Shown here piece by piece: positions 1 through 30,953 of a stretch of DNA of 30,953 bases (within the stretch, counting starts at the first letter, position 1; the number at the start of each line of letters is the position of its first letter). The notes under the pieces were generated by a model. It saw only the letters and a list, made by a program, of their open reading frames with translations, did not search any database and was not told where the DNA came from. This stretch comes from a virus: positions 1 to 30,953 of the IMG/VR virus record IMGVR_UViG_3300048839_000337, one strand, 5' to 3'. The position numbers were made by a program, and so were the translations under genes.

Positions 1-123
1 GCCAACCGCTTCGCGGCGGCCTACTCCAAGGGCGGCGCCAAGGTGTGGGCGCTGGGCATGGTGGAGGCCATGAACAAGGGCTGCCGCACGCACATGAAAC
101 TGGCGGGCGAGGAAGAGGGCTAA
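1..123 (+). CDS. 3' end of an unidentified plus-strand gene
   Basis: The first 123 bases read in frame 1 as 40 codons ending in TAA. The peptide begins ANRFAAAYSKGGAKVWALGM and ends LAGEEEG; the gene starts before the window. I do not recognise the family from this tail. It is the only gene of normal composition on the plus strand and runs opposite to the prophage late operon, so it probably belongs to the flanking chromosome. A hairpin follows 7 bases after the stop, consistent with the end of a transcription unit. Confidence 0.6.
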   Translation, partial: ANRFAAAYSKGGAKVWALGMVEAMNKGCRTHMKLAGEEEG

Positions 124-130
124 CGTGTTC

Positions 131-152
131 TATGGCGCAAATCCGCGCCATA
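131..152 (+). terminator. hairpin after the left flanking gene
   Basis: TATGGCGC and GCGCCATA form a perfect 8-bp inverted repeat around a 6-base loop, starting 7 bases after the TAA of the preceding gene. There is no T-run behind it, so intrinsic termination is only possible. A protein-binding dyad is the alternative. Confidence 0.35.
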
Positions 153-171
153 ACCTGCCCACAGCCGGATA

Positions 172-453
172 GTGGCGCATGATGATCACCGCCGCCCAAG
201 TCGCCACGCTGCTGGGCCTGTCGGCCAGGTTCGTGTACGACCTGTGTCGCGCACCGATGATCTGCGTCCCGGCGAAGTTGTCATGCACACGTGCGACAAC
301 CCTTCGTGTTGCAATCCGCGCCACCTCAAGGCCGGCACCCAGCGCGAGAACATGTCAGACCGCGACGCCAAAGGACGGCGCTCAGTTGGCCGCAGGCCGA
401 ATTCACTGGTTGCCGTGTCTCGGAGTTTTTTCCCGCACAACGGCACAGTCTGA
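172..453 (+). pseudogene. decayed HTH / HNH endonuclease remnant
   Basis: Two recognisable gene pieces lie in different frames. From 179, a frame beginning MMITAAQVATLLGLSARFVY looks like the N-terminal helix-turn-helix of a MerR/excisionase-type protein, but it loses similarity after about 23 residues. From about 255, the frame open since 172 gives GEVVMHTCDNPSCCNPRHL, then GTQRENMSDRDAKGRR: the core of the HNH_3 family, with its His, the two Cys of the CDNPSC loop, the NPRHL His and the conserved GTQ-EN-KGR tail. The HNH piece lacks its own N-terminal part. No Shine-Dalgarno precedes either start. I read it as a deletion scar joining two phage-type genes rather than a functional enzyme. HNH_3 enzymes nick or cut DNA and are common phage cargo. 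Confidence 0.6.
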
Positions 454-464
454 CTCTGGATTCT

Positions 465-555
465 TGGCGGAGAGAGTGGGATTCGAACCCACGTAAGTAC
501 ATGATACTTAACGGGATTTCGAGTCCCGCGCCTTCAGCCACTCGGCCATCTCTCC
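465..555 (-). tRNA. tRNA-Ser (anticodon CGA)
   Basis: Read on the minus strand, GGAGAGA (555-549) pairs with TCTCTCC, followed by discriminator G and an encoded CCA (467-465). The D-arm, a 5-bp anticodon stem CGGGA/TCCCG with loop CTCGAAA (anticodon CGA, reading UCG codons) and a T-arm GTGGG-TTCGAAT-CCCAC are all present. A long variable arm with stem AAGTA/TACTT is typical of class II serine tRNAs. No mismatches are seen in the helices. The 3' end faces left, towards the HNH remnant, so an element inserted at the usual tRNA 3' end would lie to the left and not be the prophage on the right. Confidence 0.95.
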
Positions 556-581
556 TTCAATATGCACCGGATTTCGAGCAC

Positions 582-602
582 GATGCGCGCAATACGCGCA
601 TC
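582..602. repeat. perfect inverted repeat between tRNA-Ser and the last phage gene
   Basis: GATGCGCG, 5 bases, then CGCGCATC: an 8-bp perfect dyad, 26 bp upstream of the tRNA 5' end and downstream of the end of the phage late operon. It could end phage transcription before the tRNA, or be a protein site near an attachment region. There is no T-run, so the role is undecided. The rest of 556-687 shows no gene. Confidence 0.4.
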
Positions 603-687
603 AGCGGCTTCATAGCTGCGCGCCACGCGCATCAAGCGCCTGGAAAGCCCGAATCGCGCCGTTTTGGGAACAATGTCCCGCACACGG

Positions 688-1026
688 CTATTCGTGCATG
701 CGCACCGTCAAGGCCAGCTCGATCTGTCCTTGTGTCGTCACCACGGCCAGCCGCAACGGCACGTCGAGCGGCCTGACGCCGACCGGTGCCGGCCCGCCGG
801 CCAGGTGCACCTCGAGCACCGTGCCGCCTGCCAGCGGCCGGGCGCGGCACACCAGGCCGTCCGACGGCGGCGTGGCAGGCCGGGCCCGCACCATCAATTC
901 CCACTTGCGCAGCAGAGGCGCGCAGTCCACCAGGTAGGCTCGGGCGTCTGCCGGGCGCTTGTTGATGCTGGCCGGCGCCTGGCCAGCGGGTCGTGCGATC
1001 ACGTCCGGGGTGTGGTCAATGCGCAT
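688..1026 (-). CDS. small phage structural protein, last gene of the late operon
   Basis: 112 aa. The ATG at 1026 is chosen because GGAGG lies just upstream in the transcript (within 1030-1040) and the upstream gene stops 2 bases earlier; a longer open frame extends upstream only as a shadow. The protein begins MRIDHTPDVIA and has no signal peptide or membrane segment. The C-terminal 60 residues alternate hydrophobic and polar residues, as in a compact beta-sandwich. The position after the fibre-tail adaptor suggests a tail-tip or fibre-associated accessory protein. I recognise no family, so the function is inferred from context only. Confidence 0.65.
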   Translation of the reverse strand: MRIDHTPDVIARPAGQAPASINKRPADARAYLVDCAPLLRKWELMVRARPATPPSDGLVCRARPLAGGTVLEVHLAGGPAPVGVRPLDVPLRLAVVTTQGQIELALTVRMHE

Positions 1027-1028
1027 GA

Positions 1029-1328
1029 TCACACCTCCAGCACGACGACATCGAACTCGTCCTCTACCACGGTGTCCTTGCCGCCGATCACCAGCGTGGC
1101 CACCACAGTCCATCTGTAGGTCTGCCCGGTGGTGCCGCCACCGACGTAGAGCTGCAGCACGTTGTCGGTCTGCGACTTCGCCTCGCTCTCCGTCGTGCCA
1201 GACGGCGCCGATGTGACCACGGTCGTGATCGGACTATCGAGCGTGCGGCCGGCGACCACGTCGGTGTAGTCGATGTCGACAGGCAGCTTTTCGGACGGCT
1301 GCTTGGTGAATGATCCGATGAGTGCCAT
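1029..1328 (-). CDS. phage fibre-tail adaptor-like protein (Gp77-like)
   Basis: 99 aa, starting MALIGSFTKQPSEKLPVDID. The transcript carries AGGAG 6 bases before the ATG. The pattern is that of the small Ig-like phage fibre-tail adaptor family: an opening F-K-QP-E--D-DY-, a central valine-rich strand, a GGTTGQTYRWTV turn-strand, and a terminal E-EF-V-V strand. Such proteins link fibres to the tail tip. It lies directly downstream of the repeat-built fibre protein, 9 bases after its stop, which is the usual pairing. The family call is from recalled pattern, not a search. Confidence 0.7.
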   Translation of the reverse strand: MALIGSFTKQPSEKLPVDIDYTDVVAGRTLDSPITTVVTSAPSGTTESEAKSQTDNVLQLYVGGGTTGQTYRWTVVATLVIGGKDTVVEDEFDVVVLEV

Positions 1329-1337
1329 GCTGTGCTC

Positions 1338-2459
1338 CTAGTCGCGCGCTGGGCTGGTGAGGTTGTTGCTGCGATCCGGCGACGTGAATGCGTTGTCTCG
1401 GTTCGCCGGAAGGTCGAATGCGGTGGTGCGGTCAGGAGATGAGAACGCCTGCTCGCGGTCGTCGCTGCTGAAAGCCTGGGTGCGTGCGGCCGGCGTGAAG
1501 GCGTGCGCGCGGGTGCCGCTGCTGAAAGCCAGGCCGCGCTCGGGGCTGATGTAGACACGCGGCGATGGGACATAGGTACCGCCGACGTTGATCTGTGCGC
1601 CAAGCCCTGCGGCCACCGCGGCGCCGACGCCGGCCTCGATGATCGTGGCCGTGATGACGCCGGCCGCCAGACCGGTCGCCGCAGCCGACCCGACTCCGCA
1701 TGCGATTGCCGTCTGCAGCGCGATCGAAGCGGCGAGGCCAGTCGCCTCTCCGGCGGCGACCCCGGCCGCGATGGAGGTGGCCGACCCGACCGTGATGGAC
1801 GCCGCAGCACCGGTGGCGGCGGCCGAGCCGACTCCGCATGCGATTGCCGTCTGCAGCGCGATCGAAGCGGCGAGGCCAGTCGCCTCTCCGGCGGCGACCC
1901 CGGCCGCGATGGAGGTGGCCGACCCGACCGTGATGGACGCCGCAGCACCGGTGGCGGCGGCCGAGCCGACCTGCCCGGCGATGACGGTAGAGACGGCGAT
2001 GTCTGCCGCAGATCCGGCGGCGACTGCAACCCCGACGCCGGCCGAGATGGAGATGCCCGTCGAGATGCTTGCGGCGAGGCCGGCGGCGACCGCCGCGCCG
2101 ATGCCGGCAGCGACAAGCGTGCCCGTCGTAAACGCCGCACTGACGACGACGTTCTTGAATGTCGCCGTGGCGGTGTCGTGGATCGTGTAGCCGAACTCGT
2201 AGGACGTGTCCGGGTCCAGATTGGCGGCCGCCACCGCCATGTCCAGCGTGCCCGGCTCGGTGTACTCCTGGCTGCCGTAGCTGCCCGCCGGCAGAGCCGC
2301 GCCCGTGCCGTCCAGGCCCGCGGCGATATAGCCCGCACCAGTTGCGTTGTCGGCCCAGTTCGTGGTGCCCGACGGCTGGACGGCCCAGTACAGGACTACG
2401 CTGGACCCGCCAGCTTCGCCGTAGCCGGCTGATCCGTAGGGGGCGGTGCCGTAGGTCAC
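1338..2459 (-). CDS. repeat-built phage fibre/appendage protein
   Basis: 373 aa, GTG start at 2459 directly after the tailspike stop. Three parts are visible. Residues 1-110 form a phage beta-domain (YWAVQPSGTTNWADN, then a strand pattern ending FTTGTL). Residues about 113-290 are eight degenerate 22-24-residue units rich in Ala and Gly, of the type IxxGVGxAxAxGxAAxIxxx. Two 46-residue unit pairs are identical because the DNA is a perfect tandem duplication. Residues about 300-373 are 9-10-residue repeats of the type RxxAFSSPx. Similar short Arg-containing repeats are, as I recall, common in the protein encoded just before fibre-tail adaptors. A shaft-like appendage is likely. The unit count probably varies between strains. 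One Cys recurs per duplicated unit (IACGVG). Confidence 0.75.
   Translation of the reverse strand: MTYGTAPYGSAGYGEAGGSSVVLYWAVQPSGTTNWADNATGAGYIAAGLDGTGAALPAGSYGSQEYTEPGTLDMAVAAANLDPDTSYEFGYTIHDTATATFKNVVVSAAFTTGTLVAAGIGAAVAAGLAASISTGISISAGVGVAVAAGSAADIAVSTVIAGQVGSAAATGAAASITVGSATSIAAGVAAGEATGLAASIALQTAIACGVGSAAATGAAASITVGSATSIAAGVAAGEATGLAASIALQTAIACGVGSAAATGLAAGVITATIIEAGVGAAVAAGLGAQINVGGTYVPSPRVYISPERGLAFSSGTRAHAFTPAARTQAFSSDDREQAFSSPDRTTAFDLPANRDNAFTSPDRSNNLTSPARD
1691..1966. repeat. perfect 138-bp tandem duplication in the fibre gene
   Basis: Copy 1 is 1691-1828 and copy 2 is 1829-1966; I see no difference between them by eye. The unit is 46 codons, so the reading frame is kept. A third, diverged partial copy starts at 1967. 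The identity shows a recent slippage or unequal-recombination event; assembly collapse or expansion at this place is also possible. Confidence 0.9.
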
Positions 2460-2463
2460 GGAG

Positions 2464-4515
2464 TTAGGCCAGCCAATACACGGGGGACAACGCGCGGAAC
2501 TTCACTGCCGCGTCGTCCCACATGAACGTCGTTGCCATCTTGGTGCCAGTTGCACCCGATGCCACAGCGCCCAAAGCGGTGCCGTCCGAGTCAATGAAGT
2601 AGGTGCCGAACGTCAGCGTCCTGCCGGTGATGCCATTCGAGTAGACGGTGAACAGTTTGCCGTTCATTCTGGTGTTGAATGTGGCCGGGTTTTGGATCGT
2701 GAGGTCTGCTGATGTCAAATCTACCTTCAGCCCGTCTTGTCCGTGATATTCCCACGCTCCACCGTTCCTAGACTCTATGCCGTCCCCGCGCCGCGCATCT
2801 GCATAGAAAGACGTGGCGATCAATGGCCGGCATGAATACACAGTATTGCCAATGGACAGCGTATATCCCAAAGTCGTATTCAATAGACTGTCTTCCCACG
2901 ACAACCCGTAGGCGCCGTAATTGCTGGTCGTCCCCTCAATCCACGGGTATGGCAGTGAGATTGAATCCGTTGAACACTGCTTTACGGAGAGTCTGAACTC
3001 CGGCTGTGCGTAGAACACCCGAATCGGCGCACAGATGATCGTGTCCAGCGCACCGAAGTAGCAGCGCTCGTAAGCAATACACTGCGGACCGATTGCCTGA
3101 TCTGACTGCCCGATTCGTGAATAGAACCCAACCGATTCGACGTAAAGCGAGTGCCAGATGTTGCTTGTGCCGCTGCCTGGAATGTCAGACACCATCTCGA
3201 CTTGCGAGAATCCGCCGCGAATTTCGTGATTCGCCGCGCCAACGCGCCCTTGCGTGCCGGCCGCCCATTGCGTTGACCAGTACGGAGACACGAACGGCGA
3301 TCCCTCTGACGGGTAGTGCGTTCCTGCGGTAGCGGCGGTCGTGGTTCCGTAGCTGATCACGCGACCAATGGCAAAGCTAACCTCCGTCCCATTGCCTGTG
3401 GCGTTGACGGCTGAATTGTTGTAATCGACCACAGTCACAGAGGTTGACGCAATACTGCCGACATAGCTCCCTGGCGGGAAAAGCCCAGGCGCAAGCACGG
3501 CATACCCTACCTGTAGTCGCGCAGTCGCTGCAGTCGGCAGCCCGGTTATCGAGTTGCTGCTACTTGTAATGACGCACTCCTGCCTGGACAGATACCCATC
3601 GTCAGGAGACCAAAAACAATCCGGGTCCATGACCAGACCGTCTACGTTGTACCCGATTTCAATGTGGTACTTCGCGCGCAGCACACGAACAGTGCGTAAC
3701 CGGATTCCTGTTGCGTCATCGAAAATCATTCCGGACGTCACGTTATCGATGAGCACCCGCTCGATTTCAATTTCCGTGATCAGGTCTGACCTGACGGAGC
3801 TTTTTCCGCCAATTTGAATGCCGATTGCACCCGACGCGACTCCTGGACCAATGATCGACAGGTCTGCGATCCGCGGGAAACTTCCCGTCGTGCCTGGGGT
3901 TGAGTACCAGAACGCCTTCTGGCTGGCACCGACGTTGATGATGGTCTTTCCGATGCCTGCTCCGGCAATCTGCAGCGCCTTGTACGCCACTCCGGCTACG
4001 CCGCCGCGGACCACATCGAGCCCACCTTCTGAGGTGATCCCGCTGGTCGTGAAGTTCCACGTTCCTGCGCCCAGGTACAGAGTTTGCCCGGCTGCTGCGG
4101 CGATGTCGGCGGCGGCTTGCGCAACTGCCGGATCTGTAGTGCTGTTGTTCGTGGGCTGAATGTAGACGCCGCCCGCGCGAATAGCCGCGACTTCTTCAGT
4201 CGTCAGGTAATCCTCCGCACTCGGCACCACGCTGACAATCGCCGCGCTGGTGAAATTCAGCGCCGCATCAGCCGCCCCCGTGCTGCGCACCATCGTGCCG
4301 CGGCCGAACGTGGTCGTGCTGTGGGTGTAGGTGCAGTTCCGTCGAATCTCGGCGCCAACACCGTTTTCGACGATATAGAGTTTGAACGCCAGCCCGTCGT
4401 CGCCAGCGGCAGGCAGCAGCGAATTCGTGAACGCCGTATCAAGCTCGAAGTCGCCAGTCGTGCCTGGGTCGTTGCTGATCCTGCACTTGATGAGGTCGCG
4501 GGCGGTGTTTGCCAT
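2464..4515 (-). CDS. tailspike / tail fibre with pectate-lyase-like beta-helix
   Basis: 683 aa, ATG at 4515 with AGGA upstream. Residues 1-110 are a virion-attachment head (MANTARDLIKCRIS, a FGRGTMVRSTGAADAALNF segment, then LTTEEVAAIRAGGVY). From about residue 125, a run of strands spaced by about 20-25 residues follows, including GQTLYLGAGTWNF, ALQIAGAGIGKTIINVG and FPRIADLSIIGPGVASGAIG: the pattern of single-stranded right-handed beta-helices found in phage depolymerase spikes. The C-terminal part ends in a beta-rich cap. The central coding DNA (about 2680-3900) is clearly less GC-rich than its neighbours, as expected for a host-specificity module acquired by exchange. Substrate cannot be read from the sequence; binding or cleaving a surface polysaccharide is the family expectation. 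Confidence 0.85.
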   Translation of the reverse strand: MANTARDLIKCRISNDPGTTGDFELDTAFTNSLLPAAGDDGLAFKLYIVENGVGAEIRRNCTYTHSTTTFGRGTMVRSTGAADAALNFTSAAIVSVVPSAEDYLTTEEVAAIRAGGVYIQPTNNSTTDPAVAQAAADIAAAAGQTLYLGAGTWNFTTSGITSEGGLDVVRGGVAGVAYKALQIAGAGIGKTIINVGASQKAFWYSTPGTTGSFPRIADLSIIGPGVASGAIGIQIGGKSSVRSDLITEIEIERVLIDNVTSGMIFDDATGIRLRTVRVLRAKYHIEIGYNVDGLVMDPDCFWSPDDGYLSRQECVITSSSNSITGLPTAATARLQVGYAVLAPGLFPPGSYVGSIASTSVTVVDYNNSAVNATGNGTEVSFAIGRVISYGTTTAATAGTHYPSEGSPFVSPYWSTQWAAGTQGRVGAANHEIRGGFSQVEMVSDIPGSGTSNIWHSLYVESVGFYSRIGQSDQAIGPQCIAYERCYFGALDTIICAPIRVFYAQPEFRLSVKQCSTDSISLPYPWIEGTTSNYGAYGLSWEDSLLNTTLGYTLSIGNTVYSCRPLIATSFYADARRGDGIESRNGGAWEYHGQDGLKVDLTSADLTIQNPATFNTRMNGKLFTVYSNGITGRTLTFGTYFIDSDGTALGAVASGATGTKMATTFMWDDAAVKFRALSPVYWLA

Positions 4516-4523
4516 GACGTGTC

Positions 4524-4880
4524 CTATGCGTATTCGGTGGCGGTGACTCTGCCGCGGGCGGTGGTGGCGCCAATCTCGGCAGTCGTCGGACTGCTGAGGT
4601 GGATCAGGTGGTAGGTATCGAACGCCCCGCTGACGAACACGGCGCTGCTATTCGCCCCGTCATCCCACAGCGCAACGAATTTGTAGGGCGTGCCCGGCGT
4701 GAGCGAACCGGTCCAGGTGATCGTCGGTTCGTAATTCGTGCCTGTCGCAGGCGCATCGGCCTTCGTGCCGTACATCGTCGGCGAGCCGCCGAACCCGGCA
4801 TTCGTGCCGATGTCCCCCCGCGCCCACGTCGGCGTGCTCGCCGCGCTAGGGTATACCGCGAAGTAGAGGGTATTCGCCAT
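4524..4880 (-). CDS. small tail-tip structural protein, Fn3-like
   Basis: 118 aa, ATG at 4880, three bases after the stop of the lectin gene. Strand pattern with YEPTITWTGSLTPGTPYKFV around residues 50-70 and a WDDG turn resembles a fibronectin type III/Ig-like module. The opening MANTLYFAVYPSAAS resembles N-termini of neighbouring fibre proteins. It has no membrane segment or enzymatic motif. It sits between the lectin-like protein and the tailspike, so an accessory fibre or spacer role is inferred. Family not recognised. Confidence 0.65.
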   Translation of the reverse strand: MANTLYFAVYPSAASTPTWARGDIGTNAGFGGSPTMYGTKADAPATGTNYEPTITWTGSLTPGTPYKFVALWDDGANSSAVFVSGAFDTYHLIHLSSPTTAEIGATTARGRVTATEYA

Positions 4881-4883
4881 CGC

Positions 4884-5666
4884 TCAAGCGTAGCTGATGC
4901 GCGGCTGTGCGCTGGCGGCGGTGATGCTGATCGCGCTCAGAGCGGTGATCGTGGGGGCGCTGGCGGCTGCGGCTGGCGTGGGGATGTAGACGAGGCGGGG
5001 GGCGAATAGCTGCCAGGGGTTGACGTACAGCGACATGATTTCGCCGTCAGTCAACGCACGATCCCAGGCGCCCCAGACGGCCATGTCGCCGTTTAGGTAG
5101 AAGCCCGCTTGCGGAGCGCCACTCGACCATGACGCACCGGCGACACATAGCGAGCTAGCCGTTGGGGACACTGCTGTAGTGTCTGTGCCACGCTGAGTGC
5201 CGTTGATAAATACCTGTCGGCTCGTGCTGGATTGAGCACGACCAACTAATGAATACCACAAACCAGCGGTTATGACTCCACCAGTCGCGGCAGCCTGCCC
5301 GTAAGTTCCACCAGAGCCACTAAAAAACCACGTAGACGTGCTGGATGAATACAAAAGATGCCGCTGATTTGAGCCTCCAATTGATACGTACCCCTGATTA
5401 GCATTAAGAGTTGCCAGTTTTACCAGCGCAAACACCGTCAACGGCTGCGACAGCACTAGGTTTCTTTTGACGTACTGCGACGATGCCGACACAAACGTGC
5501 GACCGATGCCATTTTGGCCTACCGTGCGTGTAGGTCCGTTGACGGCCTCCCAGTCATTATCTACAGCGCCAGTGCCGTATGCGACCAGACCAGCGCCGAT
5601 GCCGGTGGTTTTGGCCTCAACCGGCGTCTGCGGCTGCCGCGTCCACGGCCTTTCGAGAATCAGCAC
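4884..5666 (-). CDS. LamG/concanavalin-A-like lectin protein of the tail
   Basis: 260 aa. GTG at 5666 with AAGG overlapping the stop of the preceding gene. The protein shows the LamG jelly-roll sequence signature: RTFVSASSQYVKR, LTVFALVKLA, WYSLVGRAQSSTSRQVFING, then GFYLNGDMAVWGAWDRALTDGEI. A phage-typical ending NPWQLFAPRLVYIP follows, and then a short Ala/Thr-rich tail of about 30 residues. LamG domains bind glycans or act as passive jelly-rolls in phage fibres. GC content drops within 5130-5560 relative to flanking genes, like the tailspike. A receptor-binding or virion-decorating role fits the location. Confidence 0.8.
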   Translation of the reverse strand: MLILERPWTRQPQTPVEAKTTGIGAGLVAYGTGAVDNDWEAVNGPTRTVGQNGIGRTFVSASSQYVKRNLVLSQPLTVFALVKLATLNANQGYVSIGGSNQRHLLYSSSTSTWFFSGSGGTYGQAAATGGVITAGLWYSLVGRAQSSTSRQVFINGTQRGTDTTAVSPTASSLCVAGASWSSGAPQAGFYLNGDMAVWGAWDRALTDGEIMSLYVNPWQLFAPRLVYIPTPAAAASAPTITALSAISITAASAQPRISYA

Positions 5667-5675
5667 GGCGTGGCC

Positions 5676-6176
5676 TTATGCAACGTCGTACTTAATGCCC
5701 ATGAACTGGCATTCGTTGTTCGTGCCAGTTGCGTGCAGGGTTGCCCCGGTGGAGTTTTTCACCACGATGCCCCACTTCGTCGGCAGCACGCCACCAAAAG
5801 CTGCGGCGACAGAAAACGGCCCCCATCTGGCATCGTCGTTGTCGTCGGTGGCATCGACGCTGATGACGCCAAGCAACGGCAGATTGTTTGCTCCGTCCAG
5901 GCCGGTACTGCCGGTAGTGCCCCAGGTCACAGTTCCATCTGAGCCGGTCAAGCCGGCTGTGTATTCCGTGCCGTCATAGGAGCCATAGGCATAGATAGCA
6001 ATCGTTCCGTCAGCACTGGGTGCGCCGATCTGAATCTTGCCGCCGACGAGCGCGTCCATGTACTTGCTAGACGAGTTGTCGATGGCCGTTGATTCACGAA
6101 AACCAGCATCACCAAGCGACGTAAGCGTAATCGTCACGGCAGCCGCCGCCGTGTAGTTGATGGTTGCCGTTGCCAT
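5676..6176 (-). CDS. phage minor structural protein, unknown
   Basis: 166 aa, ATG at 6176, stop 9 bases before the lectin gene. It begins MATATINYTAAAAVTITLTS; the rest is Thr/Gly/Ala-rich beta structure without Cys-rich or catalytic motifs (one Cys, in NNECQFMGIKYDV near the end). Conserved hypothetical proteins of this type occur in siphophage tail-lysis intervals. No function can be named. The context (between a 164-aa unknown and the lectin) suggests a virion component. Confidence 0.7.
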   Translation of the reverse strand: MATATINYTAAAAVTITLTSLGDAGFRESTAIDNSSSKYMDALVGGKIQIGAPSADGTIAIYAYGSYDGTEYTAGLTGSDGTVTWGTTGSTGLDGANNLPLLGVISVDATDDNDDARWGPFSVAAAFGGVLPTKWGIVVKNSTGATLHATGTNNECQFMGIKYDVA

Positions 6177-6179
6177 GCT

Positions 6180-6674
6180 TTACCCCAGCGCCACAGCGGC
6201 GCGAATGTCGTCGATGCTGATCTGGCCCTCGACATCCATGACGGCAGGCGATGCGGTCGATCCAGTGCCGGTTGCGAACAGCTTCTCGGCTTTCGTGGCC
6301 GCACGTTTGGATTTCGCAAGCACCATCGCCTGCACCGCCAGCAGTTGAGCATTGCCGACCCAAGTGGCCGCAATGCCTGCGCGAATGTTGGCCTTGCTCG
6401 GGTTGATGTACCCCTTCGACACGAACATCCATTCCCAGATGCGGTACTTCGACCCGGTGCTCAGGTTGTCCACCACGGTCCAATTGAAGGCGTCATCTTC
6501 CTCAAATTCTTCGCGCGACACTTGTTTGCGCCAGACGATGAACTCAGGCGTAGCGGCAGAGTTGAACCACGCCAGCATCTGCGAGTTGTTGCCCGCCGTG
6601 CGCGCCTCTACAAAACCCGCATCCGTCTCCGCCAGAATTGCCGTCTTCAGAATCGTCAGTTGTTCAGGTGTCAT
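6180..6674 (-). CDS. conserved phage protein, unknown function
   Basis: 164 aa, ATG at 6674 preceded by GGGAGA. Mostly helical and charged: MTPEQLTILKTAILAETDAG, then a Trp-rich centre (AWFNS, VWRKQVSREEFEE, NWTVVDN, RIWEWMF) and an alanine-rich helix, ending DDIRAAVALG. No membrane span. It is stored with structural genes and lies 3 bases upstream of the next gene, so it is co-expressed. The compact N-terminal helix resembles small phage proteins of unknown role found near fibre genes; a chaperone role is possible but unproven. Confidence 0.7.
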   Translation of the reverse strand: MTPEQLTILKTAILAETDAGFVEARTAGNNSQMLAWFNSAATPEFIVWRKQVSREEFEEDDAFNWTVVDNLSTGSKYRIWEWMFVSKGYINPSKANIRAGIAATWVGNAQLLAVQAMVLAKSKRAATKAEKLFATGTGSTASPAVMDVEGQISIDDIRAAVALG

Positions 6675-6709
6675 TGCTCAATCTCCCAGCGGCGCAGGCC
6701 GCGAATCAG

Positions 6710-6946
6710 TCAAAGGTCGCCCCACTTGCTGCGCCCGTCGAACATCGGCGGTGGCAGCCTTTTGTGGCGCGGGTTGTGCGGAACGTAGCTCACGACGCGC
6801 CACGAGCCTGTGCGGCGGCGCTCGCAATAAAGCGCATGCGGGAATGGCCCCCACCGGCTCCAGCGCCACATCATGTAGCCCTCGCGGCCCTTGCGATGCC
6901 TGCGCCTGTGCAGCAGGAAGGCCCAGACGATGCAGTTGCTGCGCAT
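6710..6946 (-). CDS. small basic phage protein, unknown
   Basis: 78 aa, ATG at 6946 immediately after the TGA of the upstream gene (AAG TGA ATG). The N-terminal MRSNCIVWAFLLHRRRHRKG is followed by GYMMWRWSRWGPFPH and VSYVPHNPRHKRLPPPMF. It is rich in Arg, Trp and Pro. Short proteins with this layout are, in my recollection, frequent in betaproteobacterial prophages near the lysis genes, which favours this frame over the overlapping 90-aa frame. The short hydrophobic stretch (IVWAFLL) is too brief for a clear membrane span. Function unknown. Confidence 0.6.
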   Translation of the reverse strand: MRSNCIVWAFLLHRRRHRKGREGYMMWRWSRWGPFPHALYCERRRTGSWRVVSYVPHNPRHKRLPPPMFDGRSKWGDL

Positions 6947-7267
6947 TCACTTCAGCAATTCACGCAGCTTGTCCGCCGCCTGCGCCGAAACGCCGCCTTC
7001 GATCGGCAGCAGCGCTTTGATCTGCGCGGCGGTGGCTTGCATCTCGGCGACCGTGGCCTGAAGCTGCTCGACTTCTGACAGGGTGTGCGGCCAGGAGACG
7101 GTGCAATTCCCCAGGCCGCTGATGACGGCGGCGGATTCCTCGTCGTCAGGGATTTCGGCCTTGATGCGCGTGGACAGCGACGCGAGCCAGTTAATCGGCA
7201 CTTCGTCGCGCGTGGCGATGTCGGGCAGCCAGTGCGACAGTGGGCGGGTGATGGTTTTGGTTGTCAT
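6947..7267 (-). CDS. phage protein with C-terminal coiled coil, unknown
   Basis: 106 aa from ATG at 7267, four bases after the stop of the upstream gene; the longer open frame upstream overlaps that gene and is less likely. Residues 1-60 (MTTKTITRPLSHWLPDIATR, then NWLASLSTRIKAEIPDDEES) are of unknown family. Residues about 62-85 (LSEVEQLQATVAEMQATAAQ) form a heptad-like helix. Its partner gene upstream is also coiled coil. A pair of small helical proteins between fibre and lysis genes could be a tail-fibre assembly aid or spanin-like pair, but no signal peptide or lipobox is present. Confidence 0.6.
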   Translation of the reverse strand: MTTKTITRPLSHWLPDIATRDEVPINWLASLSTRIKAEIPDDEESAAVISGLGNCTVSWPHTLSEVEQLQATVAEMQATAAQIKALLPIEGGVSAQAADKLRELLK

Positions 7268-7271
7268 GGTG

Positions 7272-7475
7272 TCAGGCGTCGGGCACGATGTCGTCATCAG
7301 CCTGGACACTGGCACGCAGCGCATCGAACGCGGCGAGCACCGCCGGGTCCACGGCGCCAGCAGCGTCGAGCGCAGCCTGCATGTCGGAGATCTTGGCCAG
7401 CACCTCGGAGCGGGCCTTCTCGTTTTGCTCGGTCAGAGCGGCGATCTGTTGGGCGAGTTCAGCTTGTGTGGTCAT
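7272..7475 (-). CDS. short coiled-coil phage protein
   Basis: 67 aa from ATG at 7475, which has GAGG 7 bases upstream; an in-frame ATG further upstream lacks such a site. MTTQAELAQQIAALTEQNEK is a clear amphipathic heptad helix that continues to about residue 35, followed by a second Ala-rich helix and an acidic end (DDDIVPDA). There is no membrane anchor. Function unknown. Confidence 0.65.
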   Translation of the reverse strand: MTTQAELAQQIAALTEQNEKARSEVLAKISDMQAALDAAGAVDPAVLAAFDALRASVQADDDIVPDA

Positions 7476-7501
7476 GATGGTCCTCAGTTGGTGTGCAAAG
7501 A

Positions 7502-7515
7502 GATGTTGAAACATC
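7502..7515. repeat. small hairpin in intergenic gap
   Basis: GATGTT-GA-AACATC, a 6-bp dyad with a 2-base loop inside the 70-bp gap between 7475 and 7546. It may be an RNA processing or pausing element; nothing else is seen in the gap. Confidence 0.3.
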
Positions 7516-7545
7516 AAACGACGCCGACATTACGGCGCCAGCGAA

Positions 7546-8007
7546 TCAGGACTGGGCCAAAGACAGCACGTCGTTGTTCGCGCCGTTCCACGCGAAGTCG
7601 ATAGCGCCGGCGGTGTTCCCGACCGGGCCGCCGAGATCGACGTAGGCCAGCGCGCGCTTGTTGGCGTCGGAGTTGTTGTAGACGATGCCCCAGTAGCCAG
7701 TCGAGAAGCCGCCGCCGGCGTCCTGGGCGATGTTCACGTCGGTCAGCCTAAACTTGGCGCCGGTGGCGTCGAGCGTCCACGATTCGGTCAGCGTGATGGG
7801 GCCCGTGTAGGCCGTGCCGGTGCCGACCTGATTGGTGGCGAAGTTCGTCGTACCGGTGCCGCCCCAGTGCGGTGCGGTGGTGTTCACCGCCGGCACAGTC
7901 GCATTGGTGACGATACCCATCTTGATGTCGTCGGTGTCGAGGTCGTGCAGTTTGTTGCCCAGGTCATGGAGAGCCTGTGCGAACCACTTGATGTCGCCGC
8001 GTGCCAT
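7546..8007 (-). CDS. phage structural protein, unknown
   Basis: 153 aa, ATG at 8007 with AAGGA about 10 bases upstream. The N-terminal helix MARGDIKWFAQALHDLGNKL is followed by a beta-rich body: HWGGTGTTNFATNQVGTG, TLTESWTLDATGAKFRLTDV, FSTGYWGIVYNNS, then ALAYVDLGGPVG. The layout is familiar from hypothetical virion proteins of betaproteobacterial phages placed next to lysis genes. No enzymatic residues, no membrane span. A decoration or fibre role is inferred. Confidence 0.7.
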   Translation of the reverse strand: MARGDIKWFAQALHDLGNKLHDLDTDDIKMGIVTNATVPAVNTTAPHWGGTGTTNFATNQVGTGTAYTGPITLTESWTLDATGAKFRLTDVNIAQDAGGGFSTGYWGIVYNNSDANKRALAYVDLGGPVGNTAGAIDFAWNGANNDVLSLAQS

Positions 8008-8046
8008 GGTGTGTGTTTCCTTTGACTGAGTTGTTGAACAGGGTGG

Positions 8047-8577
8047 TCACGGCGCTGGCGCGCGGTTGCGGCTGGTGGTCTGGCCGTAGTAGTAGCCGAT
8101 GAGGCCACCCAGGATCAGCCCCACGATGCCGTTGGCGATGGCCGCGCGCACGTCCTCGCTGAACGGCGCGCCGAACAGGCCGACGACGGCGCCGACGACC
8201 ATGTAGACCAGCGGCAGCAGCCCGACGGCCACCACGAAGCTGGGCGAACGCCATACGGGCTCGTGACTGGCCACCGCGGCGGCGTCGGCCTTGCGCGCCC
8301 CTTCGATCCCGCCGCCGTCGGCCGGCGCCAGCTCGAACCAGCGCGCTTCGACTGCCTTGGTAGCCGCCGCCAGCTGCACCGGGTCGGCCTTGATTGCCTC
8401 CACAGCGGCCTGGGCGTTGACGCTGCCGGTGGCCTTGGTCACGATGTCTAGCACCGCCCCGGCCGCCGCCACGTTGCGCTCGGCGACCTCACTGCCGGGC
8501 TTGAAGATCTGCGCCAGGCGCGGGATTGCTTCGATCACGGACGGCAGCAGGGCGCCGACGATTGCGGGTATGGGCAT
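8047..8577 (-). CDS. internally initiated holin-like protein (nested in the endolysin frame)
   Basis: 176 aa read from an ATG at 8577 in the same frame as the endolysin. A perfect AGGAGG lies 5 bases upstream (8583-8588), which is far better than the signal of the full-length GTG start. The product is a complete holin_3TM-like protein with the family's usual starting sequence MPIPAIVGALLP. I infer that the fused ORF yields both a full-length membrane-tethered lysin and a free holin-like protein. What is seen is the SD-ATG; translation from it is inference. Confidence 0.65.
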   Translation of the reverse strand: MPIPAIVGALLPSVIEAIPRLAQIFKPGSEVAERNVAAAGAVLDIVTKATGSVNAQAAVEAIKADPVQLAAATKAVEARWFELAPADGGGIEGARKADAAAVASHEPVWRSPSFVVAVGLLPLVYMVVGAVVGLFGAPFSEDVRAAIANGIVGLILGGLIGYYYGQTTSRNRAPAP

Positions 8578-9195
8578 GCCGCCCTCCTGTGAGTACGCCG
8601 GGTCGCCGGCAGGCTCTGGTGCTGGCGCGGTCGGGGTGTCGATTGCAGCCAGCACGGCCTTCGCGCGCTCAAGCCGGCGGCGCCGGTCCTCGATGCCGTT
8701 GGTCCCGCCGTTGACTGCGCGCGTGACGGCCTCGTGGTCGTCGCGGTCGGCCAGCGCGTTGATGTTGCGCATCTCCCAGTAGTCGCACGCCGACAGCACG
8801 GCCCACTTGGCCTGCTCGAGCAGCTCAGGTGCGGCCACGAAGTCAGGCGCGTCAATCCCGTGTTGCCGCAGCCGGTCGCGCAGCGCGCCGTAGTTGTAGC
8901 GCCCGGTGGTCTGCAGCAGCCCGCGGCCCATGTAGCGCCGGCCGTCGCCGGCCTGGGTGTTGCCCAGATCAGCCCGGCCTTCATATCGCTCCTGTGCCGG
9001 CGTCGGGCCCCACACTTCGCGCGAGTGCACCAAAGAGCCGCTCTCGTGTCCCACCTGGGCCAGGAAGTGCGCCAGCCGCAGCGGCGTGTCGATCTGGTAC
9101 GCCTCGCACGCTGCGGCCAGATGCGGCGCGTACAGCTCGGCCAAGTCGCCCCGGGCGCCCAGCGCGGATTCGAGCAGCGCCGGCGTGATCCTCAC
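8047..9195 (-). CDS. GH19 endolysin fused in frame to a holin-like membrane domain
   Basis: 382 aa, GTG at 9195 overlapping the preceding stop (GTGA). Residues 1-190 are a GH19 chitinase-type muramidase/endolysin: FLAQVGHESGSLVHSRE places the catalytic Glu at 51 with E60 or E72 as candidate partner, and YMGRGLLQTTGRYNY (88-102) is the family's conserved motif. After a Pro/Ala linker (about 190-206), residues 207-382 match the layout of a GTA/3TM-type phage holin: a helical region (MPIPAIVGALLPSVIEAIPR), an amphipathic middle, then two hydrophobic spans (SFVVAVGLLPLVYMVVGAVVG and IANGIVGLILGGLIGYYYG) and a basic tail. These two functions are normally separate genes. The GH19 part would cut host peptidoglycan glycans; the tail could anchor it in the inner membrane. 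No signal peptide is seen. Confidence 0.88.
   Translation of the reverse strand: MRITPALLESALGARGDLAELYAPHLAAACEAYQIDTPLRLAHFLAQVGHESGSLVHSREVWGPTPAQERYEGRADLGNTQAGDGRRYMGRGLLQTTGRYNYGALRDRLRQHGIDAPDFVAAPELLEQAKWAVLSACDYWEMRNINALADRDDHEAVTRAVNGGTNGIEDRRRRLERAKAVLAAIDTPTAPAPEPAGDPAYSQEGGMPIPAIVGALLPSVIEAIPRLAQIFKPGSEVAERNVAAAGAVLDIVTKATGSVNAQAAVEAIKADPVQLAAATKAVEARWFELAPADGGGIEGARKADAAAVASHEPVWRSPSFVVAVGLLPLVYMVVGAVVGLFGAPFSEDVRAAIANGIVGLILGGLIGYYYGQTTSRNRAPAP
8583..8588 (-). promoter_or_regulatory. internal Shine-Dalgarno inside the endolysin gene
   Basis: On the transcript AGGAGG, then GCGGC spacing to ATG at 8577. It is a consensus ribosome binding site in a place where a purely single-protein gene would not need one; it marks the ancestral boundary between the lysin and holin genes. 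Confidence 0.75.
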
Positions 9196-9455
9196 CGCTG
9201 CACCTCTGGCATCGTCGTGAGCTGGCGCAAGATCGAATCGGCGCAGGCGATCTCGAACCGCGTCATGTCGCGCACCGGGTCGACGGCACGCGGCTGGACC
9301 TGGGCGACGCCGATCTCTGGCGTGTATTCACAGGCCCACACCGGCCCGTCGCCCAGGTCCGGGCCGGCGACCAGGCTGACGGTCATCCCGTGCATCTTGG
9401 CGATGCCGTGATGCCCGTTGAATCTCAGCCGGGTGTAGTAGTAGCTGTCAGTCAT
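9192..9455 (-). CDS. small phage protein in the lysis cassette, unknown
   Basis: 87 aa, ATG at 9455 overlapping the upstream stop (ATGA), and its own TGA overlaps the GTG of the endolysin. Sequence MTDSYYYTRLRFNGHHGIAK then GPVWACEYTPEIGVAQVQPR. No membrane span, signal peptide or known motif. The tight coupling on both sides indicates that it is translated. Short soluble proteins at this place in lysis cassettes have no assigned role; a regulator of lysis timing is one possibility. Confidence 0.65.
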   Translation of the reverse strand: MTDSYYYTRLRFNGHHGIAKMHGMTVSLVAGPDLGDGPVWACEYTPEIGVAQVQPRAVDPVRDMTRFEIACADSILRQLTTMPEVQR

Positions 9456-9868
9456 TGCCGCTTCTCCGCCAGCGCCGACAACATCCGCTCAACCGCCGCA
9501 CTCAGCACGCGCGTGCCGCCGTAGCCGGCCAGCAGCAGCAGCAGGCCCAGCATCGGCGCGCTCAGTTCGTAGGTCAGCCCGGCGAGATAGGCCCCGCCGC
9601 CGACAGACACGGACACCGCACCGTCGCGCACCACCTCGGGTCTCCACAAAAACGGCCGCTGTTCGTAGGTTGCGGTCAGGTAACGGCCCAGCGTGGCCGT
9701 GGCCCCGCCCCAGGCGGCGATGAGTGCGCCGACGGCAATCTGCACCCAAGGCAGGCCGATCAAGTCGGGCTGCGTGGCCGCCACCACGCTCCAGGCCACG
9801 CCCCAGCCCATGCCGAGCAGGACGACGGTGACTCGGGCAATGCGGCGCCGGATGTCAGTCCTGAGCAT
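9452..9868 (-). CDS. multi-span membrane protein, holin-like
   Basis: 138 aa from ATG at 9868; a longer frame exists but would overlap the previous gene much more. Four hydrophobic segments at about residues 12-32, 40-60, 82-100 and 103-120, with basic N-terminus (MLRTDIRRRIAR) and charged C-terminus (EKRQ). Size, spans and position between another membrane protein and the endolysin suggest a holin or antiholin acting in the inner membrane. It may belong to the LydA/superfamily III-like group; that assignment is weak. Confidence 0.7.
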   Translation of the reverse strand: MLRTDIRRRIARVTVVLLGMGWGVAWSVVAATQPDLIGLPWVQIAVGALIAAWGGATATLGRYLTATYEQRPFLWRPEVVRDGAVSVSVGGGAYLAGLTYELSAPMLGLLLLLAGYGGTRVLSAAVERMLSALAEKRQ

Positions 9869-10280
9869 GTCTCGGCTCCAGTGCGATGGCGACCGCGACG
9901 ACGCCGATGGCGACGGCACAGATGATGTAGTAGCTGCCGACCAGCACCACGTCGCTGCGGTCGCTGCCGGACGCCACGAACGCGCGCACGCCGGTCAGCC
10001 CGGCCAGCACCGAGTAGGTCAGGACGCAGATGCGGCGCCGCAGCGGGCCGGGGAACGACGGCCAGATCAGCCGGCCGCCGATGTCGCGCCACAGGATGTC
10101 GGCCCACCCCAGCGCGCACAGTGCCAGGATGCCGCCGTTGATGACGTGGCTGACCCAGCCGTCACCGGCAACAGACGAGGCCAGGCTCTGCGGACTCCAG
10201 AGCACCAGCGCTGCCGTCCAGCCCGCCATGGTGAGCGCCAGCATTCTCGCGGCCATGCTGTTCAGCTTGTGGCTGATCAC
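9855..10280 (-). CDS. second multi-span membrane protein of the lysis cassette
   Basis: 141 aa from GTG at 10280, sharing GTGA with the stop of the upstream gene. Four hydrophobic stretches: about 12-30 (MLALTMAGWTAALVLW), 42-60 (VINGGILALCALGWADIL), 82-100 (ICVLTYSVLAGLTGVRAFVA) and 108-130. The 3' end overlaps the next membrane gene by 14 bases. A holin/antiholin pairing with that gene is plausible. Together with the endolysin tail, three membrane proteins sit in one lysis cassette. Confidence 0.7.
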   Translation of the reverse strand: MISHKLNSMAARMLALTMAGWTAALVLWSPQSLASSVAGDGWVSHVINGGILALCALGWADILWRDIGGRLIWPSFPGPLRRRICVLTYSVLAGLTGVRAFVASGSDRSDVVLVGSYYIICAVAIGVVAVAIALEPRHAQD

Positions 10281-10927
10281 GGCCGCTCTCCAGGCTGAAT
10301 CGGCGCGTCCAGAATCTGCAGCGCGCGGCCGGCGGCGATCCACCCCACCGTCTCCATCTGGATGACGGGCGTGCGAACGTCGCTGTCGGCCAGGTCGGCG
10401 TAGCCAGTGGCGGCCAGGTCCGCGAACCACGCCCGCACGGCGGCGGCACGGTTGCGCTGCAGCTCTGTGCCGGCCGGGTCGTCCATGCTCTTGCGCTCCA
10501 GCATCGCGCGCTCGTCGGCGCTGAAGCGCTTGCGGAATGCCCGCAGCGTGATCCACGGCATCACCGGCGGCGGCGTCGGGTTGAGCCTGATGACCCAGGC
10601 ATAGCCGACCCACTTGGCGCGCGGCTCGCCGGGCGTCGTGTCGACGGACAGCAGGCGCGGCGCGATGGGCGTGCTGTTTGGCGCGTCCAGGTTGACGACA
10701 CCCGTGTACCAGCCGTCCTCGTCGAACCCGTAGCCGTGCAGCACGGCGGCCGGCGGCGGCGGAGCGTAGGGATAGACGCGCCAAGCGTAGCGCACCCAGC
10801 GCGCCCGGTCCTCGCCGGGCACCGTCGTGACCGACGAGATCGGCGGCGCGATGGGCGTGGCGTGCGGCGTGTCGGCCGGCACCGGGCCCGCGAACCAGCC
10901 GAGGGAATCGAATGCGTACCACGTCAC
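10277..10927 (-). CDS. phage tail fibre-associated protein with internal duplication
   Basis: 216 aa, GTG at 10927 sharing GTGA with the upstream stop. Residues about 3-58 and 65-120 are copies of one module with a 63-residue period: YAFDSLGWFAGPV and YGFDEDGWYTGVV, then TPIAPP/TPIAPR, VPGEDRARWVRYAW and TPGEPRAKWVGYAW. Such FDxxGxYxG modules occur in phage fibre and fibre-assembly proteins. The C-terminal 90 residues are helical (LRAFRKRFSADERAMLERK) and resemble short tail-fibre assembly or chaperone domains. Role in fibre attachment or assembly inferred from these and from its place after the distal tail gene. Confidence 0.65.
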   Translation of the reverse strand: MTWYAFDSLGWFAGPVPADTPHATPIAPPISSVTTVPGEDRARWVRYAWRVYPYAPPPPAAVLHGYGFDEDGWYTGVVNLDAPNSTPIAPRLLSVDTTPGEPRAKWVGYAWVIRLNPTPPPVMPWITLRAFRKRFSADERAMLERKSMDDPAGTELQRNRAAAVRAWFADLAATGYADLADSDVRTPVIQMETVGWIAAGRALQILDAPIQPGERP

Positions 10928-12816
10928 AGCAGTTCCCTTGCCTCGAATTCAGCTTCCCAGCGCGCCAGGAATGCCGCCTTCAGCGCCGACACCTTGCGCA
11001 GCCGCGCCAGATACCGGCGCATGGGCGCATAGGTGGTGTCGGCCGGGTCGAACTCGTACAGCACCTCGCCCGTGCTGCCCAGCCGGCGCTGCATCTCGAG
11101 CACAGTGAGCAGCGTCTCCGAGTCGCTTAGCGCCGGCAGCGCAAACTGCGCAACGCGCGGCGCGTTGCGCTTGCGCGTGTACTCGCTTCCGCTGTCCATC
11201 TCGGTTACCACGTCGCGGTCCTCGTAGCCCAGGCTGGCGCCGTACACGGCGTTGTATGCCGGCGACCAGGCCGAGCCGCCGAACAGGCGCCCCACCTCGA
11301 GGTAGCCGTCTGGGTTGGCGGCGTCGATCAGGTCCACGCGCCAGTAGCGGTAGGTCTGCTCTGGCGATGGCAGGATCACGCTGCAGCCGACGACGCCCGC
11401 GCGCTGCTCTGCCGTCGTGCCAGACACCCAGGCTGCCGGCCAGGCGTCGGTGGCGGTGCTGTCGTAGTCGGCTGCGGCGCGCGACAGGGTGCCAGACAGC
11501 GCCACCACGTCAGCCGACGACGACGCGGCATTCCACCAGGCCACCAGGCTCAGGTAGTAGGTTCCGGTGCGCGCGGGGAGCGATTCGAGCACGGTCTGCG
11601 CGGCAATCGTGGCGGTCCCGTCCGTCACCGCCGCTGCGCCGTCAAGGCTGACGATGATGTTGTCGGCCGTGTACGAGACGCAGTAAGTGCGGCGGCTGGA
11701 CGACGCAGCGGCTCCTAAGTTCCATTGCTCGACGCCGCCGTGCTTGCCTAGCGCCCAGAAGTTCCCGGCCGCACCGGACTGGATGCCGTGGCCCGCGGTG
11801 ATGTTGCCGAAGAAGACCAGAGGCTCGTCCACGGTCGACGCCTGCACCCGCTGCCCGCGCACCAGCAGCGTGCCCGCCGAATGCGACGCGACGGTCAGCG
11901 AGAACTGGTCGGCGTTGCGCGTCAGCGATGCGGTGGTGGTGATGATCGGGCTGGATGCGTAGGCGCCGACTTCGTACTGCGCGCAGTCCACCTCGATCAC
12001 GTCGTTGCTGTCGGCAATCTTGATGCCTACGCTGACAGCGACTCCGGTGCCTGAATGCGTCACGTCGAATCGCGCCCAGGCGGTCGTCAGCGTGATATTC
12101 GTGCCAGCCCCGCCCGCGCTCAGGCTGATCTGGCTGCTGCCGCTGACGCGCCGTGCGTAGATCGAGAATCTGTTTGTGCTGGACGGAGTCGTGATCGATT
12201 GCAGCATCGAGCCATTGGAGCCGGTCGCCGTGAGTCGCGTCGCGCTGTTCGCGGTGCCGTCAAGACCGGTGGCGGTCTTGGTGGCCGTGGCGTTGCTCTT
12301 CGTCCAGGCCGACTGCGTGCCGTCGCGCGAGTGCAGGACCACGTTCGTGCGCTCAGGCTCAAGCAGCAGACCCAGGCATGGCCCGCCGGTGCCAAACGTG
12401 TGCGTGAAGCGCCCGCCGCCGCCGCTGATCTTCAGCAGGCCGTCGCCGCCCCAGTAGGTGCCAGGGTAGCCCGTGCCGCCGCTGCCCTCGCCGCCGTACA
12501 CCGTGGCGCCAGACTGCACGCCCGTCGGACCCAGGTCGAACCAGGTGGTGCCGCGCGGGTCTGCCGTGTAGCCACGCAGGCGCACGTCGGCCGCGGTGGT
12601 CAGGTTGTGGCCGACGGCAGCGAACACGCCCACAGGCACCGCTGCCCCGGTGTCGACGAACAGGGCCGCCGCCGCGGCGCTGGCACTGCGCGCTACCTGC
12701 GCGATGGCTCGCGTCTGCAGGTTCGATGGCGGCAGATTCGTTGCCCAATCGCCAGTTGCCCCGGTGATTGCTGCATCGGCGAACCGGTTGGGCCACGACA
12801 GGCGCATGTTCGACAT
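10924..12816 (-). CDS. distal tail protein with central lectin-like insert
   Basis: 630 aa, ATG at 12816 sharing one base with the upstream TGA (TGATG). Residues 1-105 (MSNMRLSWPNRFADAAITGA, then a VGHNLTTAADVRLRGY strand) and the C-terminal 150 (YRYWRVDLIDAANPDGYLEV, GRLFGG, ending EAEFEARELL) look like one conserved tail-tip domain. The region from about 110 to 460 is a separate beta-sandwich cassette of carbohydrate-binding or LamG type (e.g. SIYARRVSGSSQISLSAGG, TYCVSYTADNIIVSLDGAAA). An insertion into a distal tail protein is the simplest reading. It probably sits at the tail tip and touches the host surface. Confidence 0.75.
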   Translation of the reverse strand: MSNMRLSWPNRFADAAITGATGDWATNLPPSNLQTRAIAQVARSASAAAAALFVDTGAAVPVGVFAAVGHNLTTAADVRLRGYTADPRGTTWFDLGPTGVQSGATVYGGEGSGGTGYPGTYWGGDGLLKISGGGGRFTHTFGTGGPCLGLLLEPERTNVVLHSRDGTQSAWTKSNATATKTATGLDGTANSATRLTATGSNGSMLQSITTPSSTNRFSIYARRVSGSSQISLSAGGAGTNITLTTAWARFDVTHSGTGVAVSVGIKIADSNDVIEVDCAQYEVGAYASSPIITTTASLTRNADQFSLTVASHSAGTLLVRGQRVQASTVDEPLVFFGNITAGHGIQSGAAGNFWALGKHGGVEQWNLGAAASSSRRTYCVSYTADNIIVSLDGAAAVTDGTATIAAQTVLESLPARTGTYYLSLVAWWNAASSSADVVALSGTLSRAAADYDSTATDAWPAAWVSGTTAEQRAGVVGCSVILPSPEQTYRYWRVDLIDAANPDGYLEVGRLFGGSAWSPAYNAVYGASLGYEDRDVVTEMDSGSEYTRKRNAPRVAQFALPALSDSETLLTVLEMQRRLGSTGEVLYEFDPADTTYAPMRRYLARLRKVSALKAAFLARWEAEFEARELL

Positions 12817-14360
12817 CAGCGCCCCCACAGCAGCAGGTCGGCCCGCTGCTCGATCAGGTCTTCGGTCATCTCGATCACCAGCATCGTCGTGCCCAGCGTC
12901 TCGCCCAGGCCGTAGCGCGGCCAGCGCAGCTCGATTTCCTGGTCGATGTCCAGCCCGGCCAGCAGCGGATCGGCCGTCGACACGCCGGCCGCCGCGAAGG
13001 TGCGGCGCACCCCGGCCGTGATGCCGTGCAGCCGCTCGGCCTCGGCGCTGGCGTCGGCCTCGGTGGTCAGCAGCGTCTCGCGCTCGGCCACCAGCGGCCG
13101 GCTGTACGGGTTGGGGCTGGGCGCCAGCGTGAACTCGGCCACGCGCCACTCCTGCGACAGGTCGGCCCGGTCGGCCTCGGTCACGGCGCCAGCGAACTCG
13201 CCCAGGCCCGTGGGCTGCCAGTACCGGGCGTACTGGACGCGCACCGTCTCGGCCGGAACGTCCTCGCCGTTGGGCACGTTTTCCAGCGTCATGGCGTTCC
13301 ACGGCGCCACCACAGGCAGCGCCGCGCCGGCCGCCGACGGCAGTTCGTAGCGGTGCATGCGCAGGGTGCCGGCACGGTCGAAGCCGTACCAGGCGCCCAC
13401 GCTGCGCGCCAGCATGTCCATGGCGTCCAGCGTGGTCTCGCCGCCGATCAGCACGCCGAGCACGGCGTCGTTGGCGGCGTCCAGTGCCGCCACGTCGGCG
13501 GCGGAGATGTCGGTGATTCCTCGCTCGCCGGCCAGCGTGCTGAGCAGCTGCGCCGCGGTGCTGTTGCCGGCGCTGTCGGCCGTGCAGTCCGCCGTGATGC
13601 GGTACACGGGCGAGGTGCCCAGGCGGATCATGCCGCCGGCCAGCCAGGCGCGGTACGTCCCGGCGCTCGGCGCCGTGCTCTCCATGGTGGCCTGGTCGGC
13701 GTAGGTGGCGCCGGCGGTGATGGCGGCGCCGCCGTCGCGCACTTCGTCGACGCTGGCCAGCGCGCGGGCGCTCAGCTGGTATATCAGCCGGCTGGTGTTG
13801 ACGCACGGCGGCTCGACGGACAGCACCTTGCCGTACACCCGCGGCTTGGCCTTGCCGGCCAGTTCGGGCCCGCCGTCCACGCCGTCGGGCAGCGCATTGG
13901 TGCCGCCGTAGGTGGCGGTGCTGTGCGCGCTGCTCAGTTCGTACAGGCGATCCTTGATCGACACCTCGACCAGGTCGCCGCGCAGCGCGGCCTGGCTGAT
14001 GACGGCGCGCAGTTGCAGCTCGGCGGCGCTGTACGCCGCATCGTGCTCGACGGCGTAGACGCACACCTGGCGCTCGCGGAAGCTGATGCCGCCGTCGAAC
14101 ACCGAATCGAGCTCGCCGTCCGGGTTCGCAAGCGTGATGACGCCCACGCCCACCTCGCTGCGCGGGTTGCTGCGCGCACCGCTCTGCCCGGCGGCGAACA
14201 TGCTGCGGCTGACACTGCCCACGCCGAGCACTCTGCCCTCGTAGTGCGTGTTGGGCGGCGCGTCGGCCGGCGTCGTGCTGTAGCTGCCCGTGGCGTAGCG
14301 GTACACCGCCGAAGTGCTGGCGTCGGTGTAGCCGGTCAGTTCCACGAGCAGCAGCCTCAT
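12816..14360 (-). CDS. tail tip / baseplate hub-like protein
   Basis: 514 aa, ATG at 14360 overlapping the tape measure stop (ATGA). The order tape measure - this gene - distal protein is the usual place of a tail hub component. Visible: an N-terminal strand region, a VEVSIKDRLYELSS motif near residue 135, GKAKPRVYGKVLSVEPPCVN near 170, a middle Ala-rich helix and a C-terminal oligomer-like region ending LLVIEMTEDLIEQRADLLLWGR in pattern. Proteins of this family in lambda-like phages from beta- and gammaproteobacteria are annotated as tail proteins. No peptidase or lysozyme motif is seen. Confidence 0.75.
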   Translation of the reverse strand: MRLLLVELTGYTDASTSAVYRYATGSYSTTPADAPPNTHYEGRVLGVGSVSRSMFAAGQSGARSNPRSEVGVGVITLANPDGELDSVFDGGISFRERQVCVYAVEHDAAYSAAELQLRAVISQAALRGDLVEVSIKDRLYELSSAHSTATYGGTNALPDGVDGGPELAGKAKPRVYGKVLSVEPPCVNTSRLIYQLSARALASVDEVRDGGAAITAGATYADQATMESTAPSAGTYRAWLAGGMIRLGTSPVYRITADCTADSAGNSTAAQLLSTLAGERGITDISAADVAALDAANDAVLGVLIGGETTLDAMDMLARSVGAWYGFDRAGTLRMHRYELPSAAGAALPVVAPWNAMTLENVPNGEDVPAETVRVQYARYWQPTGLGEFAGAVTEADRADLSQEWRVAEFTLAPSPNPYSRPLVAERETLLTTEADASAEAERLHGITAGVRRTFAAAGVSTADPLLAGLDIDQEIELRWPRYGLGETLGTTMLVIEMTEDLIEQRADLLLWGR

Positions 14361-17300
14361 TCGATGGCCCTCTGCTCGAGCACGCTGGCCGCCCGCGCCT
14401 GCCTGTCGGTGGCCTGCGCCGTGCGCTCGGTGTTGTCCGCGACCTGCGACAGGCCGTCCTGTTGCACCCGCAGCGTGGCGGATGCGGTGGACTGCTGCCG
14501 CTCCATGCTGGCGGCGATCTGGTCCAGCAGCTCGATCATGGTCGAGAAGTCCTGCGCGTAGGCCGTGCTGCTGGCGTTGTAGCCCTGGCTGAGCTGCAGG
14601 AACCCGCCGACATGTTCCAGGAACAGGTCGGCGGCGGCCATGTCACCCGTGAGCGCCTGGCGGCCCAGGCCGGTGACGAAGTCCCGCTCGCTGGCGTACT
14701 TCAGCGCCGGGTTGCTGGGGTCCAGCGCGCCGCCGATCAGCTCGTTTTTCAGGTCGAGCATGCCGCGGCGCATTTCGTCCAGCGCGTCGATCAGGTCTTG
14801 CGTGCCGTCGATCTGGTCCTGCAGCAAGCGGTCCTGCTCTTGCATGTACGGATCGACGCCGCGGCGACTTTCTGTGATGCCCCGAAGACGCTGGTCCATG
14901 GCGTCGGCCATCGCAGCGCCGGCCTCGCGTATCTGGCGCTGCGCCTCATCCTTGACCATCCAGCCCGTGGCCCATAGACCGATTCGATCCCCGATGTTGC
15001 TGCCCGGGCGGTTCATGTTGGCGTTGTCGCGTTCATACGCGAGCCGCCAATCCTCGCCTTTGGCACCAGACTTGATCTGGGCGGAAACGTCTTCTATTTG
15101 TTTCAGCCACAGAAGCGCCGTGGCACCCTGCTTGATCTTGTCAGGCGTGATCGGCTCATTGGCCTTGGCCGCGGCAGCCGCCAGTCGCCCGGCGGCTTGC
15201 TCCTGTACCCGAGCCAGTTCCGCGGCTTCTGCTGCGGCGCTGGCCGTGTCTATGGCGGCCTGGGCCGCCGCGGCCTGAAGGTCGCGCAGCGCGGTAATCT
15301 GGTCGTACAGGGCGCGATTGCTCTCGTCCAGCGCCGCGCGCTCGATCTCGCGCATGGCGTTCGTGTCGCCCTGCAGGCGCAACAGTTCCATCTCCAGCCC
15401 GGCCCGCTCGCCGGCGATGGCCGTCATGGCCGCCGTGGCTGCCTGCTGGTCTTGCAGCGCCGTGATCTGGTCGTACAGCGCGCGGTTGCTTTCGTCCAGG
15501 GCCGCGCGCTCGATCTGGCGCAGGGCGACGGTATCGCCTTGCAGGGTCAACAGTTGCTGCTCCAGGCCCGCCCGCTCTTGTGCGATGCCGGCGGCGATGC
15601 GCGCTGCGTCGGCCAGCGATCCAGAGGCTTGTTCGATGACCGGATTCAACTCGGCAAAGACGCCCGACAGTTCCATCAGCACGCCGAACTGCTCTTGACC
15701 GGCGGCGCTGGTGAGGTCCAGGCTTTCGACAACGGCGCGGAAGGCGTCGCGGCTCTCCGGCAGCGCCAGCCCGACCTCAGACAGCGCGGCTGTCATCGCC
15801 GCGGTCTGCATCTCGACCTGTTCTGCCTCGTCGTAGAAATCCCGGAAGAACGAGCCCAGGCTGGAGCCCAGCGCATCCAGGCCACCGGCCGATTCGGCCA
15901 GGCTGTAGAGCGCGTCGCTGGACAGGCCGGCGATGTTCTCGAAGACGCCACCCAGCGGCCCGAACGAATCGCGCAGGTTGTCCAGGGCGGTGATGGTCGC
16001 TTCGATGGCGCTGGCCACCCCGGCCAGTTGCGTGAGGTCGGCGTCGGCGGCCAGGTTGTCGAGCTGATCCTGGGCCCAGCCCGGCAGGTCGAGCGCGTCG
16101 AGCTGCTCGCGCGTGACGCGCACCACGTCAGCCGTGAACGACTGCAGCCCGGTCCCGGCGTCGCTGCTGTACTTGGCGTAGTCCGTGCCGTTGCCGACAT
16201 ACCCGACCTGCTGGCCGCCACGCAAAAGCTGGTACTGGCCGATTGAGGCGTCGGTGTTGTCAGCCGCGAACCTGGCCGTGGCCGAGTACCCACCGCCGCC
16301 CAGGGCGTTGAGGATGCCCGTTGACGAGCCGACGAGGCCGCGCAACGCGGCGTCGGTGCCGCCGCTGTAGTTGTTCAGGATGGTGCTGCCGTCACCCCAC
16401 AGGGTCGACAGATCGGGCCCCGAGCCGCCCACCACCGAGCCCATGTGCGGCGTGCCGGACTTGTCCATGCTCTTGGCGATGGAGTAGATGGCGTAGGCGC
16501 CGGCAAGGTACGGCGCCACGGCGCCCAGGCCCATGCCCAGGCCGCCGGCCACGTTGCCGGCGCCGATCATGTTGCCGGCCCCGCTGAGCGCGGCCAGGCT
16601 GTTGCCGGCCATGGTGGCACTGGCACCCATGCCCAGCGTGGTGCCGAACGTGCCCAGCGCGCCGCCCAGGCCGCTGAGCATGGACAGCGACGACCCGCCG
16701 CCGGCGAAGGCACTGCCGCTGCCGCCCATGCCGAGCGCGCCGAGCGCGGCGTTGCCGATAGGCCTGGTGACCGCCTCGATCACCGGCTTCAGCACCATCG
16801 TGCGGACCAGGCTCGTGATGTACTCGGCGGCATCCTTGCCGCCGTCCATCAGCGCATCGGCCAGGCTCTGCCCGATCTGGTCGGCGGTGCGCTCCCACTC
16901 GGCCAGTTGCTTGGCGTTGAAGTCATCGGCAATCCGCTGCTTCTCGCGCTGTGCTTGTTCCCAGCGCTCCAGATCGTTTGCGATGATCTGCGCTTCGGCG
17001 GTGGCGGCCTGCCACTCCTGATCGATGATGCGTTCCACCATCGCGGCGTGATCGCGGGCGCGCGATGCGTAGCGCTCCAGGCGCGCCGCCTCAGCGGCGG
17101 ATTCGTTCTCGCCGAAATTGAACGTCAGCACGGAGAGCTTGCGCTGTTCTTCGGCGTGCTTGCGCACTTCCTCTGCTGTCCGCTGGTGCGCTGCGCTGCT
17201 GATCCTTGCGGCTTCGGCGGCCGCGGCGGCGGTTTTCTTTTCTGCGGCCTCAAGTGCAGCCAGGTCGCGCAGCGCATTGCCGGCCAACCCGCCGCCGCCC

Positions 17301-18331
17301 TCGTTGGCAGGCCGGCGGCCCTGCCCGTATTGCTGGATCTTCTCCAACTCCGCGCGGTAATCGGCGGCGGCGTTCTTCATGGCGTCGAAGTCGCGCAGCG
17401 TCTTCTGCGCCGACGCGCGCTTGAGTGCCTCCAGCAGGCCACCATCGAACGGCTTTTCGAGCACGGCCCGCGCCTCGGCAGCCTTGTCTCTCATACGCCC
17501 CAGGTCGGCCTCCACGCCGGCCAGCGCGCCACGTATGGCGCTGGTGTTGATGGCGTCACCAAGACCCGCGAAAAAGTCGCCGTCGTTGCGGTTTATGGCG
17601 GCGAACAGATCGTTCACTGCCGACACCAGCGGCCCGGCGATTTGCCGCGCCAGGTCGCCGGCATTCGTTGAGAGCAGCGCCAAATTCTTGTTGAACTGCT
17701 CAGCCTCTTCCGTCATTCTGGCCGTCGTCGCAGCCGCTTCGTCTGTCGATTCAGCGTAGTCCTTCAGCAGCGGGGCGATGTCTCGCGCCGATCTTCCTGT
17801 GAGAGCAAGGATGTAGTGACCCTTGGTAGCGTTGTCCGTGAAGTTTTGCAGAGCCTTGCCAAGCTCCCGAAACTGCACCACGGGATCCAGTTTCTTGAGC
17901 TTGTCTACCTCAAGCCCAAGCTCGCGCAACGCGATGCTGGCTGTGTTCTTTCCGTCGACGCTGCTGATCGCCTGGTTGAGTTTGATGAGCGCCGTGCCGA
18001 CGGTCTCAATGCCGCCACCGTTCAGGCGCGCGACTCTTTCCAGTTTTGCGATCTCTGTGATGGACGCGCCAGTGGCGTCCTTAAGATCGTTCATCGCGTC
18101 CATCGCGTCGACGGCGCCCTTGATCCATCGCGCGAACCCGGCCACGGTCGCGGCGCCACCGACGACGCCGGCCATGCTCTTGAGCTGACCCACAAGATTT
18201 GCGCTGGCTGAGTTGGCGGCTTTTGCGGCTATCCCGACATCGGTGACGTTCTTCGCCACCGCCTTCATCGCCGTGGCGGCCTGGCCCGAGCCTTCGACCG
18301 CGATCTTGATGCCGATGGTCTGCGTGCTCAT
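14357..18331 (-). CDS. tape measure protein
   Basis: 1324 aa, the longest gene, ATG at 18331 sharing ATGA with the T-type chaperone frame. The N-terminal 250 residues (MSTQTIGIKIAVEGSGQAAT, then VADxxIAAKA-like helices and AINRNDGDFFAGLGDAI) and long coiled-coil, Gln/Ala-rich helices match phage lambda-H-like tape measures. A Gly/Ala-rich hydrophobic region around residues 520-620 is the predicted membrane-active part. A 56-residue block (ERAGLEQQLLTLQGDTVALR onward) is repeated once around residues 920-1030. Protein length sets tail length, so a tail well over 100 nm is expected by the usual proportionality. No muramidase motif seen. Confidence 0.93.
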   Translation of the reverse strand: MSTQTIGIKIAVEGSGQAATAMKAVAKNVTDVGIAAKAANSASANLVGQLKSMAGVVGGAATVAGFARWIKGAVDAMDAMNDLKDATGASITEIAKLERVARLNGGGIETVGTALIKLNQAISSVDGKNTASIALRELGLEVDKLKKLDPVVQFRELGKALQNFTDNATKGHYILALTGRSARDIAPLLKDYAESTDEAAATTARMTEEAEQFNKNLALLSTNAGDLARQIAGPLVSAVNDLFAAINRNDGDFFAGLGDAINTSAIRGALAGVEADLGRMRDKAAEARAVLEKPFDGGLLEALKRASAQKTLRDFDAMKNAAADYRAELEKIQQYGQGRRPANEGGGGLAGNALRDLAALEAAEKKTAAAAAEAARISSAAHQRTAEEVRKHAEEQRKLSVLTFNFGENESAAEAARLERYASRARDHAAMVERIIDQEWQAATAEAQIIANDLERWEQAQREKQRIADDFNAKQLAEWERTADQIGQSLADALMDGGKDAAEYITSLVRTMVLKPVIEAVTRPIGNAALGALGMGGSGSAFAGGGSSLSMLSGLGGALGTFGTTLGMGASATMAGNSLAALSGAGNMIGAGNVAGGLGMGLGAVAPYLAGAYAIYSIAKSMDKSGTPHMGSVVGGSGPDLSTLWGDGSTILNNYSGGTDAALRGLVGSSTGILNALGGGGYSATARFAADNTDASIGQYQLLRGGQQVGYVGNGTDYAKYSSDAGTGLQSFTADVVRVTREQLDALDLPGWAQDQLDNLAADADLTQLAGVASAIEATITALDNLRDSFGPLGGVFENIAGLSSDALYSLAESAGGLDALGSSLGSFFRDFYDEAEQVEMQTAAMTAALSEVGLALPESRDAFRAVVESLDLTSAAGQEQFGVLMELSGVFAELNPVIEQASGSLADAARIAAGIAQERAGLEQQLLTLQGDTVALRQIERAALDESNRALYDQITALQDQQAATAAMTAIAGERAGLEMELLRLQGDTNAMREIERAALDESNRALYDQITALRDLQAAAAQAAIDTASAAAEAAELARVQEQAAGRLAAAAAKANEPITPDKIKQGATALLWLKQIEDVSAQIKSGAKGEDWRLAYERDNANMNRPGSNIGDRIGLWATGWMVKDEAQRQIREAGAAMADAMDQRLRGITESRRGVDPYMQEQDRLLQDQIDGTQDLIDALDEMRRGMLDLKNELIGGALDPSNPALKYASERDFVTGLGRQALTGDMAAADLFLEHVGGFLQLSQGYNASSTAYAQDFSTMIELLDQIAASMERQQSTASATLRVQQDGLSQVADNTERTAQATDRQARAASVLEQRAIE
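15285..15610. repeat. 168-bp imperfect tandem repeat in the tape measure gene
   Basis: A segment around 15297 recurs at 15465, a period of 168 bp or 56 codons; the core reading IERAALDESNRALYDQITAL is identical at protein level in both copies while the DNA differs at scattered third positions. An older in-frame duplication that lengthens the measure. Confidence 0.8.
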
Positions 18332-18693
18332 GCCCGCGCCTCCGCGCGCTTCTCGGCAAAGACCTTCAGCGCGGCCCGTTCCATGGTGCGCAGGTAGCCG
18401 ATGGTTGTGGAGTCACGCCGCAGCGGGTTGTGCGACATGCGCATGTAGGCTTCAACGGCGCCGTAGTCCATGCCCGTGGGGCCCGCAAAGCCGATGCGCC
18501 ACTGCGTCTGCACTTCCTGCCACAGCCCGAACAAGGGCACGCACTCGGGGAGCAAGTGGAACGCCGGCACGTCCTTGTCTTGCGGCGCCTCGGGTTGGAC
18601 GCCGAACGCGGCCCAGGCGGCGGCCAGATCGGCGGCCTCGGCTGATGCCCGGGCGTCCGCTTCGTCTTCCGACATGAGTTCGCCCAGGGCCAT
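18328..18693 (-). CDS. T part of tail assembly chaperone (DUF1799-like)
   Basis: This frame ends at 18328 and overlaps the tape measure start (ATGA). A start at 18693 (MALGELMSEDEADARASAEA) gives 121 aa, but the frame stays open upstream and is entered naturally by the -1 frameshift from the G gene, giving a 241-aa fusion. The C-terminal half, VPLFGLWQEVQTQWRIGFAG then MDYGAVEAYMRM, is the DUF1799 pattern, the usual partner of tail assembly chaperones before the tape measure. It would help load tube subunits on the tape measure. Separate initiation at 18693 has only a weak GGAAG site. Confidence 0.8.
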   Translation of the reverse strand: MALGELMSEDEADARASAEAADLAAAWAAFGVQPEAPQDKDVPAFHLLPECVPLFGLWQEVQTQWRIGFAGPTGMDYGAVEAYMRMSHNPLRRDSTTIGYLRTMERAALKVFAEKRAEARA

Positions 18694-18701
18694 GAGGCGT
18701 G

Positions 18702-19052
18702 CTACTTCCGCAAGTTTTTTTCCTTCCCCTTCGCGCCGCAGTGCTGCACGTAGCTGGTGACAGCCAGCGCAGCGACGCCAGGGAAGTTGAGCAGCGCCTC
18801 GCGCGTTTCGTCGCCGAACTCCAGCGCGGCGCCCGACTCGTCTTGCACGTTGCGCCAGCCGGTCACGCGCGCGCGCATGAACTCCTTCAGGTCCACGTCG
18901 CCGTCTTCGTTCGCCCTCAGGTCGGCCTGGATCTCGTCCGACGTGCTGCGCTTGCACAGCAGGTCGAACGAGATCGGCGTCTCCTTGCCTTCGACGAAGA
19001 CGACGCCGGCCACAGGGACGACAAGCGTGTCGGAAACGATGAGTTTGAACAT
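18702..19052 (-). CDS. tail assembly chaperone G-type protein
   Basis: 116 aa, ATG at 19052, five bases after the tail tube stop. Sequence MFKLIVSDTLVVPVAGVVFV, then FDLLCKRSTSDEIQADLRAN and GWRNVQDESGAALEFGDETREALLN: the pattern of small phage tail assembly chaperones. It stops at TAG 18702, just after a slippery heptamer at 18714-18720. Position between tube and tape measure, size and frameshift match lambda gpG. The un-shifted product should be in excess over the fusion. Confidence 0.85.
   Translation of the reverse strand: MFKLIVSDTLVVPVAGVVFVEGKETPISFDLLCKRSTSDEIQADLRANEDGDVDLKEFMRARVTGWRNVQDESGAALEFGDETREALLNFPGVAALAVTSYVQHCGAKGKEKNLRK
18714..18720 (-). promoter_or_regulatory. -1 programmed frameshift heptamer A AAA AAC
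   Basis: In the G frame the codons are GAA AAA AAC TTG; the heptamer is A AAA AAC, the classic X XXY YYZ form, inside a run of seven A (18715-18721). Slipping back one base gives K-K-L-A-E-V-A-R-L and joins the downstream DUF1799 frame without a stop, while the zero frame ends four codons later. The join makes a 113 + 128-residue fusion. I see no obvious strong pseudoknot by eye, but GC-rich sequence follows. Confidence 0.85.
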
Positions 19053-19056
19053 GCGG

Positions 19057-20037
19057 TCAGGCGTAGCTGGAGATGATGCGGACTTCGTCGTTGCCGGTGG
19101 ACGACGGCATCACGCGCATGTCGAAGCCGACCATGCGCTTGCCGTTGACGTCGACCTTGGTCGGGTTGATCAGCTGCACGCTCGGCAGCCACAGGCCCAC
19201 CTTGTAGTTGGCCACCGTGCCGTGCAGCACGCCCACGCTCTGCAGCGTGCCGGCCTCCACGGCGGTGAGCAACGTCACTTCTTGCGCCGCGGTCAGGTCG
19301 AGCACGCACTTGCCGGTGGCCGCGCGGTCGGTCAGGTCGACCGTCTCGCCGCCGAGCAGCGCCGTGAAGTTGACGCTGTTGCCCAGGTCGACCTCGATGC
19401 CCTGCGACGGGTACACCGTTCCGCCCACGAACGCCGGCGCCAGCGTGGTGCTGTGCGTGGCGCCGAAGGTCAGGTCGCCCGTGTTCGCGTCGGTGATCAC
19501 CTGCGGCTGCTTGAACCCGGTGAGCGTGGCCGCCGGGTTGGACGCGGCGGTGGCGGCGACGTGGAGGCCGGTGAAGCGGAACGACAGCACCGGAATCTCG
19601 CCCACGCGCATGTTCACCGCCACGTTGCCGCGGCAGCCGTTGGCCTCGTGCAGCACGCCGTCGTCGTACCAGTAGATGGTGGCCGACGGAAAAGCGGTGC
19701 TGATCGGCGTGTAGTCGGCGCGGACCACGGCGGTGAGCGTCTGCGCGAACCCGCACGGCAACAGGGCGGCGGCCCAGGCCGGCGCCGTGGCGACGGTGCC
19801 CGCGCCGGCGAATTCGATGTCGAACCCCAGCTCGATGTACTTGGTGCCGAGCAGCTGCTCCGAAGCGCCCAGGTACGAGCGGATCAAATTGCGGTCGACG
19901 TTCTGCGGCACGATCGGCGTGATGCTGAGGTTGCTGACCTGCATCGCGTCGGTGCCGCCTACCGGCGTGGGGTCTGTGCCGTAGCCGCTTTCGGCCTTGA
20001 GCAGCATGACGGTGTTTCTGACGAGGCGGTTGGCCAT
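19057..20037 (-). CDS. major tail tube protein
   Basis: 326 aa, ATG at 20037. Opening MANRLVRNTVMLLKAESGYG, then IELGFDIEFAGAGTVATAPA and WAAALLPCGFAQTL are the pattern of siphophage tail tube proteins of the Pseudomonas/Burkholderia type; the C-terminal part (KVDVNGKRMVGFDMRVMPSS) is the usual ending. The order terminator - tube - G/GT - tape measure is the standard siphophage order. The C-terminal half contains an added beta region common to tube subunits with surface decorations. Confidence 0.85.
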   Translation of the reverse strand: MANRLVRNTVMLLKAESGYGTDPTPVGGTDAMQVSNLSITPIVPQNVDRNLIRSYLGASEQLLGTKYIELGFDIEFAGAGTVATAPAWAAALLPCGFAQTLTAVVRADYTPISTAFPSATIYWYDDGVLHEANGCRGNVAVNMRVGEIPVLSFRFTGLHVAATAASNPAATLTGFKQPQVITDANTGDLTFGATHSTTLAPAFVGGTVYPSQGIEVDLGNSVNFTALLGGETVDLTDRAATGKCVLDLTAAQEVTLLTAVEAGTLQSVGVLHGTVANYKVGLWLPSVQLINPTKVDVNGKRMVGFDMRVMPSSTGNDEVRIISSYA

Positions 20038-20040
20038 GAT

Positions 20041-20211
20041 TTACTCCAGCGTTTCGGGGTCGGTGGGCTCGGCGGCAGGCCACTGCAGGCCGGCGGCGGC
20101 GGCGGTTTCTGCATCGGCAGGCGTCAGGCCGCCGTCGGGGTCGCGCAGCCAGCGCCCGCCGCACGGCGGGTTCACGTCTGCGCCTTCGATGGGTGGAATG
20201 CGTGTGTTCAT
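20041..20211 (-). CDS. 56-aa phage protein between tail terminator and tube
   Basis: An ORF from ATG at 20211 to TAA at 20041. It shares ATGA with the tail terminator stop and ends 3 bases before the tube ATG, so it exactly fills the gap. The sequence begins MNTRIPPIEGADVNPPCGGR then WLRDPDGGLTPADAETAAAA and ends TDPETLE. It is Pro-rich with an acidic Ala-rich tail. Small proteins of this shape occur at this place in related prophages; function unknown. Tight coupling is the main evidence. Confidence 0.75.
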   Translation of the reverse strand: MNTRIPPIEGADVNPPCGGRWLRDPDGGLTPADAETAAAAGLQWPAAEPTDPETLE

Positions 20212-20654
20212 GTCGCCAGCGTCAGGCTGTCGTTGGTGGTGGCCAGCTGCACGTTCACGGCCAGCAGCACGCTGGCCACGGGTGTTGCGCCCTCCTCGAC
20301 GGCATAGCGGATGGACGGGTCCAGCATCCAGGCGGCCACGCCGGTCGGCGGCGCCACGTCGTAGAAGCGCTCGTAGACCTTTTCGAGCAGCGGGTCGGCG
20401 GCCGCCACGGCGTCGACCGTGGCACTGCCACGGGCGCGGATTTCGATGCCGTAGACCACCTCCCAGCGCACCGGGTGGCTGCTGAGCTGCTGGCCAATGC
20501 TGCGGGCGCCTTGGATGATCACCACGATGTCGCTGGCGTGCTCTTCCGGCATCGGCCGCTCGCGGCCGGCGACGACGCGCGTGCCGACGATGGCCGGCGC
20601 CGCCTTCAGCGCCGTGACGATGGCGTCCTGCACGGTCTTGAAGGCGGTGGTCAT
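20208..20654 (-). CDS. tail terminator / minor tail protein U-like
   Basis: 148 aa, ATG at 20654 sharing ATGA with the upstream stop. MTTAFKTVQDAIVTALKAAP opens with the amphipathic helix typical of tail terminator proteins; ARSIGQQLSSHPVRWEVVYG and GSATVDAVAAADPLLEKVYE follow the family pattern with a beta sheet and a conserved helix. It caps the tube at the connector end. The place upstream of the tube gene fits. Confidence 0.75.
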   Translation of the reverse strand: MTTAFKTVQDAIVTALKAAPAIVGTRVVAGRERPMPEEHASDIVVIIQGARSIGQQLSSHPVRWEVVYGIEIRARGSATVDAVAAADPLLEKVYERFYDVAPPTGVAAWMLDPSIRYAVEEGATPVASVLLAVNVQLATTNDSLTLAT

Positions 20655-20965
20655 GCCGTCCTCGTGAGCATGAGCAGCGTCAGGCCGGTGCCGTCCGGGA
20701 TGGCCTCGCGCACCTCGAACGTGCCGGCCGGGATCACCAGCTCGGCGCCGAGCACGTAGTGCATGACGTCGTCGCTGTCGATTTGCGCCTGCGGCATGGC
20801 CACCATCACGCCGTCGCGTTCGGCCACGGGTTCGTCGAAGATCACGCGCACAGGCACTTCCGCGAACGGCATGGGGTCACCAGGCCATGCGGTCGTGCTC
20901 TGCTGCGCAAGCGTGCCGTCGACGCCGAAGTCGGCGAAGAAAACGGAACGGTCCTCGGTGAACAT
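20651..20965 (-). CDS. head-tail joining protein (lambda FII-like)
   Basis: 104 aa, ATG at 20965; the 73-bp gap upstream to the capsid gene has no gene. MFTEDRSVFFADFGVDGTLA and IFDEPVAERDGVMVAMPQAQ (in pattern) and TFEVREAIPDGTGLTLLMLT match small beta-barrel phage joining proteins of the FII group: 'FADFGV' opening and a late RE---DG strand. It bridges the head connector to the tail. Confidence 0.75.
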   Translation of the reverse strand: MFTEDRSVFFADFGVDGTLAQQSTTAWPGDPMPFAEVPVRVIFDEPVAERDGVMVAMPQAQIDSDDVMHYVLGAELVIPAGTFEVREAIPDGTGLTLLMLTRTA

Positions 20966-21038
20966 GGCGGCGGGCGTCTCTTGCTGGTTGACGCCAGCCT
21001 GCGCGGGTTGGCTCAGGCCGGCATTGCGGCGGTGGTAG

Positions 21039-21980
21039 TCAGGTGAAGGTGGCCAGGCAGGCGCGCTGCCAGTATCCGTATCCGACGTTTCGGATCGCCT
21101 TGACGCCGTAGCGGTGGCGCTGCTCGTTGAATTCGAGCTCGCTGCCCTCGGCGATGGCGGACACCGTGACCCCTTCTTCTTCCTGCCGGATCAGCGCACG
21201 GGTTTCGCAGTCGGTGCGGAAGGTGGCGAACTTGGTCGTCCAGGTGAGCCGCGGGTTGATGGCCAGGCTGATCTGGAAGCCGCCCAGCGACCCCATCGTG
21301 AGGATGCGGTTGGTGCGGCTGGTGGAGGCGTCGACGATGATCTCGCTGCCGATGGCGGCCGCGGCGGCCGACATGAACGGCACCGGCACCATGACGGTGA
21401 ACGCGCGGGCGTTTTCGTTCATGGGCTCGCCCTGGTCGTCCTTGAAGCCCATGATGGTCTCGATGGTCTTCAGGATGCCGGTCTCCATCTCGCCGCCGGT
21501 CGGAGCGGTGGTGGTGGTGATGTCCACCGAAATGTCGTTGCTGAGCGTGCCGCTGTCGCCCTCGCTGTGGTCGGTGTCGAAGAACGCCTGGCCGTCGTAG
21601 CACAGCGCCGACTCGCCGGCGATGAGCAGCGTGCTGAGCAACGAGGCCCAGTGCGCATTTGTGCGCTGCGCCAGTTCGCGCACGCGGACCATGACCTGGC
21701 CGGTCTTGTCGCGGCGGATCTCGTCGACCAGCACCTCGAGCGTGCCTTCGTAGGTCTTGTTGACGATGGTCAAGCCGTTTTCGCGGAAGCCCTTGGCATG
21801 GCGGGAGCCGATCCACTCGCGCATGGCGGGCGCCATGCCCAGCCACTTGTAGGTCTCGGACTCCTGGTTGCTCTCGAACAGGTTCGAGGTGCCTGCAATC
21901 CAGGACTGCCCCGCATCCTGCTCGAGGGCTGCGTAGAACTCGCCGATGATGGCTCGGCTGGAGAGAGTGGCGGCGCCCAT
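21039..21980 (-). CDS. major capsid protein, Mu gpT-like
   Basis: 313 aa, ATG at 21980. It shows the Mu-like gpT family pattern: ESETYKWLGMAPAMREWIGS (about 41-60), RENGLTIVNKTYEGTLEVLV, RRDKTGQVMVRVRELAQRTN, then YDGQAFFDTDHSEGDSG (about 127-143). A C-terminal region with LTWTTKFATFRTDCETRALI and RHRYGVKAIRNVGYGYWQRA ends the protein. HK97-fold shell subunit. The combination of a Mu-type capsid with lambda-type portal and terminase is a mosaic known in several prophages. Confidence 0.9.
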   Translation of the reverse strand: MGAATLSSRAIIGEFYAALEQDAGQSWIAGTSNLFESNQESETYKWLGMAPAMREWIGSRHAKGFRENGLTIVNKTYEGTLEVLVDEIRRDKTGQVMVRVRELAQRTNAHWASLLSTLLIAGESALCYDGQAFFDTDHSEGDSGTLSNDISVDITTTTAPTGGEMETGILKTIETIMGFKDDQGEPMNENARAFTVMVPVPFMSAAAAAIGSEIIVDASTSRTNRILTMGSLGGFQISLAINPRLTWTTKFATFRTDCETRALIRQEEEGVTVSAIAEGSELEFNEQRHRYGVKAIRNVGYGYWQRACLATFT

Positions 21981-21989
21981 GTCGGCTCC

Positions 21990-22415
21990 TTACAGGCTAC
22001 GGAACGGAAGGGCCTCGAACTCGACTTCGCAGGTCGTGCCGCTGATCCAGCGGGAAACCTTGCCGATGGCCGTGTTGGAGGTCGAGGTCAGGGTGAAGGT
22101 GTCGTCGTCGGAGGCGTAGACCGTCTCGCTGACGTCGGCAGCGCTGGTGGCGCCGACTACCGACAGCACCACGCAGCCGCGCGAGCGCAGCTTGACGTTC
22201 TTGGCGCTTGCGGCGCCGGCAGAGTTGTCGCACTGGCGCAAGGCGAAGCCCAGGAACGGGTCGGCTGCGGCCAGCGGTCGCGCAAGGCCAGACGCGTTGT
22301 CGCCGACGGCTGCGCCTTCGTAGATGATGTCGCTGGCGATGACCGGCAGTTCGTTGGTCACCTCGTAGGGGCGCACGGGGAAGGTGCGCGGCTTGTCTGC
22401 TGCGAGAGTCGTCAT
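21990..22415 (-). CDS. capsid decoration protein (DUF2190-like)
   Basis: 141 aa, ATG at 22415 two bases after the protease stop. MTTLAADKPRTFPVRPYEVT then PVIASDIIYEGAAVGDNASG, LRQCDNSAGAASAKNVKLRS and VGATSAADVSETVYASDDDT: a small beta-rich protein with the parameter-like pattern of DUF2190/cement proteins next to capsid genes. It would stabilise the expanded shell. The place between protease and capsid matches lambda D. Confidence 0.78.
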   Translation of the reverse strand: MTTLAADKPRTFPVRPYEVTNELPVIASDIIYEGAAVGDNASGLARPLAAADPFLGFALRQCDNSAGAASAKNVKLRSRGCVVLSVVGATSAADVSETVYASDDDTFTLTSTSNTAIGKVSRWISGTTCEVEFEALPFRSL

Positions 22416-22417
22416 GG

Positions 22418-22909
22418 TCAGGCTTCCTTACGGCTGTAGATGCGCGCGGAGCCGCGGGAGGCGGCGGTCTTGTAGGCGGTGTAAGCGCCCAGGCTGGAGA
22501 ACTCGGCGCGCAGAGCCGGGTTCTTGTCCCAGGTGGCCTTGCAGCGCTCGGCCAGCGGCAGCGATTCGTCTTCCGAGGCATCGGCGCCGGCGCGGTCGGC
22601 CGGCGCGGCGACCGGCTTGACAGGCGCCGGGGCGTCGGCGGCGAGTTGCGCCGCAGCGGTGCCGCGCAGCTTGCGCTCGGCCTGCAACACGGCAACGGCG
22701 GCCTCGGGGCCGGTGGTCTTGCCGTCGAAGGCCAGTTGCGCGATGAGTGCATCGTGGCCCGGCATGCCCTGGGCGAAGACGGCCTGGATGCGCTGACGCT
22801 CGGCGCCGGCGGCCTCTTCGCGCGCAGCGGCCAGCGCGTCGGCGTGGGTCGCGGCCTGGGCGGTGAGCTCGGCCACCTTGGTGGTGAGCTGTTCGAGATT
22901 GAGTTGCAT
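22418..22909 (-). CDS. nested scaffold protein start inside the protease gene
   Basis: 163 aa from ATG at 22909 (MQLNLEQLTTKVAELTAQAA), same frame as the protease. GGAG lies 8 bases upstream. The product is a coiled-coil scaffold with a C-terminal domain. This repeats the lambda C/Nu3 arrangement, where a scaffold starts within the protease gene. Use of the internal start is inferred. Confidence 0.5.
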   Translation of the reverse strand: MQLNLEQLTTKVAELTAQAATHADALAAAREEAAGAERQRIQAVFAQGMPGHDALIAQLAFDGKTTGPEAAVAVLQAERKLRGTAAAQLAADAPAPVKPVAAPADRAGADASEDESLPLAERCKATWDKNPALRAEFSSLGAYTAYKTAASRGSARIYSRKEA

Positions 22910-23491
22910 GGATGTATCTCCGCTCGGGGTATGAAAGAACTTCGCGTCGGTGCGCGGATCTGCGCCCAGGGTGACGATGGAAACTTCGCGCACCTGGCCG
23001 TTGCGCAGCACGTTGACCGGGCCGTTGAAAACCTGGCCGTTGACGTTGACGCTCTTGCCGGCGGGCACCCATTCGCGTGTGAACGCAAACAGGCCCACGC
23101 TCATCTCGAACGGCACGCCGCGCTGCGCGAGTTGGGCAATGCGCTCGGCGCTGCTGCCGGCCATGTCGCTGAACAGCCGGCCCGACACCGACATCGCGCC
23201 GTCCTTGTTGGCGGCCTGCTCGACGACGCCGACGATGTCAGACCGCCAGTGGCTGTCCAGCAGCGGCAGGCGCTGCTTGAACGTGGTGGTGGCCATGTCG
23301 ATGACCACCTCGTAGTCGGGCACGAAGTTACCGCTGTAGGCAATGCCCTCGAAACGCGCCGGCAGGGCGCCGTCGGCCGCGGGCTTGAGCTCGATGGGCG
23401 CGCTCATCAGCACCATGCTGCCGGGCGCGTGATCGTCCTTGGGCTGGGCTGTCCGCTGCTGGCGGTGCGACGGAGCTGCGACTTGGTTCAT
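22418..23491 (-). CDS. prohead protease with C-terminal scaffold region
   Basis: 357 aa, ATG at 23491. Residues 30-190 are a prohead serine protease of HK97-like type: LLDSHWRSD places catalytic His at 81, and VPFEMSVGL places Ser at 131, at the spacing known from HK97 protease. The second half is helical and Ala/Glu-rich (LTTKVAELTAQAATHADALA), then ending GAYTAYKTAAS: a scaffold-type tail that the protease would remove. An internal ATG at 22909 begins this scaffold region. The 66-bp gap upstream carries one copy of the 29-bp repeat. Confidence 0.85.
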   Translation of the reverse strand: MNQVAAPSHRQQRTAQPKDDHAPGSMVLMSAPIELKPAADGALPARFEGIAYSGNFVPDYEVVIDMATTTFKQRLPLLDSHWRSDIVGVVEQAANKDGAMSVSGRLFSDMAGSSAERIAQLAQRGVPFEMSVGLFAFTREWVPAGKSVNVNGQVFNGPVNVLRNGQVREVSIVTLGADPRTDAKFFHTPSGDTSMQLNLEQLTTKVAELTAQAATHADALAAAREEAAGAERQRIQAVFAQGMPGHDALIAQLAFDGKTTGPEAAVAVLQAERKLRGTAAAQLAADAPAPVKPVAAPADRAGADASEDESLPLAERCKATWDKNPALRAEFSSLGAYTAYKTAASRGSARIYSRKEA

Positions 23492-23524
23492 CGTGAGGCT
23501 GGACTCTAGGCAGGACGCCGCGAA

Positions 23525-23553
23525 CGCATCAGGGGGAGACGTGAGACGCGATC
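23525..23553. repeat. 29-bp exact direct repeat, copy 1
   Basis: CGCATCAGGGGGAGACGTGA and 9 more bases, identical at 25410-25438. In transcript direction it begins 4 bases after the portal TGA. Here the stop and repeat are separated by an additional TCGCGA compared with copy 2. Confidence 0.9.
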
Positions 23554-23557
23554 GCGA

Positions 23558-25138
23558 TCACGGCTCGACGTCCTGTTCCGGCGCGGCGGCAACGGGCTCG
23601 GCGGCGCCGTGCACGACGAGCCCGGCGGAGCGGCGGGCCTCGTTTTCTTCGACGGCCTGGCGGTGCTTGGTTTCCCAGTCGACGCCGTCGTGCAGCAGGC
23701 TCTCGGACTGCAGGGTGCTGATGCCGAGCTCGACGCGGCCGCGGGCAGCGCGCACTTCCTTCTCGGGGTCCAGGCTGCCGGGTCCGTCGCCCACCCAGAC
23801 CGCAGAGCACCAGGCGGCGCGCACCACGTCGTCGGCGAAGAAGCCCGGGGCGGCGATGCGGCCTTCGGCCACTTCTTCGGCCAGCCACAGCTCGTACACC
23901 GGCTGGCAGAAGCCGGTGGCCATCCAGTCGCGCCAGCCCATGAAGAAGCGCCACGCCATGAGCAGAGCGCCCTTGGCGGCGCTGTAGCTGCTCTGGTAGC
24001 TCATCACCAGCACTTCGTAGGGCAGCCCGATGGCCATGCCGATCTGCCGCATGCAGCTGGCGACGAAGGGGTCGAACTGGGCGTTGGGTCGGCCGGGGTT
24101 GCTGGTGACGGGTTCCTCGCCGGGCAGCAGGTTGACGGCCTTGCCGCCTTCGAGCTCGCCGCTCCACTGCGAAGCCTTGTCGACGATGGCGCGCTGCGAA
24201 TCGGTGTCGAACAGGTCGCCGAACGCCTGCGGGTCCATGCGCAGGAACACGGCAAACAGGCCCGAGACCACGGCGGCCTCGAGCTCGGCCTCGGTGTACC
24301 TGGTGATCTGCTTGATGGGCTCGAGCACCGGCGCCAGCATGGGCACCCCGCGGCGCAGACCCGGGCGCAGCTGCTTGAACAGGTGCAGCACGTTGCGGCG
24401 GCCGGTCGCTTCGCCGCGGGCCGCGACCCACTGCCCGCCGCGGGCAATTTTGCCCAGGTCGCCGGGGTGATGGTCGAGCACGTGGTAGCGCAGGGCCTCG
24501 CCGGTCTCGGCGCTGTGGTCGATGCCCTCGGTCAGCGTGGCGGTGTTGCTGCTGCCCATCGGGTTGGCCACGCGGTCGGCCTCCAGCATCTGCAGCGCCA
24601 GGCGCTTGCGGCCGGCACGTTCCACGCGGGGCGTCAGCGTGAAGATGTCGCCGCGGCTGAGCGTGCCGCGCAGGGCCTGGTCCTGCAGGCCGTAGAAATT
24701 GAGGTGCCGCGCCAGGTCGCAGTCGGGGCTGGTAGCCCAGGCACGGAAGCGGCGCTTGACGTCGGCCTGCCACGCCTTGACCTGCGGCTTGGTCAGGCGC
24801 AGGTAGTCGCCGTCGATCTGCGGGCTGCAGGCCAGGCCGGTGCCGATGACGTGCGAGGCGTGGGTGTTGATGACGGCCGCGCCCACCGGGGCGTTGCGTT
24901 CCAGGTCCGCGCATCGGTCGCGCAGGGTGGGCAGGTCGGCGATGATGTCGCTGTCGGGCGAGCCGGCGCTGGTGCGCCAGGACGAGAGCGCCGCCTTGTC
25001 CTTGCGGGCTCCGTTGTAGCCGCCGGCCAGGGCCAGCTGGTGGCGGGCGACCAGGCGCCTGGCCGCGGCGCGCGGGGCCACGTAGGCGATGACGCGGTCC
25101 AGCAGGTTGATCTGGGGTGGCGGTTGCTTGAGGCGCAT
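23558..25138 (-). CDS. portal protein, lambda family
   Basis: 526 aa, ATG at 25138, 12 bases after the connector gene stop. MRLKQPPPQINLLDRVIAYV, then ADLPTLRDRCADLERNAPVG and ATLTEGIDHSAETGEALRYH; LKQLRPGLRRGVPMLAPVLE (in pattern) and QIGMAIGLPYEVLVMSYQSS, YSAAKGALLMAWRFFMGWRD identify the lambda-type phage portal family (PF05136). Twelve copies should form the vertex ring through which DNA is packaged and ejected. Family length is about 530. The C-terminal tail is Ala/Glu-rich and ends EQDVEP. Confidence 0.93.
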   Translation of the reverse strand: MRLKQPPPQINLLDRVIAYVAPRAAARRLVARHQLALAGGYNGARKDKAALSSWRTSAGSPDSDIIADLPTLRDRCADLERNAPVGAAVINTHASHVIGTGLACSPQIDGDYLRLTKPQVKAWQADVKRRFRAWATSPDCDLARHLNFYGLQDQALRGTLSRGDIFTLTPRVERAGRKRLALQMLEADRVANPMGSSNTATLTEGIDHSAETGEALRYHVLDHHPGDLGKIARGGQWVAARGEATGRRNVLHLFKQLRPGLRRGVPMLAPVLEPIKQITRYTEAELEAAVVSGLFAVFLRMDPQAFGDLFDTDSQRAIVDKASQWSGELEGGKAVNLLPGEEPVTSNPGRPNAQFDPFVASCMRQIGMAIGLPYEVLVMSYQSSYSAAKGALLMAWRFFMGWRDWMATGFCQPVYELWLAEEVAEGRIAAPGFFADDVVRAAWCSAVWVGDGPGSLDPEKEVRAARGRVELGISTLQSESLLHDGVDWETKHRQAVEENEARRSAGLVVHGAAEPVAAAPEQDVEP

Positions 25139-25150
25139 GCCTGGGGCCGG

Positions 25151-25378
25151 TTAGCTGGACGGCACGATGGTGCGGGCCCGGCTGCGGCCGGCGGCGCCCA
25201 CGCTGAGGCTTACGACGCGGGCGTTCCACGTGGAAATGCCGAGCTGGATGCCCTCCAGGTCGGCCCGCGTGAGCTTGCGGCCGTTGATCTCGTAGCTCTG
25301 GCCGCTGAGGACGGCCGTCTCGGCAGCCAGGTAGGCGGCCAGCTGGGTTTCTGCCTGCGCGAGCGTGATTCCGGCCAT
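25151..25378 (-). CDS. head-tail connector/adaptor-like protein (DUF6148-like)
   Basis: 75 aa, ATG at 25378 after a 58-bp gap that carries copy 2 of the 29-bp repeat. MAGITLAQAETQLAAYLAAE then YEINGRKLTRADLEGIQLGI: the pattern of small proteins (DUF6148) found between large terminase and portal; gpW is the comparable lambda protein. Helical. The C-terminal extension after residue 60 (GAAGRSRARTIVPSS) is basic. No clear Shine-Dalgarno is seen. Confidence 0.7.
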   Translation of the reverse strand: MAGITLAQAETQLAAYLAAETAVLSGQSYEINGRKLTRADLEGIQLGISTWNARVVSLSVGAAGRSRARTIVPSS

Positions 25379-25409
25379 AGCTGGCCGAATCTAGAGCGCA
25401 TCCCCCGCG

Positions 25410-25438
25410 CGCATCAGGGGGAGACGTGAGACGCGATC
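25410..25438. repeat. 29-bp exact direct repeat, copy 2
   Basis: Identical to 23525-23553. It overlaps the last 2 bases of the TGA of the Mor-like gene and precedes the connector gene. CCCCC (25402-25406) and GGGGG nearby give a 6-bp hairpin TCCCCC/GGGGGA with a 10-base loop unique to this copy. Confidence 0.9.
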
Positions 25439-25748
25439 AGCGCTTGATGATGCGGTACAGGGTGGCGCGCGAGATGCCACGGTCGCTGGTGATGCTGCTC
25501 AGCGGCTTGTTGGCCAGGTAGTCTGCACGGACGGCCTGCTCCGTGTCGGGCCGGGCCCTGCCCTGCAGCTGCCGCCGGCGCTCGAGGTCGGCCGCGCAGG
25601 TCTTGGCCACGTAGCCGACGACATGCCCGCCCCACTCGCGGCGGGCCTCGCGCTCGGCCGCCAGCGCCTGCTCGGCCGTGATGCCGACGGAGACCTGCCG
25701 GATCACGCAGTCGATCACCGAGCGGATGATGTCGCGGCGGTCGGTCAT
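25437..25748 (-). CDS. Mor-like HTH DNA-binding protein inside the head module
   Basis: 103 aa, ATG at 25748 sharing ATGA with the GpA stop. Residues about 25-50 (EQALAAEREARREWGGHVVG) have the Arg/Glu-rich helix and WGG turn of the Mor/C activator dimerisation domain, and residues 72-102 (VRADYLANKPLSSITSDRGI, then SRATLYRIIKR) form a C-terminal helix-turn-helix like Mor/Hin. Mor activates middle transcription in phage Mu. A DNA-binding gene between terminase and portal is unexpected. It could be a late regulator or a packaging-related DNA-binding protein. Assignment moderate, by pattern. Confidence 0.6.
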   Translation of the reverse strand: MTDRRDIIRSVIDCVIRQVSVGITAEQALAAEREARREWGGHVVGYVAKTCAADLERRRQLQGRARPDTEQAVRADYLANKPLSSITSDRGISRATLYRIIKR

Positions 25749-27742
25749 TTGACGAAGCGCTTGAGGCCGCCGAGCGAGATTGGCCCACCTGGAACTGCAA
25801 TTCCAGCACTGATAGGCGCCACTGCAGCCGCCGATTCCTCGGCCGGCGCGTCGAACAAGTCACGGGCTTCCACGCGGCTGTGCCACTTCTGCCAGTCGCC
25901 CTCGCGCCAGCGGTCGATGTGCAGCAGGTGAGCACCGGCCAGCGCGTAGACGGCGCAATCAAGCGCCTCGTTGCGCCGGCCTGCAGGCTTGACCCACTCC
26001 AGGCGCGGGTGGCCCTTGACGTAGCGCGTGACCAGGCGCTCGCTGGTGAGCTGCTCGAACACCTCGGCCGGCAGGTGCTTGCTCAGGTGCACGTACCCGG
26101 CGCCCGGCTCGGCGATGCGCAGGCGGCCGTAGATCTCGCTCTTGGCCGTGTCGGTGCCGATGGGCCAGAGCTTGACGCCGCGCTTGTGCTTCTCGCCGCG
26201 CCAGGTGAGGTCCTGGTCTGTCGGCTTGCCGATGATCGTCTTGCCGGCCACCGACATGCCCTTCACGGCATGCACGCCGGCATGCTGGTGCGCCCGGGTG
26301 TAGCTGTAGACGGCCTGCGTGTGGTGGCCACCGGAGTCGATCATGCACGCCAGGATCGGCGCTTGCCGGCCGCTGGCCTGCAGGATGGGCGTGCGCCGGT
26401 ATTCGGTGAGCGCTGCCCACGGACTGCCCGTCTCGGACTCCGGCATGGCCGGGTCGCCGTAGATCATCATGCGGTCGACCAGCTGCCGCTCCATGCCGCG
26501 GCCCCACGCCCACACGTAGACCTCGAGCCGGTCGCCCTGCACGTCGACACCGGCGGTGCACACGTACAGGCCGGAGATGACGCGGCGCAGCGGGAAGTCG
26601 GCGGCGCGCCGGCGCAGGGCGTGCTCGTCGGCGCGGTCGCCTTGTTCCTCGAAGGTTTCGGCGAGCGAGGTGTTGATGAACGACTTCAGCTTGGTCACGT
26701 CGCCAGATCTGGAGGCGTCCATCGCCTCGACCCACTTCGACACCATCCAGCGCCAGCTACGCCAGCCGACCGGGCTGTAGAGCTTGTTCAGGTGGAAGCC
26801 GGCCACGGAGCCCATCTGCGCGCCCGGGTTCTCGGCCCGCCACTCGCCGCCCTCGAGCATTGCGGTCTTGTGGTGCTCCTCGATGCTGGCGCCGCAGTGC
26901 CGGCACACGTAGACCGCCGTTTCCGGCCTGGCGCTGCCGTCCTCCGACTTGAGCCACTTGATGCCGTACTCCTTGTCGGCGCCCCACTCCAGGTGCTGGA
27001 ACTCGCCGCAGTGCGGGCACGGCACGAAGTAGCGCCGCCGGTCGCTGGTGAGGTATTCGGACTCGATGCGCGAGAAGTCGCGGAGGGTTGGCGTGCTGCA
27101 CAGCAGCAGTTTGCGGTCGCTGTAGTTGCTCATGCGCTCGCCGACGAGCGTGAGCGGGTCGCCCTCGCCGTCCACGTCCATCGGGTAGCCGTCGATTTCG
27201 TCGCAGCAGACCAGGCCGAGCGGCTTGGACGCCAGCGAGCGCGCGGAGTTGGCGCCGGCAAAGAACAGGGTCGCGCCGCCGGCCAGGCTCTTGGTCTGCC
27301 AGGTGGCCGACTCGTCCCGGGACGACGGTTTGGACAGCCTGCCGGCGATCTCGGGCATTCCGCGCACCGTCGGCATGAACCGCTCGCGGCTGTGGTCCTT
27401 GCTGTCGGAAAGCGTCGGCTGCACGATCATCATGTCCATCGGGCTGCGGTGAATCCGCTGCAGGATCGTGTTGTAGAGCACCTCGGTCTTGCCGAGCTGC
27501 GTAGCGAATTGCATGACCACGCGCTCGATGCCGGATCCCTCGCTCATGCACGCCATCGGCTCGCGCAGGTACGGCGTGCGCGACGTTCTCCACTGGCCTT
27601 TCTCCGGGCCCTTGGCAATCTGGCGGAACTTGTCGGCCCAGTCGGCGATGCTTTCCACCGGCGCCGGCCGCAGATGCTGCGCCCAGACGGCCAGAATGGC
27701 GGCCTCGGCCTGGTCGTCCATCAGGAGGTCGCGCATGCCCAT
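25745..27742 (-). CDS. terminase large subunit, GpA type
   Basis: 665 aa, ATG at 27742 sharing one base with the small subunit stop (TGATG). Walker A-like ATQLGKTE (80-87) in FATQLGKTEV, Walker B LVCCDEID (177-184), LLLCSTPT coupling motif (213-219), a zinc-binding pair CPHC (242-245) and CRHC (280-283), and nuclease-domain acidic residues in TAGVDVQGDR and AGRRNEALDCAVYAL. This is the lambda gpA family (PF05876), which cuts cos ends and drives packaging. Length near the family norm. The C-terminal tail after AHLLHIDRW is a short Ala-rich extension. Confidence 0.95.
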   Translation of the reverse strand: MGMRDLLMDDQAEAAILAVWAQHLRPAPVESIADWADKFRQIAKGPEKGQWRTSRTPYLREPMACMSEGSGIERVVMQFATQLGKTEVLYNTILQRIHRSPMDMMIVQPTLSDSKDHSRERFMPTVRGMPEIAGRLSKPSSRDESATWQTKSLAGGATLFFAGANSARSLASKPLGLVCCDEIDGYPMDVDGEGDPLTLVGERMSNYSDRKLLLCSTPTLRDFSRIESEYLTSDRRRYFVPCPHCGEFQHLEWGADKEYGIKWLKSEDGSARPETAVYVCRHCGASIEEHHKTAMLEGGEWRAENPGAQMGSVAGFHLNKLYSPVGWRSWRWMVSKWVEAMDASRSGDVTKLKSFINTSLAETFEEQGDRADEHALRRRAADFPLRRVISGLYVCTAGVDVQGDRLEVYVWAWGRGMERQLVDRMMIYGDPAMPESETGSPWAALTEYRRTPILQASGRQAPILACMIDSGGHHTQAVYSYTRAHQHAGVHAVKGMSVAGKTIIGKPTDQDLTWRGEKHKRGVKLWPIGTDTAKSEIYGRLRIAEPGAGYVHLSKHLPAEVFEQLTSERLVTRYVKGHPRLEWVKPAGRRNEALDCAVYALAGAHLLHIDRWREGDWQKWHSRVEARDLFDAPAEESAAAVAPISAGIAVPGGPISLGGLKRFVK

Positions 27743-28221
27743 CAGGTCGCGCCCTTGTCCAGCGCCGCGCGCAGTTCGGCGTCCAGCATGGCCGACACCT
27801 TGGCCACGTCCGTCTCGGCCGCCAGCAGCGGCGCCAGCCGCGCCTTGACCTGCAGCACGGAGTCCTTGATCTGCGCCGCCCGGGTGCCGACGACGCGCTC
27901 CATCACCTCGCGCCGCAGCAGCTCGCCGCGCAGTTCGGCCAGCTTGAACTCGGCCAGGTTCGCCTCGGCCCGCTCGCGCCTGGCGCGCTCCTCCTGGTAG
28001 TCAATCGAGTCGAATTGCGCGGCAACGGCGGGCGCTGCCTGCGCCACGGGTGTCGGCTTCTCGGTGTTTCGCGTGAAACGCGGGTCTGGCCGCACGTTGT
28101 CCCGCTTCCAACTGGTGGCCGCAGCCTCGCTGTCCATCGGCATGCCGGCGCGCTTGTACCGCGACACCAGCGATGGCGAGCACCGCAGGACGGCCGCCAT
28201 CTGCCTGACGCCCATCGTCAT
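27742..28221 (-). CDS. terminase small subunit, Nu1-like
   Basis: 159 aa, ATG at 28221 overlapping the upstream small gene (ATGA). The N-terminal HTH MTMGVRQMAAVLRCSPSLVS followed by RYKRAGMPMDSEAAATSWKR is the Nu1/gpNu1 DNA-binding domain that recognises the cos region. A middle helix (ERARRERAEANLAEFKLAEL) gives the dimerisation part and the C-terminus should bind GpA. It precedes GpA as in lambda. The cos region it binds is expected upstream but cannot be fixed. Confidence 0.88.
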   Translation of the reverse strand: MTMGVRQMAAVLRCSPSLVSRYKRAGMPMDSEAAATSWKRDNVRPDPRFTRNTEKPTPVAQAAPAVAAQFDSIDYQEERARRERAEANLAEFKLAELRGELLRREVMERVVGTRAAQIKDSVLQVKARLAPLLAAETDVAKVSAMLDAELRAALDKGAT

Positions 28222-28343
28222 GGGCGTGCACCTGTAAACATGGCCTGTTCACACATTGCACAGGCCAGGACTGGTTCGCACGCGAGGTCCGAATTACCCG
28301 CAGGGGGCGACCCGCTCGGGAGGACCCAGAGCGATTTCTTCAT
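28218..28343 (-). CDS. 41-aa Cys-containing peptide bridging two genes
   Basis: An ORF of 42 codons from ATG at 28343 to TGA at 28218: it shares ATGA with the stop of the GPZ-like gene (28340) and ATGA with the Nu1 start. MKKSLWVLPSGSPPAGNSDL is followed by ACEPVLACAMCEQAMFTGAR, with Cys in a C-x6-C-x2-C pattern. Exact fit to the gap supports it. A half zinc ribbon is possible. It is short enough to be missed by normal annotation. Confidence 0.6.
   Translation of the reverse strand: MKKSLWVLPSGSPPAGNSDLACEPVLACAMCEQAMFTGARP
28241..28267. repeat. inverted repeat upstream of the small terminase gene
   Basis: TGGCCTGT, 11 bases, then ACAGGCCA: a perfect 8-bp dyad 20 bp upstream of the Nu1 start. 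In lambda-like phages this place holds cos/cosB sites bound by the small terminase, so a packaging or regulatory site is possible; it also lies inside the 41-aa ORF. Confidence 0.45.
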
Positions 28344-29164
28344 GCCGCCGCCCGCTTCGCCGCCACGCGGCTGATGTGATCCTGAATGGCCGCGCCGACC
28401 TGCGCATTCAGCTGACTCTCGACGGTCTTCTGCGCGACGTAGTCGAAGTCGAAGCGCTCGGCCTCGTACTCGGCCTTGCTCACGTAGATGACGATTGGCC
28501 GAGGATCGGTGCGCCCGAAGGCCGTGGACCGCACCTGATAGATGCCTGGCAGCAGCTTGCCGCGCCCGTTGGGGAATGCGATGTACTGCCCGCCGGCCCG
28601 CTTGTAGGCGTTTTCGATCTTCCTGGCCTTGGACTTGCGCTCGCTGCCGGTGTCGCCGAAGGCGAACTGAGTGAGCGTGCTCTTGGCGCCGCTGCTCAGC
28701 TCGATGCGGAGTTGGCTGAAGACCTGCCGGAGCTGGCCGCCGCTGATGTTGCCGAAGGCGTCCAGGCGCGCGAACTTGCCTGGCACGCTGCGCATGTCGC
28801 TCGGCATGGCGCCGGCGCTGACCAGGCGGCGCTCGTACGCCTTGAGCGTGCGCAGTCCACCGCGGACCTGCCACCGCAGCCAGTTGAGCGGCGCGCGCCC
28901 AGAGCCGCCCTGACTGAACGGGTTCTCTGCGATGCCTACCGTGGCCTCCAGCTTCTCGGCTGTGGCACGCTGCATGAAGATGGCGCCCAGCGTGCGTGGC
29001 GTCGGGCGGACGAAGACGTCACGCATCTCGCGCTGTTCAGCCTCGCGCACGGCCTGCGCCGTCTTCGTCAGCCCGGTGGCCATCGCGGCATTGAACCGCC
29101 TGTCGCTGAACCCCTCCAGCGTGGCCCTCAGCTCTGCGATGCCGGTGATGGTGATCGTCGTCAT
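28340..29164 (-). CDS. minor tail protein Z-like (GPZ family), displaced
   Basis: 274 aa, ATG at 29164 sharing ATGA with the preceding stop. MTTITITGIAELRATLEGFS then ALTKTAQAVREAEQREM-like helix, VRPTPRTLGAIFMQRATAEK, and APLNWLRWQVRGG: the pattern of phage minor tail Z/tail completion proteins, which in lambda lie between FII and U. Here it lies upstream of the terminase genes. It is longer than lambda Z by about 80 residues. The C-terminal part (IYVSKAEYEAERFDFDYVAQ) is conserved-looking. Another tail completion family is the alternative. Confidence 0.55.
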   Translation of the reverse strand: MTTITITGIAELRATLEGFSDRRFNAAMATGLTKTAQAVREAEQREMRDVFVRPTPRTLGAIFMQRATAEKLEATVGIAENPFSQGGSGRAPLNWLRWQVRGGLRTLKAYERRLVSAGAMPSDMRSVPGKFARLDAFGNISGGQLRQVFSQLRIELSSGAKSTLTQFAFGDTGSERKSKARKIENAYKRAGGQYIAFPNGRGKLLPGIYQVRSTAFGRTDPRPIVIYVSKAEYEAERFDFDYVAQKTVESQLNAQVGAAIQDHISRVAAKRAAA

Positions 29165-29355
29165 GGCCGCCTGCTCCCGAACTCCCGCACCACCCCATCC
29201 GGCCCCGTCTCCTGCACCCAGAAACCGCCCTTGCCCTGCATGGCAGCCTTGATGCGCGAATCGGCCTTCTCCCGCCCCAGCAACTGCCGCAGCCAGTCCA
29301 CCATCTCGGCGGTGGCGGGCATCAAGGCGCGCATGGGTTGCGGCTTTTCTTGCAC
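29161..29355 (-). CDS. small phage protein upstream of the Z-like gene, unknown
   Basis: 64 aa from GTG at 29355, one base after the stop of the repeat-rich ORF (TGA A GTG); an ATG at 29334 is the alternative, giving 57 aa. An even longer frame reaches into the repeat array and is less likely. ATAEMVDWLRQLLGREKADS, then KGGFWVQETGPDGVVREFGS: in recollection a common short phage protein with the ending GFWxxEx-GPDGxxREFG. It shares ATGA with the Z-like start. Function unknown. Confidence 0.6.
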   Translation of the reverse strand: MQEKPQPMRALMPATAEMVDWLRQLLGREKADSRIKAAMQGKGGFWVQETGPDGVVREFGSRRP

Positions 29356-29356
29356 T

Positions 29357-29530
29357 TCAACCACCCCGCAGGGACAAATACAGGGACAAGCCGGGGACAA
29401 AACAGGCGGCATTAGGGACAGGGACATTTGTCCCTAATGCCTTATGCGCGCGCGAGTCCCTGTCCCTGCCTTTTGTCCCCGTTTTAGGGACAGATTTGTA
29501 ACTTTCGGGGACAAAACTCAGCGGCATCAT
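29357..29530 (-). CDS. 57-aa ORF made largely of GGGACA repeats
   Basis: ATG at 29530 shares ATGA with the helicase stop and the TGA lies one base before the GTG of the next gene, so the ORF tiles the gap exactly. MMPLSFVPESYKSVPKTGTK then GTNVPVPNAACFVPGLSLYL: VP/FVP and GT pairs arise from TGTCCC and GGGACA repeats. Whether it is a gene or a regulatory array kept open by chance is undecided. Confidence 0.45.
   Translation of the reverse strand: MMPLSFVPESYKSVPKTGTKGRDRDSRAHKALGTNVPVPNAACFVPGLSLYLSLRGG
29371..29513. repeat. iteron-like array of GGGACA hexamers in both orientations
   Basis: GGGACA occurs at 29371, 29383, 29394, 29415, 29421, 29487 and 29508 on the plus strand and as TGTCCC at 29429, 29461 and 29474: ten exact copies in about 145 bp, commonly extended to GGGACAAA. 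AT-rich spacers alternate. It follows the replicative helicase gene, the usual surrounding of phage origins or replication-protein sites. Confidence 0.8.
29408..29441. repeat. 13-bp perfect inverted repeat within the array
   Basis: GGCATTAGGGACA, 8 bases (GGGACATT), then TGTCCCTAATGCC. A nested alternative stem GGGACA-TT-TGTCCC (29421-29434) also forms. It could be a replication origin hairpin, a terminator-like attenuator or a repressor site. Confidence 0.75.
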
Positions 29531-30953
29531 TTCCGCCCCCGAAGGTCGATCACGTAGCCCTCTGCCACCTCGATATGGCCCGCTTCCGTGGCCACCTTGC
29601 GGGCACGGAAGTACGCCTTCTTCAGCGATTCGGCGTCGGTCAGACCGCTGGCGCGCATCTCTTCGTTGAACGCCTTGCGCAGATCGCGCTCGGGCATGCC
29701 GTTCTGCACCAGGGCCAGCAGACGCTGGTTCCGCCCACCGCGCCCGGCCTGCTGTTCGTCGGCCTGGGCCTGCGAGACTTCGTCCTGGGTGCTCAGGTGC
29801 CGCGCCACCAGCGAGGTGATCATGTCGCCGTCTTCGTCGCGCCCCAGGTCGCACTTGCTCATCTGGAACGTGGAGTCGCTGAAAAGGTCGCCGTCCTTCT
29901 GCTTCTGGCAGCTCAACGTGGCCAGCATCTCCTTCTCGTCGCGCTGCACGCCCAGCAGGTAGTCCAGGTTCGCCCGTATGGCAGACGAACCGCGCGGCCG
30001 CTCGGTGGCGCTGTGGCCCGTGTGGTGCACCAGCAGCACGCTGCAGCCCCACAAGGCGCGAAAGCGCAGCCCGATCTCGCGCAGGTAGGCCGCCATCTCG
30101 TTGGCGCTGTTCTCTTCGCCGCTGTAGGTCTGGCTCAGCGTGTCCACGATCACCAGCCCGGGCGTGGCGCCAACGGCCTGTGCGGCATCCACCACGCGCC
30201 AGGCGTCGACGGTCAGGTCCACCGCCGTGGGCACCACGAACATGGGCGCGTCTTCCCAGCGCAGGTTTCGGTGCCTGTGCCACGCCTCGATGCGGCTCCA
30301 CAGCCCCGAGCCGCCTTCGGCCGCGATGTAGAGCACTGGCGCCTGCTTCGTGAGCCGCCCCATCCACGGCAGGCCGTGCGCCACATGAAGGGCGGCATCC
30401 AGGGCAATGAAGCTTTTGAACGTGCCGCTGCCGCCGAACAGCATGCCGATGCTGGCCGCGGGAATGACATGCTTCACGGCCCACCGCACCGCCTGGGCGC
30501 TTTCGCGCAGGCCGGCCAGGCGCAGCAGCGGCACGCGCGTGCCGGGGCCCTTGCGCTGCGCCTCCACCCGGGCCAGCACGCTGGCGATGCGGTCCATGCG
30601 CTCGGACAGCGGTATGCCAGATACCCGGCTCACGCGGGCGATGTCGTCGGCGCCGGCAATGAGCATGCGCTCGGCCCAGCGCTCGACCACGATCTCGGCA
30701 TAGCGCCGCACGTTGCGCGGGCTGGCCACGCAGTCCAGCAGCTTGCCCAGGTAGGCCAGGCCGCCGCATTCCTGCGCCACACCCAGGGCCGCCAGCCTTT
30801 CGTACACCGTCACCACGTCGGCCGGCTGCTGGCGCTTGAGCAGGTCGACCACCACGCCGAAGATCACGCGGTTGTCGTGCACGTAGAAACACTCGGGCTC
30901 GATCAGGTCGCCCACCAGCGCGATGGCGCCGTTGTCCTGCAGCAGGCTGCCCA
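29527..30953 (-). CDS. DnaB-N / RepA-like (AAA_25) helicase-ATPase, 5' end beyond window
   Basis: The frame is open to 30953, so the start lies outside; the internal GTG at 30915 falls within the DnaB N-terminal domain (LLQDNGAIALVGDLIEP, FYVHDNRVIFGVVVDLL, PADVVTVYERL) and is not the start. The ATPase is of RepA/AAA_25 type: FGGSGTFKSFIALD (Walker A with F before K, as is common in this group), PGLVIVDTLSQTYSG (Walker B), HHTGHSATERPRGSSAIRAN (sensor-type). A charged C-terminal region ends VIDLRGRK with a winged-helix-like segment (PERDLRKAFNEEMR). Combination of DnaB loading domain with a RepA-type motor suggests the phage replicative helicase. It stops with ATGA into the repeat ORF. Confidence 0.85.
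   Translation of the reverse strand, partial: GSLLQDNGAIALVGDLIEPECFYVHDNRVIFGVVVDLLKRQQPADVVTVYERLAALGVAQECGGLAYLGKLLDCVASPRNVRRYAEIVVERWAERMLIAGADDIARVSRVSGIPLSERMDRIASVLARVEAQRKGPGTRVPLLRLAGLRESAQAVRWAVKHVIPAASIGMLFGGSGTFKSFIALDAALHVAHGLPWMGRLTKQAPVLYIAAEGGSGLWSRIEAWHRHRNLRWEDAPMFVVPTAVDLTVDAWRVVDAAQAVGATPGLVIVDTLSQTYSGEENSANEMAAYLREIGLRFRALWGCSVLLVHHTGHSATERPRGSSAIRANLDYLLGVQRDEKEMLATLSCQKQKDGDLFSDSTFQMSKCDLGRDEDGDMITSLVARHLSTQDEVSQAQADEQQAGRGGRNQRLLALVQNGMPERDLRKAFNEEMRASGLTDAESLKKAYFRARKVATEAGHIEVAEGYVIDLRGRK

Follow-up and report, generated by a model that had tools for sequence, protein, structure and literature searches.

We find that a single viral gene joins a GH19 endolysin, in one open frame, to a membrane domain of the TeaA holin group, and that the boundary between the two halves holds a ribosome-binding site and ATG that are conserved among its fused relatives. 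It is probably a two-product lysis gene, from which a lysin-holin anchored in the membrane would be made alongside free holin and would assemble with it. Holin and lysin are separate proteins in most Gram-negative phages, and the enzyme passes through a large hole. The gene lies in the window, the whole 30,953-nucleotide stretch analysed here, which comprises positions 1 to 30,953 of the IMG/VR viral record IMGVR_UViG_3300048839_000337; the terminase, portal, major head and tape measure genes of this record are on the same strand as the fusion gene. The features of the lysis region are as follows.

8047–9195, minus strand: lysin-holin fusion gene, 382 residues, GTG start at 9195, single open frame
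8641–9195, minus strand: GH19 endolysin domain, residues 1–185 (PHROG profile, PDB match, AF2/Foldseek)
8578–8634, minus strand: Pro/Ala-rich linker, residues 188–206, predicted disordered, containing the internal ribosome site
8583–8588, minus strand: internal Shine-Dalgarno (SD) sequence AGGAGG, 5 nt upstream of the internal ATG
8575–8577, minus strand: internal in-frame ATG, putative free-holin start, opening a 176-residue frame
8047–8577, minus strand: TeaA/phrog_1544-type holin domain (phrog_1544 and hhalign), the predicted free product of 176 residues
8512–8577, minus strand: helix 1 of the holin domain, hydrophobic and partly amphipathic, directly behind the internal start
8182–8238, minus strand: membrane helix 2, holin residues 114–132 (Kyte-Doolittle 2.6; AF2 helix 112–132)
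8095–8151, minus strand: membrane helix 3, holin residues 143–161 (Kyte-Doolittle 1.75; AF2 helix 141–170)
9192–9455, minus strand: upstream gene of 87 residues, overlapping the fusion gene start, conserved in L001 and L002
9452–9919, minus strand: LydA-like second holin candidate, two genes upstream of the fusion gene

All 382 codons of the fusion gene are open, as the first-pass annotation had reported in describing a lysin that reads into a holin-like domain without a stop, and the GTG start shares four nucleotides (GTGA) with the stop of the preceding 87-residue gene. The lysin half matches the endolysin family phrog_181 in a profile search (E 2e-62) and the GH19 endolysin of PWe2 (PDB 9ms7; E 2e-48, 48% identity), which has no membrane domain. 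Its AF2 model has a pLDDT mostly above 90 and superimposes on 9ms7 with a Foldseek TM-score of 0.90. The motifs GHESGSL and MGRGLLQTTGRYNY are intact, and both the fold and the catalytic motif region (HES, GRG..Q.TGR.NY) are those of a GH19 enzyme; the earlier call of a GH19 lysin with intact HES and GRG motifs is thus borne out by the motifs as read, by both database matches and by Foldseek, while Pfam PF00182 stays below its cut-off (19.6 of 25.5 bits). The linker that follows has an AF2 pLDDT below 50 (residues 188–209), and its length and sequence differ between homologues. The first hydrophobic segment of the fusion begins only at residue 206, which does not fit the N-terminal signal-arrest-release helix of a SAR endolysin.

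The holin domain has three hydrophobic segments, at its residues 1–19, 114–132 and 143–161, of which the first is amphipathic (Kyte-Doolittle 1.6, hydrophobic moment 0.41; AF2 helix 3–24), and a basic C-terminus after membrane helix 3; AF2 models this domain alone with low confidence (pLDDT 65). The family phrog_1544 is matched by 12 of 14 members (E up to 1; best 1e-10), the window's domain alone reaching only E 7.5e-4. A profile of the fused domains aligns in hhalign over 149 columns, that is, across the entire domain (probability 98%, E 2e-13), with a profile of stand-alone relatives that took in TeaA, PB1, BPP-1-type, BA3 and other proteins; TeaA of ICP1 itself belongs to phrog_1544 (E 2e-53). 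These profile comparisons support homology of the fused membrane domain to the group of TeaA, the holin of ICP1. TeaA, which dissipates the proton motive force and can be triggered with DNP, is encoded by a stand-alone gene without a lysin fusion (PMC7182436), and resembles the fused domain in its length, hydrophobic N-terminus and C-terminal membrane helices. Its authors tie it to PF11351 (GTA_holin_3TM) through remote homology (PMC7182436). No fused member matches PF11351 at the Pfam gathering cut-off, and the stand-alone PB1 relative scores 16.0 of 24.8 bits; the earlier description of the domain as GTA/3TM-holin-like therefore holds for a holin-like partner and fails for PF11351, in place of which we find the relation to phrog_1544 and TeaA. 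NCBIfam returns nothing for the holin domain, and Pfam matches to RseC, DsbD, claudin and glycine-zipper families were rejected as sub-threshold and hydrophobic.

A database search for other full-length fusions, the check proposed in the first-pass annotation, yields 22 further distinct genes, every one fused to a lysin in a single frame (23 with that of the window). The relatives were gathered with the whole protein and then with the membrane domain alone as query, most searches using the holin part only; same-contig duplicates were merged, the head type of L035, which runs into a contig end, was left unassigned, and the frameshifted copy L037/L043 (genome G133, contig C159) was excluded. The latter is a GH19-holin fusion in which the holin half is split over two frames just past the GGGGI motif, by either decay or sequence error. 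No GenBank phage record covers 80% of the fusion when queried with the GH19 form or a GH24 form, a class-wide genome search adds no fusion (1 of 369), and a genome search with phrog_1544 gives only two matches (L045 and L046), both in one genome, neither of which reads as a holin-domain frame. Four further long frames (L060, L147, L148 and L149) were rejected as fusions, their N-terminal parts not being lysins, and mycobacteriophage LysA matches running beyond GH19 were taken as Ala/Pro-rich similarity.

Three unrelated types of lysin head precede this membrane domain: GH19, GH24 (PF00959 E 1e-44 in L003) and the lambda-R type (E 6e-27 and 1e-13 to PDB 1am7). On the holin tree, which has few well-supported branches and whose strongly supported ones force only 1–2 changes per head type, head type changes about nine times, no fewer than with shuffled labels (9.3), and the window's holin part is closest to that of the GH24-headed L003 (79% identity). 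Both observations point to repeated exchange, in which lysin heads appear to have been swapped again and again before one and the same membrane domain. The linker is open in every homologue of the fused clade and the frame is open after each swap, for which the simplest reason would be that selection maintains the fused product.

The SD core, defined as GGAG, AGGA, GAGG or AAGG at the right place before the ATG, is present at the boundary in all 22 fused genes measured, compared with 7 of the 103 remaining in-frame AUGs in these genes and with 13.5% of codon positions chosen arbitrarily, and the internal ATG is likewise kept in 22/22; the holin parts share ancestry, so these are not 22 independent events. 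The mean energy of pairing to the anti-SD is −7.6 at the internal start, −6.9 at the ORF starts in use and −3.4 at other AUGs, a difference for which the Mann-Whitney p of 4e-10 overstates independence, since the rows again share ancestry; the weakest internal SDs are those of L016 and L017. The encoded residues at the boundary vary (SQEGGM, GQEHSM, IKERIM, PKESKM, TKEPSM) while the nucleotide core stays. A synonymous-codon shuffle is only modestly beaten (4 of 300) and is a weak measure, as the Gln/Lys-Glu residues encoded there already determine a large part of the SD. In the window itself, AGGAGG stands at 5-base spacing before the natural ATG exactly as first annotated, and the comparative data strongly support the accompanying expectation of two products. 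A conserved in-frame internal SD and start codon also characterizes the two-polypeptide endolysins, whose two products share a stop and which come from Gram-positive phages (PMC9430671); in the window gene the second predicted product is a holin. The survey of that class omitted Gram-negative phages, where such starts were deemed unlikely (PMC9430671).

More distant relatives of the holin domain are stand-alone genes, and the 85 such loci examined show no same-frame lysin among the head types searched for. In 15 BPP-1-type relatives, which share the gene order of the window, the start of the holin-like match falls close to where a lysin frame ends, from 1 nt before that point to 8 nt after it. 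The TeaA-like gene of BPP-1-type phages abuts or overlaps the lysin stop, with a GGAGG inside the lysin end; in a BPP-1-type phage the holin SD lies in the last lysin codons and the holin ATG directly follows the stop. Since the distant relatives are separate genes and several sit directly behind a lysin, the fusion most likely arose by loss of the stop between adjacent lysin and holin genes, the SD being kept in the 3′ end of the lysin. The BPP-1-type phages and BA3, with its amidase and TeaA-like gene, resemble the window in lysin-then-holin order and in having the holin SD in the lysin end, and differ from it in the stop codon between both genes and in a muramidase or amidase rather than a GH19 enzyme. 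The TeaA-like gene of BPP-1-type phages directly behind the muramidase (L050:2009-3133) is annotated as hypothetical and is a good candidate for their holin. PB1 gp52 (L049:2501-3106) and its Pbunavirus relatives are annotated variously as hypothetical, DNA topoisomerase, DNA binding protein or holin; homology to TeaA suggests that this protein is the Pbunavirus holin.

In the two-product reading that we favor, translation from the GTG at 9195 would give a GH19 lysin tied through a disordered linker to a TeaA-type holin, and translation from the internal ATG at 8577, behind an SD as strong as, or stronger than, that of usual starts in the fused clade, would give the free 176-residue holin. The free holin, in excess, would build the inner-membrane lesion, and the fusion would be part of that assembly, its lysin facing the cytoplasm, so that when the holin triggers, the lysin would already be at the lesion and could reach the peptidoglycan there. 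A lysin held at the lesion would tie export and timing together, and the enzyme could not diffuse away. A bolder form of this scheme, a one-gene hole of two kinds of subunit in which helix 1 of the tagged holin, on triggering, carries a folded enzyme through the weakened membrane to the periplasm and lysin types are pluggable, is a tentative idea that we consider doubtful; if true, the holin would itself export the lysin attached to it, and the two ribosome sites would set the ratio.

Both products might instead be made with the long one serving mainly as a timer, its bulky lysin blocking insertion of helix 1 in the manner of an antiholin and the enzyme becoming active only after collapse; this we regard as unlikely. 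The dual start of lambda provides the precedent, long S107 acting as antiholin against the short S105 holin. Helix 1 starts 1–3 residues past the internal Met with few charges, its hydrophobicity is about 1.5–1.9 in nearly all members, and the 20-kDa domain ahead of it has to remain cytoplasmic, so that the fusion, whose N-terminus cannot cross an intact membrane, could slow triggering. With a hydrophobic moment of 0.41, however, helix 1 may in both forms lie at the surface as an amphipathic helix, and timing alone does not account for the preservation of an intact enzyme in three families. A timing role is compatible with a tethered lysin, and the two are not exclusive.

Three further explanations are less likely still. 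If only the full-length fusion were made, the SD and ATG would be relics of a once-separate holin gene; the ancestral arrangement of neighbors does exist, with the SD inside the lysin end, and relics are expected just after fusion. Persistence of the SD core in 22/22 genes, with identity to the window's holin part falling to about 42%, between linkers that are otherwise unalike and encode varying residues, makes this explanation improbable. Cleavage of the fusion by a host protease in the linker, yielding the unlinked lysin and holin of ordinary phages, would suit a predicted disordered, Pro/Ala-rich segment, but the linkers show no conserved cleavage motif and the SD would be superfluous, and we consider such processing very unlikely. 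An assembly error or missed stop that joins two genes has next to no probability: nothing was found in its favor, and the same join recurs in contigs from numerous independent samples as well as in genome contigs that carry three lysin types; we reject it because 22 other distinct genes share the fusion, with the linker open in all.

The neighborhood holds other candidates for lysis functions. The LydA-like protein matches the holin families phrog_6384 (E about 9e-6) and phrog_785 (E about 7e-5), with PF16083 below cut-off (E 0.0075), and is preceded by a multi-helix membrane protein at 9855–10346 on the minus strand; family searches with the 87-residue protein gave no match. The lysis region may thus include more than one holin, or an antiholin, and with a LydA-like holin candidate in the window, the main hole-former may be a protein other than the fused domain. 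Elsewhere in the window, a tRNA-Ser (CGA) gene lies at 465–555 (minus strand), on the border of the viral record; it could be a sign of host DNA or of an attachment site at a prophage end. An Ala/Gly-rich ORF downstream of the tail genes (1338–2459, minus strand), within which two 138-nt copies stand head-to-tail at 1663–1938 with 95% identity, is likely a repetitive fibre protein.

The first-pass annotation called this a new lysis layout, which is too strong, as lysins with C-terminal hairpins and a Clostridium sporogenes fusion are published. The endolysins of Siskin (PMC6498227), M4Lys (PMC7143992), Enc34 ORF39 (PMC8943055) and AP1 LysAP (PMC8879335) likewise place the catalytic domain first and membrane helices last, and the transmembrane domain is required for lysis on expression of M4Lys (PMC7143992) and LysAP (PMC8879335). 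The fusion shares with the Chi-like group (Siskin, M4Lys and Enc34 ORF39) a C-terminal membrane hairpin after the catalytic domain; the group has another catalytic family (PHA02564-type, the lysin half here being GH19) and just a short membrane part, and in the Siskin endolysin the membrane-proximal AUGs lack an SD. The TpeE-family protein of C. sporogenes likewise unites a holin and an endolysin in a natural translational fusion; it has the holin first and the lysin last, belongs to another holin family and, as described in the accessible part of its report, comes with no mention of an internal start (PMC9527704). The gene goes beyond these published cases in its conserved internal holin start, its reversed order and its exchangeable heads; our literature search, itself incomplete, found no description of a lysin-holin gene that combines exchangeable lysins with a conserved internal holin start.

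Such genes keep enzyme and hole-former in one frame, with the enzyme freely swapped and a separate start for the hole-former preserved. They are a natural system for testing whether a lysin on a tether requires a large hole at all, as has been asked of holin-endolysin fusions (PMC9527704). They indicate that endolysin genes in phages with Gram-negative-type lysis can carry in-frame internal starts, give annotators a rule for calling both products, and look like a compact, little-noticed way of bursting the host cell.
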